Shown: positions 1 through 55,562, counted from the first letter of the stretch. The stretch is DNA of 55,562 nucleotides from Phycisphaerae bacterium (GCA_029260055.1 JAJDDX010000212.1:1-55562); one strand, 5' to 3'. Notes: a model not told the origin generated them from the letters alone. Translations and numbers: made by a program.

Positions 1-430
1 TTCGGTCGGTCACCGCCAGGCGCTTTTCGTCCATGCGGACTGCGTTTCGAATGTGCCCGCGCGCGACGCGAATCCCTCGAAAGGACCTAGCGGGCATCAC
101 AGAAAAAATACCCGATTCTGATCCGAATTGCAAGGGGAAACCCGTTAGTCCGCCGTACACGAAGCGCCCGGGCGGCAAAGCTCCGACCGGGGTGGCGGAC
201 GGAGCATCCTGTTTCATTTGGCGCGCCATGGTTAACGTGGTGAACTGTATCGTGCCGATTGGGTTTACGCCTCAATAAGTGCCAGGCGCCCCCCGCGGAA
301 GCGGTTGCCGTCGCCGCGGGGTGGCGAGTGCCTTGGCGCCTGACACGCGGTCGGGGTCAAGTCGAGGTGGAGCGACGAAGCCGTCTCCCCATCCGATATA
401 GTTCATCGGCCAACTAGGTCGCTCACCGCG
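1..430. other. Gene-free stretch
   Basis: No convincing gene is seen. The two open frames here (33-278 plus, 87-275 minus) overlap on opposite strands, have no ribosome binding site and read like arginine-rich chance translation. The only structure is the nested inverted repeat at 279-346. The stretch lies downstream of the response regulator that ends at 431. Confidence 0.6.
279..346. repeat. Nested inverted repeat, REP-like
   Basis: Outer arms GTGCCAGGCGCC (279-290) and GGCGCCTGACAC (335-346) pair at 11 of 12 positions. Inside them CCCCGCGG (291-298) and CCGCGGGG (314-321) pair perfectly. The whole folds into one long GC-rich hairpin on either strand. Arms built on GTGCCAGGC are, from memory, like intergenic palindromes scattered in planctomycete genomes and linked to REP-associated transposases. 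It has no T tract, so a simple terminator is less likely, although it lies about 85 bp downstream of the regulator stop. Confidence 0.5.
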
Positions 431-1129
431 TTAGGGTTTCCCCGTGGATACCATCAGGGTTTTCCCGTTGTCCGGCGCCCGTCGGGGCGTGCGGAAGTGA
501 GGCGCTGAGCGGAATTGGCTGAGTTGTACGAGTTCGGCCAGCGATGTGACCTCGAGCTTACGCATAATGTGGGCGCGATGCGTTTCGACAGTCTTCGGGC
601 TCAAGTGGAGCGCGGCGGCCGTTTGCTTATTGGTCCGGCCGATCAGTACAAATTCCATGACCTCGCTTTCACGCGGCGAGAGTTGGGCAAACAACTCGAA
701 CGCCTTCGCGCGCCGGGTTCGTTCGGCGCGAAGCCTGGTGTCCTGTGCTAAGGCGGCGCGCGTACTGTGAACCAGCGCATTCAGATCGACGGGTTTCTCG
801 ACGAAATCCCAAGCGCCCTGCCGGAAAGCACGCACGACAGTCGGTATGTCCGGTAGCCCCGTCATCATGATGACGGGAAGGGGGGCCCCGCGCACGAGGA
901 GCTCATTCTGGACGTCCAGGCCGCACATCTCGGGCATGTTCACGTCGAGAACGAGGCATCCGGGGTCGTCGCTATAAGCGCTGAGGAATGCCCGCCCGGA
1001 ATGGAATGTGGCCGTTTCCAGGCCCGCCGCAGCGAAGACCTTGACGAGCAATCGAGAAAGGTCGACGTTGTCATCGACAACAAAGACGGTGGCGTCCACC
1101 TGTGGCGCGAGCGGAAGTTCCCTCATCAT
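431..1129 (-). CDS. FixJ/NarL-type response regulator
   Basis: A two-domain transcription regulator of 232 residues. The receiver (about 15-130) has the acidic pair VVDD (18-20), phospho-acceptor Asp62 in LDVNMPEM, and Lys112 in EKP. The C-terminal LuxR-type helix-turn-helix (about 150-205) carries the LSPRE start and the SPKTVETHRAHIMRKL recognition region, as in FixJ. The chosen ATG at 1129 has GGAG nine bases upstream; the open frame continues upstream to 1261, but that part is arginine-rich and unlike the family. No cognate kinase is adjacent, so the input signal is unknown. FixJ proteins bind DNA as phospho-dimers; the target here cannot be read. Confidence 0.85.
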   Translation of the reverse strand: MMRELPLAPQVDATVFVVDDNVDLSRLLVKVFAAAGLETATFHSGRAFLSAYSDDPGCLVLDVNMPEMCGLDVQNELLVRGAPLPVIMMTGLPDIPTVVRAFRQGAWDFVEKPVDLNALVHSTRAALAQDTRLRAERTRRAKAFELFAQLSPRESEVMEFVLIGRTNKQTAAALHLSPKTVETHRAHIMRKLEVTSLAELVQLSQFRSAPHFRTPRRAPDNGKTLMVSTGKP

Positions 1130-1545
1130 TTTCGGGACTCCACGGGGTTTCGTCGGGCGAACCGTGGTAACTGTGGCCCGGGCGCGCTTGCGCCAAGTTC
1201 GCGGCCGATGCACCAGATGACGAGTAGTACGGCGGTAGTGTCCACGGTAAGCCCCGTTCATTCCGCACTTGCGCGCAGCCAGCGCGCCACCCCGACGCCA
1301 ACCGAGTGAGGGAAAGCCCTCAGTGTCCTAATGCGATAACCGTGTCCGAATCGTTCGCAAGAAATCGTGTTTTTTTTGAGATACTCGGTCGCGCCGTCCG
1401 CGCCGGGCGGCCGGCTGCTCGAAGTGTGGTGCATTGCAAGGGTCGGCAAGGGTTTGTGGCACACTTTGAGAATCGGAGGGGGCCCAGGCCGGCGGCTGGA
1501 GTTGGTTCGATCCGAGTCGCTGAGGCGTCGGTGTCGATTCTCGGT
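1130..1545. other. Intergenic region upstream of the response regulator
   Basis: About 416 bp between recJ and the response regulator, both on the minus strand. It must carry the regulator promoter unless the two are cotranscribed. An A8 run (minus strand, near 1371-1378) lies in it. No confident promoter or gene is seen; frames crossing it (1306-1563 plus, 1320-1607 minus) mirror each other and look non-coding. Confidence 0.45.
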
Positions 1546-3270
1546 TCAAACGGGAAACTGTAGGTCGGAAATCTGCATTTCAACGGTACGGCGGCCGTTG
1601 AATTCATTGATGATGGGTTCGAAGGCGACCCGACAGCGACGATGCTGCTTGAGGTCTTCGATGGCGGAGGCCAGTCCGAATCCGATCGCCTTCAGGCGCA
1701 CCCCGTTCTGCGCGAACGAAGCCTGCAAGTGGTCCTGGCTCTTGCCTACCGCGCGTGGCTCAGCGACGAGATCGAGCCAGGCGGTCGCGAGTTTGGGGCG
1801 TGGGTTGTGGCATCCAAAAGGTCCTAGGCCGTCGAGCGCTTCCGCCGTGGGAAGTGTCAGTTCCGCGAGGTCGACCTCGGCATCCAGTCGGAGTCTGGGG
1901 AGTAAGTCGCTTCCGGTGAGCCGGTTGTTGGCGATATGGACGAACCGCTCGGTGAACGGTTCGAGGCGATCGGCGGACACGCGCAGGCCCGCCGCCATCG
2001 GGTGGCCGCCGTGGGCGATCAACTCTTCTTCGCAGTCCGAAAGGGCGCCGGCCAAATCGAAGGCGTCGATACTCCGCGCGGAACCCTGGCCTTCGCCGTT
2101 GGTCATCGTGATCACGACGGCCGGCCTGTGATAACGCGACACGATTCGGGACGCGACAATCCCGATGACGCCCGTATGCCATCCCTCTGACGCGACGACG
2201 ATGGCTCGTCGGCTGTCGGCCGCGAGGTTGTTCTGTTCGATCAAGGCGACTGCTTGCTTGGTTGTTTTGCGTTCGGTGGCTTGGCGGGATCGGTTGTGCT
2301 CATCGAGGTAGAGGGCGATCTCTCTCGCGCGGGTCTCGTCCGCTCGCGTCAGAAGTTCGACGGCGAGTCGCGCATGCCCCATCCGGCCGGCGGCGTTGAT
2401 TCGCGGGGCAAGTTTGAACCCGACATCGTAACCACTGATACGGGCATCGGAGAGTCCCACGGATTCGATCAGTGCGCGCAGGCCGGGGAGCCGCGTCCGG
2501 GCGAGATGCCTGAGCCCGTGCGTGGCAATGATGCGGTTCTCGCCGGTCAGCGGGACCACGTCGGCGATCGTGCCGAGTGCGGCAAGCGGGAGCATTTCGA
2601 CGAGGAAGTCGCGGAACTCGGGGCTCACGCGATCGGCCTCGCAGAGGCACTGGGCTACCGCCCAGGCCAGTTTGAAAGCGACGCCGGCGCCGCAGAGGTC
2701 TTGGTTTTCGTAGGCAGCGTCGAGGCCCGGGTGAACGATGGCATCGGCCACCGGAAGCGTCGGCGGTAGCGTGTGGTGGTCGGTGATGACGAGTTTGACG
2801 CCGGCCTCGCGGATGACGTTGGCCTCTTGGACCGCGGTGACGCCGCAGTCGACCGTGATGATGAGCTTGGCTCCGTCCGCCGCCAGGTCCCGAACGGCTG
2901 CGATGTTGACGCCATAACCCTCGGTCACGCGGTGAGGCACGTAGAACCGCGGCTCGGCCCCGGCGAGGCGCAGCAGGTGCCAGAGGATGGCAACGCCGGT
3001 GGTTCCGTCCACGTCGTAGTCGCCGTACAACACGATCTGGTCACCGGCACGAATGGCATCCACGATGACGCCGGCGGCACCGGCGGCGCCCGGGAGTCTC
3101 GCCGGCGGGTAGAGGTCATCCATTCGGGGTGCCAGGAAGGCGGAGGCGCGCGCCTGCGAGTCCAGCCCGCGATTGATCAGCAATTGAGCGACGAGCGGTG
3201 GCACGCCGAGGCGGCGAGCCATGTCGGCGCGATCCGGAGCGGCAGCGGGGATAGTCCAGTCATTTGCCAT
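1546..3270 (-). CDS. recJ: Single-stranded-DNA-specific exonuclease RecJ
   Basis: A 5'-3' exonuclease on single-stranded DNA, used in recombination and mismatch/excision repair. The 574-residue length fits bacterial RecJ. The DHH phosphoesterase domain shows motif DYDVDG (84-89), ITVDCG (138-143), the namesake DHH (164-166), and the later ALGTIADVVPL and GHARLA segments. The DHHA1 domain follows (SEGWHTGVIGIVASR, then GGHPMAAG) and a C-terminal OB-like domain ends near residue 570. The start is the ATG at 3270, giving MANDWTIP, which matches RecJ N-termini; the frame upstream to 3624 is open but not RecJ-like. A good sigma-70 promoter lies upstream at 3379-3407. It is divergent from the receiver gene at 3618. 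Confidence 0.95.
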   Translation of the reverse strand: MANDWTIPAAAPDRADMARRLGVPPLVAQLLINRGLDSQARASAFLAPRMDDLYPPARLPGAAGAAGVIVDAIRAGDQIVLYGDYDVDGTTGVAILWHLLRLAGAEPRFYVPHRVTEGYGVNIAAVRDLAADGAKLIITVDCGVTAVQEANVIREAGVKLVITDHHTLPPTLPVADAIVHPGLDAAYENQDLCGAGVAFKLAWAVAQCLCEADRVSPEFRDFLVEMLPLAALGTIADVVPLTGENRIIATHGLRHLARTRLPGLRALIESVGLSDARISGYDVGFKLAPRINAAGRMGHARLAVELLTRADETRAREIALYLDEHNRSRQATERKTTKQAVALIEQNNLAADSRRAIVVASEGWHTGVIGIVASRIVSRYHRPAVVITMTNGEGQGSARSIDAFDLAGALSDCEEELIAHGGHPMAAGLRVSADRLEPFTERFVHIANNRLTGSDLLPRLRLDAEVDLAELTLPTAEALDGLGPFGCHNPRPKLATAWLDLVAEPRAVGKSQDHLQASFAQNGVRLKAIGFGLASAIEDLKQHRRCRVAFEPIINEFNGRRTVEMQISDLQFPV

Positions 3271-3378
3271 AGCGATCCGTCGCTTCCGCCCGAATGCGCA
3301 GTGCGGAGGGCTGCCCAATACGCTTGGTCGTGCCAACAGCGCCCTGGCGCTTCCGATACCGATGACACAACGGCGCGG

Positions 3379-3407
3379 AGTGTAACGAACTAGGGAGCAA
3401 AGGTAAA
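3379..3407 (-). promoter_or_regulatory. Putative sigma-70 promoter of recJ
   Basis: On the minus strand, TTTACC (3407-3402), a 17-bp spacer and TACACT (3384-3379). Both boxes match four of six consensus bases and the spacing is ideal. The leader to the recJ ATG would be roughly 100 nt. Prediction from sequence only. Confidence 0.4.
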
Positions 3408-3529
3408 GTCGGAGTGGTGTTCGGCAGGCTGAAAGCAGGCTTCCGGTGTCGAAAGCGGTACACTTACTCGGCGCCGACGCCGTTCTGCGCGAGACCTCGA
3501 TAGTGCGAAGCGATTTCTCATTCACCGGC

Positions 3530-3558
3530 TTGTACGGGCCACATGGCGAACCTATACT
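3530..3558 (+). promoter_or_regulatory. Putative sigma-70 promoter of the receiver gene
   Basis: TTGTAC (3530-3535), 17-bp spacer, TATACT (3553-3558). The -10 box matches five of six consensus bases and the -35 box four of six. The GTG start of the receiver lies 59 bp downstream of the -10 box. Confidence 0.45.
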
Positions 3559-3617
3559 TCCGCGACTAGCGTGGGCCTTTGAAGGGTGCAGAGGATCGTG
3601 TAGGCGGAGGCCGAATT

Positions 3618-4007
3618 GTGTCAACGGTGTTTGAGGGAAAGAGCATTCTTCTGGTCGATGACGATCCGGACATGCTCACGGCGCTGGAAGCGGTGTTGGC
3701 CGATACCGGCGCTGCCATCGAGAAAGCTGTCGATGGCAACCAAGCGATCGAGGTCGCGCAGGAGTGCGATCCGGATTTGGTGATCCTTGATGCCATGCTT
3801 CCGAAACGAAGTGGGTTTCTGGTACTCGAGAAGCTCAAGGGAGCGGGCAAGAAGCGTGGTGACAAGCCCTTTGTCATCATGATCACGGGAAACGAAGGCA
3901 AGCGCCACCAGGTCTGGGCCGAGAGCCTGGGGGTTGACGGTTATATGACGAAGCCGTTCCGCATGGAGCGGCTGGTCGCCGCCATGGAAGAGTTGTTGGC
4001 GAAGTAG
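3618..4007 (+). CDS. Single-domain response regulator (receiver only)
   Basis: A 129-residue CheY-like receiver with no output domain. The acidic triplet VDDD (13-16), phospho-acceptor Asp58 in VILDAMLP, Thr90 in MITGN and Lys112 in TKPF are all present, so phosphorylation should be possible. The GTG at 3618 is chosen because AGGCGGAGG (3602-3610) ends seven bases before it and because the frame upstream is not receiver-like. Stand-alone receivers act by protein-protein contact or as phosphate sinks. No histidine kinase is adjacent, so its partner cannot be named. Confidence 0.85.
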   Translation: MSTVFEGKSILLVDDDPDMLTALEAVLADTGAAIEKAVDGNQAIEVAQECDPDLVILDAMLPKRSGFLVLEKLKGAGKKRGDKPFVIMITGNEGKRHQVWAESLGVDGYMTKPFRMERLVAAMEELLAK

Positions 4008-4263
4008 TCCGCCTGGCGCTGGAGCGCCGTGCTAGACGCCGTACCTCATCGGTCGGCGATTCCCACCTCCGTATTACGGGTCTGCTCGTGGAGGGTCCGC
4101 CGTTACGCTCGGCGCCCCATGGCGGAAGATCCCACATCCGACAAACTTTTACGCTCGGACCGCAACGAACTGTCGAAAGCCCTGTAGCGGACGGCAAGAT
4201 GTCCGTACAATCCTCCTGGTGGTCGCCGTGTGAACGATAGATGTCGACTCGGAGAACTACACG

Positions 4264-7170
4264 TTGAGGCACGGTCCGATTAGCAATCGTATCCGGACAT
4301 TTCTCCGGCTCGGCGTGTTCGCGTCGATCGGGGTATGGCCCGGAAGTGGCTTCGGGATCGACAAAGAGCCACCGGAACAGTCCGACGAGAAGACCGAGGT
4401 CGTCGCGTCTCTGTCTGACGTGCGCGAGCTTCTTGTGGCGGGCGACTACGAGCCCGCTATCGAGGGGTTCACCCGACTGCTCGAGGACGTTCGGCACGGC
4501 GACAAGGCGCGGGTCGGTCTTGCCGAGGCGCTGACGGCCGTCGGCCGGTACGACGAGGCGATCGAGACGCTGTCCGGCAAACAAACGGAAGCGTCGGCGG
4601 ATGCGCGATGGCTACTCGCTCGTCTGTACAGGATCACGGGGAGATACGATGACACGCTCGCTCAGTGTAGAGCGGCGATCGAGATTGATTCGGCCCACGC
4701 TTCCGCCCGTCTGGTGCTCGGTGAGACGTTGGAGCTGCTCGGCCGGCGGGGCGAGGCGGTCGAAGCTTACAAGTGGTTCGACCGACAACTCGTTCAACTC
4801 GACGAATTACCGCGTGATGCCCGGTGGCTGACCGACACGGCGCTGGGCTTCTATCGATACAGTGTGTTGACGCAAACCGACGTGGCGCGTCGCACGCAAC
4901 ACGTGCTTCATGACATGCTCCAGCCCGCGTACGCTCGGGTGGATCGTACGTATTGGCCCGCGCGGATCGCGGCAGCCAACCTGCTGCACGAGAAGTTTAA
5001 CGATGCGGAGGAGGACGGCAGCGTAAGCGATTACGAAGCCGCCCTGAAGATCAACCCGAATCTCTGCGAAGCGCACGTCGGATTGGGGGACGTGGCCCTG
5101 TCGCGTTGGGATTTCGAGGAGGCCGAGCGGCGTGCCGAATTGGCGCTGGCGGTGAATGCGGCGCACGCGCCCGCTATTCATCTGAGAGCGTCGACACTGA
5201 TTATGGAGCGCCGCTATCGCCAGGCACTCGATGAGATCGACAAGGCGCTTTCGATCAACAGCGACGACTTGACCGCGCTATCGATCCGGGCGGCTGCGGG
5301 CGCCTGCCTCTACGATCGAGCCATCCTCGAGAAAGCCCGGGGGCGCGTGGCCAAGGTGAACCCGCGTTGCGCCTTGCTCCACAAGATACTCGGCGACGCC
5401 GTCGGCGGCATCCGGCAGTACCCGGAGTCCGAGCGGGAGTACCTCGTGGCCATGGAATACGATCCGACGGACGCGAACGTGCGTACCGAGTTGGGTCTGA
5501 TGTACATGCAATGGGGCAAGGAGGACAAGGCGCGTGAGGCGCTCGACGGTGCGTGGGTCCTGGACCCCTACAATCAGAAGACGAAGTTCACGCTCGAACT
5601 GCTCGATTCTCTCGAGGGGTACGCTCGCCACGAGACGGCGCATTTCATCGTGCGGCACGATGCCACGCGTGATCCGGGGCTCGGCGAATACGTGGCTGCC
5701 TATCTCGAAGAGATCTACGAGGACGTGGTGGGAGACTACGAGTTCCCACTTTCCGAGAAGACGATCGTCGAGATGTTCCCGACCCAGCGGGCCTTCGCGG
5801 TGCGGATTACCGGCAAGCCCTGGATCCACACGGTCGGGGCGTGTACGGGCCGGGTCATCGCGATGGCATCGCCGCGCAAGTCGACGGATCTGTCCGGCCC
5901 CTACAACTATGCATCAGTGCTCAAGCATGAATTCACGCACACGGTGACGCTGGCAGCCACGCAAAACCGGATCCCTCACTGGTTCACGGAGGGACTTGCG
6001 GTGTTCCAGGAAGATGCCGAGCGCGGTTTCTTCTGGTGCCAACTGCTTGCGGAGGCGGCGAGGAGAGACGAGCTGTTCACGCTGGAGTCGATCGACTGGG
6101 GTTTCATCCGGCCGAAGAAACCGACGGATCGGCAGATGGCGTATGCGCAGAGCGAGTGGATGTGCGAATACATCGTCGAGCGGTTCGGCTACGAGTCATT
6201 CAATGCGATGTTGCGGCGATTTCGTGAGGGGCAGACGCCGCGGCGCGTCTTCGTGGAGCAGCTCGGCATCGAACCGAGCGACTTCGACGCGGCCTTTGCG
6301 GAATGGGCGAAAAGAGAGATTGCCGGATGGGGCTTTGAATCGACGCCGCCGGAGGATGTCGACGAGCTGCGCCGGGCGCTTCAGGAACGACCTGATGATG
6401 GTACGCTGATCGGGCGACTGGCCAGGGCTGAGTTCGATGCCGAAGAGTGGGACGAGGCACTCAAGAGCGCCCGCCGGGCGCTCGAGCTGGATCCCAAGCA
6501 GGTCAGTGCTCTGGATGTACTGGCGAACGTGCTGGTTCGGTACGCCAAACAGGAGCTGATGGCCCCGGCTCGGGAGGCATACCTGGAAGAGGCGGTGGCT
6601 GTGCTGGACCGACTGTGGGTCGCCGATCCGAAGGGCGCCACGGCCCCGAGGTACCTGGCTGAGATAGCGTTGTCGCGTGGTGAGCCGGAGCGCGCGCGCG
6701 AGCCGCGCGAGCGCCGTCAGCGGGTCTGCCCCCGGGACCCGGCGAGTTGGCGCGGGTTGGGCGGTCTCCACCTCCAGGCCGGGAATTACGACGCAGCGCT
6801 GCCCCAACTGCTGGAGCTCGCCCGGATAGACGAGAATGACGTGGGTGTTCACGCACAGCTCGGTCGGATCTACAAGGCGAAGGGGCGGCTGACCGAGGCA
6901 CAGCACTGGTATCGACAGGCCTTGTACGTGAACCCCTTCGACGTGGAGGTTCACGACGCGCTGGGTGAAGTGAGCATGCGAATCGGCGACACTCGAAGCG
7001 CATTTCGTGAGTACAAGATGCTGACCGAGCTGGAGCCGGGCAACGGGAAGTTCCTGGAAAAAGCGGCGTTTGCCGCTCACAAGCTCGGAGATACGGAGCA
7101 GGCCCGGGCCCTGGCGAAAAGGGCGGTTCAGATAGCTCCGGCGTCGCCTGCGCGATCGCTGCTGCCGTGA
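4264..7170 (+). CDS. Exported TPR protein with an internal peptidase-MA-type metallopeptidase domain
   Basis: A 968-residue protein with three parts. N-terminal TPRs (about 45-440) have helices such as YDDTLAQCRAAIEID. A gluzincin-like domain (about 455-690) carries the zinc motif HEFTH (555-559) followed by FTEGLAVF, with Glu576 as likely third ligand; this is the peptidase_MA_2 arrangement. A second TPR block (about 700-960) follows. The first 35 residues look like a signal peptide, so an envelope or periplasmic location is likely. The start is a TTG at 4264 with GGAG ten bases upstream; no in-frame ATG nearby gives a better choice. A TACAAT box at 4207-4212 may be its -10. The substrate is unknown; TPRs on both sides suggest it docks on a protein partner. 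It precedes a kinase/phosphatase pair by about 330 bp. Confidence 0.8.
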   Translation: MRHGPISNRIRTFLRLGVFASIGVWPGSGFGIDKEPPEQSDEKTEVVASLSDVRELLVAGDYEPAIEGFTRLLEDVRHGDKARVGLAEALTAVGRYDEAIETLSGKQTEASADARWLLARLYRITGRYDDTLAQCRAAIEIDSAHASARLVLGETLELLGRRGEAVEAYKWFDRQLVQLDELPRDARWLTDTALGFYRYSVLTQTDVARRTQHVLHDMLQPAYARVDRTYWPARIAAANLLHEKFNDAEEDGSVSDYEAALKINPNLCEAHVGLGDVALSRWDFEEAERRAELALAVNAAHAPAIHLRASTLIMERRYRQALDEIDKALSINSDDLTALSIRAAAGACLYDRAILEKARGRVAKVNPRCALLHKILGDAVGGIRQYPESEREYLVAMEYDPTDANVRTELGLMYMQWGKEDKAREALDGAWVLDPYNQKTKFTLELLDSLEGYARHETAHFIVRHDATRDPGLGEYVAAYLEEIYEDVVGDYEFPLSEKTIVEMFPTQRAFAVRITGKPWIHTVGACTGRVIAMASPRKSTDLSGPYNYASVLKHEFTHTVTLAATQNRIPHWFTEGLAVFQEDAERGFFWCQLLAEAARRDELFTLESIDWGFIRPKKPTDRQMAYAQSEWMCEYIVERFGYESFNAMLRRFREGQTPRRVFVEQLGIEPSDFDAAFAEWAKREIAGWGFESTPPEDVDELRRALQERPDDGTLIGRLARAEFDAEEWDEALKSARRALELDPKQVSALDVLANVLVRYAKQELMAPAREAYLEEAVAVLDRLWVADPKGATAPRYLAEIALSRGEPERAREPRERRQRVCPRDPASWRGLGGLHLQAGNYDAALPQLLELARIDENDVGVHAQLGRIYKAKGRLTEAQHWYRQALYVNPFDVEVHDALGEVSMRIGDTRSAFREYKMLTELEPGNGKFLEKAAFAAHKLGDTEQARALAKRAVQIAPASPARSLLP

Positions 7171-7496
7171 TCGGGTCGTCTGTCGGCCGGATTAGCGGGA
7201 ATCCGGGCAGATGGTGCCGCGAGCCTGGCTGCTAAGCAGGACTGGGGAAGTGTGCCGATATAGAGGGCAATACGTCGGCGGGACGGACGGGGCGTCGCGT
7301 ACATGTTGCCCTTCCCGCTGACGGGGCGATAATCGTAGAATGAGGCCGCCGGTTTCCGCCGCCATAAGGGGTGCGGCGTGGCGCGGTTGAATGAGAGCCT
7401 GTGCGTTGCGTGCGGATGGGCGGCTCTGTCCGTCGGAATGGCTTGGGTCTGGACGGTCGGGGCGAAGGGAGTGCTGAAGGCGGGACGGAGCGGCCA
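7171..7496. other. Intergenic region before the kinase gene
   Basis: About 326 bp. The open frame of the kinase extends back to 7401, but residues before 7497 are glycine/arginine-rich and unlike a kinase N-terminus. The one feature seen is the promoter-like pair at 7306-7333. Confidence 0.4.
7306..7333 (+). promoter_or_regulatory. Putative sigma-70 promoter of the kinase-phosphatase pair
   Basis: TTGCCC (7306-7311), 16-bp spacer, GATAAT (7328-7333; five of six consensus bases). It lies about 165 bp upstream of the preferred GTG start of the kinase. Confidence 0.35.
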
Positions 7497-8402
7497 GTGG
7501 GTCTGTCTTTACCGGGTTACCGTATCACGAAACAGATCGGGGTCGGTGCGCGCTCGACGATCAACCTGGCGATCGAGGTCAAGACGGGCGCTAAGGTGGC
7601 GGTGAAGCATGTCGTCCGCGACGGTCCCGACGACGACCGATTCGTCGAGCAAGCCGAGACGGAATACAGCGTTTCCAGCCGGGTCGAGCACCGGTATCTC
7701 CGCCGGAGCCTGCAGATCCATCGCGTGCGGAGACTTCTGGCGATCCGCGAGATCATGGTGGTCATGGACTACTTTGAAGGCATGACCATGGAGAAGGCTC
7801 GCCCCAATCGTCTGAACACGTTCTTGACCGTGACGCAGCGCATCGCCACGGGCCTGCATGCCTTGCACGAAGCGGGATTCGTTCACAGTGACATCAAGCC
7901 GACGAACATCCTCCTCGGTGCTCGAGGTGCGTTGAACATCATCGACTTCGGGCAATCGTGCCCGATGGGTCACAAGAAGGAGCGGATCCAGGGTACGCCC
8001 GACTACATTGCGCCGGAGCAGGTCCGGCGGATGCCGCTAGACGCGCGAACGGACGTATACAACCTCGGGGCGACGATGTACTGGCTGCTCACCTCGGAGA
8101 ACTATCCGACGGTGATCCAGGGAACCGACGCGCGCGGCGGAATGCGGATCGTCAGTTCCGATCGCCCGCTTGCCCCGGTCGAACTCAACGATAAAATCCC
8201 ACTGTCGTTATCCAAGCTCGTGATGGAATGTTGCAGTGAGAACGCGGACGACCGTCCGTCCGACATGGCTCAGTTATTGGCCAGGCTGGCGGTGGTACAG
8301 AAACTCTGGAAGAAGCATCGTGAGAACGCTCGTCTGAAGTGGCAGGCGGATTCGCAGCCGTCTTCGGAAGAAACCTCCGAGCGCGCCGAGGGAACTGAAT
8401 GA
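7497..8402 (+). CDS. Cytosolic Ser/Thr protein kinase
   Basis: A Hanks-type kinase of 301 residues from the GTG at 7497, which has GGAG six bases upstream. Seen: glycine loop IGVGARST (14-21), catalytic Lys37 in VAVKHV, the loop HSDIKPTN (130-137; HSD replaces the usual HRD), DFG (150-152), and the GTPDYIAPEQ activation/APE segment. There is no transmembrane segment or sensor domain; the C-terminal 40 residues are charged. HSD lacks the arginine that contacts the phosphorylated activation loop in RD kinases, so activity may not need loop phosphorylation. It overlaps the next gene by ATGA, so the two should be made together. Substrates are unknown. Confidence 0.88.
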   Translation: MGLSLPGYRITKQIGVGARSTINLAIEVKTGAKVAVKHVVRDGPDDDRFVEQAETEYSVSSRVEHRYLRRSLQIHRVRRLLAIREIMVVMDYFEGMTMEKARPNRLNTFLTVTQRIATGLHALHEAGFVHSDIKPTNILLGARGALNIIDFGQSCPMGHKKERIQGTPDYIAPEQVRRMPLDARTDVYNLGATMYWLLTSENYPTVIQGTDARGGMRIVSSDRPLAPVELNDKIPLSLSKLVMECCSENADDRPSDMAQLLARLAVVQKLWKKHRENARLKWQADSQPSSEETSERAEGTE

Positions 8403-9259
8403 AGGACGCCAAGGAAGCCGCCGCGGTTTTTCGGAGTGCCGCCGAACTGAACCTGAAGGATCCGCTGCGCGAGGGGTGTCTCCTGAAGTTTCCCAACTAC
8501 GGGCAGGTCGTCATGACCGGCGATCTGCACGGACACCGACGGAATTTTCAGAAACTCCAGCACTATTGCCACCTCGGGCAGTTTTCCGCCCGGCATGTGA
8601 TGCTGCACGAGTTGATTCACGAGGACGTGCAGGCTCTGGACGCGTTCGACACGTCGCACGAAGTTCTGCTCGAGACCGCCCGCTGGAAGTGCTCGTTTCC
8701 GGATCAGGTTCATTTCCTGTTGAGCAACCACGAGTTGGCCCAGGTGACCGGCCATGAAATCTCGAAGAACGGACGAATCGTGACGAGAGATTTTGACCGG
8801 GGCGTCGAGGAATGCTACGGCAAGGGTGCGTTGAAAGTGCTCGAGGCCATCGAGGCGTTTATCCGTTCGTTCCCGTTGGCGGCGCGCACACCGAACCGCG
8901 TCTTCCTGTCGCACTCGCTTCCAGGTCCGTTTCAGCTACCGAGCTTCGACGCGGCCGTGCTCGGGCGGAAGATGAACCGCATCGATCTCGGGGAACGCGG
9001 TTCGGCCCATATGATGGTGTGGGGGCGCTACCACACGGAAGCGGCGCTGAAAACGCTGGCGGACCTGCTCGATGTGGATCTGTTCATCTGCGGGCACCAA
9101 CCGCAGGAAACCGGCTACGACGTGCTGCACGACCGGATGATCATCCTCGCGAGCGAGCACAACCACGGTGTCTTCCTGCCGCTCGATCTGAGTAAGCCGG
9201 TCACGCTGGAGAAGCTCACCGGGAATATTCGACCGTTTGCCGGCGTGGCGGACGTTTGA
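8399..9259 (+). CDS. Metallophosphoesterase (calcineurin-like), kinase-coupled
   Basis: A 286-residue protein with the metal-binding motifs of the calcineurin-like phosphoesterase fold: GDLHGH (41-46), NHE (110-112; the usual GNHE has Ser in place of Gly), SHSLPG (171-176, His172) and CGHQPQ (231-236, His233). These place two metal ions in the active site of protein or nucleotide phosphatases. Its ATG overlaps the stop of the Ser/Thr kinase by four bases. The natural inference is that it reverses phosphorylation made by that kinase, though symmetrical Ap4A hydrolases share these motifs and cannot be excluded. No signal peptide, so cytoplasmic. Confidence 0.85.
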   Translation: MKDAKEAAAVFRSAAELNLKDPLREGCLLKFPNYGQVVMTGDLHGHRRNFQKLQHYCHLGQFSARHVMLHELIHEDVQALDAFDTSHEVLLETARWKCSFPDQVHFLLSNHELAQVTGHEISKNGRIVTRDFDRGVEECYGKGALKVLEAIEAFIRSFPLAARTPNRVFLSHSLPGPFQLPSFDAAVLGRKMNRIDLGERGSAHMMVWGRYHTEAALKTLADLLDVDLFICGHQPQETGYDVLHDRMIILASEHNHGVFLPLDLSKPVTLEKLTGNIRPFAGVADV

Positions 9260-9295
9260 TACGCCGTAGGTGTCGCTCGATACGTGGCCGGACGG

Positions 9296-10729
9296 CTACT
9301 TCGCGAGCCTGTGACCTTCGTCGCCGGCCAAGCCTCGGACCGAAGCCTCGCTGAACACATCGTCCGCCTCGATTCGGTAGTGCAAATGCAGGCCGGCGCG
9401 GTACTGCTCCGGCTCATGCTGCCGGCACCATGCGACTGTGGCCTTGACCCAAACCGGGGCGGGCTGTGCGTCGATTCGTACGTGCAACACCTCTCCACGG
9501 AACATCGGGTGGGGTGATCGGATACAGAGTCCGGATCGGGACACGTCGTGAACCGAGGCGAGGAACTCGTTGTCGGCAGCGCTGACACCGGAGAGCCGGC
9601 CTGCGTATATGCATCGCACGCGCGAGTCTTTGCGACAGACATATCGCACCTGGCGTGAGCCGACATTCTTCGGCGGCGATGGATTCTTGAGGTGTTCGTG
9701 CCGGGACGAGGTGTCACTGCCGCCGGGCGGCGGTGCGATCAGCGACTCGGCCTCGATGAACTCGGTCGAGCGCTCGCACAAGTCGAACCAGCATGCGAGA
9801 TACTCGGGGGCAAACTGTCTTCCGGATTGCTTTTCCAGCAGTCGGTTGGCATCGTCAGCCGTAAGAGGATCGCGGTACGAACGCATTCCGATCATGGCGT
9901 GGAACGAATCGACGATGGAAAGAACCTTGCTCCCGTCCAACAGGTCTTCCTCGCCGACGCCGAGCGGATAGCCGAGGCCGTCCAGGCGCTCGTGGTGTTG
10001 AATGATCATCTGCTTCATGTCCGGTGTGACGTTGGGGTCGCTACCGATCAGCCGGACCGATTCGATGGGGTGCTGTTGAAGCAGCAACACTTCGTCTTGC
10101 GTCAAAGGTCCGGTCTTCTGGAGTATGGCCGGGTCAACCGCCAGTTTGCCGATGTCGTGGAGCATACCGGCCAGGCCCAGTGCGCGAAGGACCTCGCGAT
10201 CCGGACCGAAGACCTCCGAACCTAAGAGCACGGCGAGCATCGACACCATGTACATGTGGCCGGCCGTCGAGCGATCGTGCTCCGCCATCTGGATGAGGTA
10301 GGCCCCGGCTGCCGGATCGTGCAGCAGGCCGTCGATCATGTTGTCCACGACGCGCGCGGCGCGGTCGCAACTGCCTTCGACCCGAGGATCGTTGATGAGC
10401 GATGTGGCCACCGAGACGCCCGCTTTGTGTCCGAGTTGAGCCTTGTCTTGCGGCGCCAGATCGGCACGGCTGAGCAACTCGGCGAGTCGGGATTCCAGGG
10501 AGCCCCCGATGCGCTCGAGGTCGCCGTCACGCACGAAGAGGTAGGGCACGCCGCGGGCCCGAACGCGTTCGAAGTCCGGCGCAGCCACACCGTCTCCCGC
10601 CTTGCGATAGAGCACCGGTTCCTTGCCGTTGGCACCCGGCAGATAGAGCTCGAAGTCGCAGGCGTCGGTCTGCGCAAGCGCTTCCGCGGCCGTGGCGCTT
10701 AGTGGTACGTAGTGGGTGCGCTCCTTCAT
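9296..10729 (-). CDS. HD-GYP domain protein with C-terminal PilZ domain
   Basis: A 477-residue cyclic-di-GMP protein. After an N-terminal region without clear family (1-115) comes an HD-GYP phosphodiesterase domain (about 145-320) with HDIGK (191-195), HHE (245-247) and DGLGYP (250-255), essentially the canonical signature. The C-terminal part (about 360-470) is PilZ-like: RKDSR (366-370) and DVSRSG (395-400) fit RxxxR and D/NxSxxG, which bind cyclic-di-GMP. One protein therefore both hydrolyses and senses the messenger. The start is the ATG at 10729; a TTG five codons upstream (10744) is possible. Neither has a strong ribosome binding site. It converges with the phosphoesterase gene, 36 bp between stops. 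Confidence 0.9.
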   Translation of the reverse strand: MKERTHYVPLSATAAEALAQTDACDFELYLPGANGKEPVLYRKAGDGVAAPDFERVRARGVPYLFVRDGDLERIGGSLESRLAELLSRADLAPQDKAQLGHKAGVSVATSLINDPRVEGSCDRAARVVDNMIDGLLHDPAAGAYLIQMAEHDRSTAGHMYMVSMLAVLLGSEVFGPDREVLRALGLAGMLHDIGKLAVDPAILQKTGPLTQDEVLLLQQHPIESVRLIGSDPNVTPDMKQMIIQHHERLDGLGYPLGVGEEDLLDGSKVLSIVDSFHAMIGMRSYRDPLTADDANRLLEKQSGRQFAPEYLACWFDLCERSTEFIEAESLIAPPPGGSDTSSRHEHLKNPSPPKNVGSRQVRYVCRKDSRVRCIYAGRLSGVSAADNEFLASVHDVSRSGLCIRSPHPMFRGEVLHVRIDAQPAPVWVKATVAWCRQHEPEQYRAGLHLHYRIEADDVFSEASVRGLAGDEGHRLAK

Positions 10730-11104
10730 CGAGTAGAGTATCAAATACCGCGGGCCGGAGTGAGAAACCGAAATGGCTCGTGGAATCCGCCTTTGTTGGA
10801 GTCCGGGAAGAAGTGCCCGGAGCGGCGCGGAGCGTCATCCGAGGTGTGTCGAGTTCAGCGCGAACCGGCCGCGATTCGATAACGTGTGAAGAGTCCGATC
10901 GTCGTTCACGGGCGGCGATTTCTGCTTGAGTGCGGTTGGGCATTTGCCGATTCGTCAAGCGCCTCCCGTGTGTCCGCGCCGGTTCGAGCGACTCCGTCTT
11001 GAATGAGGCGGGCTTTATCGGTCCCGGGAATCACGTCCGTTGGTGTCGCGCGATCCGACGCAAGTTGACTGCAACTGAAGCACGGGGCATCGGAATGCGT
11101 TCGT
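10730..11104. other. Gene-free stretch upstream of HD-GYP gene
   Basis: Divergent region upstream of the HD-GYP gene. Frames crossing it are short, arginine/serine-rich and overlap on both strands; none is supported. No clear promoter box pair was found. A remnant reading frame begins near 11105. Confidence 0.4.
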
Positions 11105-11355
11105 CGGTGCTGCGGCCGCCCGTTCGACATCCAGGTGGTAGATGTCGGCCACATCGAAGCTCCCAACGAAGCGCGCGAGCCAATGGAGTCAGTCGATGTG
11201 GCCTGCGCGTTACGGCTGTGTGGTGCGACTTCGGCGAGCTGATTACCGAGGTCGATGCGCACGGCATGCGGAATGCGGCCGGCGATCGATACCTCGGCCG
11301 TGGCTTCGAGTTCGATCGGCTAGTTGAACAACTGCCGACGCCGGGTGACACATGA
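11105..11355 (+). pseudogene. Possible frameshifted small gene, PilZ-like remnant
   Basis: Two adjoining frames read like one ordinary protein. In one frame (codons in register with 11102) the translation includes FDIQVVDVGHIEAP and EPMESVDVACALRL, then stops at about 11240. In the frame ending at 11355 it continues as FGELITEVDAHGMRNAAGD then RYLGRGFEFDRLVEQL. The final stop overlaps the ATG of the downstream kinase (ATGA at 11352-11355), as coupled genes do. The tail GRGFEFDRL resembles the GxxF end of PilZ domains, but the N-terminal RxxxR is not seen. It could be a decayed gene, a sequencing error, or chance. Confidence 0.3.
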
Positions 11356-13478
11356 TCACCGCAGATCAAGGCAACGTTCTGATCGTCGACGATACGCCTC
11401 CCAGCCTCGCACACCTGGCACGGATCCTCGAGGCCGAGGGCTACCGGGTGCGCCCCGCGACGAACGGGCCACTCGCCCTTCGGGCCGCCGAGGCGGAGCC
11501 GCCGGATTTGATCCTGCTCGACGTCAAGATGCCCGACATGGACGGGTTCGAGGTATGCCGGCGTCTGCGGGCGATGGCCGGCACGCGTGAAGTTCCGGTG
11601 ATCTTCATCAGCGCGCTCGATGACACACGCGACAAGACGATCGCCTTTGAAGTGGGCGGCGTGGACTACATCGGCAAGCCCTTCCAGCCTGAGGAGGTGT
11701 TGGCGCGCGTCAAGGCCCACTTGTCGCTTCACCAAATGCGAACGCAACTCGAAAGGAAGAACATCGAGTTGCGGGAGGCGCGCAACCAGTCCGAAGAAAA
11801 GGTCCTGGAGCGCACCGCCGAACTCGAGGAAGCCAACACTGAATTGCGAAGGGAGATCGCCGAGCGTGCGCGCGCTGAGGAGGAGCTGCACCGCCTCGGC
11901 CTTGCCGTAGAGCAGGGAAGCGACACCATCGTCATCACGGATACGGAGGGAACCATCACTTATGTCAACAGGGCTTTCGAGAACGTGACCGGGTACTCCC
12001 GGGAGGAGGTGATCGGGCGGAATCCACGGATGATCAAGAGCGGGGAGCATGACGAGGCCTTCTATCGTGAGCTTTGGGAGACGATCGCTCGTGGAGAGGT
12101 CTGGACCGGACGATTCGTCAACAAGAGGCGGGACGGATCGCGCTACGTCGAGGACGCCACGATCTCACCGGTGCGCGACGCGTCAGGTACGATCATCAGC
12201 TATGTGGGTGTCAAGCGCGACGTTACGCGGACGCTTCAACTCGAAGAACAACTCCACCATGCGATGAAGATGGAGGCGGTGGGGCAGCTCGCAGGTGGGG
12301 TGGCCCACGATTTCAACAACCTGCTGACGGCCATCACGGGGTACGCGGAGCTGGCGCGGACTGCCGTGGGCGAGAATCGAAAGGTCGGCGCGATGTTGGA
12401 GGGCATCGAGGACGCTGCTCAGCAGGCCGCCGGTGTGACACGGTCACTCCTGACCTTCAGCTGCAAGACGGCTGCGAAGAAGGAGCGTGTCGAGCTTCAC
12501 GGCCTCGTCGAGAAAACCGTTCGACTCTTGAGTTCCGCGCTTCCGGCAGGAATCGACCTGTCCACAGAGCTCCCGGGGGGACCACCGGTGTGGGTGCTCG
12601 CGGACGCCACGCAACTCCAACAGGTTGTGATGAATCTGGCGATCAATGCGCGTGATGCGATGCCCGACGGTGGAAAGCTGCGGATTTCGGTGACGCTCGA
12701 CCGATCCGTCAAGACGGAGGGAGCCGCGGCTGCGTCCGTCGGCGAGCCCTCCGCTGCCGGGGCCGTGGCTCGTCTGGTGGTGGCGGACACCGGGGTCGGG
12801 ATCGGAAAGGGAGTGCAGGAGCGGATCTTCGAGCCGTTCTTCACGACGAAACCGCGAGGACGGGGAACCGGGCTGGGGCTCGCCATCATCCACGGAATCG
12901 TGACCGATCACGGCGGCCGCATCGAGGTCCGGTCCGAGGTCGGACAAGGGGCCGAGTTTACGGTGACGCTTCCCGCGCTCGAAGTCCCTGCTGAAATCGA
13001 GCCCCACGGACAGGGAGCGGTGGCGGTGACGGGGCACGGCGAACTGGTGGTCCTCACCGAGGACAGTTGGCACGTCCGGAGGATTCTAGCCACGGCACTG
13101 ACGTCGCGCGGCTATCGCGTGATCGAAGCGCATGACGGTCCGTCGTTGATCGAGTCCTTTCAGCGGTTTCGGGACGAGATCCGGCTCTTCGTCACCGACG
13201 TAGACCTTCCGAGACGCGGCGGGCTCGATTGCCTGCGCGATTTCAGGAGCCAGGGCGTTCGAACACCGGCGATCATCATCACCGGCGGAGTGGACGCCGA
13301 CGTGGAGGATCAGCTCGACGAACAGATGGTATTGCTGCGGAAGCCATTTCAGGTGTGCGAACTCGAAACCTTGGCTGGCCGCCTTCTCGGAGCCGAGAAG
13401 GAACAGGAACAGGAGTCGATGAAGGGTGTGTCGGTTGGGTCGGTATCGTCGGTCGCGACGGGTCATACCGGCGCCTAG
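11352..13478 (+). CDS. Hybrid histidine kinase: receiver-PAS-HisKA-HATPase-receiver
   Basis: A 708-residue cytosolic sensor kinase. Domains: N-terminal receiver (6-120; Asp57 in [11 protein letters not shown], Lys109 in GKPF); coiled coil (about 125-185); PAS (about 185-290; [16 protein letters not shown]); HisKA with [17 protein letters not shown] (phospho-acceptor His319); HATPase with [20 protein letters not shown] and GTGLGLAI; C-terminal receiver (about 560-690; [10 protein letters not shown]). There are no transmembrane segments, so the PAS domain should sense an internal cue or a ligand. The N-terminal receiver means another kinase may feed into it. It heads an apparent operon with two MEDS proteins and a second hybrid kinase. 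Confidence 0.93.
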
Positions 13479-13498
13479 CCAGAAAGTGAGAGTGTCAA

Positions 13499-14314
13499 AT
13501 GGGTGTTCGCGGACGAGTGGTCGGCATGGGGTTCACGTGTGGGTCCTTTCCGGAGGGGACGCACATGTGCCTCATCTACGATGATGAAGAACAGCGGCTC
13601 AATATCATTTCGAAGTTTATCGAGAGCGGTCTGGTGTCGCGAGAGAGGGTGGGCTACTTCGCGGACGAGACTGAGCCCGAGCGGGTTTACGAATGGCTGG
13701 AAGAATCGGGTGTTGACACGTCCGAGCCGCGGCAAGACGGCCGCTTCCAGGTGCTCGCTGCCGAGGATGTCTATTGCCCGGATGGGGAGTTCGTCCCGGA
13801 GAAGATGCTGGGCCGCCTCCGCGCAGGCTACGATGATGCGATCGGCTGTGGTTGCCCCGGTATCCGGGTCAGTGGAGAGATGTCGTGGGCGCTGCGCGGC
13901 CTCCCGGGGTGTGATCGACTCATGGAGTACGAGGCCCTCGTCAACGACGTCGTGTCAGAGTATCCCGTGACCGCAGTATGTCAGTACGACGCTCGGCGGT
14001 TCGACGGGGCGACGATCCTCAACGTGCACAGGGTGCATCCCATGATGATCGTGGGCGGGCAGATCGTCCGGAATCCCTACTACATGAGGCCGCAGGAGTT
14101 CCTCAAAGACCGTCCATCCACGGCCCTCAACCGGGAAGACGCGCGGCCCGTGGAGGCTGTCTGGCCGCACGGTCGGCGCGCCGTCACCGAAGGGGCGCGC
14201 GACCGTGGAGGCCGGTCGATGCGAGATGTTCTACCGTCGCCGGGTTCGGGCTTGTCGCCGATCTGCGGAGCCCGCGAGGGTCGAGCAGGCGACCGGCGCG
14301 GCGAGACGCTTTGA
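13499..14314 (+). CDS. MEDS-domain (DcmR-type sensory) protein, paralogue 1
   Basis: A 271-residue protein whose first 210 residues form a MEDS domain, the KaiC/RecA-related sensory domain named after DcmR of methylotrophs and methanogen regulators. Markers shared with the next gene: FPEGTHMCLIYDD, AAEDVYCP, VSGEMSWAL, CQYDARRFDGAT, and VHPMMIV with NPYYM and PQEFL. No DNA-binding or kinase domain is attached, unlike most family members. The last 60 residues, after PQEFLKD, are arginine/glycine-rich, differ from the paralogue and may be read-through of a lost stop. The ATG at 13499 has only a weak AAGTGAGAG ahead; the ATG at 13526 is an alternative. It sits 20 bp after the hybrid kinase. Confidence 0.8.
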   Translation: MGVRGRVVGMGFTCGSFPEGTHMCLIYDDEEQRLNIISKFIESGLVSRERVGYFADETEPERVYEWLEESGVDTSEPRQDGRFQVLAAEDVYCPDGEFVPEKMLGRLRAGYDDAIGCGCPGIRVSGEMSWALRGLPGCDRLMEYEALVNDVVSEYPVTAVCQYDARRFDGATILNVHRVHPMMIVGGQIVRNPYYMRPQEFLKDRPSTALNREDARPVEAVWPHGRRAVTEGARDRGGRSMRDVLPSPGSGLSPICGAREGRAGDRRGETL

Positions 14315-14330
14315 CGAAAGGAGACGGCTC

Positions 14331-14972
14331 ATGCCCACAACAAGAAGAGAGATCACGCTCGGGTCCTCGTGCGATCACTTTCCCGAGGGCACGCATATGT
14401 GCCTGATCTACGACGACGATGAACAGCGCAAGACGGTCCTCGCGAGGTTCCTCGCAGACGGGGTCACCGAGGGAGAGCAGGTCGGTTACTTCACGGACAA
14501 GACTGACGCGGATGAAGTCCGTGACTGGGTGGCGGAGTGCGGCGTGGATTTGGACGACACGGATCGGGACGACAGGTTCGGTGTGTACACGGCGGAGGAT
14601 GTGTACTGCCCCGGCGGGCGGTTCGTCCCGACGGGCATGCTCGAGAGATTGGGCGGCGCCTATGATAAGGCCGTGAGTGCCGGCTTCGTCGGCGCGCGCG
14701 TCAGCGGCGAGATGTCTTGGGCGCTCAAAGGCGTTCCGGGCTCCGAGTGCCTTGTGGAGTACGAAGCACGCATCAACAACATCAGCGAGACACAGCCCGT
14801 CACGCCGATCTGTCAGTACGATGCCCGTCAGTTCGACGGGGCTACGTTACTGAATGTGCTCAAGGTGCACCCGATGATGATCGTACACGGTCAGATCGTG
14901 CGCAATCCGTACTACATGAAGCCGCAGGAGTTCCTCGAGGAGTTCCGCCCGACAGCCTCCGCTTATGGCTAA
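14331..14972 (+). CDS. MEDS-domain (DcmR-type sensory) protein, paralogue 2
   Basis: A 213-residue protein consisting of a MEDS domain only, clearly homologous along its length to the preceding gene product (shared EGTHMCLIYDD, AEDVYCPGG, VSGEMSWALKG, CQYDARQFDGAT, VHPMMIVHGQIVRNPYYM). It ends soon after PQEFLEEFRP, which probably marks the true end of the domain. The ATG at 14331 is preceded by AAAGGAGA at good spacing. The stop overlaps the start of the next kinase gene by eight bases. MEDS domains in DcmR and methanogen proteins sense small molecules and usually feed a fused output. Here the natural partners are the two flanking kinases; this is inference from position. Confidence 0.85.
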   Translation: MPTTRREITLGSSCDHFPEGTHMCLIYDDDEQRKTVLARFLADGVTEGEQVGYFTDKTDADEVRDWVAECGVDLDDTDRDDRFGVYTAEDVYCPGGRFVPTGMLERLGGAYDKAVSAGFVGARVSGEMSWALKGVPGSECLVEYEARINNISETQPVTPICQYDARQFDGATLLNVLKVHPMMIVHGQIVRNPYYMKPQEFLEEFRPTASAYG

Positions 14973-16914
14973 CGCGATCGAGGCCAATCTCAGGGAGCGG
15001 TACCGGGACCCGAAGAAGCCCGCCCATGATCCGCGTGTCCTGGGAGAGCTCCTTGCCACGCCCACCGTACTGCTCGTCATGCCCAGCGCCCAGCGTGTGG
15101 CCGAGTTCACCGCGCAGGCGATGATCGCGGTGCCCGGCGTCATCGGATGCCGGGCATGTCTGCGCGGCGCATCGGCACATGCCGGTAAGTTTCCGCTGGA
15201 CACGTGTGGGGAGTGTGAGTTCGCCGATTTCGGCGCCGGCGAGTCGAGCACTACCATCCCGCCCTGCCCGGCAGCGGGGCTTCCCGGGCTCCACGTGATT
15301 CCGCTGACCACGACTGACCACGCGCACGGGAGTCTGGCGCTGGCGATTGACCTGCCAAAGGTCTTCGGCGTCTACGAGCCATTCCTCGTCAACTTCGCCA
15401 ACTTCGTCGCGCTCGTTCTCGAGAGCCGGTTGCAGAAGGACCTGCTGTTGAAAGCGAAAGAGGAAGCGGAGTCGGCGAGTCGGTACAAGAGCGAGTTTCT
15501 GGCACGGATGAGTCACGAACTCCGGACGCCGATGAATGCCGTCCTGGGATACAGTCAGCTCATGGCTAGGGATCCCAGTGTCACCGACAGCCAGCGAGAA
15601 TTCCTCCAGACCATTCGAAGCAGCGGCGAGCACTTGCTGGACCTCATCAACGACGTGCTGGACATGGCCAAGATCGAGGCCGGCCGCACCACGCTGGATG
15701 TGGCGGATTTCGATGTGCATCAATTGCTGGATGAACTCGACAGCATGTTCGGATTGCGCGCCCGCGACAGGGATGTGCAGATTCGTGTCGAGAAATCGCC
15801 CGGGCTTCCCCGGTGTATTCGAAGCGACGAACGACGGCTGCGGCAGGTCATGATCAACCTGCTCGGCAACGCCGTGAAGTTTACCACGGAGGGGGCCGTG
15901 ACCGCGCGCGCGTCGTATGCCGAGGACGGGAAGACCGAGGGGGCAGCGGCCCGACCGTGCGGGCGTCTGTACGTCGAGGTCGAGGATACCGGGCCCGGCA
16001 TCGGTGCGGATCAGTTGGGCTCGCTGTTCGAGGCGTTCTACCAAGCGGATGTGGGTCGAGCGGTTCCGGAGGGGACGGGGTTGGGCCTCGCGATCAGCCA
16101 GCGGTTCGTGCACCTGATGGGCGGTAAGATCACCGTCGAGAGCGAAGTCGGTCGGGGAAGCGTCTTCAGGTTCGACATCGACGCGCCGCGAGGCGAGTTC
16201 GTGGAACGCCGAAGGCGCACGTCGGAGCGGCGCGTCGTCGGGCTCGACAACGGCCAGCGCTCGAGGCGCATTCTCGTGGTCGAGGACGTAACGGCCAACC
16301 GTGATTTGCTGGTTCGCCTCTTGGAGACGATCGGGTTCGAGGTGCAGTCGGCCGCGAACGGCCGCGAGGCTGTCGAGAAGTGGCGGGCGCTGTCACCCGA
16401 GCTGATCTGGATGGACGTACGCATGCCCGTGATGGACGGGCTCGAAGCCACTCGCCGTATCAGAGCCGAGGCGGGCGAAGGCTCTCCCGTGATCATCGCG
16501 CTCACGGCCGGCGCGTTCGCGGAAGATCGAGAGGAGGTGCTGGCGGCGGGATGCGACGCTTTCATCCGCAAACCCGTCCGTGAGGACGAACTGTTCGCGG
16601 TGATGGCTGAGCATCTGGGGGTTGAATACCTCTACGAAGATGAGGCGCCGTCCGCGGCCGGCGGAGTGGCGCTGGTCGCTCTGTCGAAAGAGGATGTAGC
16701 TCGTCTCCCTTCGGGCTTGTTGAGCCGGATGCGTGACGCGGCGGTCCGGCTGGACGTCTTCGCGCTGAACGAGCTGAGCGCCGAAGTCGAACGCTGTGAT
16801 TCAGGCGTCGCTGCAGGCGTTCAGGGTCTTGTCCAGCGGTACGCGTTCGATCGGCTGAATGAACTTCTCGCACCGCCAAGTGAAGCGACAAATGCGCAAA
16901 GCACGCCACTCTAG
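14965..16914 (+). CDS. Hybrid histidine kinase with Cys-rich GAF-like sensor and receiver
   Basis: A 649-residue cytosolic kinase. The N-terminal 150 residues look GAF-like and hold five cysteines in two CxxC pairs plus one (Cys62, Cys65, Cys81, Cys84, Cys101), in CRAC and CGEC. Then come a short coiled coil, HisKA with SHELRTP (His184), HATPase ([26 protein letters not shown]), and a receiver (about 430-555; MDVRMPVMDG, IRKPV). The final 90 residues are helical and unassigned. It overlaps the preceding MEDS gene by eight bases, so translational coupling is likely. The cysteine pattern could bind metal, an iron-sulfur cluster or haem, or act as a thiol switch; the sequence does not decide which. 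Confidence 0.92.
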   Translation: MANAIEANLRERYRDPKKPAHDPRVLGELLATPTVLLVMPSAQRVAEFTAQAMIAVPGVIGCRACLRGASAHAGKFPLDTCGECEFADFGAGESSTTIPPCPAAGLPGLHVIPLTTTDHAHGSLALAIDLPKVFGVYEPFLVNFANFVALVLESRLQKDLLLKAKEEAESASRYKSEFLARMSHELRTPMNAVLGYSQLMARDPSVTDSQREFLQTIRSSGEHLLDLINDVLDMAKIEAGRTTLDVADFDVHQLLDELDSMFGLRARDRDVQIRVEKSPGLPRCIRSDERRLRQVMINLLGNAVKFTTEGAVTARASYAEDGKTEGAAARPCGRLYVEVEDTGPGIGADQLGSLFEAFYQADVGRAVPEGTGLGLAISQRFVHLMGGKITVESEVGRGSVFRFDIDAPRGEFVERRRRTSERRVVGLDNGQRSRRILVVEDVTANRDLLVRLLETIGFEVQSAANGREAVEKWRALSPELIWMDVRMPVMDGLEATRRIRAEAGEGSPVIIALTAGAFAEDREEVLAAGCDAFIRKPVREDELFAVMAEHLGVEYLYEDEAPSAAGGVALVALSKEDVARLPSGLLSRMRDAAVRLDVFALNELSAEVERCDSGVAAGVQGLVQRYAFDRLNELLAPPSEATNAQSTPL

Positions 16915-17019
16915 CGCGTAGAGCGATCCGCTCCGAGACGGCGCCCCGACGCGCGGCTGAGGAGTGGTGCGTCTGCTGGTCGCCGTCGGCGCCCGATGAG
17001 TTGCTCGGGCGGTTCGTGC

Positions 17020-17062
17020 GTCACAGCCGCGCAGGCTAAAGCCTGCGGCTCTGCGCTGTGAC
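17020..17062. repeat. REP-like palindromic element
   Basis: Outer arms GTCACAGC (17020-17027) and GCTGTGAC (17055-17062) pair perfectly. Inner arms GCAGGCT and AGCCTGC surround a two-base AA centre, flanked by further GC-rich pairs (AGCC with GGCT). The core form GGCTAAAGCC is a common shape for dispersed intergenic palindromes in planctomycetes (from memory). Only this copy is seen in the window. It lies 23 bp from a decayed tRNA fragment. Confidence 0.5.
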
Positions 17063-17084
17063 TCAGTGGGATGCACCGACCAAC

Positions 17085-17145
17085 CGGAGGAGGAGGGACT
17101 CGGTCCCCCCGAGGCACTTTCGCACCTGACGGTCTTCAAGAGCGT
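17085..17145 (-). pseudogene. Decayed 3' part of tRNA-Ser
   Basis: Aligning this stretch with the intact tRNA-Ser at 28243-28329, same orientation, shows shared blocks: the whole acceptor 3' strand (GGAGGAGGAGGGA as read on the plus strand), CCCCCGAG, CTTTCGC, and the anticodon-stem region ending TTCAAGA. I count about nine mismatches and one extra C over roughly 57 bases. The T-loop is broken (GACCGAG where the intact gene has GTTCGAA) and the 5' half (D arm, acceptor 5' strand) is missing. It cannot make a tRNA. It may be an old displaced attachment-site copy; see findings. Confidence 0.7.
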
Positions 17146-17235
17146 TCCAGCGGTGACGTAACGGGCGACCCTAATGGCACTTACGAATCCACCGAAGAGG
17201 ACTTGGGGTCCTGCTTGGCGCATTTGGCCGCCAAA

Positions 17236-20200
17236 TCACCCGGTTGGTCGGCCCGCCGTGGACCCTCGCAGGAGCACCCTCAGTGCGGCTTGGCGAAGTG
17301 AGTTGGTCAGCGCGGTATCGGCACGGAGGTGATCGGCTACGGTCAGTGGATCGCCAAGCTCGTCGAGCAAACGGTCCACCATAAGTTCGGCTTCGCGCCG
17401 GAGTTGCTTCAAGCGTTGGAGATTCCGCCGGCGATTGCCGGGTGGAACCGAATCCCAGACGCGCACGGTGCCGTCGCCGGAGGCGGAGACGAGCATCGTG
17501 CCGTCGGGGCTGAAGCCAACGGCATGTACGTAGGCCTTGTGCCCGGGAAGAACGGCGACTCGTTCGAACGACTCCGTATCCCAGAGCATGATGTTTCCGT
17601 CGTCCCCACCGGTTACGAGTCGCGAACCGTCCGGACTAAAGGCAAACCCGTAGACATCGCCGATGTGGCCGGACAGGCTCGCCAGCTTTGCGCCGCCGGC
17701 GATATCCCAGACGGTGGGCCCCAGTTCCTCGAAACAAGTCGCCAGCAAGGTTCCATCCGAGCTGAAAGCCAGTGAAGAGTGGGCTTTCGTCAGTTTGTCC
17801 AGGTGGAAGACCTGCTCATTTGTGGCTACGTTGATGACCTGAAGACCCGTCTCGTCCCGACGGGCCATGAGGCTTCCGTCCGGACTCATGAAGAGTCTGT
17901 ACCTCCTGTGGTCGCCTCGAGTGATCTGAGAAAAATGCTCCGGCCAACTCGTCTCCGTGGACTTCAGCGTCTCGAACAGCGCAATGTCGGACGCCATGCG
18001 AGGCGACGTAAGGCGCGCGCCAGTGGCCGGATCCCAAACGGCAAAGCGATAGGGATCCTTCCCGTCGTGCGCAAGCAGTCGCGTGCCGTCCGGCGTGAAG
18101 GCCATCGCCTCGAATGGGGAGGACGCTGAGAGGACGGCGAGCGGATCGCCGGTCAGCGCGTCCCACAATCGCACCGTGTTGTCCCAGGCACTCGAAGCGA
18201 TGAGTCCGGGCTCGCCGGGTTCCGGACTGAAGGCCGCGCAGTAGACGTAGCTCTCGTGCCCGCGCAGCACGAGGCGTGCGTCTTGCCTCCAGGACCACAC
18301 CCGAAGCCCATCGGCGGCGCCACCGGCCAAAAGTGCGTTGTCCCCGGAGAAGGCAAGCGACTTGGCATTCCCGCCGACGAACACGCGCAAGGTGTCGCCC
18401 GCAGAGACCTCCCAGATGCGGGTGGTACCGTCGGAGGATGAACTCGCCAGGTAGGAGCCATCCGAAGAGAAAGCCAGCCCCGTGACGCTCGTCTTATGGC
18501 CGTAGAGCGCGCGCGAGATTTCTAATGTGGACGAATCCAGAAGCAGGATCCTCTCCTCATACTGTCCGACGGCGAGCAGCGCGCCATCTGGGCTGAATGC
18601 GAGCGAACGGACGCCATCAACGAGCACCCTCGAAGCGAGCCGCTCTCCGGCTATCGAGTTGACGGTCAGCGTCAATTCGCGTGACCGGCTGTAGGCAGCG
18701 ATAGCCACGCGCTTTGCCTCCCGGTCGAAAACCGTGAACTTCGTACTGCTCGGCAGGTCGAGGGGCGTGTGTGATCGAACCGAACCCGTCGAAGTCTCAC
18801 GAATCGTATGGCTCCCGTCGTTCAACAGAGTCGCGACCAACGAACCATCAGGGCTAAAGCGCGTATACTGCGCGTCGATCGGGCCGGCGGGGATTTCGAG
18901 CAGGCGCTTGCCCGTCGCAGTGTCCCAGACGACGAACTTGTCCTTCCCTGTGGTGGCTTCGCCATCTTCCGCGTCGAGCCGGCCCTTCGGCGACAAGAGT
19001 GTCGCCAGGTGCGTGCCGCTTGGCGACAGACAGGGGGCGGTCAGAACGCCGTCTCCGTCGCTGAAGACCGCCACCGCCTCGCCCGACTCCAGGTCGATCA
19101 ACTCGATGCCATCACCACGCGGCCGCGCGCCGGTTAACAACCCGTCGGCCCGCCGGGCTACGGTCGAAGCGTACCGCCCAACCGGTCGCTCGGCCTGGTA
19201 CGACGCAATCCGGGCGTCGAGCCTGGCGGACAGATGACGCCACTCCCAGCCGCGGTACTCCGGAGGTGCGGACTCGAGCTGCTGGAGCGCCAGAATCGGA
19301 TCGGTGTCACCGACGGCCTCCGCGGCAGTCAGGTTCGCGCGATACGCCAGGCCTCTGGCACCAGCCTCACTCAGTACGGCACGCCGCTCGTTCTCGGCGG
19401 CGAGCCTCCGCTCGCGTGCGGCGCGCACGGCAAACGTCAGTGACGAAACGATGCCGGCCACCAGAATCAGAAGCGATAACACCAGCCCGGCCACGAGACC
19501 TCTGTTGCGCCGGGCGAACTTGCCGAGTTGATAGAAAGTACTCGGCGGACGAGCCGTGATCGGCTCGTTGGCCAAATAGCGTCGGATGTCGGCGGCCATC
19601 GCCGCGGCGGACTGATAGCGGCGCTGCGGGTCTTTTTCGAGCGCCTTGGTTGCTATGGTGTCGATGTCGCCGCGGAAGATCGTGCGGATCGAGCTCAGCC
19701 GTGTCGGCTCATCTTCGCGAATGATCCGCGCCGCCTCGGGGACCGGCTTGTGCCGTAGGTCGAACGGCAGACGGCCGCTGAGCAGCTCGTACATCAGAAC
19801 GCCGAGCGCGTAGATGTCAGTGCGCGTATCCACTTCGCGCGAGTCACCGGCTACCTGCTCCGGGCTCATGTAGGGCACGGTGCCGATGAGCTGCCCCACG
19901 TCGGTCTGGACCGTCGTCACCTGGATGTCGGAGTCCGTGGCCCTGGCGACGCCGAAGTCGAGCACCTTGGGCTGCCCAAGTTGAGCGAATCGAGTATCGC
20001 CGCCGACACTGGTCGCCGCGGGCTCCTCGACGACCAGCACGTTGTCCGGTTTGAGGTCGCGATGCACGATGCCCTTCTGGTGGGCGTGGTGGACGGCATC
20101 GCAAACGCGGGCCACCAGTTCGAGTCGTTCGCGCGTGCCGAGTCCATGTCGCTCGGCATACCGCCGCAATTCCTCCCCGTCCACGTACTCCATCGCGAAG

Positions 20201-20694
20201 TAGGGCTGCCGGCCGGAATCGGTCTCGATCGCTCCCGCTTCGTAGATCTGTGCGATGCCCGGATGCTGGAGTCGGCCGAGCAGTTCCGCCTCCTGCCGAA
20301 AACGCCGCATGAGGCCCCGCGACATCGCCCCGCGGCGGATCATCTTCAACGCGACGCGACGGTGTGGCTGATCCTGCTGCGCCTCGTAAACGGTTCCCAT
20401 TCCGCCGGCGCCGATCTTCCTGAGCACCCGATAACGCCCGACCTTCGAAGGGGCCCCCGTGCCTGACTCCGCCCCGGTCGCCAGCGCTTCACCGAGCAAC
20501 TCGCGGCCGATACCCAGCTCGCTCTCACCGAACGCATCTTCGTCATCGTGATCATGTGCCAGCAGCGACTCGACCTCGCCACGCAGCTCGTCGTCTTGAC
20601 CACAGGCTTGGTCCAGGAATGTCTTGCGCTCGGACCCGTCCAGATCGGCGGCGGCGAAGAAGACTTCCTTGATGCGTTTTCGGTCGCCGCTCAT
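17236..20694 (-). CDS. Receptor-like Ser/Thr kinase with WD40 repeats
   Basis: A 1152-residue membrane kinase. Residues 1-60 are the helical lead common to planctomycete sigma-linked kinases (LDQACGQDDELRGEVESLL). The kinase domain (about 88-370) has GAGGMG (95-100), Lys117, HRDLKPDN (211-218) and DFG (246-248). One transmembrane helix follows near residue 415-435, then WD40 repeats from about 510 to 1100, with many FSPDGxxLA and DGTxRIW units, placing the propeller outside the cytoplasm. The ATG at 20694 overlaps the sigma gene stop (ATGA), so both are translated together. The likely job is to sense through the propeller and act on the neighbouring sigma factor; ligand and targets are unknown. 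Confidence 0.92.
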   Translation of the reverse strand: MSGDRKRIKEVFFAAADLDGSERKTFLDQACGQDDELRGEVESLLAHDHDDEDAFGESELGIGRELLGEALATGAESGTGAPSKVGRYRVLRKIGAGGMGTVYEAQQDQPHRRVALKMIRRGAMSRGLMRRFRQEAELLGRLQHPGIAQIYEAGAIETDSGRQPYFAMEYVDGEELRRYAERHGLGTRERLELVARVCDAVHHAHQKGIVHRDLKPDNVLVVEEPAATSVGGDTRFAQLGQPKVLDFGVARATDSDIQVTTVQTDVGQLIGTVPYMSPEQVAGDSREVDTRTDIYALGVLMYELLSGRLPFDLRHKPVPEAARIIREDEPTRLSSIRTIFRGDIDTIATKALEKDPQRRYQSAAAMAADIRRYLANEPITARPPSTFYQLGKFARRNRGLVAGLVLSLLILVAGIVSSLTFAVRAARERRLAAENERRAVLSEAGARGLAYRANLTAAEAVGDTDPILALQQLESAPPEYRGWEWRHLSARLDARIASYQAERPVGRYASTVARRADGLLTGARPRGDGIELIDLESGEAVAVFSDGDGVLTAPCLSPSGTHLATLLSPKGRLDAEDGEATTGKDKFVVWDTATGKRLLEIPAGPIDAQYTRFSPDGSLVATLLNDGSHTIRETSTGSVRSHTPLDLPSSTKFTVFDREAKRVAIAAYSRSRELTLTVNSIAGERLASRVLVDGVRSLAFSPDGALLAVGQYEERILLLDSSTLEISRALYGHKTSVTGLAFSSDGSYLASSSSDGTTRIWEVSAGDTLRVFVGGNAKSLAFSGDNALLAGGAADGLRVWSWRQDARLVLRGHESYVYCAAFSPEPGEPGLIASSAWDNTVRLWDALTGDPLAVLSASSPFEAMAFTPDGTRLLAHDGKDPYRFAVWDPATGARLTSPRMASDIALFETLKSTETSWPEHFSQITRGDHRRYRLFMSPDGSLMARRDETGLQVINVATNEQVFHLDKLTKAHSSLAFSSDGTLLATCFEELGPTVWDIAGGAKLASLSGHIGDVYGFAFSPDGSRLVTGGDDGNIMLWDTESFERVAVLPGHKAYVHAVGFSPDGTMLVSASGDGTVRVWDSVPPGNRRRNLQRLKQLRREAELMVDRLLDELGDPLTVADHLRADTALTNSLRQAALRVLLRGSTAGRPTG

Positions 20695-21272
20695 GGCGGT
20701 GCTTCCTCGCCGAGTTCGCGGCGGAGCCACGCTTTGGCCATCCGCCATTCGCGTTTGACGGTCGGCGCCGAGATGCCGAGGACGAGCGCCACATCGTCCA
20801 CGCTGAGTCCGGCGAGAAAGCGCAGCTCGACGATTCGGCATTGCCTCTCGTCGATGGTGCCGAGCTTCGCAAGGGCGTCGTCGAGTGCCATCAGGTCAAC
20901 ACCGTCGGTCGCCGGGGGCGTCTTGAGACCCGACAGCGTGATTCGCTCTCGTCCTGACCCACCGCGCTTGGCGGCACGCTTCGCCCGGGCATGATCGGTG
21001 AGAATCTGCCGCATCGCCCGTGCGGCCACTGCAAAGAAATGAGCCCGCCCTTGCCAGTCTCCGCCGGCTGAGCCGAGCAGCTTCACATAGGCTTCGTGCA
21101 CCAGAGCCGTCGGCTGGAGCGTGTGGTCGGATCGCTCGCGGCGGAAGAAGTCGCCGGCCAGAGCACGCAGGTTCTCGTAGACGACCGGCAGCAGCTCAGA
21201 GACGGCCGCCTCGTCACCCCGCGCGGCGCGCGCGAGCATCTGCGTCACCTCGTTGGGTGCCCCGGACTCCAC
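20691..21272 (-). CDS. ECF-like RNA polymerase sigma factor (planctomycete X6 type)
   Basis: A 193-residue sigma-70-family factor with region 2 (LLPVVYENLRALAGDFFRRE, then LVHEAYVKL and HFFAVAARAMRQILTDHARA) and region 4 (RIVELRFLAGLSVDDVALVL then the helix-turn-helix SAPTVKREWRMAKAWL). This matches the TIGR02999-like subfamily frequent in Planctomycetes and Verrucomicrobia. GTG at 21272 is chosen because AAGGAGT lies eight bases upstream; an ATG at 21347 is the alternative. No anti-sigma gene is adjacent; instead the coupled WD40 kinase probably controls it, as proposed for such pairs. Promoter at 21309-21337. Confidence 0.88.
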   Translation of the reverse strand: MESGAPNEVTQMLARAARGDEAAVSELLPVVYENLRALAGDFFRRERSDHTLQPTALVHEAYVKLLGSAGGDWQGRAHFFAVAARAMRQILTDHARAKRAAKRGGSGRERITLSGLKTPPATDGVDLMALDDALAKLGTIDERQCRIVELRFLAGLSVDDVALVLGISAPTVKREWRMAKAWLRRELGEEAPP

Positions 21273-21588
21273 GTCTCGTAACTCCTTGAAGTACAGACCC
21301 TTATGCGCATGGTATCGCGATCGAGGGCATGGTTCAACAAGATTCAACCACCGATAAGACCCGGCCCGCGCGGCACCTCACGGGCGTCGGCCCGGGTAGT
21401 TCACGATCTTAGTGAGTTTTCATGATCTCCCACCCGGCCGCTTTACGCAATCCGGATGATGGCGGCGGCGATCTGCCGCCAGCGCGATGCCGCCAGCGAA
21501 GTGCCCCAGGCTCCGCGGAGGCATGGCGACGAGTGTGAGCGGGTAGGACCTTCCGCCGCCTTGGATGCACAGCATAGGAGACCCCGAA
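21273..21588. other. Divergent region, sigma factor / secreted protease
   Basis: A 316-bp non-coding stretch. It holds a sigma-70-like promoter for the sigma/kinase pair (21309-21337). TTCAAC occurs twice (21334-21339 and 21344-21349), a possible regulator site. No clear promoter was found for the protease in the other direction. Confidence 0.4.
21309..21337 (-). promoter_or_regulatory. Putative promoter of the sigma-kinase pair
   Basis: Minus strand TTGAAC (21337-21332), 17-bp spacer, TACCAT (21314-21309). Both boxes match four of six sigma-70 consensus bases. If the upstream ATG at 21347 were the true sigma start, this site could not serve it, which favours the GTG at 21272. Confidence 0.35.
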
Positions 21589-24500
21589 ATGAAAGACCGT
21601 CATCCCAGACTAAAAGCCCCCGCGATGATTGCCTTTGTTCTACTCGGACTCGCGACAATCGCGGCCCGGGGCCAGCAGCCGAACGCGCCGGCGCAGGTCG
21701 CCACGCCGGTGGGCGGATGCGGCCTGCTGGTTCCGATGGGTCAGGAAGTCCAGGACCCGAAGGCAGCGACCAAGAACTGGATCGTGCGCAGTCGGGCCGT
21801 CACGCTCGACCCGGGGATGCTGGGCGTCTTGGAACAGGATCCACCGGAAGGGCTGACCATCGAGCTGTTCGACGACGTGAGCGTCCAGCCCGTCTTCCGG
21901 CATTTCAACTCGCTCGCCCCGGGCGAGTACACATGGACCGGTTCGTTGGCGGACAACGAACTCAGCAGCTTTGTCCTCTCCGTCCACGACGAGGTCATGG
22001 TGGCCGTGTTCCGTTCGATCACCAAGGGGACGCATGAGGTTCGTACCGGCGGCGACGGGATCCACTTTGTCCGCGAAGTGGATCCGGCCAAGCAAGGGCG
22101 TTGCGGCGGGGGTATCGCTCCGGTCGTCGACCCGCACGAAATCGCCCCAGAGGAAATTCGGGGCGGCGACGCGGGCTCCCGTGGCTCGACCATCTCCGTG
22201 CTGGTCGTGTCCACAACGGCCGCGAGCGCCCCAGGCGGCACGCAGGCTCTGGCCAACGCCTGCATCGCCGACACAAACGATCGATTCGCCAACAGCAACA
22301 TCTCTCACCGTGTTGAATTGGCCGCGGCCTGGCGCGTCGGCTACGTGGAATCCGGGGAAGCAGGAACGGATCTCCAGCGTCTCAGGGAGGTTGGCGACGG
22401 CTACATGGACGAGGTCCACGGATGGCGCACCTATCTGGGTGCCGACCTGGTTGCGCTCATTGTCGATGATTTCGCCCTCGACCCGGACACGGCAGGCATT
22501 GGGTACAGACCCGTCGTCGCCATGTCAGCCGACCTGGCCTTCAGCGTAACGGTGGCCGACTATGCCGTGAGCAATGGCACTTTCGCCCACGAACTGGGCC
22601 ACAACTTCAGTTGCCACCATCACCCGAGCGACAACGGAGCCGGCAACGACCCCACCATCTACGACTACGGCTTCGGGCATCGCTATCACGTCTTGCCCCT
22701 GTCGTGGTACCGCACGACGATGGCCTATAATGACGATCCGGGGCACACCCGGATTTCACACTTCTCCAACCCGGATGTCGACCACGGCAACGGCGTCTTC
22801 GATGCACCCACAGGCACCGGTACGAGAGACAACGCGCGAGTCATCGACAACACCGGCGCTGCGGTCGCCGCGTACATGACACCCAGCTCGCCGAACGAAA
22901 TCTGGGTCGACGATGATTACACAGCGGGGAATTGCGACGGCCACACTTGGGGATACGACGCGTTCGACACGATGTTCGAGGCGGTGCTCTTCATCGAGGC
23001 GCCCGGGGTCATCCATGTCGCCGCCGGGTTATACGATCACCCGGCCGCAATCACGATGCTGAACCAGGTCGAGATCCTGGGGGCGGGTCCCTCGGCGTCG
23101 ATCATCCGGTCCGGCTACAATTCCTGGGTTGGGCCCATTCCGGCCGTCGTCGCTGAGGCGGGCATCGATGCGACGGCGGTTCTCGACGGATTCAAGATCG
23201 TGGCGGCTGCTTGCCCCCCCTGTCCGCCCACCAACGGCCTGTACAGCGTCGGCTCGCCAACCGTACGCAACTGCAATTTCCACCGCGAGTATTCGGGGGG
23301 CATGACCGGAGGGTTCGCACGCGGCGTCTTGTGCGATGGCGGCGCGCCGACCTTCACCGACTGCACCTTCACACAGGACCTGCCTCCGTCGCAAGGGGGG
23401 ATTATGCCCGCGATGGAGGTCGCCTATGCCGGCCCCACGCTTCGCAATTGCCGGTTCACGAACAACGGTAGTCTCGTCTCGGCACTGTTCAGCACCGGCA
23501 GCGCACTCACGCTCGTCGACTGTACCTTCAGCGGCAACGAAGGCCAGAAGGTGATGTTGAGTGAAGACTGCACGGGCACGCTTGATCGCTGCGCCTTCAC
23601 CGGGAACGCCACGGCCAGGATGGCCATGGAGAACGTCAACAGCGACCTTGTGATTACCAACAGCACCTTCAGTGGTAACACCTCCGGGGGGGCGGAGAGT
23701 GCCGCGATGCACAACTTGGGCAGCAGCCCGACGATCATCAACTGCACGTTCAGCCGTAACGACAGCGTGGCCGCCGCAGACAGCGTGAGCAGCGCCGGTG
23801 GTAGCGTTCCCACGCTGACCAACTGCATCCTCTGGAACGGGGGGGCACCCGATGCGAACGGACAGATCGACGGTCCGGCGAACGTGACCTACAGCTGTGT
23901 CGAAGGCGGCTGGGCGGGCATGGGGAACATGGACGCCGATCCGCGCTTCATGGACGCCGACGGCCCGGACAACACACCGGGGACCCAAGACGATGACCTT
24001 CGTCTTATGAGCACTTCGCCTGCCATCGACGCCGGCAATGACGAAGCCCTACCGGCCGGAATCACGGCCGACATGGGCGGCGGTCCGCGGATTCAGCAGT
24101 GCGAAATCGATATGGGGGCCTATGAAGTAGCTGTTGGAGTTGACTGCAACAACAATGGCCTCACGGACGGGTGCGAGTGCGCGCCGTTCCCCTGGACCCT
24201 CTTTGAGAACACCACCGGCGCTGGTGATCAAACCTTTACCGGCCCGCCGGATGATCAGTACGCCGGCATCGGCGGCCAGGTCGTCACCTATGACCTCGTC
24301 GACGCACTCGCGGCCGACGCGGCCGGCCCGGACTTCAATGTGTACGAGGTCGATCAGGGCGGACCCGAATTCCACAGCCTCGACGACGTCGCCGTCAGCG
24401 CCGACGGAGTCGACTTCTACTCGATCATCGATTCAGAGGGACCCGTCGTGCGGATCCCCGGCGATGAGATGAACGCCGATGACGCGTTCGCCCGGTCGTA

Positions 24501-24906
24501 CGACATCGGGTCCTCGGGTCTGAGCGTGGTTCGGTACATCCGCCTTGATGGTGTGGGAGACGGTGCGGGGGGTGGCTCCGCCGGGTTCGACCTCGACGCG
24601 ATCGGCGTTATCCATGTCGCCGGAGACTGCAACACGAACGGCGTGCCTGACGAATGTGACATCGCCGACGGCACCAGCGATGACATGAACGGCAACGGCT
24701 TCCCTGACGAGTGCGATCCGGTCAGCGGCGATCTGGACGGTGACGGGGACGTCGACCTCGACGACTGCTTCATCTTCGTCGAGTGCCTGGACGGCCCGGA
24801 CACCGGATATCCGCAGGGTTGCGACGCGGCTGACCTCGACATCGACGGCGACGTGGATCTCAACGATGCCGCCCTGTTCCAGATGGCCTTCGCCGGATCA
24901 ATGTGA
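21589..24906 (+). CDS. Secreted metzincin-like protease with beta-helix and dockerin-like C-terminus
   Basis: A 1105-residue exported protein. A signal peptide (about 1-32, ending ARGQ) precedes a reprolysin-like domain with HELGH (334-338), third His344 and a Met-turn in TTMAY. The canonical glycine of HExxHxxGxxH is serine here (341). Residues about 450-860 hold short repeats such as CTFSGNxxQ and NSTFSGNTS, typical of right-handed parallel beta-helices. The C-terminus has DCNTNGVPDECD followed by a dockerin-like pair (GDLDGDGDVDLDDC and DLDIDGDVDLNDA), which binds calcium in other proteins. The ATG at 21589 has GGAG eight bases upstream. A cell-surface or secreted hydrolase is likely; substrate unknown. 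Confidence 0.85.
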   Translation: MKDRHPRLKAPAMIAFVLLGLATIAARGQQPNAPAQVATPVGGCGLLVPMGQEVQDPKAATKNWIVRSRAVTLDPGMLGVLEQDPPEGLTIELFDDVSVQPVFRHFNSLAPGEYTWTGSLADNELSSFVLSVHDEVMVAVFRSITKGTHEVRTGGDGIHFVREVDPAKQGRCGGGIAPVVDPHEIAPEEIRGGDAGSRGSTISVLVVSTTAASAPGGTQALANACIADTNDRFANSNISHRVELAAAWRVGYVESGEAGTDLQRLREVGDGYMDEVHGWRTYLGADLVALIVDDFALDPDTAGIGYRPVVAMSADLAFSVTVADYAVSNGTFAHELGHNFSCHHHPSDNGAGNDPTIYDYGFGHRYHVLPLSWYRTTMAYNDDPGHTRISHFSNPDVDHGNGVFDAPTGTGTRDNARVIDNTGAAVAAYMTPSSPNEIWVDDDYTAGNCDGHTWGYDAFDTMFEAVLFIEAPGVIHVAAGLYDHPAAITMLNQVEILGAGPSASIIRSGYNSWVGPIPAVVAEAGIDATAVLDGFKIVAAACPPCPPTNGLYSVGSPTVRNCNFHREYSGGMTGGFARGVLCDGGAPTFTDCTFTQDLPPSQGGIMPAMEVAYAGPTLRNCRFTNNGSLVSALFSTGSALTLVDCTFSGNEGQKVMLSEDCTGTLDRCAFTGNATARMAMENVNSDLVITNSTFSGNTSGGAESAAMHNLGSSPTIINCTFSRNDSVAAADSVSSAGGSVPTLTNCILWNGGAPDANGQIDGPANVTYSCVEGGWAGMGNMDADPRFMDADGPDNTPGTQDDDLRLMSTSPAIDAGNDEALPAGITADMGGGPRIQQCEIDMGAYEVAVGVDCNNNGLTDGCECAPFPWTLFENTTGAGDQTFTGPPDDQYAGIGGQVVTYDLVDALAADAAGPDFNVYEVDQGGPEFHSLDDVAVSADGVDFYSIIDSEGPVVRIPGDEMNADDAFARSYDIGSSGLSVVRYIRLDGVGDGAGGGSAGFDLDAIGVIHVAGDCNTNGVPDECDIADGTSDDMNGNGFPDECDPVSGDLDGDGDVDLDDCFIFVECLDGPDTGYPQGCDAADLDIDGDVDLNDAALFQMAFAGSM

Positions 24907-24923
24907 CGACCGTGACTTGAAAC

Positions 24924-24949
24924 TCGGGCCGCTGGTCGAGGCGGCCCGA
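24924..24949 (+). terminator. Intercistronic hairpin after the protease gene
   Basis: TCGGGCCGC (24924-24932) pairs perfectly with GCGGCCCGA (24941-24949) around an 8-base loop. It lies 17 bp after the protease stop and 24 bp before the next ATG. No T run follows, so it may act as a processing or attenuation structure separating expression of the protease from the two genes downstream. Confidence 0.45.
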
Positions 24950-24972
24950 CGAAACCTAACGGAGATTGAACG

Positions 24973-26178
24973 ATGAACACGAAGCATTCCACACGGTACA
25001 TTGTCCTGGCCACTTCGTGGCTCGTCCCTGCGTCGGGCGCGTTGTACGCGCAGACCCCGCTGACCACGGGGTTCACCTATCAGGGACAACTCAAGCAGAC
25101 CGGCGTCCCGCTGACCGGGACGGCCGACTTCGAGTTCAGCCTGTGGGACGCCGTCGGTGCCGGCGATCCGCCCACCGGCGGCAATCAGGTCGGCTCTACG
25201 CTGAGCGTCCCGGCGGTAAGCGTCAGCAACGGCCTGTTTACCACCACGCTGGACTTCGGCGTGGGCGCAATGAACGGTCGAGCCCGCTGGTTGCAGATCG
25301 GTGTGCGCTCGCCCGCGGGCGGCGGCGCCTTTACCACCCTGGCTCCGCGCCAAGCGATCACCGCCGCCCCCTATGCCATCGCGACGCTCGACCGCAACGC
25401 GCCCGCGGCGGCGTCGAGCTACAACTATGGCCTCCTGGGGGGCCTTGAAATCCAAAAATGCGTCCCTGACGACCAAAGTGACGGAAACCCGTGCCAGTCT
25501 AGGGTCGTACTCAGCGTCGGCCTGGCTGAGGGGCAGACGCTATGGCTGGAACACAGGCAGGACAGCCATCCGACAGAGGAGCTCCTGATAGCCATCACGA
25601 AGGTGGAAAGAGCCGGGTCGCCAGTGCCGGGCTTCTACGACGTAGAGATCGACTGCGTGGGGTTTCCGCACGCGCTGAGCTTCTCGGTCTCCCCGGATCA
25701 GCCGATCTATGCCTCATGGAACGATCCCGACCAGTCAAACTCGCTAAGCATCGAAGCCAGGCTCATAAGCGATAACTTGCTTTGGCTAACGCTCAGGCCT
25801 GGTCAAATCCATATGTTAACCAGCGAGTCTTCGGGGGTGATCATCGAAGCCCACGTCGAGCCGTACGAGCCTGCTTCCCGGGTGGTGCAACTGCAGACAC
25901 TTATAGGCAATGTCGGTCAATGGTCGGCGAACTACGTGGTTACGGTGACGGAATGTAGTCCCACCATCGCACCCGTCGTGGCGCAGTGGATCAGGATGGA
26001 CTCCGCGCAGGCCCCGACGCTGACGTTCGACGTGCGGTCGAGCGAACCGTTCACCGGCGGCGAGGCATGTACGCTGACGCTGATGTCGCCGGACGCATAC
26101 ATATACTACGAAGTGCCGGTCGTCTTCCCGCCACCGTCGCGGAGCCCAGAGCGAGGAACCACGGGAGGCACGCCATGA
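24973..26178 (+). CDS. Secreted protein of unknown function
   Basis: A 401-residue protein with a signal peptide (cleavage near ALYAQ, residue 27). Residues 30-140 contain GFTYQGQLKQTGVPLTG then LFTTTLDFG, and APRQAITAAPYA, a domain recurring in planctomycete exported proteins, usually at the N-terminus of long surface proteins; no function is known to me. The remainder has no recognisable family and a different feel (fewer repeats, more acidic). The ATG has CGGAG at ten bases. Its stop overlaps the next ATG (ATGA at 26175-26178), so the pair is translationally coupled. Confidence 0.75.
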   Translation: MNTKHSTRYIVLATSWLVPASGALYAQTPLTTGFTYQGQLKQTGVPLTGTADFEFSLWDAVGAGDPPTGGNQVGSTLSVPAVSVSNGLFTTTLDFGVGAMNGRARWLQIGVRSPAGGGAFTTLAPRQAITAAPYAIATLDRNAPAAASSYNYGLLGGLEIQKCVPDDQSDGNPCQSRVVLSVGLAEGQTLWLEHRQDSHPTEELLIAITKVERAGSPVPGFYDVEIDCVGFPHALSFSVSPDQPIYASWNDPDQSNSLSIEARLISDNLLWLTLRPGQIHMLTSESSGVIIEAHVEPYEPASRVVQLQTLIGNVGQWSANYVVTVTECSPTIAPVVAQWIRMDSAQAPTLTFDVRSSEPFTGGEACTLTLMSPDAYIYYEVPVVFPPPSRSPERGTTGGTP

Positions 26179-27614
26179 AACGACGACCATCTATCACTTT
26201 GATCATACTCGCTGTGTCCGGCGTCGCCGCGAGCCACGGCGCGAAGGCTGACGAGTTCACTATCGGCTGGTACAACATCGACAGCAGCGGCGCGCCCGGC
26301 AGTACCGGCGGGGACTTTGCCCTGTCAGGAACCGTGGGGCAGGCCGACGCAGGGGCGCTCGCCGGCGGCGCGTTCACGTTGACCGGCGGCTATGAGCCGG
26401 GTGCCGACCCGGGACAGGACTGCAACGTTAACGGCATTCCAGACGTGTGGGATCTCTTTACCGGCACGAGCGCCGACTGCAACAGCAACGCGATCCCCGA
26501 CGAGTGCGACATCGCGAGCGGAACGAGTGCGGACTGCAACGTGAACGCCATCCCGGACTCTTGCGACATGGCCGGCGGTACGAGCCCCGACTGCAACACG
26601 AACGCGATCCCCGACGAGTGCGACATCGCGGGCGGTACGAGTGCGGACTGTAACGCCAACACCGTTCCGGACGCGTGCGATGTGGCCGGCGGTACGAGCC
26701 CCGACTGCAACACGAACGCCATCCCCGATGAGTGCGACATCGCGGGCGGTACAAGCGCCGATTGCGACGCCAACACGATCCCGGACTTCTGCGACATCGT
26801 GGACGGCGGCCGGCCTTTGCCGGAAGACCGTTTCGACATCGACGGTACGGTCAGAACGTGCTGGACCGATGGCGACTGCCGTGCCGGGCTCAGTGCCGAC
26901 TCGCACGTGGACTGCGTCCTTCCGCCACTCGGTGGCGAGGGCGTCTGCTACGTCCGAAAGAACCGCTACATATCGATCGATCCAAACATGGCCACGGCAT
27001 GCACGGCTACGGCACGCCGCGTGGCGCTCGACCTGGACGACAACGATGTGTACGACGGCGGGATCGACGCGATCCTCGGCTGGGTCGGCGCGCCGGCCGA
27101 ACTGACGATCGCCGGGCCGGAACCGACGCCGCAGTTGCTCGCTCGGATCGTGGATGAGGCAACGCGGCACTACCGGGATTGGAGCGTCGATGACGCCGCC
27201 CAACCGTGGACGGATGCCACGCTTCACCTCGGCGATTGCGAAACCTCGCCCGGCCACACGTACTTCGTACAAGCCATCGCCGAGGGGCACGACATCAATG
27301 ATGAAGCGAACTACTCGGCACCGCTTACGTTAAGGACAACGGGATTCTACGGAGATGTCACGGGCAGCGTGGTCGGCGCGCCACCCGACGGCATCCGGAA
27401 CTTCAAGGACATTTCGGCTGCGGTTCGAGGATTCCAGAGCCTCCAAGCCGAGCCGAAAGTGTGGCTCGACTTGCAGGGTGGCACGGCCGCGCCGGAGATT
27501 CCCGACTTCAGCGACATCAGCTTCGCCGACATCAACTGGGCGGTGAAGGGCTTCCAGGGAGCAGAGTACCCGTTGGCCGCGCCGTGTGATTGTCCGGGGC
27601 AGGTGTGTCCGTAA
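26175..27614 (+). CDS. Secreted Cys-rich repeat protein with dockerin-like C-terminus
   Basis: A 479-residue exported protein with a signal peptide (about 1-24). Residues 25-78 include GWYNIDSSGAPGSTGG then a FALSGTVGQAD segment, a planctomycete motif. Residues 82-214 are seven 19-residue units of the type DCNxNxIPDxCDIxxGTSx, with two cysteines and several acidic residues each, reminiscent of calcium-binding thrombospondin type 3 or dockerin loops. The middle (220-400) is unrecognised, with a possible DLDDNDVYDGG calcium loop. The end (NFKDISAAVRGFQS and FSDISFADINWAVKGFQ) is a dockerin-like pair common in planctomycetes. The start at 26175 overlaps the preceding stop. Probably structural or adhesive. 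Confidence 0.8.
   Translation: MKRRPSITLIILAVSGVAASHGAKADEFTIGWYNIDSSGAPGSTGGDFALSGTVGQADAGALAGGAFTLTGGYEPGADPGQDCNVNGIPDVWDLFTGTSADCNSNAIPDECDIASGTSADCNVNAIPDSCDMAGGTSPDCNTNAIPDECDIAGGTSADCNANTVPDACDVAGGTSPDCNTNAIPDECDIAGGTSADCDANTIPDFCDIVDGGRPLPEDRFDIDGTVRTCWTDGDCRAGLSADSHVDCVLPPLGGEGVCYVRKNRYISIDPNMATACTATARRVALDLDDNDVYDGGIDAILGWVGAPAELTIAGPEPTPQLLARIVDEATRHYRDWSVDDAAQPWTDATLHLGDCETSPGHTYFVQAIAEGHDINDEANYSAPLTLRTTGFYGDVTGSVVGAPPDGIRNFKDISAAVRGFQSLQAEPKVWLDLQGGTAAPEIPDFSDISFADINWAVKGFQGAEYPLAAPCDCPGQVCP
26418..26816 (+). repeat. Seven tandem 57-bp coding repeats
   Basis: Units start at 26418, 26475, 26532, 26589, 26646, 26703 and 26760. Each encodes 19 residues beginning Asp-Cys. Units at 26589 and 26703 encode identical peptides (DCNTNAIPDECDIAGGTSA) and differ in DNA only slightly, and units alternate between endings GTSA and GTSP, so a 114-bp pair has been duplicated. 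The first and last units are the most diverged. Confidence 0.85.
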
Positions 27615-28242
27615 TCAATCCTCCGGCCGGACCGCGCACGAGATCGTTGAATGCGCACGCGGAAGCTCGCAGAGAGAGCAGGGCGGCTTGTGGGCCGAAC
27701 TCTACCGGGTCTGCGGCGGGCGGCTTCCAGGCAGGTTTGCTGCATGCAGTCATCAGCGATACAACGCGTCCCAGGAGTTGGCGAAAACCTCAGCCAGGTC
27801 GGCCCTGACGTCGCGGGGCTCGTCCATCGCGTCCTCGCGGGTGATCGGTCCAAAGACAAGGCTCGCAGACCTCATGATCCTCTCCTGGGCCACCTTCGCC
27901 AGAACAAAACCGCCACAGCATGGTCCGCGAGACCTGTCGGCGGCCGTCACGAGTCAGCCCGAACAAAGGCGTTTGCCGACATCGGACGCCCCACGTCGAC
28001 ACTCCTAAATGCCACGAGGCGGCCGAAACCCACACGGAGCGGCCGGTTTTTCGGTTTCATGGGGGATCTGCGTGCGAAGAGGCACCCGGAGGCTCGCGGC
28101 CGGTGGCGTGCTGCTTGGCGCAAACCGGTCAATCGAGAGCGATTGACGTGGGTGCAGGTGGTCGGGCGACGGCACGCCGTGTCCGAGTGACGGGAAACCC
28201 AGTAAAACAAGCGCTAAACGCAGCTCACACAGTCAAAACGAA
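27615..28242. other. Gene-poor stretch before tRNA-Ser
   Basis: A 628-bp region between the secreted repeat protein and tRNA-Ser. Apart from one small possible ORF (27753-27875) only overlapping, arginine-rich frames are seen. A TCCGGCCGGA palindrome occurs just after the upstream stop. No integrase-like sequence. Confidence 0.45.
27753..27875 (-). CDS. Possible 40-residue protein
   Basis: Starts at an ATG (27875) with CAGGAGAGG about nine bases upstream, and ends at a TGA. The peptide starts MRSASLVFGPITRED and ends ADLAEVFANSWDALYR: acidic, with a helical-looking C-terminus, and not arginine-rich like its surroundings. It resembles nothing I know. It could equally be chance; the good ribosome binding site is the main support. 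Confidence 0.25.
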   Translation of the reverse strand: MRSASLVFGPITREDAMDEPRDVRADLAEVFANSWDALYR

Positions 28243-28329
28243 CGGAGGAGGAGGGATTCGAACCCCCGAGACGCTTTCGCGCCTAACGGTTTTCAAGACC
28301 GTCGCCTTCAGCCGCTCGGCCACTCCTCC
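28243..28329 (-). tRNA. tRNA-Ser (anticodon UGA)
   Basis: On the minus strand an 87-base type II tRNA. Acceptor GGAGGAG pairs with CTCCTCC, followed by discriminator G; CCA is not encoded (GTT follows). The anticodon loop is CTTGAAA (TGA). A variable arm (about TAGGCGCGAAAGCGTCT) of serine tRNA length follows, then the T arm GGGGG-TTCGAAT-CCCTC. It decodes UCA and related codons. A consensus-like promoter lies upstream at 28424-28452. A decayed 3' copy lies 11 kb away at 17085-17145. Confidence 0.95.
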
Positions 28330-28423
28330 ATGCGTCGGCGACAAAATGGGCAATCTAGGCCCGGAGGGGAGGAACCGCCTCGCAGGCCCGCGTCGCCGGG
28401 TCCGTGTTCGCCACGCCTCGGTG

Positions 28424-28452
28424 ACCGTATTCAGGCGGCGGACGGGTGTCAA
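28424..28452 (-). promoter_or_regulatory. Promoter of tRNA-Ser
   Basis: Minus strand TTGACA (28452-28447; perfect consensus), 17-bp spacer, TACGGT (28429-28424). The 5' end of the tRNA lies about 95 bp downstream of the -10 box, so a leader trimmed by RNase P is expected. Confidence 0.55.
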
Positions 28453-28534
28453 GATCGCCCGGGTCGGCGCTATATAGGTGTGGGCAAGCCACCGGTTTCG
28501 GGTGATCCGCAGGCTCGTTTTGCTTGCCGGCGGG

Positions 28535-28563
28535 TTGCGGTCCGGTGGAGGGAGTCTGATAAT
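28535..28563 (+). promoter_or_regulatory. Putative sigma-70 promoter of the sigma-54 activator gene
   Basis: TTGCGG (28535-28540), 17-bp spacer, GATAAT (28558-28563; five of six). The leader to the ATG at 28824 would be about 255 nt, long enough to leave room for the alternative GTG at 28644. Confidence 0.35.
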
Positions 28564-28823
28564 CGAGCGCGTGAAGGCGATCGGCCTCCTTGGCCTTGTC
28601 CTAGCGCAGCCCACGGCTCTTTCGTGACCTATCCAGATGAGCGGTGGTCAACCGGTTTGCTGTGAGTTTCATGGCGGTCTGTCTTCGCGAACAAGACCCA
28701 GGCGGCGGCGCGGCGGCGCGGTTACCGGCCCATTCGGTGGGGCGCGCGTGTCAGGTGGTCGCTTGCACTGCGCACGAGAGGCTTCTCAGTTCGTGCGTCG
28801 AGACCTCTGCGGGAGTTAGAGAG

Positions 28824-30338
28824 ATGAGTCTCGGATCCCATTCTCTTCCCCCTACGTCACTGACCGCGCTGACGGAGGCCGCGGCCGCCATCACGTCGAC
28901 GCTGGACCTTGACGCGGTGTTGCGGACGATCGCTCGCCTGGCATGTCGCGTCACGCGGGGCGAGGCGAGCAACGTCTTCTCACTCAACGGCCATGGTGGG
29001 AAACTGGTGCTGGTTGCGGCGACGGGGCATCATCGCGATGCGTTGGTCGGTCGGTCGTTCGACTCGGCGTTGGGCATTCCCGGTCAGGTTGTGCGGTCTC
29101 GCGAGCCGCTGAGCGTGACGAACGCGCATGATTCGAAGTACTTCTGTGCTGAGGTGGACGACATCTCCGCCATGCGGACCAGCGCCGTGTTGGCTGTGCC
29201 GATGGTTCTGCGCGGGCACGTGATGGGGGTGATCGAGGTCGTCAATCGCCTGGATGGCACCGATTTCAACGGCAACGATCTGAAGATCCTACAGGTTTTC
29301 GCGTCGCTCGCGGTGAGCGCCGCGCAGAACGCGCGTGCCCACGAGGATCTCAAGGAGCGGTTTGCCGGACTTCGCGATTCGGTCGCAAAAGGCACGCCGA
29401 TCATCGGCGGTTCGGCGGAATTGCGGAAGGCCCTCGAACTGTGCGAGCGCGTGGCGCCCAGCACAGCCACCGTGCTACTTCTGGGAGAGACGGGCACGGG
29501 GAAGGAACTGTCCGCCCGCCATGTCCACAATTGCTCGAGGCGTGCCGCGGAGACGTTCGTTGCGATCAACTGTGCGGCCTTGCCCGAGACGCTGCTGGAA
29601 AGCGAACTGTTCGGACATGAGAAGGGTGCGTTCACGGGCGCTCACGCTCAGCGACGAGGCTGGTTCGAACTCGCCAGCGGCGGCACGCTGTTCCTCGATG
29701 AAATTGGTGACATCAGCCGCTCGACGCAGGCCAAGCTGCTTCGCGTCCTTCAGGAAAGGGAGATCGTGCGGGTCGGCGGCACGCAGGCAACGAAATGCGA
29801 TGTGCGGGTGATCGCCGCGACCAATCGTAATCTGAAGAACATGATGATCGACGGCGTCTTTCGTGAGGATTTGTACTATCGCCTGAGTGTCTTTCCCATC
29901 GAACTCCCACCGCTTCGCGAACGGCGGGACGACATTTCACTTCTGGCGGAGCATTTCGTCGAGCACTCGGTCAAGGAGTTTCGCATTCCGGAGTTGGCGG
30001 TATCGGGCAAGACGATGGACGCACTGAAGCAGTATCACTGGCCGGGCAACATCCGCGAGTTGCAGAACGTCATGGAGCGGGCCGTGTTGATGTCCGACGG
30101 CCCGACGTTATTGCCGTGCCATTTGCCGCCCGAGATCGAGTTGATATCTCCGAACGGCGAACACCATGATCACGATGGGTCGACGTTGCTGGGCCAGGAG
30201 CGGCGGCTGATTGTGGACGCACTCAAGGAGCACGGCTGGAATCAGTCCGGAGCCGCCAGGGCTCTGGGCATCACGCGGTACCACCTCCGCCATCGAGTCA
30301 AGAAATACAACATCCAGAAGCCGTCTGAGGAATCCTAG
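28824..30338 (+). CDS. Sigma-54-dependent activator with GAF sensor
   Basis: A 504-residue enhancer-binding protein. The GAF domain (about 15-172) replaces the usual receiver, so control is by ligand rather than phosphotransfer. The AAA+ domain (about 190-420) shows Walker A GETGTGKE (221-228), the sigma-54 contact loop GAFTGA (268-273), the Walker B-type FLDEIGD and the arginine-finger region [10 protein letters not shown] Fis-type helix-turn-helix ends the protein ([20 protein letters not shown]). The ATG at 28824 has GGAG eight bases upstream. It should open promoters of the -24/-12 class with RpoN; I found no clear such promoter in the window. It is convergent with the TPR kinase, 11 bp apart. 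Confidence 0.93.
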
Positions 30339-30349
30339 ATACGCTGCGG

Positions 30350-33016
30350 CTACGGTGTCGTCTCTGGAGAGTCGGGCCCCCGCGGCGAAGAAAGCCAGTC
30401 GGGCCAGGCGGGGTCGGCTTCCAGCCTTGCGAGCAAGACCTGGGCAAGGCGGTACTCGACAAACATGAACACGCCGGAATCGACGGATGTTCGTAAGGCC
30501 GCCGCTCCGCCATGGCGGTCGCCGGTGCCGAGTTTGCGCAGGCCGATGAGGAAAGCCGCTTCGCAGGTGCGTCCCGGATCACCGTCGGCGGCGGCCCACA
30601 GGGCGGCTTCGTCGCTGCTACCCGCCAGGTAATCCAAAGCGGGGCGATACCCGCTGCCCGGGGCTTGTGTCGGCGATGCGCGGCTACCACTTTGGGCCGT
30701 GAACGCTTCCACTGCTTCCCGCGGTGTGCCGGAATCGCCGAGCAGTTCCAGCATGCCGGCGGACAACAACAGACCGTTGGCGTGGGACGCCTGAAGGCGC
30801 ATGCTCTCCCGACAAACCTCGCGAGCCTGTTCGATGTGGCCGCGTTCGGCAAGCAGTAGGGCGCGTTGGAGCAATAGGGGGCAGAAACTCGGCATCCGTT
30901 GGCAGAGCGGTTCGATTTCCTTCAGAGCGGTTTCAACGTCCCCGAGCGCGTGAAGGGCGATGGCCCGCTCGTGATGGCGATAGGGGTGTGCGTTGCCCGT
31001 TCCGTTGCCGGCGGTTCGGGCAATGGCGATAGCCTCGGCGAACGTGTCGGCGGCGTTCTTGTAGTCCCGCACGTACCGGAAATAGCGACCCAACTGCACG
31101 ACGGGCGTGGAATCGTCCGCGCGGCGGAGCGAAACCGCCCGGTCCAGGTCCTCTCGACAGTTTGCGAGCCACTTCGGCGTCGACGCTCGCAGGTCAGTCT
31201 GCGTGGCTGCGTAGGCCGCCGCGAAGAGCCATCCGGCGCCGCGCCCGGTGTACGACGTGGATGAGTTGGGGCGAAAGATCACGAGCGCGTCGTAGTCGTT
31301 GAGCATCGGTTCGAGTTCGGCGCGATCACCTTCAGACATCAGCCGGACGCCGCGGTAGTAGGCTCTGGCGCTTATGGCCGGGGTGAAGTCGGGGCGCAGC
31401 TCGATAGCTCTGTCGTAAGAGTCGATCGCCGCGGTCCGATCAGTCTTACTCAGAGCGAGTCCGTGGAGGAGCCAACCCAGCGACGTGTCGATCCCGTCTT
31501 GGACGCCGCGTTTCAGTAACCGCTGCCCGCTCAGAAAGTCGCCGGTGGCGTTGTGAGCGAGGGCCAGCGCGAGATGGGCTTGCGCGAAGTCGGGATTCCG
31601 GTTGAGTGCCTCGGCGAGCGGATCGAATGCCTGTTGCGGCTGGTTGGTCAATACGGGGATCAAGCCGCGACACACGTGGAGTTCGGCGGAGTCAATGCCG
31701 GCCGCCCGGGCATCGTGAACGAGTTCGGTTGCCCGACGCGCGTCTCCGTCAAACACGATCGCCGTGAAAGCCTCGTCCAGATACTGCTGCCCGCGCTGGC
31801 GGCGGATCTTGCCGATCAGCAGCGTTGTCGATAGCGCGAGTGCCAGTACGACAACGGCCGCCGCCGCGCCGACGCGATGTCGCTTGAGGTAGCGGGTCGC
31901 TTTGATCACGAGCGATACCCGTCGGGCACGGATGGGCTCACCTGACAGGAACCGACGACAGTCCTCGGCCACGTCCGCGGCTGTGGCGTATCGCTGGGCC
32001 GGCTCTTTGGCCATGCATTTGCCGACGATCGTCTCAAGGTCGCGCGGGATGGCGGGGCTGATTTTGCGAAGCGGCGCGGCGTCGGAGAACGCGATTCGGC
32101 TGAGCACCGCCTCGCGAGAGTCACCGTCGAAGGCGGGGCGCAGCGCGAGCATTTCGTAGAGGCTGGCTCCAAGCGAGTAGATGTCCGTTCGATGGTCGAG
32201 GCGTGTCCTTCCGCCGCGGGCCTGCTCGGGTGACATGTAGCGAGCGGTGCCGATCACGTCGCCGGTCAGCGTAAGGGTGGTCTGGGCGTCGGCGCGTGCT
32301 AAGCCGAAGTCCGTGACCCAGATGTTGTCTCTCTCGTCGAGCAGCAGATTCGACGGCTTGATGTCGCGGTGGATTGTCCCTTGCTCATGCGCGTAGGCCA
32401 GTGCCTCCGCTACCTGCTGTCCCCACCGTGTCACGCGTTTGACGTAGTCCCTTCCGGGAGCCCGGCTAGCCTTCTGGATCGACTTGAGGTGGCCCGAGAG
32501 CGAACGGCCTTCGATGAACTGCATGGCGTAAAAGTGGATGCCCTGTTCCTCGCCCACTGCGTAGACCGGGACGATATTCGTGTGGTGGAGTCCGCCGGCC
32601 GTCGCCGCTTCACGCATGAACCGTTCCGCCGCGGTGTCGGATAGAATCGCCCCGGCGGGCAACACTTTCAGTGCGACGTGCCGGTTCAAGGAGGTCTGGA
32701 CGGCCTCGTAGACCACACCCATGCCGCCGCGACCCACCTCGCGGATGATGCGAAAGTCGCCGAGTTGCCGACCCCGCTCGAGGCTGGTGGCGTTGAGGGA
32801 TTTGCTGGTCGCTTCGACGAAGTCGAGTGTCTTGAATACACCGCGAAGGGAGTCCGCCAGGTCCGGATAGGTGCGGAGGTATTCTCCCTGGTCGGGCTCT
32901 TTGCCGTCGGCCAATTCCTCCAGGTACCGTTCGAGGACGGCCTCCAGTGTGCCGCCGGCGGCGGGTGGAGAGGTGCCGTCCTCGGCGGCGCTGCCGGCGG
33001 GTGTCTCAGATGGCAT
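30350..33016 (-). CDS. Receptor-like Ser/Thr kinase with TPR repeats
   Basis: An 888-residue membrane kinase. An N-terminal helical segment (20-75) precedes the kinase domain (about 87-360) with GRGGMG (95-100), Lys117, HRDIKPSN (216-223) and DFG (236-238), and GTARYMSPEQ. One transmembrane helix (about 380-400, VGAAAAVVVLALALSTTLL) is followed by TPR-like repeats to the C-terminus (for example NPDFAQAHLALALAHNATGD). The ATG at 33016 lies 11 bp inside the upstream sigma gene, so the two are coupled. The layout parallels the WD40 kinase/sigma pair at 17236-21272 with a different external module. Confidence 0.92.
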   Translation of the reverse strand: MPSETPAGSAAEDGTSPPAAGGTLEAVLERYLEELADGKEPDQGEYLRTYPDLADSLRGVFKTLDFVEATSKSLNATSLERGRQLGDFRIIREVGRGGMGVVYEAVQTSLNRHVALKVLPAGAILSDTAAERFMREAATAGGLHHTNIVPVYAVGEEQGIHFYAMQFIEGRSLSGHLKSIQKASRAPGRDYVKRVTRWGQQVAEALAYAHEQGTIHRDIKPSNLLLDERDNIWVTDFGLARADAQTTLTLTGDVIGTARYMSPEQARGGRTRLDHRTDIYSLGASLYEMLALRPAFDGDSREAVLSRIAFSDAAPLRKISPAIPRDLETIVGKCMAKEPAQRYATAADVAEDCRRFLSGEPIRARRVSLVIKATRYLKRHRVGAAAAVVVLALALSTTLLIGKIRRQRGQQYLDEAFTAIVFDGDARRATELVHDARAAGIDSAELHVCRGLIPVLTNQPQQAFDPLAEALNRNPDFAQAHLALALAHNATGDFLSGQRLLKRGVQDGIDTSLGWLLHGLALSKTDRTAAIDSYDRAIELRPDFTPAISARAYYRGVRLMSEGDRAELEPMLNDYDALVIFRPNSSTSYTGRGAGWLFAAAYAATQTDLRASTPKWLANCREDLDRAVSLRRADDSTPVVQLGRYFRYVRDYKNAADTFAEAIAIARTAGNGTGNAHPYRHHERAIALHALGDVETALKEIEPLCQRMPSFCPLLLQRALLLAERGHIEQAREVCRESMRLQASHANGLLLSAGMLELLGDSGTPREAVEAFTAQSGSRASPTQAPGSGYRPALDYLAGSSDEAALWAAADGDPGRTCEAAFLIGLRKLGTGDRHGGAAALRTSVDSGVFMFVEYRLAQVLLARLEADPAWPDWLSSPRGPDSPETTP

Positions 33017-33620
33017 CGTCCAGCAGCTCCCGAAGACGAATCAGGGCTCGTACGCAGAGGCTGCGAATCGCACGCTGAGAGCGATCCATCTTGGCGGCTG
33101 TCTCGGCTACGTCGAGCTGGCTCAGGTAGCGCAGACGGATGACATCCCTTTGGTCGTCGCCGAGTCGTTCCATCGCCGCTTGTAGGAGGCGCATGCGGTC
33201 CTTGCGATCCGCGGCACCGCTCGGTGTAGTGACAGACCCGGCCAGGCGGTCCCAGAGGTTGATCATGGATGCTTCGCCGCCGAGGTCACCGGCGCGGACT
33301 TCCGCCCCGCGTTTGATGCTCTGGAAGGCCGCGCGGTCTACGTCGCAGATCCGATTGACCGCGATCCGACGCAACCAGCGGAAGAAGCTGCCCTCTCCTC
33401 GGTCCACGAACTGATCGATATTGCGGAGGGCATCGACGTAGACTTGCTGCATGACGTCCTGGGATTCGAGCCGTTGACGCACGCGCTGGCCGAGTTCGGC
33501 TCGGATCGAATCGAGCAGGCGCTGGGAGTGCGCCTCCAGCAGCTCCGCCATGGCGGACTCGTCTTGCTCCTTCGCCCGTTCGACCAGGCGGCTCAGGTTG
33601 TCGGGTTCGACACATTCCAC
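33006..33620 (-). CDS. ECF-like RNA polymerase sigma factor
   Basis: A 204-residue sigma-70-family protein. Region 2 includes LLDSIRAELGQRVRQRLESQDVMQQV (split over residues about 30-55) and FFRWLRRIAVNRICD; region 4 includes RDVIRLRYLSQLDVAETA and the helix RSQRAIRSLCVRALIRLRELL. It belongs with planctomycete ECF-like factors that accompany Ser/Thr kinases. The GTG at 33620 (ACGGAG eight bases upstream) gives a normal N-terminus; the frame is open further upstream to 33797 but overlaps hypB and is not sigma-like. An extended -10 element lies at 33697-33705, so it is probably transcribed separately from the hydrogenase genes. Confidence 0.85.
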   Translation of the reverse strand: MECVEPDNLSRLVERAKEQDESAMAELLEAHSQRLLDSIRAELGQRVRQRLESQDVMQQVYVDALRNIDQFVDRGEGSFFRWLRRIAVNRICDVDRAAFQSIKRGAEVRAGDLGGEASMINLWDRLAGSVTTPSGAADRKDRMRLLQAAMERLGDDQRDVIRLRYLSQLDVAETAAKMDRSQRAIRSLCVRALIRLRELLDDAI

Positions 33621-33696
33621 AACCGATCTCCGTAGCCATAAGCGGGCTTGCCGGGCCGGCGCCACGCGAGAAACGCGCGGTTTCACGCAGGGGGCT

Positions 33697-33705
33697 AGTA
33701 TACCA
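33697..33705 (-). promoter_or_regulatory. Extended -10 promoter element upstream of the sigma-kinase pair
   Basis: Minus strand TGGTATACT: TGN followed by TATACT (five of six). No -35 box is evident, which is usual for extended -10 promoters. It lies in the 122-bp gap between hypB and the sigma gene. Confidence 0.35.
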
Positions 33706-33742
33706 GCGGGTGTAGCCGGAAGGTATGTCTTTCGAGGATTGG

Positions 33743-34417
33743 CTACTGAGCCAGGTCGCCCTCGTTGTGGCGCGGCAGCAGTTTCGAGGTGACCCAATCG
33801 CTCAGGCGGTCGATACCGGTGCCTTTACGTGCGGCGGTCTCGATGATCTCCATGTCGGGGGCTAGGCGACGAATGTCCCGGGCGGCTGATTCCATGCTGA
33901 AGTCGGTGTGCTCGAGCAAGTCGCACTTCGATATCACGATGAGTGACGAGTCCTTGAAGAGCAAGGGGTACTTGGCGGGCTTATCATCGCCCTCGGCCAC
34001 GCTCAGCACGCTGATCCGCAGGTGTTCACCCAGGTCGAAGTTGGCGGGGCAGATGGGGTTGCCCACGTTTTCGACGATCAGCAGATCGAGCTCACTGAGT
34101 GGGAGTCGGCCCAGCCCGTGCTTGACCAGCGTGGCGGTCAAATGGCAGCCGCCGTCGGTCAGCAGTTGGACGACCGGCACGCCGAGGTTGGCGATGCGGG
34201 TGGCGTCCTTCGTCGTGGCCAGGTCGCCTTCCAGGACGCCGACTTGCAGCTCGGGTTGAAGCTTGGGCAGCAGTGCCTCCAGCAGGGCGGTCTTGCCGGC
34301 ACCCGCTCCACCGAGGATGTTGATGCACGTGACGCTTTGCTCGTCAAAGAAGGTGCGGTTGTGGGCGGCCGCGTATTCGTTCTTCTCAAACACGTTCCGC
34401 AGCACGGGGATCTTCAT
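33743..34417 (-). CDS. hypB: Hydrogenase nickel-insertion GTPase HypB
   Basis: A 224-residue SIMIBI GTPase that delivers nickel with HypA to the hydrogenase large-subunit precursor. Seen: P-loop GGAGAGKT (36-43), EGDLATTKD (63-71), the metal-site pair Cys91-His92 in GGCHL, VENVGNPICP with a second metal-ligand cysteine, and the SKCDLLEHTD base-recognition region. It lacks the N-terminal CxxCGC motif and histidine-rich stretch found in some HypB, so nickel storage is unlikely. The ATG at 34417 follows GGAGGTGG and lies 32 bp inside hypA. Last gene of the hydrogenase cluster. Confidence 0.95.
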   Translation of the reverse strand: MKIPVLRNVFEKNEYAAAHNRTFFDEQSVTCINILGGAGAGKTALLEALLPKLQPELQVGVLEGDLATTKDATRIANLGVPVVQLLTDGGCHLTATLVKHGLGRLPLSELDLLIVENVGNPICPANFDLGEHLRISVLSVAEGDDKPAKYPLLFKDSSLIVISKCDLLEHTDFSMESAARDIRRLAPDMEIIETAARKGTGIDRLSDWVTSKLLPRHNEGDLAQ

Positions 34418-34763
34418 CGTCCACCTCCGCTTCGATCGATACGAGTTCCAGTTCGTCGCCGCCGACGAGCCCGCGGCTTTCCCCGTCACACTTGGGACAG
34501 CGCCAATTCCAATCGTCCACCTCGAACGGCTCATCGCACGCGGTGCACTGCGCGCGGAGCGGCACTTTTTCGATGTCGAGCAGGGCCTTCGAGCATAGGC
34601 CGCCTTCCCGAGCCAGCTCGAACGCATCGGTAAGCAGGCTGTTGTCGACCTGCCGTATGATACCGATGCGACATCGAAGTATCGTGACGGCGCGGGCGCC
34701 GGCTTGCTGGGCGGCGGCGGTCGCGGCTTCGATCAGGCCTTGTGCTATGCTGAATTCGTGCAT
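34386..34763 (-). CDS. hypA: Hydrogenase nickel chaperone HypA
   Basis: A 125-residue metallochaperone. The N-terminal MHE supplies the nickel ligands (His2 and main chain), and a structural zinc site is formed by Cys73/Cys76 and Cys89/Cys92 (CTAC and CPKC). The acidic C-terminal extension after residue 110 is not part of the conserved fold and overlaps the hypB start. It works with HypB in nickel delivery. Twelve bp separate it from the upstream maturation protease gene. Confidence 0.94.
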   Translation of the reverse strand: MHEFSIAQGLIEAATAAAQQAGARAVTILRCRIGIIRQVDNSLLTDAFELAREGGLCSKALLDIEKVPLRAQCTACDEPFEVDDWNWRCPKCDGESRGLVGGDELELVSIEAEVDDEDPRAAERV

Positions 34764-34775
34764 GGCCCAGCGAGG

Positions 34776-35351
34776 TTACGGTGCGGGCGGCGCCGGGGCA
34801 AGTTCGCCGTCAGGGCGGGATCGTATCCAGTCTCGGATGTCGGCGTGGATGGCCGCCGCGATCCGTGGCACAGCCTCCTCTACGTCCCGCGAAGGCTCCG
34901 GTCCGTACCCGAACGACGCCCCGGCTACGGCGTACACCCACGTTTTATCTGGGAGGATTCCGAGGTTCTCGGCCAACTCGAGGGCCTCGGGCACGCCGAG
35001 CGTGTGCGTGTTCGTTCGGATTCGAGCGTGAAGCCGGTGTCGATCGGCGGGGTAATCCATCCGCATCCACGTTCCGGGCGAGATGTCCGAGCCGGCTTCC
35101 GCCGCGTCGATCACGACCAGAAGCTCGGCGCCCTCACAATAGGCGAGCAGGTCCGTGCCTGGCGCCTCGGTGGCAAGGACGGTGATGCCGCGCTCGACGA
35201 CGTGCCGTGTGATGTCGGCTGCGATCAGGATTCCCGCTTGGTCGTCACGGCGGTAAGACCGTCCGCAGCCGACTACGCAGACGCGCGGCCGGGCCGTTTC
35301 CGGCGCGGCGGCCTTCCGGATGTTCTTCTCGCTAGCCGGTCCGAGGGTCAT
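34776..35351 (-). CDS. Hydrogenase maturation endopeptidase (HycI/HoxW-type)
   Basis: A 191-residue protein of the peptidase M52 type, which removes the C-terminal tail of the NiFe large subunit after metal insertion. The start of the fold reads VCVVGCGRSYRRDDQAG, matching the G-x-GNxxxxDDGxG signature with Asn replaced by Arg and Gly by Gln; the VVIDAAEAGSDISPGT segment matches the second conserved Asp region. The nickel-sensing Glu expected in the first motif is not obvious, so this member is divergent. Its ATG (35351) shares one base with the large-subunit stop (TAATG), fixing the start and implying coupling. The C-terminal PAPPAP tail is odd. Confidence 0.85.
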   Translation of the reverse strand: MTLGPASEKNIRKAAAPETARPRVCVVGCGRSYRRDDQAGILIAADITRHVVERGITVLATEAPGTDLLAYCEGAELLVVIDAAEAGSDISPGTWMRMDYPADRHRLHARIRTNTHTLGVPEALELAENLGILPDKTWVYAVAGASFGYGPEPSRDVEEAVPRIAAAIHADIRDWIRSRPDGELAPAPPAP

Positions 35352-36658
35352 TACGACACCCACTCCACATCCAGGAAGTGCGTCGCGCATGAGATGCAGG
35401 GGTCGTAGGCACGGACCAGCATCTCGAGTTGCAGTGTCATCTCCTGGGTGCTCATGTCGGAATCGAGCAACGGCGGAACCATGGCGCGCAGGTCCGCCTC
35501 GATGTTCGCGAGGTTCTGCCCGGTCGGGATGACCAGATTCGCATTCTCGATCTTGCCCGCCTCGTCCAGCGAATACTCGTGGAACAGCACGCCGCGAGGC
35601 ACCTCCGACGCACCGGCTCCCGTTCCAAAACGCGTCGGCGGTACGATCGCCTCGACGGTGAGGCCGCGCGTCAGCAGCGTGTCGATCAACTCGATGGAGG
35701 CTTCAACGCAATGGACGCACTCGACGAGCTGTGCTGTGTTGTTGTGGAACGGATTGTCGCAGGGCGCAGTCAGGCCCAGTTCCTTCGCCACGCCTCGCGC
35801 AGCGGGATGCAGTTGCTCGTGGTTGTTGTTGAAGCGGGCGAGCGCCCCGACGGCGTACGTCGGCGCGTTGGGGGATACGCAGTGCTTGGCGGCTGAGTGC
35901 TCGACGACGCTTTCTATGACGCGCTTGCGGTAGTCCTTCACCTTCGTGGGCTTCGGGTCGAGCGTCGAGACGATGTCGCCGTCGTAGAAAGCGTATTCGC
36001 CGTTATCGGTGACCTTGAGCGAGACGTATTCGGTGTCTCGGTGAAGCCCGGGGAGCTTCAGTTGCGCGTATAAGGAGGCCGTCTCGGCAAGGTCGGCACG
36101 GGCGGCCTCGAGGCGTCGCTTGAGGTCCAGCAGCTCCTCTTCCTTGGGAATGTGCGTGAAGCCGCCGACGTGGACCGCGATGGGGTGGATGTGTCGCCCG
36201 CCGACAACGGCGCAGACGTCGTTGGCGAGTCGTTTCATCCGCAGAGCACGTTTGACCACATCGGGATGGGTCGATGCCAGCGGTATCACGGATCCGACGC
36301 CGAGATAGTCGGGCACGGCCAGGAAGTACAAGTGCAGCACGTGGCTCTGCAACTGCTCGCCGTAGAATATGAGCTTCCGCAACGAGACGGTTTGCTCGGT
36401 GACTTCGATGCCACAGGCGGCCTCGATGGCCTTGACCGAGGAGGTCGTGTGGCCGACCGAGCATATGCCGCAGATCCGGCAGGTGATATGCGGTGCCTCG
36501 CGGTAGTCGCGTCCGCGAAGGAACGACTCGAAGTAGCGGGGGCTCTCGACGATCGCGAGTTGAAGCTTGGTGATCTCACCGTTCTCGACGTTGACGGAGA
36601 TGTTCCCGTGACCCTCGACGCGGGTAATGTGCTTCACATCGATGGTAACGTTCTTCAC
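35351..36658 (-). CDS. hydA: NiFe hydrogenase large (catalytic) subunit, group 3b-like
   Basis: A 435-residue subunit holding the NiFe(CN)2CO site. Proximal ligands are Cys63 and Cys66 in RICGICSVGH; distal ligands are Cys421 and Cys424 in DPCISCATH. The chain ends eight residues after His427, the tail cut by the maturation protease. RVEGHG (13-18) near the N-terminus is also typical. Together with the flavin and iron-sulfur partners this fits the alpha subunit of cytoplasmic NADP-reducing hydrogenase (sulfhydrogenase). No signal peptide. Length is normal. It lies 42 bp after the small-subunit gene. Group assignment comes from partner genes and motif style, not from a tree. Confidence 0.94.
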   Translation of the reverse strand: MKNVTIDVKHITRVEGHGNISVNVENGEITKLQLAIVESPRYFESFLRGRDYREAPHITCRICGICSVGHTTSSVKAIEAACGIEVTEQTVSLRKLIFYGEQLQSHVLHLYFLAVPDYLGVGSVIPLASTHPDVVKRALRMKRLANDVCAVVGGRHIHPIAVHVGGFTHIPKEEELLDLKRRLEAARADLAETASLYAQLKLPGLHRDTEYVSLKVTDNGEYAFYDGDIVSTLDPKPTKVKDYRKRVIESVVEHSAAKHCVSPNAPTYAVGALARFNNNHEQLHPAARGVAKELGLTAPCDNPFHNNTAQLVECVHCVEASIELIDTLLTRGLTVEAIVPPTRFGTGAGASEVPRGVLFHEYSLDEAGKIENANLVIPTGQNLANIEADLRAMVPPLLDSDMSTQEMTLQLEMLVRAYDPCISCATHFLDVEWVS

Positions 36659-36700
36659 AGTGCGTCTCCTCGCGAACGCTTGTTCCCAAAGCCGATTGCG

Positions 36701-37444
36701 TTACGGCAGCGTCGTGTCCTGGTGAGCGCCGAACAGGCGCAGGTCAGCCAGTACATCCTCCAGCGATACGTCGTACTGCTCCTGGAGGTTGATGTTCGCC
36801 GCCTTCAGCGCGTCTTCACTGACGATCCCGCGACAGGCCTCGCACTTCGAGCCGTACGTCGGGCAGATGGCTTCGCAGCCGGCACGTGTGATCGGCCCGA
36901 GGCAGACCACGCCTTTTTCGTAGAGGCAGAGATTGCCGTTCTTCTTGCACTCGACGCAGACAGCCGTCTCCGGAAGGCGGAACGTCCGTCCCGCCAGGAT
37001 GCATTGGACGAAGCGGAGGAACTCCTCCTTGACCATCGGGCAGCCTGGTAGCTGGTAATCCACGTCCACCACGGCCGAGATCGGCTTGGCATCGGTCGTC
37101 GGGAACCACTTGGCCTGGTCTCCGTACACGTACGGCGCGTAGCTATCCTTGCCTTGCGGGTTCTTGAGCGTGTTGATGCCGCCGAGGCACGCACAGGCTC
37201 CGATGGCGACCAGAACCTTGCAGTGCTCTCTGATCGTGAGCAGTTCTTTCTCGTCCTCGGGTGTGGACACCGCACCGTCGACGAAACCGAGGTCGATATC
37301 CCAACTGCGCGGAGTCATGCCCTCGCGGAAGTTGACGATCTCGACCGCGCCGAGGATGTCGAGAAGCCGGTCCTCGAGTTCGAGAATGGCCAGCGAGCAG
37401 CCCTCGCAACTGGTCAGGCTGAAGATCGCGACTTTCGGCTTCAT
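36701..37444 (-). CDS. hydD: NiFe hydrogenase small subunit (delta)
   Basis: A 247-residue iron-sulfur subunit that passes electrons from the NiFe site. The proximal cluster ligands are Cys13 and Cys16 in SCEGCS, with GACACLGG and PGCPM further on. A later cysteine-rich part (CVECKKNGNLC, CLGPITRAGCEAICP, CEAC) would hold two more clusters, as in group 3 small subunits. There is no twin-arginine signal, so it is cytoplasmic. The ATG at 37444 overlaps the flavin-subunit stop (ATGA) and has GGGAGG eight bases upstream. Confidence 0.94.
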   Translation of the reverse strand: MKPKVAIFSLTSCEGCSLAILELEDRLLDILGAVEIVNFREGMTPRSWDIDLGFVDGAVSTPEDEKELLTIREHCKVLVAIGACACLGGINTLKNPQGKDSYAPYVYGDQAKWFPTTDAKPISAVVDVDYQLPGCPMVKEEFLRFVQCILAGRTFRLPETAVCVECKKNGNLCLYEKGVVCLGPITRAGCEAICPTYGSKCEACRGIVSEDALKAANINLQEQYDVSLEDVLADLRLFGAHQDTTLP

Positions 37445-38304
37445 GCGAGTGCCTCCCGTATGGCCTTGAGTCGACCGTAGCGGAACACGGGACCCTCGCG
37501 GCAGACGTATATGTTGTTCGCCTGGCAGTGGCCACACTTGCCGACTCCGCATTTCATGCGGCGTTCGAGCGAGCAGAGAATCGAATCCTGCGTGATGCCG
37601 CGTGCGAGGAACTCGATCACGACGAACTTGAACATGACCGGCGGACCGATAATGACGACGGCTGTGTTCTTGGGAGACAGCTTCGGAAGCCCCTTGAAGA
37701 GCGTTGTCACCACGCCGGTTTTGCCGCGCCACTGCTCGTCGGCCTGATCGACGGTCATGTGGAAGTCCACGTCGGGGTTGTCACGCCAGCGAGTCAGGTC
37801 GTGGCGGAAGAGCAACTCCGATGGCTCGCGCGCGCCGTAGAAGAGGTGGAAGCTTCCGAAGCGGCTCCTTTGATCGACGATGTATTGGATCAACGAGCGA
37901 GCGGGGGCGAGGCCGAGCCCGCCGGCGACCACGATCATGTCCTTGCCGTGAAGCTCGTCGAGTGGAAAGCCGCAGCCGAGCGGTCCGCGTACGCCGATGA
38001 CGTCGCCTTCTACGAGCTGGTGTATGTAGTTCGTGACCTCCCCGACGCGACGCACGCAGAGTCCGAATGAGCCTTCGCGCGTGGGCGACGAGCAGATGGA
38101 GATCGGGCACTCGCCGACGCCCATGATCGACACCTGGACGAACTGCCCGGGCTGATGGCCCAGTTCCTCGCCGCTTTCGAGCGAGAGCTCGTAGAGGCTC
38201 TCGTGATCCGTCTGCTTCTGGACCGACCGGACGATGCACGGCTCGGGCAGATAGATGCTGGAGGTCGCTTTGGCGTCCGCGGCAGGCGGGGAAGCGGTAC
38301 TCAT
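37441..38304 (-). CDS. hydG: Hydrogenase flavin/NAD(P)-binding subunit (gamma)
   Basis: A 287-residue ferredoxin-NADP reductase-like subunit. It has an FAD domain (about 18-115; GQFVQVS and ISICSSP), an NAD(P)-binding domain (about 120-235; VVAGGLGLAPARSL and IIGPPVM), and a C-terminal 2Fe-2S site (MKCGVGKCGHCQ and YVCREGPVF). This is the HydG/AsrB-like subunit that links the hydrogenase to NAD(P)H. The ATG at 38304 is chosen: GGAGG lies seven bases upstream, and the TTG two codons earlier overlaps the previous stop. Its 3' end overlaps hydD. Confidence 0.93.
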   Translation of the reverse strand: MSTASPPAADAKATSSIYLPEPCIVRSVQKQTDHESLYELSLESGEELGHQPGQFVQVSIMGVGECPISICSSPTREGSFGLCVRRVGEVTNYIHQLVEGDVIGVRGPLGCGFPLDELHGKDMIVVAGGLGLAPARSLIQYIVDQRSRFGSFHLFYGAREPSELLFRHDLTRWRDNPDVDFHMTVDQADEQWRGKTGVVTTLFKGLPKLSPKNTAVVIIGPPVMFKFVVIEFLARGITQDSILCSLERRMKCGVGKCGHCQANNIYVCREGPVFRYGRLKAIREALA

Positions 38305-38306
38305 AC

Positions 38307-39389
38307 TCAAGCCTCCTCGGCAAGCTGATTGTAGACCTCGACCGAGCTGATCTTCGCCGTGCAGGCTCGATCACACCGGGCACAACCGACGCATCCCGCC
38401 AATCCGCTTTGCTCTTTCACCCATTTTGCCTTGCGGTAAGTGCGATGCCGCAGCCGCTGGGCCGCTTTTGGCCGGAAGTTGTGGTCTCCCGCTACCACGG
38501 CGAACTCGGGAAGCTGGCATCCGTCCCACTCGCGGCGGCGCTGCCCGCATGTCTCGGACAACTCGTTGTGATCGTGCATGTCGAAGCAATAGCAGGTCGG
38601 GCAGACCAGGTTACAGCTTCCGCACGAATAGCATCGCCTTGCCGTTGCTTCCCACAGGAGGGAATCGTAAGAGCGATCGAGAAGCGCCGGGAGCTTGTCC
38701 ACCGTGGTGTTGAGTTCGCGTGTGAAGGCCGCGGCCTTGGTTTGCGGGTAGGCCTTGAACGAGCGTTCGTCCTCGGCGCTGGGCGAGGTGAACCTGCGAT
38801 TGTAGTACAACCACTCGCGACCGGCCTCGGTCCCGAAGACGGCGCCGTAGCGCGTCTGTCCGTTGCCGTTGGCGCCGTCGCCCGTGGCCAGCGGGTACAG
38901 CATCACGTCATAGCCTTGGGTCGCCGTATTGGTCTTCATGTCGGCGCAGAAAACGCCGGATGTACACGGCGTCGGGCAGTCGATCGCGATGATGAAGGTG
39001 TGGCTGCGCCTCGCCGCGTAGTGCTCATCCGCGTGGTCCTTGGCGAACACATGGTCGAGAAGCTCGATAGCATGAACGTCGCACGGGTGGACGCCGACGA
39101 GGGCGCGCCTCTGCTCATCGAGCACGGGCGTGGCGGTGAAGCGGCCGTCGACTTTCTCGAAATTGAACAGCGTCTCACTCGGCGGGAAGAGGAACTCCTT
39201 GGGGCTATAGGTGCAATACGAGAATGAAAGATCGAGTTGACCGGCGTGCTTGACGCGCTGGTAGAAGTGGCGGACCGGCGGGTCACACTCCGGTACGGGG
39301 CGGGCGACCGGACCGATCAACTGATGCGTGTGGCCCAGCTCTTCGATCAGCTCGAGCAGACCACTTTGGGTTACGACTCGATCCAGCAT
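38307..39389 (-). CDS. hydB: Hydrogenase iron-sulfur subunit (beta)
   Basis: A subunit with two 4Fe-4S cluster motifs near its end: CYSCGSCNLVCPTC and CVGCARCDRAC. The N-terminal two-thirds includes FFPPSETLF-like and GVHPCDVHAI segments typical of HydB/AsrA, the sulfite-reductase-like electron-transfer subunit of group 3b enzymes. From the ATG at 39389 the protein has 360 residues; an ATG at 39446 would add 19 residues but has no ribosome binding site. It is the first structural gene, about 170 bp after the sensor kinase stop, followed by hydG two bases later. Confidence 0.9.
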   Translation of the reverse strand: MLDRVVTQSGLLELIEELGHTHQLIGPVARPVPECDPPVRHFYQRVKHAGQLDLSFSYCTYSPKEFLFPPSETLFNFEKVDGRFTATPVLDEQRRALVGVHPCDVHAIELLDHVFAKDHADEHYAARRSHTFIIAIDCPTPCTSGVFCADMKTNTATQGYDVMLYPLATGDGANGNGQTRYGAVFGTEAGREWLYYNRRFTSPSAEDERSFKAYPQTKAAAFTRELNTTVDKLPALLDRSYDSLLWEATARRCYSCGSCNLVCPTCYCFDMHDHNELSETCGQRRREWDGCQLPEFAVVAGDHNFRPKAAQRLRHRTYRKAKWVKEQSGLAGCVGCARCDRACTAKISSVEVYNQLAEEA

Positions 39390-39558
39390 GGCTCGATACC
39401 CTCGGCTCCTCTCGGCCGTCTGAATGGCTAGCAAGATGCGCGCCATCGCGCATCAAGTTCGTTCGGTTTAGCGTGCCGGTCGCGATAGCTGAACACGCGA
39501 TCGACCGACATCGACGGTCGGCGACGCAATGCTGGCACACCGGGTGGAAGACCCGCCG

Positions 39559-41082
39559 CTACGTGCCGGACCACGCCTCATCTATCGGACCGTCGCTCTC
39601 GCGCGGCGCCGACCCTGCTATATGATCGGTTACCGGAGGCTGTCGGTTTGCCCCGGGCAGCCAAAGCGTGAAGGTTGAGCCCACACCCGGGGTCGAGTCG
39701 ACATGGATACGACCTTTGGCTTGTTCCATGATTTCTCGGACGATCGCCAGGCCGAGCCCACTGCCGGAGATTCTGGCGCCGAGGGCCTCGTTGCCCCTGC
39801 GGTAGGCCTCGAACATCGTCTCCTGGGTAGCCTGATCGATGCCCATGCCGGAGTCCTTGACGGCCACCCGGACCCCGCCGTCGGCACGGCAGGCCTCGAT
39901 GGTGACGGTGTTATCCGGCTTGCTGTATTTGACGGCATTTTCGAGCAGATTCGCGATGCAATCGCACGCGTCCCGTCGCGACAGGTCGACAAGAAGCGGC
40001 ATGGATGAGTCGACCTGCACGGCCACGGCGATCCGCTGTTCCTCCGCCAACGGGGACGACTGCCGAACTACGTCCTCGATCACCTCGCCCATGTCGGTGG
40101 GGGGCTCGGGTGTTTCAGGATTCGCCGACTCTTGAACGCGTGCCAGCGTCAACAAGTCACTCACCGAATCGATGCCCTCGCGGCAGCGGCGCACGATCTT
40201 GCCGCAGATGTTGGCGATTTCGTCCGGGCTCCGTGCTACGCCGTCGCGGATGAGGCCGCCGAGTGTTTGAACGACCGCCAAGGGGCTCTTGAGTTGGTGT
40301 GCGGCTGTACGCATGAACCGCGCTCGGCGATTCTGCAGTTTCTCGATCGCGGATTGAGCTTCTTGCAAGGCGCTCACCGTGCGTCTTAACTCGAATTCGC
40401 GCTCGTCGAGGCGTTCGACCACCTGGATCGTGAGGTACAGCGCGCCGTAAATGCCGGCGCCGACGACGGCGATGACCTTCATCACGTAGTCGATTTGAAG
40501 ATAAGCCGCTTCCGCGGCCATGGACGGAAGGAAGGCGTAGTGCGGAACGATGATCTCCCAACCTTCTCCGAAGCAGACGGCTGCGTACAAGGCGAATGCC
40601 CAGGTGCCCTGCAGGATCGCGTGCCAGCGCTTCAGGACGAGGGCACCGATGACCATGTGGAACAGGTAGAAGATGGGAAGCGGGCTCTCGACGCCGCCGG
40701 TGAAGCGGATCAGCACCGTGAGCAGGGCGAGGTCGGCCGCCACCTGGGCATTGGCGAACACGAACGCGTGGCGCACGACCACGTCGTGCGTCGTGTCGCC
40801 GTCTTTGATCTTCGCCAGGAGATCCCTGGAAAAGACGGCCCACACGACGTTCACCAGCGCAATCACGATAAGCGTGACGACGAAGGCGACCAACCGATCG
40901 GTTGTTCGGGCGAGTGAATACTCGAGGCCGAGCGCGCCGGTCGCCGTCAGGGCGAATGCCCATCGCAGGCGGATGAACCATCGGAGTTGGACCAGACGGA
41001 GTAGGGCCCCCGTGCGGAAGCGGTCACGCATACCGTCGTGCTCGTCCGGCGTCGGCGGATTGGGCGCGGCGGATATGTTCAA
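39559..41082 (-). CDS. Membrane sensor histidine kinase, RegB-like
   Basis: A 507-residue kinase inside the hydrogenase cluster. Six hydrophobic segments (about 40-58, 64-84, 108-127, 135-152, 158-172 and 198-222) make the N-terminal half membrane-embedded with little periplasmic sequence. Between segments 3 and 4 it reads TGGVESPLPIF, close to the GGxxNPF quinone-binding motif of RegB/PrrB, and the start RLRWAFALT also recalls RegB. The kinase core has the H-box AAHQLKSPLAV (His262), NLLENAVKYS, DSGMGI and GSGLGLAIV. It follows the receiver gene by four bases. The inferred role is sensing quinone or redox state to control or tune hydrogenase; the RegB cysteine near the H-box is not seen. Confidence 0.9.
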   Translation of the reverse strand: MNISAAPNPPTPDEHDGMRDRFRTGALLRLVQLRWFIRLRWAFALTATGALGLEYSLARTTDRLVAFVVTLIVIALVNVVWAVFSRDLLAKIKDGDTTHDVVVRHAFVFANAQVAADLALLTVLIRFTGGVESPLPIFYLFHMVIGALVLKRWHAILQGTWAFALYAAVCFGEGWEIIVPHYAFLPSMAAEAAYLQIDYVMKVIAVVGAGIYGALYLTIQVVERLDEREFELRRTVSALQEAQSAIEKLQNRRARFMRTAAHQLKSPLAVVQTLGGLIRDGVARSPDEIANICGKIVRRCREGIDSVSDLLTLARVQESANPETPEPPTDMGEVIEDVVRQSSPLAEEQRIAVAVQVDSSMPLLVDLSRRDACDCIANLLENAVKYSKPDNTVTIEACRADGGVRVAVKDSGMGIDQATQETMFEAYRRGNEALGARISGSGLGLAIVREIMEQAKGRIHVDSTPGVGSTFTLWLPGANRQPPVTDHIAGSAPRESDGPIDEAWSGT

Positions 41083-41086
41083 CGTG

Positions 41087-41488
41087 CTATGCTCGCTGCT
41101 CGAGGACCTGTTCCATGGACTCGCGAAGACGCTGCGTGTCCAGCGGTTTTTCCAGGAAGAGTTCCACCGGCACGTAGTCTGAGCCCAGTTCCTTGGCGAA
41201 GTCCATGCCCATCTTCTGGCCGATGGAGGAGATGATGATGATCGGCGTGTCCTTCAGCACCTCATCCTTCTTCATCTCGTAGGCGAGGTGGAATCCCTCC
41301 GTCGGCGAGGACAACATGATGTCGAGGAGGATGACGTCGGGGCGTTCGCGTCGCACGGTGTCCACGCCTTCCTGCCCGGTCGTGCAGCAGGTCAGCGTGT
41401 AGCCGACGGGTTCGAGCATCATCCGGATGACATCGTGCATGTCCGTGTCGTCCTCGATCAGGACCACGTGTTTGCCGCTGGTTGCCAT
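41087..41488 (-). CDS. Single-domain response regulator in the hydrogenase cluster
   Basis: A 133-residue receiver with the acidic residues IEDD (11-14), phospho-acceptor Asp56 in LLDIMLSSPTEG, and Lys in LEKPL. There is no DNA-binding domain. AGGAGAGAG precedes the ATG. It is followed after four bases by the membrane kinase, so the two form a pair, but a receiver alone cannot bind DNA; an unlinked output protein or a direct protein target is needed. It is 89 bp downstream of hypE. Confidence 0.87.
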   Translation of the reverse strand: MATSGKHVVLIEDDTDMHDVIRMMLEPVGYTLTCCTTGQEGVDTVRRERPDVILLDIMLSSPTEGFHLAYEMKKDEVLKDTPIIIISSIGQKMGMDFAKELGSDYVPVELFLEKPLDTQRLRESMEQVLEQRA

Positions 41489-41577
41489 GCTGATTCTCTC
41501 TCCTGTCCCGGCCCGAGCGTTTGCGTCAACCGGCCGTCGCCAATTCCCAAGGGCGAGACACGGTTTAGGGGTCCACG

Positions 41578-42630
41578 TCAGCAGATGCGCGGCACATCTT
41601 CACCGTACGGCCTCTGCACGATGCGCCGGCCACCGGCCCGAGTGATCAACTCGACCAGCGGCGGCTCTGCTGCCGTCATGCTACCAATACACGCGGCGTG
41701 CCTGCCGAGCGGGTGCCCGCGCATGATTTCGAGTAGTCGAGGGGCGTCGCCCGCCGCCACGACACACACGACCTTGCCTTCGTTGGCCATCGCCAGCGGG
41801 TCAAGGCCCAGCATTTCAGCCGCGTGACGCGCCGTAGGCGACACCGGCACCGAGGCCTCTTCTATATCGACGCTAAGCCCGCGAGTCTCCGCGATGTCCG
41901 ACAGCACGCCGGCCACGCCTCCCCGGGTCGCATCGCGCATGAACCTGACTTGGATGCCCGATTGGAGAATCGTCCGGATCAGGCCGTTGAGGGGCGCCAC
42001 GTCAGACCGCAACGGAGACTCGAATTCGAGCCCGCTTCGCACCGACATGATGGCGAGGCCGTGCTCTGCGAGCGTCCCGTTGACCACGACGGCGTCGCCG
42101 ACCTCGATGGACGTGATACCCAGTTTCGCTTCCGGAATCAGCCGTCCGATGCCGGCTGTGTTGATGAAGAGGCCGTCCGGCGGAGCTGAGCCATCCGTCC
42201 GACCTCGCCTTCGTTCGATGACCTTCGTGTCGCCGGTGACGACCTGCACGCCGGCTGTCTTCGCGGTGCCGGCGATCGATGCCATCACGCGATCAAGCAC
42301 GTCAAAGGGAAGCCCCTCTTCGAGTATCAATCCCAAGCTTATCGCGACGGGCTCGGCCCCCATCACGGCAAGGTCGTTGACCGTGCCCGCGACGGCGAGG
42401 TTCCCGATATCGCCGCCGGGAAACTCGATGGGCGTCACTACATATGAATCAGTCGTGAAGACGAGGTCGCTCGAGCCCCATGGAAGGACCGCGCCGTCGG
42501 GGAGATGGCGGAGTTTCTCGTTATCCACAGGGGGAAGAATGTGCTCTCGAAGCAACTGTGCCGTCCGCTCGCCGCCACCGCCGTGAGCGAGCAGGACACA
42601 ATTAGCTGTATTGCCGGTGGCTTCGCTCAT
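41578..42630 (-). CDS. hypE: Hydrogenase cyanide-ligand synthesis protein HypE
   Basis: A 350-residue ATP-dependent dehydratase of the PurM-like fold. HypF carbamoylates its C-terminal cysteine, and HypE turns the thiocarboxamide into thiocyanate, the source of the iron CN ligands. The chain ends in PRIC with Cys350, the required terminus. Also seen are AHGGGG (15-20), TTDSYVVTP, the GGDIGNLAVAGTVNDLA segment and RDATRGGVAGVL. Length and order are canonical. It lies 31 bp after hypD. Confidence 0.96.
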   Translation of the reverse strand: MSEATGNTANCVLLAHGGGGERTAQLLREHILPPVDNEKLRHLPDGAVLPWGSSDLVFTTDSYVVTPIEFPGGDIGNLAVAGTVNDLAVMGAEPVAISLGLILEEGLPFDVLDRVMASIAGTAKTAGVQVVTGDTKVIERRRGRTDGSAPPDGLFINTAGIGRLIPEAKLGITSIEVGDAVVVNGTLAEHGLAIMSVRSGLEFESPLRSDVAPLNGLIRTILQSGIQVRFMRDATRGGVAGVLSDIAETRGLSVDIEEASVPVSPTARHAAEMLGLDPLAMANEGKVVCVVAAGDAPRLLEIMRGHPLGRHAACIGSMTAAEPPLVELITRAGGRRIVQRPYGEDVPRIC

Positions 42631-42661
42631 ATACGCCTTTTCGCCCGGGTGAAGGCCCGGT

Positions 42662-43759
42662 CTAGGCCGTGACGCCCGTCGTCGACGGACGTACGCGATG
42701 ATACTTGTACCATGCTGCGCAGGTGCCTTCGGTGCTCACCATGCACGGGCCGATGGGTGTCAGCGGCGTACACCCGTTATCGAACAGGCTGCAGTCGGCC
42801 GGCTCGGTCTTCCCTTGGATTACCTCACCGCAACGGCAAGCGGGGTTGTCTTCATCTTCCCCAAACGTCAGTCCGAACCGTCCGACGGCGTCGAACCGGC
42901 TATAGGCGGGGGCGAGTTCCAGCCCGCTCATCGGTATCGTGCCGAGGGCACGCCATGGTGTATCGGCCGGCACGAAGACCTTGTCCATCAGCTCCTGGGC
43001 TACCGTGTTCCCGGCATCGTTGACCACCGCCTTGTAGACGTTTTCGAGGTCCGCGCGGCCCTCGTCCACCTGAGCGACGAGGTGGGTCAATCCCTGCATC
43101 ATCTGCGTCGCTTCGAAGCCGGCGACCACGCAGGCCTTCTTGTGCTGTTCGACAACCGGCTTGTATGCCGCGGCCCCGATGATGACACTGACGTGGCCCG
43201 GGCAGAGGAAGCCGTCCAATGGGACATCGCCCGCCTGAAGCAGGGCGAGCATCGCCGGCACCACGAGTTTGTGGCACATCAGTACGCTGAAGTTCTCGAC
43301 GCCTTCTCTCTCGGCCGCGATGACCGCGGCCGCGGTCGCCGGCGTGGTCGTTTCGAAGCCGACCGCGAGGAAGACGACGGGCCGCGTCGGATTGGATTTC
43401 GCGAGATCAACGGCGGTCTGGGTCGAATTGACGACGCGGATGTCGGCTCCGCCCGCCCGCAGGCCTTCCAGGCTCCCTAGTTTTCCGGGTACCCGCATCA
43501 TGTCCCCGTAGGTCGCGAGGATCAGGTTCTCGTGCGTCGCTAGCTCGATGGCTGCGTCGATATGGCGCTGGGCCGTCACACACACCGGACATCCGGGGCC
43601 ACTGATCAGGCGGAGGTTCTCGGGCAGCATGGAACGTAAGCCGCTTCGGAAGATGGACACGGTGTGTGTGCCGCAGACCTCCATGATCTTGATGGTTCGG
43701 TCGATTCGTGCGCAGCGGGCGGTCAGATCGGCTCGCAGTTCGTCGATCGTGCGGCTCAT
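42662..43759 (-). CDS. hypD: Hydrogenase Fe(CN)2CO assembly protein HypD
   Basis: A 365-residue scaffold with a 4Fe-4S cluster on which, with HypC, the Fe(CN)2CO unit is built. Conserved motifs are EVCGTHT (Cys29), GPGCPVCVT (Cys57, Cys60), CPGHVSVI, GFEATQMMQG, and the C-terminal cysteine cluster region (CRCGEVIQG, then DCSLFDNGCTP and GPCMVSTEGTC). The ATG overlaps the hypC stop by four bases (ATGA at 43759-43756), as often found for this pair. Confidence 0.96.
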   Translation of the reverse strand: MSRTIDELRADLTARCARIDRTIKIMEVCGTHTVSIFRSGLRSMLPENLRLISGPGCPVCVTAQRHIDAAIELATHENLILATYGDMMRVPGKLGSLEGLRAGGADIRVVNSTQTAVDLAKSNPTRPVVFLAVGFETTTPATAAAVIAAEREGVENFSVLMCHKLVVPAMLALLQAGDVPLDGFLCPGHVSVIIGAAAYKPVVEQHKKACVVAGFEATQMMQGLTHLVAQVDEGRADLENVYKAVVNDAGNTVAQELMDKVFVPADTPWRALGTIPMSGLELAPAYSRFDAVGRFGLTFGEDEDNPACRCGEVIQGKTEPADCSLFDNGCTPLTPIGPCMVSTEGTCAAWYKYHRVRPSTTGVTA

Positions 43760-44019
43760 GTCCGGCTCCCATCGGCCACGTCGCTACCGGGCGTATCGAG
43801 GATATCGTCGCCGAAGGCCTCTTTGATATACTCCCAGGTCTTCAGCGCCTCAGCCTCTTCGATCGTGGTGATCGCATGACCGGCGTGGACGAGGACCCAC
43901 TCGCCCACCGCCGCTTCCGGTGTGAGCATGAGGTTGATATCCAGTCGATTGCCCTGCATATCGACGGTGCCTTGGAACTCCGACCGTTCGATGATCTTAC
44001 CGGGAACAGCAAGGCACAT
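43756..44019 (-). CDS. hypC: Hydrogenase maturation chaperone HypC
   Basis: An 87-residue small chaperone beginning MCLAVPGK; Cys2 carries the iron intermediate from HypD to the large subunit. The GEWVLVHAGHAI core matches HypC/HupF proteins. The ATG at 44019 follows TAGGAG; the open frame runs on upstream inside hypF but is not HypC-like. It is 19 bp after the hypF stop and overlaps hypD. Confidence 0.96.
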   Translation of the reverse strand: MCLAVPGKIIERSEFQGTVDMQGNRLDINLMLTPEAAVGEWVLVHAGHAITTIEEAEALKTWEYIKEAFGDDILDTPGSDVADGSRT

Positions 44020-44038
44020 GCTCTTGGCTCCTACCGTG

Positions 44039-46444
44039 TTACGATTCGCCTTCGCGGCGCCGGATGATTTCGGTCGCGGCGACCGCCTGCCCGAGCGCCA
44101 AACCGCCGTCACCACATGGGGCCTGACGCGGGTGGACGACACGAAGGTTTCTTGATTCTAGGAGTTCAACGACCCGCGCCAACAAGCGTCGGTTGGCAAA
44201 GCAGCCGCCGGAGAGGGCCACGGTCCCGATTTGCGAGGATTCACAGGCCCCGGCGGCGGCATCAACCAGCATTCGTGCAACCGTCTCGTGGAATCGGGCG
44301 GCCAGCAAGTCCTCCGGTTGGCCGTGCCGTATCGCCTCGATCAACTCTCGTATCATCGGCGCGGAGCGGATCGTCAGGTAGCCGTCTTCGTCAGCGATTT
44401 CGTAACCGAAGGGCTCGGCGGCTTCCTCGCGTGCCGCGGCTTCGAGCGCCATGGCGGCTTCCGCCTCGTGCCGGTTGAGTGGGCAAAGTCCGAGCAGGAA
44501 GGCTGCGGCATCGAATAGTCTCCCCAGGCTGGACGTGGCTGGGCAATTGACGCCCGAACTCAGTTGGCTTTCAAAGTTCGCCAGGTCCGCGTTCGGAACG
44601 GAGTCGAACACGCCGCCGACCTCGGTCTTCCACGCGGGGCCCAGCGCGGCAAAGGCCAGTGATGCGGCCGGGCGCCAGGTCTGTACGGCGGCTGCGTCCC
44701 CGCCGACGAGCGGGAAGTACTCCAACTGGCCGAGCCGATCGAAGGCGTGCCGCTCGCATCGCAGGACCTCACAACCCCAGACGGCTGCGTCCGTTCCGTA
44801 TCCGGTGCCGTCGCATGAGAGGCCGATGACGGGTTCGGTCAGCCCATGTTCCGCCATGACGGCTACGATGTGCGCGTGGTGATGCTGAACGGCGGTCGTT
44901 TCGATACCAAACCCTGTCGCGTAGGTCGTGGAGAGGTAGCGCGGATGCAGGTCATGCGCGATCACGTCCGGCTCGAATTCGTAGAGCTTCTTCAATCGAT
45001 CGATGGCGGCGATGAAGCTGCGATAGGTCTGGGGCCGCATGAGGTCGCCGAGGTGTTCGCTGAGGACCACTTTGCCGTCGAACATGAGCGCAACCGCGGA
45101 TTTCAGCTCTCCGCCGACCGCCAGGACCCGTGGCTGTCGTTCAATCTCGGTTGGGGTAGCGATCGGCAACCAGAGCGATCGCGGCGCGTAGCCGCGGGCT
45201 CGGCGAACCGGCGTCGGGCGGTCTTGAAACACTGATACGACGGAGTCATCGATGGGGCGGTGAATCTCGCGGTCGTGGGTGAGGAAGGCGTCGGCTACGT
45301 CGGATAGCTGCTCGAAGGCATCGTCATCGGTGTAGGTCAGGGGGAGCCCCGAGAGGTTGGCCGAGGTCATGACCAGGGGAGGGATGCCCTGAGCGAAGAG
45401 CAGATGGTGGTGCGGCGCGTAGGGCAGCATCAGGGCGACGTTGGGACAGTTCGGAGCGACGGACGGAGCCAGAGTGCAATCGGGCCGGCGTCGCATCAGG
45501 ACGATCGGGGCCGAGGCTGAGGCGAGCGCATCTAACTCCGACCGGGTCGCCTCAGCGAATCGGCCGGCATCGTCAGCCTTTCCGATCATGACCGCGAGTG
45601 GCTTACCGTCTCGAAGCTTGCGCTCACGAAGTCGGCTCACGACCTCCTCACTGTCGGCCCGGCAGGCAAGGTGGAAGCCGCCGATGCCCTTGACCGCCAG
45701 AATCTCTCCGTCGACCAGTCGCCGAGCCGCATCGACGATGGGGTCCACGTCGACACGGGACCGATCCGGCAGGCACAGCCTCAACGTAGGCCCGCACGCG
45801 GAGCAGGCGTTCGGTTGGGCATGGAAGCGTCGATCGAGCGGATCCTCGTATTCGCTTTGGCATGCGGGGCACATCGTGAACGTCGCCATCGTCGTGGCCG
45901 GCCGATCGTAGGGCGTGGCGCGAATGATGGAGTAGCGTGGGCCGCAGTTCGTGCAATTGATGAACGGGTAGCGGTGACGCCTGTCCGTGGGGTCGAACAG
46001 TTCGGTGAGGCAGTCGCTGCAGACGGCGGCGTCCGGCGTGACCTCCGGCTTGTCGTCCCCCGCATGGCTTGAGGGGCGTATCACGAACGTCGCTTCACCG
46101 AGAACGGGGAGGGTTTCGCGTGATACTTCGTCGATCACAGCGAGCATCGGGCCGCCGGTCAGGGCCAGCAGATCGGTCTCGAACGCTGCGATTGCGCTGG
46201 CGGCGCCCTCCACCTCGATGATCACGCCGCGGCTGCTGTTCGCGACGTAACCGCCCACGCCGTGGCGATGGGCGAGGCGATAGACGTAGGGCCTGAAGCC
46301 GACGCCCTGCAGTTGACCGCGCAGCACGATCCTGCTGCGAGCTAGGGTTTGCGCGCGGTGATCCAAGAAGCTGGCTCCAACGTTGTCCCTCTGAAGCCGC
46401 GCGGGGCGGCTCTGCCCGCAGAAGTCGGATCCGGCTGACGGCAA
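44039..46444 (-). CDS. hypF: Carbamoyltransferase HypF
   Basis: An 801-residue enzyme that makes carbamoyl-adenylate from carbamoyl phosphate and ATP and transfers the carbamoyl group to HypE. Domains in order: acylphosphatase (about 36-125; GQLQGVGFRPYVYRLA), zinc-finger pairs (Cys142/145, Cys164/167, Cys192/195, Cys214/217), YrdC-like (about 225-420), and Kae1-like transferase with QHHHAH and SGGCFANRRLL. The first 35 residues before the acylphosphatase core are not conserved, so a later start cannot be excluded. It begins 20 bp after the malic enzyme stop. Confidence 0.94.
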   Translation of the reverse strand: MPSAGSDFCGQSRPARLQRDNVGASFLDHRAQTLARSRIVLRGQLQGVGFRPYVYRLAHRHGVGGYVANSSRGVIIEVEGAASAIAAFETDLLALTGGPMLAVIDEVSRETLPVLGEATFVIRPSSHAGDDKPEVTPDAAVCSDCLTELFDPTDRRHRYPFINCTNCGPRYSIIRATPYDRPATTMATFTMCPACQSEYEDPLDRRFHAQPNACSACGPTLRLCLPDRSRVDVDPIVDAARRLVDGEILAVKGIGGFHLACRADSEEVVSRLRERKLRDGKPLAVMIGKADDAGRFAEATRSELDALASASAPIVLMRRRPDCTLAPSVAPNCPNVALMLPYAPHHHLLFAQGIPPLVMTSANLSGLPLTYTDDDAFEQLSDVADAFLTHDREIHRPIDDSVVSVFQDRPTPVRRARGYAPRSLWLPIATPTEIERQPRVLAVGGELKSAVALMFDGKVVLSEHLGDLMRPQTYRSFIAAIDRLKKLYEFEPDVIAHDLHPRYLSTTYATGFGIETTAVQHHHAHIVAVMAEHGLTEPVIGLSCDGTGYGTDAAVWGCEVLRCERHAFDRLGQLEYFPLVGGDAAAVQTWRPAASLAFAALGPAWKTEVGGVFDSVPNADLANFESQLSSGVNCPATSSLGRLFDAAAFLLGLCPLNRHEAEAAMALEAAAREEAAEPFGYEIADEDGYLTIRSAPMIRELIEAIRHGQPEDLLAARFHETVARMLVDAAAGACESSQIGTVALSGGCFANRRLLARVVELLESRNLRVVHPRQAPCGDGGLALGQAVAATEIIRRREGES

Positions 46445-46464
46445 CGTTTGTGCCGGATTTTCGG

Positions 46465-48186
46465 TTACCGCGCGTTGCGCGGCGGTGCGTAGTGGTACTC
46501 TTTATAGTCGGGATACCACATGGCGCGTTCGACCGTGGATTCGATCTCGCTGTCGGGAATCATCCGTCCCAAGTTCCGCTCGCGCGCCTCGCGGATGACG
46601 GCGCAGGCGATTCGCTTACTTACTTCCCGAAGTTCGCTCTGATCGGGATAGATCGAGCCGGTCGCCAGGTGCTCCGCGCTTGTGTATTCCGCCAGCGTCC
46701 GCGCGGCGATGAGGAACATCGCGTCGGTGACCTCACGCGCCTCGGCGAGGATGATGCCCAGTCCCACGCCCGGGAAGATGAACACGTTGTTACCCTGTCC
46801 GATGACGTGGGTCTTTCCTTTGTACGTGACGGGAGCGAAGGGGCTGCCGGTCGCTACGATGGCCGTGCCGTCGGTCCACCGGAACGCCTCGTCCGGCGTG
46901 CACTCAGCCTTGGAAGTCGGGTTACTGAACGGGAGAATGATCGGCCTAGCGGTGTGTTTGGCCATCTCACGCACGACCTCCTCACTGAAGGAGCCTGCGT
47001 GGGCGGTGGTCCCGACCAGCACGGTCGGTTTGACCGCTCGTACGATGTCGACCAGCGTGTGGGACTCGTTTGGGTCCAACCCGTACGATTTCATGGTGTC
47101 GAGCGTCATCGCGAACTCACGCTTGTGAGGATCGGCGATGTCCTGCCCCTCGCGAACCAAGCCCTGGCTGTCGAGGAAGACCTGGGCGCGCTTGATGATG
47201 TCCGCGTCGATGCCGTCTTCCACCATGGCGGAGCGCAGCAGTCTTCCGATTCCGACGCCCGCTGCGCCCGCACCGACATAGACGACCCGCTGTTCGGCGA
47301 GGTCGGTGCCGGTGGTTCGCAGTGCGCTGAGGATGCCGGCTGTCGCGACGGCGGAGGTTCCCTGGATATCGTCGTTGAAGCTCGTGATTCGGCGTTGGTA
47401 TCGGTCTAGCACGCTGAAGGCGATGTTCTTGTGGAAGTCCTCCCATTGAACCAGCACGCCGGGGAAGACGTCGTTGACGGCCTCGACGAACGCCTCGACC
47501 ACGCGGTCATACTCCGCGCCTCGCAACCGGCGTTTCCTGTAACCGAGATAGAAGGGGTCGTTGAGCAACTCGGCGTTGTTGGTGCCTACGTCCAGGCTCA
47601 CGGGCAGGCACTGCGACGGATGGATTCCGGCTCCGGCGCAGTAGAGGGAGATTTTGCCGATCGGAATTCCCATGCCGCCGGCGCCCTGGTCACCGAGCCC
47701 GAGAATCCGCTCGTTGTCCGTCACGACGATGAGCTTGACGTCTTTTTTCGGGAAGTTCTGCAGTAGTTCCGGGATGCGGTCCACATCGTCGGGCGTAATC
47801 CAGACCCCGCGGGGGCGACGGAAGATGTGGCTGAACTCCTGGCACGCCTTTCCGACGGTCGGGGTGTAGACGATGGGTAGCAACTCTGCCAGGTTCTCGA
47901 TCAGCACGCGGTAGAAGAGCGTCTCGTTACGGTCCTGGAGTGCCACGAGTCCGATGAACTTCTCGAGATCGGTACTCTTGGTTCTGATGTGCTCCAGGGC
48001 GAGCTCGACTTGTTGCTCGATCTTCAGGTTGTGGGGCGGGACGAGTCCGCGAATCCCGAGCCGCTCGCGCTCCTCCGGCGTAAACGCCGAGTCCTTATTC
48101 AGCAGGGGGTCGTGGAGGACGGCCGAGCCTCGCACGTTAACGGTCATTTCGTTCTTGTCGGCGGTTCCTAGCATGTGGACGGACAT
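46465..48186 (-). CDS. maeA: NAD(P)-dependent malic enzyme
   Basis: A 573-residue enzyme converting malate to pyruvate and CO2 with reduction of NAD(P). It is of the long MaeA/SfcA type. Seen: [16 protein letters not shown] signature, [16 protein letters not shown], the metal-binding [11 protein letters not shown], and the dinucleotide motif [13 protein letters not shown]. The ATG at 48186 is preceded by AGGAAAGG. It lies 20 bp upstream of hypF on the same strand, with no terminator between, so it probably heads the hydrogenase operon. Cofactor preference (NAD or NADP) cannot be told from sequence by eye. Confidence 0.95.
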
Positions 48187-48249
48187 CCGTGGTGCCTTTC
48201 CTGTTTCGTTTCGCCATGAGGCTCTAACGGGGTGCGCGGATAGAGTGTA

Positions 48250-48276
48250 ATCCTAACGCCGGGGTAACACTATCAA
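48250..48276 (-). promoter_or_regulatory. Putative promoter of maeA and the hydrogenase cluster
   Basis: Minus strand TTGATA (48276-48271; five of six), 15-bp spacer, TAGGAT (48255-48250). The spacer is short for sigma-70. A nearby TACACT offers an alternative -10 without a good -35. The leader to maeA would be about 60 nt. Confidence 0.25.
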
Positions 48277-48663
48277 GTTCGATGCCATAACCACCTTAAT
48301 CGACCCGGCTCGTACTCTGCGGACAGCCGCCTCGATGAGATGGTCGGGGCTCGCCGGCGATCGCGGCCAGGCACGGTGCCCGAGTTCCGGCGCGCTGCCG
48401 CCAAGGTCTTGTCGGCTGAATCGGCGGGTGTTCGTGACCGGCATGCGCGTTGTGCGGCGAGTCTGCGTCGTTCTTTTCGGCATTCTCTGGGATTGGGGCC
48501 CGCTCCGCCCTCACGCGGGGTGGGGTCCAGCGATAACGCACGGGCGGAACCGCGCGATATCACGCGGATCGCGGGAAGTCGAGTCCGGGAGGAATCAGCC
48601 GCGAGGCTGCCGCCCGACTGTAACGTCCGCGTCGCAACGGAGTACGCGGAATGGCCGTTTCTC

Positions 48664-48692
48664 TTGCCCGAGGCGGCTTTCAACGTTAGGGT
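48664..48692 (+). promoter_or_regulatory. Putative promoter of the LolA-like gene
   Basis: TTGCCC (48664-48669), 17-bp spacer, TAGGGT (48687-48692). Each box matches three to four consensus bases. The ATG lies 62 bp past the -10 box. Confidence 0.3.
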
Positions 48693-48753
48693 GACACTGT
48701 ACTGAGGGAGGCCCGATGCGCGGGCCCTGGCTCGAGTATACGGAGATGATCGG

Positions 48754-49695
48754 ATGATATCACAGATTCTGCCAGCGCCTCCCACGCAACGACGTGTCAA
48801 GCGGTTCGCCTTGGCGGCGCTCTGGCTTGCGCCCGTGCTCGGCGTCACATGCGCGGCCAATCTTGCCCGCGGCGGCGACGAGAAGCTTCCCAGCGGGGAT
48901 GCCGTGCTTGACCGGTACGTCGAAGTCACTGGTGGAAAGGCAGCCTACGAGAAGATCTATAACCGGAAACTGACCGGGACCTACGAGTTCGTGGCTCAGA
49001 AGATGGTGGGCTCCGTTCTCTTGTTCCAGGCCCGCCCCGTCAAGCTTTATTCTCGGTTCGAACAGGAAGCTTTCGGCATTATCGAGAGCGGGACGGATGG
49101 TGACGTGGTTTGGATGCGGAACAAGCGGGGCGTCGTAGAGCGGGAGGGCGAACCTCGGGATGCCATGCTGCACGAGTCCTACTTCGACGGCGCCACGGAT
49201 TGGCGGAAGCTCTACAAAAAGGCGGAGTGTACGGGAATCAAGGAAGTCGACGGTAAACCGTGCTACGTCGTCGTGCTCACGCCGGCCAAGCTTCCGCAGC
49301 CGCGCACCCACTACTACGACAAGGAGACCGGGCTGCTGACGATGACCGAGGTGGTCAACCCCGACCCCAACGGTAACTTCACCGTGACCAAGCGGCTGAG
49401 CGAGTACAAGAAAGCGGATGGCATCTTGTTTCCGTGTAAAGAGACGATCTCGCTCGCCGGGGAGCAGCGCATGCGTCATTTCGACACCGTTGAGCACAAT
49501 GTCGACATACCCGACGACAAGTTCACCAGGCCGCTTAGCTTGAAGGAACGGCTGGGAGTGGAAGGCAAGCCGACGCCGGATGCCTCGTCCGGCGAGGCGG
49601 AGAAGGGACCCGGCTCCGGCGATGCCAAACCCAAGGCAGGCAAGCCAGAGGCAAAGGGTGAAAAGGCGAAGGACGGAAAGGGCAAGCCTGACTGA
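48754..49695 (+). CDS. Exported LolA/LolB-like lipoprotein-sorting fold protein
   Basis: A 313-residue protein with a signal peptide or anchor (about 17-36, FALAALWLAPVLGVTCAANL). The body (45-255) has the feel of outer-membrane lipoprotein-sorting-like proteins: VLDRYVEVTGGKAAYEKI, KLYSRFEQEAFGIIESGTDGD, GKPCYVVVLTP, YYDKETGLLTMTE. The final 50 residues are a Lys/Gly/Glu/Pro-rich low-complexity tail. The ATG has GGAG nine bases upstream. The fold holds lipid or hydrophobic ligands in known relatives; the actual job is unknown. It stands alone, transcribed away from maeA. Confidence 0.75.
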   Translation: MISQILPAPPTQRRVKRFALAALWLAPVLGVTCAANLARGGDEKLPSGDAVLDRYVEVTGGKAAYEKIYNRKLTGTYEFVAQKMVGSVLLFQARPVKLYSRFEQEAFGIIESGTDGDVVWMRNKRGVVEREGEPRDAMLHESYFDGATDWRKLYKKAECTGIKEVDGKPCYVVVLTPAKLPQPRTHYYDKETGLLTMTEVVNPDPNGNFTVTKRLSEYKKADGILFPCKETISLAGEQRMRHFDTVEHNVDIPDDKFTRPLSLKERLGVEGKPTPDASSGEAEKGPGSGDAKPKAGKPEAKGEKAKDGKGKPD

Positions 49696-49740
49696 GGCTG
49701 TCCCGTTGCGGGCGAAGCGGCGCGAAGGTCGGTAGCTCCT

Positions 49741-50511
49741 CTACTCTTTCGTGCCGACGAGGATCAGGTCCGTGGACTTCGTGATGTCGAACGCATCCCG
49801 GTCGTAGTTCCCCCAGACGGCATCGACCTTGATACCGGCGGCGCCGCACCAACCCTGAAGTTCCGCCAGCCCGGCCGGATAGAGCGTGCCGCTGTGGGCC
49901 CGCTGCTTCCACCCGTCGTCCTCGAAGATTGTCACGTTGGTCACGGTTGCGGACTCCGGGCCGAACGTGAAGTGCCGGACCGACACGTACGTGCGGCCGT
50001 CGACCTGTGTCACCCGCGGACCGCGGACGCACGGCAGCTCAGACCGCATCGGCTCAAAGTTGAGAATCTGGACGAATAGCCGTCCGCCGGCGCGAAGGCA
50101 GCAGGAGAACTGATCGACGGCGTCGGCCACGCCCGCGGCTGTTCCGGCGGCGGCAAGGGCGTTGCCGAGGCAATAGACCCCATCGAAACCACCGCCGGCG
50201 GCGTCGAGAGCAGTCGCGTAAGGGGCGCAGTGGAACGTGGCGTCGGACCCGGCCCCGCGTCCGCGGCTCCTCGCGATTTCGAGCATTTCGTCACTCGCGT
50301 CGATCCCGACGACACGGTAGCCGTGCTGCGCCATCCCATGCGTCTGATGTCCGGTGCCACATCCGGCATCGAGGATTCCCCCGTCACCCGGCGGTCCGAA
50401 CACATCGATGAGCACGGGAAGTTCGCGCGTCAGCCGGGCTGACCAGTTGATGGTCCGATCATACCAGTCGGCCGATCGAAAGAGCCCCTCGTCGTATTTG
50501 CCTCCACTCAT
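49741..50511 (-). CDS. SAM-dependent methyltransferase (class I)
   Basis: A 256-residue Rossmann-fold methyltransferase. The SAM motif I is ILDAGCGTGHQT (45-56), motif II VVGIDASDEML, and the motif near GVYCLGNALA completes the site. The C-terminal part (TVTNVTIFEDDGW) resembles small-molecule methyltransferases. The ATG at 50511 begins MSGGKYDEGLF; the open frame upstream to 50691 is Pro/Gly/Arg-rich and unlikely to be coding. No strong ribosome binding site. The substrate cannot be predicted. It converges with the LolA-like gene. Confidence 0.82.
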   Translation of the reverse strand: MSGGKYDEGLFRSADWYDRTINWSARLTRELPVLIDVFGPPGDGGILDAGCGTGHQTHGMAQHGYRVVGIDASDEMLEIARSRGRGAGSDATFHCAPYATALDAAGGGFDGVYCLGNALAAAGTAAGVADAVDQFSCCLRAGGRLFVQILNFEPMRSELPCVRGPRVTQVDGRTYVSVRHFTFGPESATVTNVTIFEDDGWKQRAHSGTLYPAGLAELQGWCGAAGIKVDAVWGNYDRDAFDITKSTDLILVGTKE

Positions 50512-50845
50512 GCGAGCACTCTGCGCATTGTCTTCGGAAAACGCAACCGCCGGCGGGTCGCGCGGACCGAAGACGCGGCCCGCGGGCCCGTCCGGGCGCC
50601 CGGCGGGACCACTTGGAAATCCGATCGGGCGCGGGTAGACTTGATGTAATGCGACTCGAAGGAGCGGGCGGCATGGCGCCCGGCGTTTCACCTTGTGCCG
50701 GGGTCGGACGTTTGCGCTGGGACGCCCAAATCAAGGCACGGTCGACGTGCCTTCCCGTCTGTCGAAGTAGAGTCGTATCCGCTGAAGGTCGGTCTGTTTC
50801 GGCCGCAGTTTAACATGCTCTGCTTTGGCGAGAGGAGTGCCCGAG
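50512..50845. other. Divergent region methyltransferase / NifX-like gene
   Basis: A 334-bp stretch without a credible gene. No confident promoter pair, repeat or RNA was seen. Confidence 0.4.
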
Positions 50846-51199
50846 ATGAAGGTTGCGGTCGCTTCGGATGACGCGTCGAGCATTTCGCCCACGACTGACC
50901 AGTGCCGCGGCTTCGTGGTGTTCGAAGTAGTGGGGGGCGAGATGAAGCGAGTCGAATACCGGCCGAGTTCGCGGAGCGGACCCGAACGCACCGATTCCCG
51001 GCTGCCGGAACCCGTGGTTGCTACCGTTTTCGACTGCCAGGCACTGGTGACACGTGACGTGGGGCCGAGGCTGCTGGCTGATCTCAACGTCCAGGGAATC
51101 GCTCCGTACACGTGCACGGTCGAAGACGTCGAGGAGGCGGCCGGCCTGTTTGCGCGGGGCGAGCTGTTCCGTGTGCGTGGCCGCGATTACGCCGGGTAA
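50846..51199 (+). CDS. NifX/NifB-C-type dinitrogenase cofactor-binding domain protein
   Basis: A 117-residue single-domain protein of the dinitrogenase iron-molybdenum cofactor biosynthesis family (PF02579). Typical features are MKVAVASDD at the start, FVVFEV, the VFDCQALVTRDVGPRLLADL block (a cysteine and glycine pattern near the ligand pocket) and GIAPYTC. AGGAG precedes the ATG at 50846. In diazotrophs such proteins carry FeMo-cofactor precursors, but many genomes without nitrogenase encode stand-alone members of unknown role; no nif genes are in the window. Neighbours are two methyltransferases. Confidence 0.82.
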   Translation: MKVAVASDDASSISPTTDQCRGFVVFEVVGGEMKRVEYRPSSRSGPERTDSRLPEPVVATVFDCQALVTRDVGPRLLADLNVQGIAPYTCTVEDVEEAAGLFARGELFRVRGRDYAG

Positions 51200-51236
51200 A
51201 CGTTCGCCGGCCTGGGGGCAGGTGATCTCGTCCGTG

Positions 51237-51899
51237 TCAGGCTTGGCTTCCGACCAGGAACGCGGCCGACGTGATCTCGGTGTGGTAGCGCAGCACGGCG
51301 TTCATGCCGAGGAGTTCGAGGCCCGCTTCGTCGGCTTCAGCGGTGAATTCGCTTCGCGTCACCGCGTACCTTCCGTGCTTCTTCGTGCGGCGACGGTTCT
51401 TCTTGGTGCGGCGCCATCCGCGATAGGAGGTGGCGTCGAAGAAGGATGCCACTACACCGTAGCGGGCCACCCGTGCAAACTCGTTGAGAATGCGGACGCG
51501 AGACTCGCGGTCGGGAAAGTGGTGCAGCAGGCGTGAGCACAAGACGACATCTACGGCATCGTCCGGCATCGGCACGTCAAGCGCCGAGCCCACGACGGCT
51601 CCGGGGCTTTGCGGGAAACGGTCGTAGAAGCGGCGCCCCTCGGCGAGCATTTCGCCGGAGCTGTCCATCGCCACCACGGAAGCGTTGAACTCTCGCAGCG
51701 TCGGCAGGAAGCGACCGGTGCCCGAGGGGCAATCGAGTACGGTTGTGAACGGCTGAAGCCGTGCTACGCGGTCCAACGAGCGGCGGATGATTCGCCGCTC
51801 GAACGAGTTGGACACGCGGCGCATCAGCGAGGAGTCGTGTTTGTGCGCGTAGTAGTCCGCCTTGTCGGTCGATTTGTAGGCGTGTCCGAACGAGCTCAT
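51237..51899 (-). CDS. SAM-dependent methyltransferase (class I)
   Basis: A 220-residue methyltransferase. Motif I reads VLDCPSGTGRFLP, with CPSG in place of the usual GCG or CGTG; then VVAMDSSGEML (motif II) and VDVVLCSRLLHHF (motif IV). A basic stretch (WRRTKKNRRRTKKHG) near residue 165 could contact nucleic acid or a membrane. AGGAGG lies about ten bases before the ATG at 51899. The same strand carries the AhpD-like gene 157 bp upstream. Substrate unknown. Confidence 0.82.
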   Translation of the reverse strand: MSSFGHAYKSTDKADYYAHKHDSSLMRRVSNSFERRIIRRSLDRVARLQPFTTVLDCPSGTGRFLPTLREFNASVVAMDSSGEMLAEGRRFYDRFPQSPGAVVGSALDVPMPDDAVDVVLCSRLLHHFPDRESRVRILNEFARVARYGVVASFFDATSYRGWRRTKKNRRRTKKHGRYAVTRSEFTAEADEAGLELLGMNAVLRYHTEITSAAFLVGSQA

Positions 51900-52055
51900 C
51901 GCGAAGCGGCCTCCTGACACGTGAACCGGGGGGCGTGGTGAAGCACGGAACGCCTCGAAGTAGGCCGTGCCCCCGGCGCGCGGTCGACCGGAGGGATGGT
52001 ATCGCGCGGTGCGCCCGAGCACAAACGGGGCGCCGCCCGTGCCCGATTCGTGGGG

Positions 52056-52412
52056 TCAGGATGTCGCGTCAGATGCGTTCAATTCGTCCAGCAACTCGAC
52101 CGCTCGCCGCAGGTGCGGGATCACGATGGACCCACCCGCGACGAGGCTTACGTTGAATATCTCGAAAAGCTGTTCGTCGGTCGCTCCGAGTTCCTTGCAG
52201 CGTACCACGTGATACGAGATGCAATCATCGCAGCGCAGCACCATCGAAGCGGAGAGGCCGGCGAATTCCTTCGTCATGGCATCGAGTGCGCCGTCCTCGT
52301 AGGCCTTGGTGTCGAGCGTGAAGAACCGGTTGATCGGCAGGTGCTTCTGATCCAGGATGCGCTGGTTCATCTTCTCGCGGAATTCGCGGAACTGTTGCAC
52401 GCGGCCACTCAT
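52056..52412 (-). CDS. Carboxymuconolactone decarboxylase/AhpD-like protein
   Basis: A 118-residue all-helical protein with the AhpD redox motif CDDCISYH (CxxC followed by His). AhpD-like proteins reduce peroxides or act as thiol oxidoreductases; the CxxC here is intact, so this is more likely than a decarboxylase role. GGAG precedes the ATG. It is 17 bp downstream of the cytochrome gene and probably in one operon with it and the di-haem peroxidase, which suggests a peroxide-handling set. Confidence 0.88.
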   Translation of the reverse strand: MSGRVQQFREFREKMNQRILDQKHLPINRFFTLDTKAYEDGALDAMTKEFAGLSASMVLRCDDCISYHVVRCKELGATDEQLFEIFNVSLVAGGSIVIPHLRRAVELLDELNASDATS

Positions 52413-52429
52413 GACGGATACTCCCGTGC

Positions 52430-53302
52430 CTACTGCAGCCTCGAATCAGCCGTGCGCTTCCCGAACCAAAGCGAGTACACGATGCACAGAATCTGCGTCC
52501 CGAAGGCCAAGCCGAACACGGCCCCGGCGGCCGCAATGACGTAGATGAACGGCTCTATCATTCGGGCAAGCCACCACGACGCGAAATCGGCACAGAGTAC
52601 CAGCATCGGGAGCGGCACCAGCACGGCCTTGAGTCTGTCGGGCACCCCGGTCAACAGGAACAGGCCGCCCACGATGAGGGTGAAGACGGGGATGGCCATG
52701 ATGTGCGCGTGCGTGACCTGGACGAGTTCGGGCCGACCGATCGGCGCCAAACGCATGGACTTGCTCTCCGGCGTGGGTTTGCCGCCGAGTGGTGCGGCGA
52801 CCGACATCACGAGCGCGTATTCCGGTTCGTCGAGTACTGATTGGGCGTACGGGACGTCCGCCATCTCGCCGTCGGTGGCGTTGTGGCAGCGAACGCATTG
52901 GCGGCCGATCACGCGCTGGGCCGACGGATCACCCGGTTCGCGAAGGGCCGCCTGAGTGAACGCACTCTCATCGCTTCCGCTTTCGAGCCACGCGGTGAGG
53001 CTCCGGACGGCGGGCTCTCCACCTTTTTCCAGGAACTTGCGCATCGGGCCGCCCGGGCGGACCATTTGTTCCATGATGGAGGGCGAATGGGCGCGCGAAT
53101 CCGCGGTCACCTCAGCGTCCATGCCGTGGTAGTTGCGGCGTAGATCGTCCACCGTCAGACCGGGCTTCAGGTCGGCCTCGGTATGGTGCTCGAAGATGTT
53201 GCGTACGCCGATCAGGTAGCCCACGCCGATCAGCGCGAGGAACGCGGTGACGAGCACCTTGGCGGGTGTTGACAGATTGGCGAGACGGAAGGAACCGAGC
53301 AT
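52430..53302 (-). CDS. Membrane-bound c-type cytochrome
   Basis: A 290-residue protein with one haem c motif, CVRCH (136-140), between an N-terminal membrane anchor (about 14-32) and three further hydrophobic helices (about 187-206, 212-232 and 238-282 in two segments). Conserved-looking histidines in THAHIMAIPVF at the membrane edge could be a second haem ligand set. The soluble part (35-175) should be periplasmic. It has no family that I recognise beyond cytochrome c. The ATG at 53302 follows GGAGG; the frame upstream into the peroxidase gene is a shadow. The gene is 44 bp downstream of the peroxidase, so it may exchange electrons with it. Confidence 0.8.
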   Translation of the reverse strand: MLGSFRLANLSTPAKVLVTAFLALIGVGYLIGVRNIFEHHTEADLKPGLTVDDLRRNYHGMDAEVTADSRAHSPSIMEQMVRPGGPMRKFLEKGGEPAVRSLTAWLESGSDESAFTQAALREPGDPSAQRVIGRQCVRCHNATDGEMADVPYAQSVLDEPEYALVMSVAAPLGGKPTPESKSMRLAPIGRPELVQVTHAHIMAIPVFTLIVGGLFLLTGVPDRLKAVLVPLPMLVLCADFASWWLARMIEPFIYVIAAAGAVFGLAFGTQILCIVYSLWFGKRTADSRLQ

Positions 53303-53346
53303 CAAACGTATCCTCCATGCTGTGATGGGCCGTCGACCGACGGTCG

Positions 53347-54375
53347 TTACGGGAGCTCCGGCGCTTCCATGATCGGATAGCTTCCCGACAGAGCTTCCAT
53401 AAACGCGATCAGGTCCTTGATGTTGGTCTTGGTCAATTTGGCCTCGCGCACAATCTTGAGCATCGACGAAAGATTCGAGTTGTCGATTCCACCGCCGGCC
53501 ATGATCTGCACGGCCTTCGACAGGGAGTCGACGCTGCCGTCGTGGAAGTACGGTCCGGTGTGGGCGACCTCCCGCAGAGAAGGTACGCGGAACTTGCCGA
53601 GATCGCGGTCCTTCTTCGTCACGTCCTTGCGGCCTTCGTCGGGCTTCTTGGTCTTGGCGCCGACACCGGCGTTGTAGAAGCGCCCGCTGGTAAAGAGCGG
53701 AGGGGTGTGGCACGTCGCGCATTGCGCTTCGTTCATGAAGAGTTCCATGCCGCGCAACTGACTCGGCGTCATCACGCCTTCGTAGCCCGCCTCGTGGCGA
53801 TCATACGCGGAGTTTCCGCTGATCACCGTGCGCTCGAACGCGGCGATGGCCTTGGCGATGCCCTCTTTGGTCACCTCCGTGCCGAACACATCCTTGAAGC
53901 GACGGACGTAGTCGGGGACTTTCGCGAGCTTGGCGACCACATCCTCGAGCTTGGCTCCCATTTCGATCGGGTTCTCGATCGGGCCCAGCGCCTGCTCTTC
54001 GAGTGACTTTGCCCGACCATCCCAAAACTGAGAAGTGTGATAGGCCGAGTTGATGACGCTTGGGGCGTTGCGCCCGCCGACCTGGGCCTTGATGCCCTTG
54101 CTCGTGGCGCGGCGCTCGGTCCAGCCGGTCTTCGGCTCGTGGCAGGTAGCGCACGACACGGTCCCGTCACCGCTGAGCCGCTTGTCGAAATAGAGCATCT
54201 TACCCAGTTCGACCTTGGCGGCGGTCATGGGGTTGTCTTCCGGAACCGGAACCGGAGGAAGGCCGAGCGGCGGTTGGATTGTCATAACCGAATTCGGGCC
54301 TGCAAACGCGACGGAAGCGAGTGCTAGTATGCCAAACAGAACAGCGAAGGGGTTGGATCGTGTATAGCGCCTCAT
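53347..54375 (-). CDS. Di-haem cytochrome c peroxidase (MauG/CcpA family)
   Basis: A 342-residue periplasmic peroxidase with a signal peptide (cleaved near ASVAFAG, residue 25). The two haem c sites are CATCH (75-79) and CATCH (219-223). Family segments include VELGKMLYFDKRLSGDGT, NAPSVINSAYH, FWDGRAKSLEEQALGPI, and FRVPSLREVAHTGPYFHDG near the C-terminus. It reduces H2O2 with electrons from small cytochromes; MauG members oxidise proteins instead. The ATG at 54375 has AGGAG nine bases upstream. It leads a three-gene group with the membrane cytochrome and AhpD-like gene. Confidence 0.94.
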   Translation of the reverse strand: MRRYTRSNPFAVLFGILALASVAFAGPNSVMTIQPPLGLPPVPVPEDNPMTAAKVELGKMLYFDKRLSGDGTVSCATCHEPKTGWTERRATSKGIKAQVGGRNAPSVINSAYHTSQFWDGRAKSLEEQALGPIENPIEMGAKLEDVVAKLAKVPDYVRRFKDVFGTEVTKEGIAKAIAAFERTVISGNSAYDRHEAGYEGVMTPSQLRGMELFMNEAQCATCHTPPLFTSGRFYNAGVGAKTKKPDEGRKDVTKKDRDLGKFRVPSLREVAHTGPYFHDGSVDSLSKAVQIMAGGGIDNSNLSSMLKIVREAKLTKTNIKDLIAFMEALSGSYPIMEAPELP

Positions 54376-54514
54376 CGTGTATACTCCTAAAGCTCTTGGA
54401 CTCCGGATTCCCGGCTGCGGCCCGCTTGCTCCGCCGCCGCGATACCGGAGTTGTACGGGCAAAGGCCCCACCAGATCAAGATGCCGCGGCGTAACAGGGA
54501 CGAGGTACTCAGGT

Positions 54515-55015
54515 ATGCAGGTCCGACCAACCGAACGAGGCGATCTTGACGGCGTGCGCGAGATCATGAACTGGGCCATCGAGCGCACGCCCACGAATTT
54601 CAACCTCGAGCCGGTCACACTGGAATCGCTGACCGACACCTGGCGGACGGTACACGAGACGTATCCGTGGTATGTGGCGGAGTTGCAGGACTGCGCTTAT
54701 GGCCGGATTGTCGGCTTTGCTAACGCCTACCAATACAAGCCGCGCGAAGCCTATCGATTGACGGCAGAGGCCGCGGTCTATGTCCATCCGGACCATCACG
54801 GCGGCGGGATAGGGCGAGCGTTGTATCGGGCGTTGATCGACGCCACGACCCAACGGGGCTTCCATACGCTGATCGCGTCGATCACGCTGCCGAACCCAGT
54901 AAGCGAGCGGCTTCACACGTCTTTCGACTTTCATCGCGTCGGCACAATTACGCATGCCGGCTTCAAGTTCGGCCTTTGGCACGACATCGCGCTATGGCAG
55001 CTCATGCTTGGATGA
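54515..55015 (+). CDS. GNAT N-acetyltransferase, phosphinothricin acetyltransferase-like
   Basis: A 166-residue GNAT enzyme. The acetyl-CoA loop is VYVHPDHHGGGIGRAL (about 90-105), followed by the PAT/Bar-type ending (ASITLPNPVSERLHTSF, then HRVGTITHAGFKFGLWHD). Such enzymes acetylate phosphinothricin, methionine sulfoximine or related amines; the natural substrate here is unknown. The ATG at 54515 has only GAGG fourteen bases upstream, a weak site. It is divergent from the peroxidase gene. Confidence 0.87.
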   Translation: MQVRPTERGDLDGVREIMNWAIERTPTNFNLEPVTLESLTDTWRTVHETYPWYVAELQDCAYGRIVGFANAYQYKPREAYRLTAEAAVYVHPDHHGGGIGRALYRALIDATTQRGFHTLIASITLPNPVSERLHTSFDFHRVGTITHAGFKFGLWHDIALWQLMLG

Positions 55016-55154
55016 CGCGCCGGGCGCGGGCCCGGACGTGATGGTACGCCCCTGCCCGCTTCGCATCGTTTCCCTCCTTGTTATTGGCGCAGAGCCGCAA
55101 TCAGACCTGTTGATTTCGTTCGCATCGCGACATTGACTACTCCCGCGGACACAT

Positions 55155-55184
55155 GATGTAGTGTCACCCAGCGACACTGACATC
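55155..55184. repeat. Inverted repeat, possible operator or terminator
   Basis: GATGT-AGTGTC (55155-55165) pairs with GACACT-(G)-ACATC (55173-55184) around ACCCAGC: eleven base pairs with one bulged G. No T tract follows on either strand. It lies between the acetyltransferase stop and the promoter-like site of the last gene, so an operator or a weak terminator are both possible. Confidence 0.45.
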
Positions 55185-55222
55185 AGTGAAAACCCCTTTG
55201 GATAATACAAGTAGAAAAGGTC

Positions 55223-55251
55223 TTGCATTGCCTGTAACAGGGCGGTAATGT
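55223..55251 (+). promoter_or_regulatory. Putative promoter of the terminal gene
   Basis: TTGCAT (55223-55228), 17-bp spacer, TAATGT (55246-55251). The leader would be about 118 nt. Confidence 0.3.
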
Positions 55252-55374
55252 CATCTCGCGTTTCAATTCCGGACATGCTTGGGCTGGAGCGATGTCCGTG
55301 CCCCGTGTGGGGCAAGAGAGGGCCGGGAACCCGTATCAGGGTTTTCCACTAGGGTTTTTTCAGGAGGAGAGTCC

Positions 55375-55562
55375 ATGTCTGCAAACTGTAGGGCAGTGTG
55401 CGCGCAGAGCCTGCGCGGAGCGGTCGTGTGTGTGGCGTTGTTCGCGTCGTCGGCGGCGTATGCCACGAATCACTTTGTTCAATTCGACGAGGTCATGGCT
55501 GGAGCCAACGGCGATTCGACGCTCCAGTTCGTAGAGATTAAGTTCCTTGGGGGGCAAGGCCG
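55375..55562 (+). CDS. Secreted protein, 5' part only
   Basis: The window ends inside this gene after 62 codons. AGGAGGAGA lies six bases before the ATG at 55375. The start is a clear signal peptide: basic residues, a hydrophobic run (GAVVCVALFASSAAYA) and a cleavage site near AYA-T (residue 31). The mature part begins HFVQFDEVMAGANGD then TLQFVEIKFLG, which resembles the beginning of exported planctomycete proteins of unknown function with lamin-tail-like strands. Nothing more can be said without the rest. Confidence 0.7.
   Translation, partial: MSANCRAVCAQSLRGAVVCVALFASSAAYATNHFVQFDEVMAGANGDSTLQFVEIKFLGGQG

Follow-up and report, generated by a model that had tools for sequence, protein, structure and literature searches.

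Stand-alone MEDS proteins and a GAF-like kinase domain form a conserved gene pair and a candidate split sensor-kinase module

MEDS domains are widespread and normally form part of larger proteins, and the way in which they pass on a signal has not been established. KaiC-SasA is a case of control in trans, in which a KaiC-fold protein acts on a histidine kinase through the N-terminal domain of the kinase. The nearest known arrangement to the locus described here is the EtnR2/EtnR1 pair of Mycolicibacterium chubuense NBB4, found in ethene-oxidising actinobacteria. In this pair, the stand-alone MEDS gene (EtnR2) lies directly upstream of the gene for a CdaR/PucR-type effector (EtnR1), with 4-10 bp between them; the same layout occurs on a plasmid of Nocardioides JS614. 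Control of the etn cluster has been ascribed to this pair, which has been described as having typical two-component features (PMC8784404). EtnR1 consists of a small, possibly GAF-like N-terminal domain that matches no assigned family and a DNA-binding PucR helix-turn-helix effector, whereas the corresponding protein in our locus, HK2, is a hybrid kinase. MEDS is coupled to a histidine kinase, as proposed here, in the fused MEDS kinases of Methanosarcina, haloarchaea, and many bacteria (PMC5847659; PMC11784639). In the fused proteins, however, MEDS is in cis, is usually followed by a coil and a PAS domain, and is not accompanied by the N-terminal domain of HK2 (HK2N). In this study, we describe a four-gene cassette that probably represents a split sensor-kinase module, in which a stand-alone MEDS protein would act in trans on HK2 via HK2N, expanded here by a second MEDS protein and a second hybrid kinase, HK1. 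With the sensor and the receiving domain on separate proteins, and the partner domain conserved across phyla, contact and ligand become directly testable with purified parts.

The cassette lies in a 55,562-nucleotide stretch of DNA from a Phycisphaerae bacterium (GCA_029260055.1, JAJDDX010000212.1:1-55562), hereafter the window (Table 1). A sequence-only reading had described a receiver-PAS-kinase-receiver protein, two MEDS-only paralogues, and a GAF-like kinase-receiver protein whose gene overlaps the preceding one by 8 bp; these coordinates and domains were confirmed. HK1 and MEDS1 are separated by 20 bp, MEDS1 and MEDS2 by 16 bp, and the overlap of MEDS2 with HK2 spans 14965-14972. The likely start of MEDS2 is the ATG at 14331, which is preceded by AAAGGAG. 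Both MEDS proteins match 161 of the 161 positions of PF14417 (MEDS1, 154.5 bits; MEDS2, 145 bits, end to end; cut-off 29.8). The two sequences share 57% identity, and the whole 7.63-Mb genome has no other MEDS match. HK1 and HK2 are both hybrid histidine kinases: each carries HisKA, HATPase_c, and receiver domains, and the phospho-site motifs around the His and Asp residues are intact. None of the four genes inspected encodes a response regulator bearing an effector domain.

Table 1. Positions of the cassette features, counted from the first nucleotide of the window.
Feature	Position	Strand	Description
HK1, 708 aa	11352-13478	+	REC-PAS-HisKA-HATPase-REC hybrid histidine kinase; H319, D57, D616
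MEDS1, 271 aa, stand-alone	13499-14314	+	core 13529-14122 plus extra C-terminal tail
MEDS2, 213 aa, stand-alone	14331-14972	+	KaiC/RecA fold (predicted), no Walker A
HK2, 649 aa	14965-16914	+	GAF-like N-terminus (HK2N)-HisKA-HATPase-REC hybrid kinase; H184, D484
HK2N, GAF-like domain of HK2	15019-15441	+	specific to split MEDS pairs
HK2N Cys62, 65, 81, 84, 101	codons 15148, 15157, 15205, 15214, 15265	+	

Two extensions were seen in these proteins. The C-terminal tail of MEDS1 (about 70 aa; 14122-14314, +) has no counterpart in its relatives and is perhaps a frameshift product or the remnant of a lost gene. HK2 continues for about 90 aa past its receiver (16630-16914, +); this tail is helical-looking and HPt-like, with no obvious phospho-accepting His by eye. 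The other genes identified, among them a PF07638 ECF sigma factor and serine/threonine kinases that bear WD40 or TPR repeats, point to Planctomycetota as the probable phylum. Contamination was ruled out as the origin of the contig: the window RecJ is 53-68% identical to that of same-family genomes and 33-42% identical to that of the Myxococcota and Chloroflexota genomes compared.

A single scan of 84,980 genomes yielded eight further MEDS relatives, and a search for the gene order of the window added two more close relatives (L020 and L021; L047 and L048 are the corresponding larger stretches). An HK2N-only search uncovered new stand-alone MEDS genes directly upstream of the kinase gene at three loci (L046, L050, and L052). 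Altogether, 13 loci pair an HK2N kinase gene with an intact stand-alone MEDS gene immediately before it (the window, L011-L017, L046-L048, L050, and L052); this count includes L015, whose MEDS gene is truncated where the contig begins. The open-ended reading frame of L015 had raised the suspicion of a natural MEDS-HK2N fusion, which was rejected, MEDS and kinase being in different frames. The 13 loci come from Planctomycetota-like, Myxococcota, and Chloroflexota genomes, and the distance from MEDS to the HK2N gene is about -17 to +130 bp. HK2N-bearing kinases span 392 to 1831 aa; behind HK2N there may be HK only (392-395 aa), HK-REC, PAS-HK-REC, or longer forms up to 1831 aa. Because this kinase portion varies, the linked unit is MEDS and HK2N rather than MEDS and a particular kinase. 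Exceptions occur on both sides: genome G525 has an HK2N kinase and no MEDS gene, and stand-alone MEDS genes with no adjoining partner kinase were found in G463 (two extra genes) and G826 (one). L018 had been taken for a MEDS gene in a genome lacking an HK2N partner; this was ruled out, as a complete pair is present on another contig of G463. At L053 (G805), which the HK2N-only search also uncovered, a decayed MEDS remnant upstream of a broken HK2N (both within 5171-5943) represents a decaying copy of the module.

HK2N is rare. With a profile (A4) applied to about 10 best candidates per genome, so that all counts are lower bounds, it was detected in at least 7 of 379 genomes in the phylum of L012, at least 1 of 400 in the phylum of L014, and no other genome of a 343-genome sample of the phylum of the window. 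A plasmid search for HK2N gave no match. Among the 379 genomes of the L012 phylum, MEDS was present in 22, HK2N in at least 7, and both in at least 5, compared with 0.41 expected (hypergeometric p = 8e-6, with genomes treated as unrelated). MEDS and HK2N distance matrices were correlated (r 0.80, Mantel p 1e-4). Such a correlation is as expected of co-inherited partners, and neighbouring genes are co-inherited even in the absence of contact.

All four genes also adjoin on one strand in a Myxococcota genome (G456, locus L011), in the order MEDS-MEDS-HK2-HK1, with HK1 at the opposite end compared with the window; the four-gene set is therefore not unique to the window genome. The expectation that the four-gene order is conserved in other genomes thus held in part: the genes stay together in L011, but their order is permuted there, and at the other loci conservation is limited to the MEDS-HK2N pair. 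HK2 is 51% identical to its L011 counterpart over 626 residues, and HK1 is 49% identical from the N-terminal receiver onward. In the MEDS tree, MEDS1 pairs with L011_a (99/94) and MEDS2 with L011_b (92/80); hence, the tandem MEDS pair predates the split of the two cassettes. Vertical descent does not easily explain this likeness, because G100 and G102, from the same family as the window genome, hold a far more divergent form (about 40%). Judged from these identities, horizontal transfer would account for the resemblance, and the module is apparently horizontally mobile.

Whether HK1 belongs to the module has to be weighed at this point. It could be an unrelated neighbour and the MEDS copies a simple tandem duplication, leaving only MEDS2-HK2 as a module. 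HK1 is found beside an HK2 orthologue in two genomes only, most loci consist of MEDS-HK2N alone, and hybrid kinases are abundant, with 197 candidate HK1 matches in the window genome at first look. However, of the HK1 matches in the 34 other genomes searched, the highest-scoring one (599 bits; runner-up, 414.5) is the very neighbour of the L011 cassette, in which each MEDS copy also has an orthologue of its own. We regard this restricted reading as a serious possibility that falls short of being favoured.

The AF2 model of MEDS2 (pLDDT 86) has a KaiC/RecA fold, matching KaiC, FlaH, and RecA chains with Z 13-15 and rmsd 3-3.7 over 158-181 residues. The Walker A motif is absent from all 11 MEDS sequences examined; by eye, YDDDEQRK occupies the place of the KaiC P-loop. 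The model and the missing motif agree with the view of MEDS as an inactivated KaiC (PMC5847659). HK2N matches no Pfam family, and the L011 domain reaches 13.7 bits against GAF_3 (cut-off 27). Its AF2 model (pLDDT 79) nevertheless has a GAF fold (KdpD GAF 4y2f, Z 12.2, rmsd 3.0 over 129 residues), which bears out the earlier label "GAF-like" for the HK2 N-terminus, though there is no Pfam GAF match; the top Foldseek rows were mostly GAF, with an E of only 6e-3. The comparison with KaiC-SasA has two differences: MEDS is without Walker A, and HK2N is GAF-like whereas the SasA domain is thioredoxin-like.

All 8 of the 8 core-clade HK2N domains have Cys62, 65, 81, 84, and 101 unchanged, and these residues could together make up a metal, Fe-S, or redox site that is optional to the domain. 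GAF being a common ligand- or cofactor-binding fold, HK2N itself might do the sensing, through Cys-based redox chemistry, a metal, or Fe-S, with MEDS as an accessory that delivers or edits a ligand or holds the kinase oligomer. This is somewhat unlikely, since the cysteines, located in and near a loop whose length or sequence differs in Cys-poor members (shortened or altered), are wholly or mostly lost at five loci (L047, L048, L050, L051, and L052), four of which keep the MEDS partner. As several HK2N domains lack the cysteines, a metal site is not essential.

The comparison of split with fused MEDS proteins bears on whether MEDS and HK2N work together. None of 25 fused MEDS reading frames contains HK2N or its related Cys-less domain; MEDS is mostly followed there by a coil and PAS or HisKA. 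Outside the HK2N clade, stand-alone MEDS genes are mostly followed by an effector with a small N-terminal domain. In G018, G584, and G456 (contig 56), the effector is a kinase with a Cys-less N-terminal domain homologous to HK2N (hhalign 94%, E 1e-7); in G759, it is a PucR-type regulator; and in G836 and Caballeronia, it is a kinase with a small N-terminal domain by eye. The annotated start of the Caballeronia kinase (L096, 4634-4943) is probably too late, as the open frame back to the end of MEDS adds a GAF-like N-terminus. For the N-terminal domain of EtnR1 against HK2N, hhalign gave a probability of 17-19% and an E of about 1e-3. Haloarchaeal plasmid MEDS genes were considered as more split cases, and the four of four checked are fused. 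This complementary split/fused pattern is the strongest argument from sequence for joint action of MEDS and the N-terminal domain.

Alternatively, MEDS and HK2 could share a pathway without touching, with the genes clustered for co-expression or joint transfer and MEDS acting on another target, e.g., a regulator of sigma factors, the role suggested for MEDS proteins of the RsbA type. RsbA-family anti-sigma regulators have a similar MEDS region, yet the resemblance is weak (68.7 and 53.8 bits, far under the NCBIfam cut-off of 210) and no fused anti-sigma kinase domain is present in the cassette. Co-inheritance alone would explain the mirrored trees, and some stand-alone MEDS genes are without a partner kinase, as noted above. 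We consider the no-contact explanation unlikely, given that the link to MEDS is kept by HK2N and not by the remainder of the kinase, and that fused MEDS proteins are without HK2N.

Because a stand-alone MEDS and an HK2N kinase recur as a unit, action of MEDS in trans is the most economical reading; the MEDS-then-effector layout shared with EtnR2/EtnR1 also speaks for it. Beyond the observed gene content, predicted folds, cross-phylum conservation, co-occurrence, and mirrored trees, we infer contact, ligand, direction of control, and the role of HK1 as follows. The stand-alone MEDS, a degenerate KaiC fold with its ATPase site lost, would bind a small molecule and dock on HK2N of the kinase encoded immediately downstream, and docking would switch autophosphorylation of the kinase. 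MEDS would thus serve as the subunit that binds the ligand or exerts allosteric control, and the GAF-like domain would receive its signal on the kinase side; where HK2N has the five cysteines, there may be a further metal, Fe-S, or redox input. In the window genome and its Myxococcota relative, the module would be enlarged by a second MEDS protein, with the two perhaps forming a hetero-oligomer, and by HK1, which probably takes part in phosphoryl exchange with HK2 or has an output regulator in common with it.

Overall, the comparisons point to a conserved split sensor-kinase module that is a variant of known MEDS signalling, with a well-motivated putative contact in trans. A bolder formulation, which we put forward only tentatively, is that of an undescribed, horizontally spread class of split kinases. 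In such a class, an ATPase-dead KaiC-fold protein would act in trans on a dedicated GAF-like domain (five-Cys and possibly metal- or Fe-S-binding in one clade), a logic like that of KaiC-SasA without the clock, and the two MEDS proteins and two hybrid kinases would form one relay. The module also suggests a reading of EtnR2/EtnR1 other than the two-component view, since the EtnR2 MEDS protein shows no kinase domain.

The sequence-only reading had entertained a one-carbon or small-molecule relay. Sensing of one-carbon or simple hydrocarbon derivatives, which the MEDS name suggests, is very unlikely: two MEDS regulators do have links to such metabolism, DcmR to that of dichloromethane and EtnR2 to that of ethene (PMC8784404; PMC11507031), but no one-carbon, hydrocarbon, or other metabolic genes are conserved around the loci, where the neighbours found include c-di-GMP enzymes, kinases, and unrelated housekeeping genes. 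Divergent from HK1, the window encodes a protein with an HD-GYP-like HD domain (HD_5) and PilZ (9296-10744, -), through which the cassette might have a c-di-GMP output. Genes for c-di-GMP enzymes lie near the window cassette, L012 (REC-GGDEF-EAL before MEDS), and L014 (GGDEF genes around it); these three are too few for a conclusion on output.

Further downstream in the window, after the gene for a reprolysin/beta-helix protein, a 401-aa open reading frame (24973-26178, +) matches HAP2-GCS1, the gamete fusion factor (PF10699), over residues 254-373 (49 bits; cut-off 27.4). In the PDB, its sequence has only weak matches, three of them to HAP2 entries and the fourth to an uncharacterized chain. 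It would be unusual for a bacterium to encode a fusexin-like domain.
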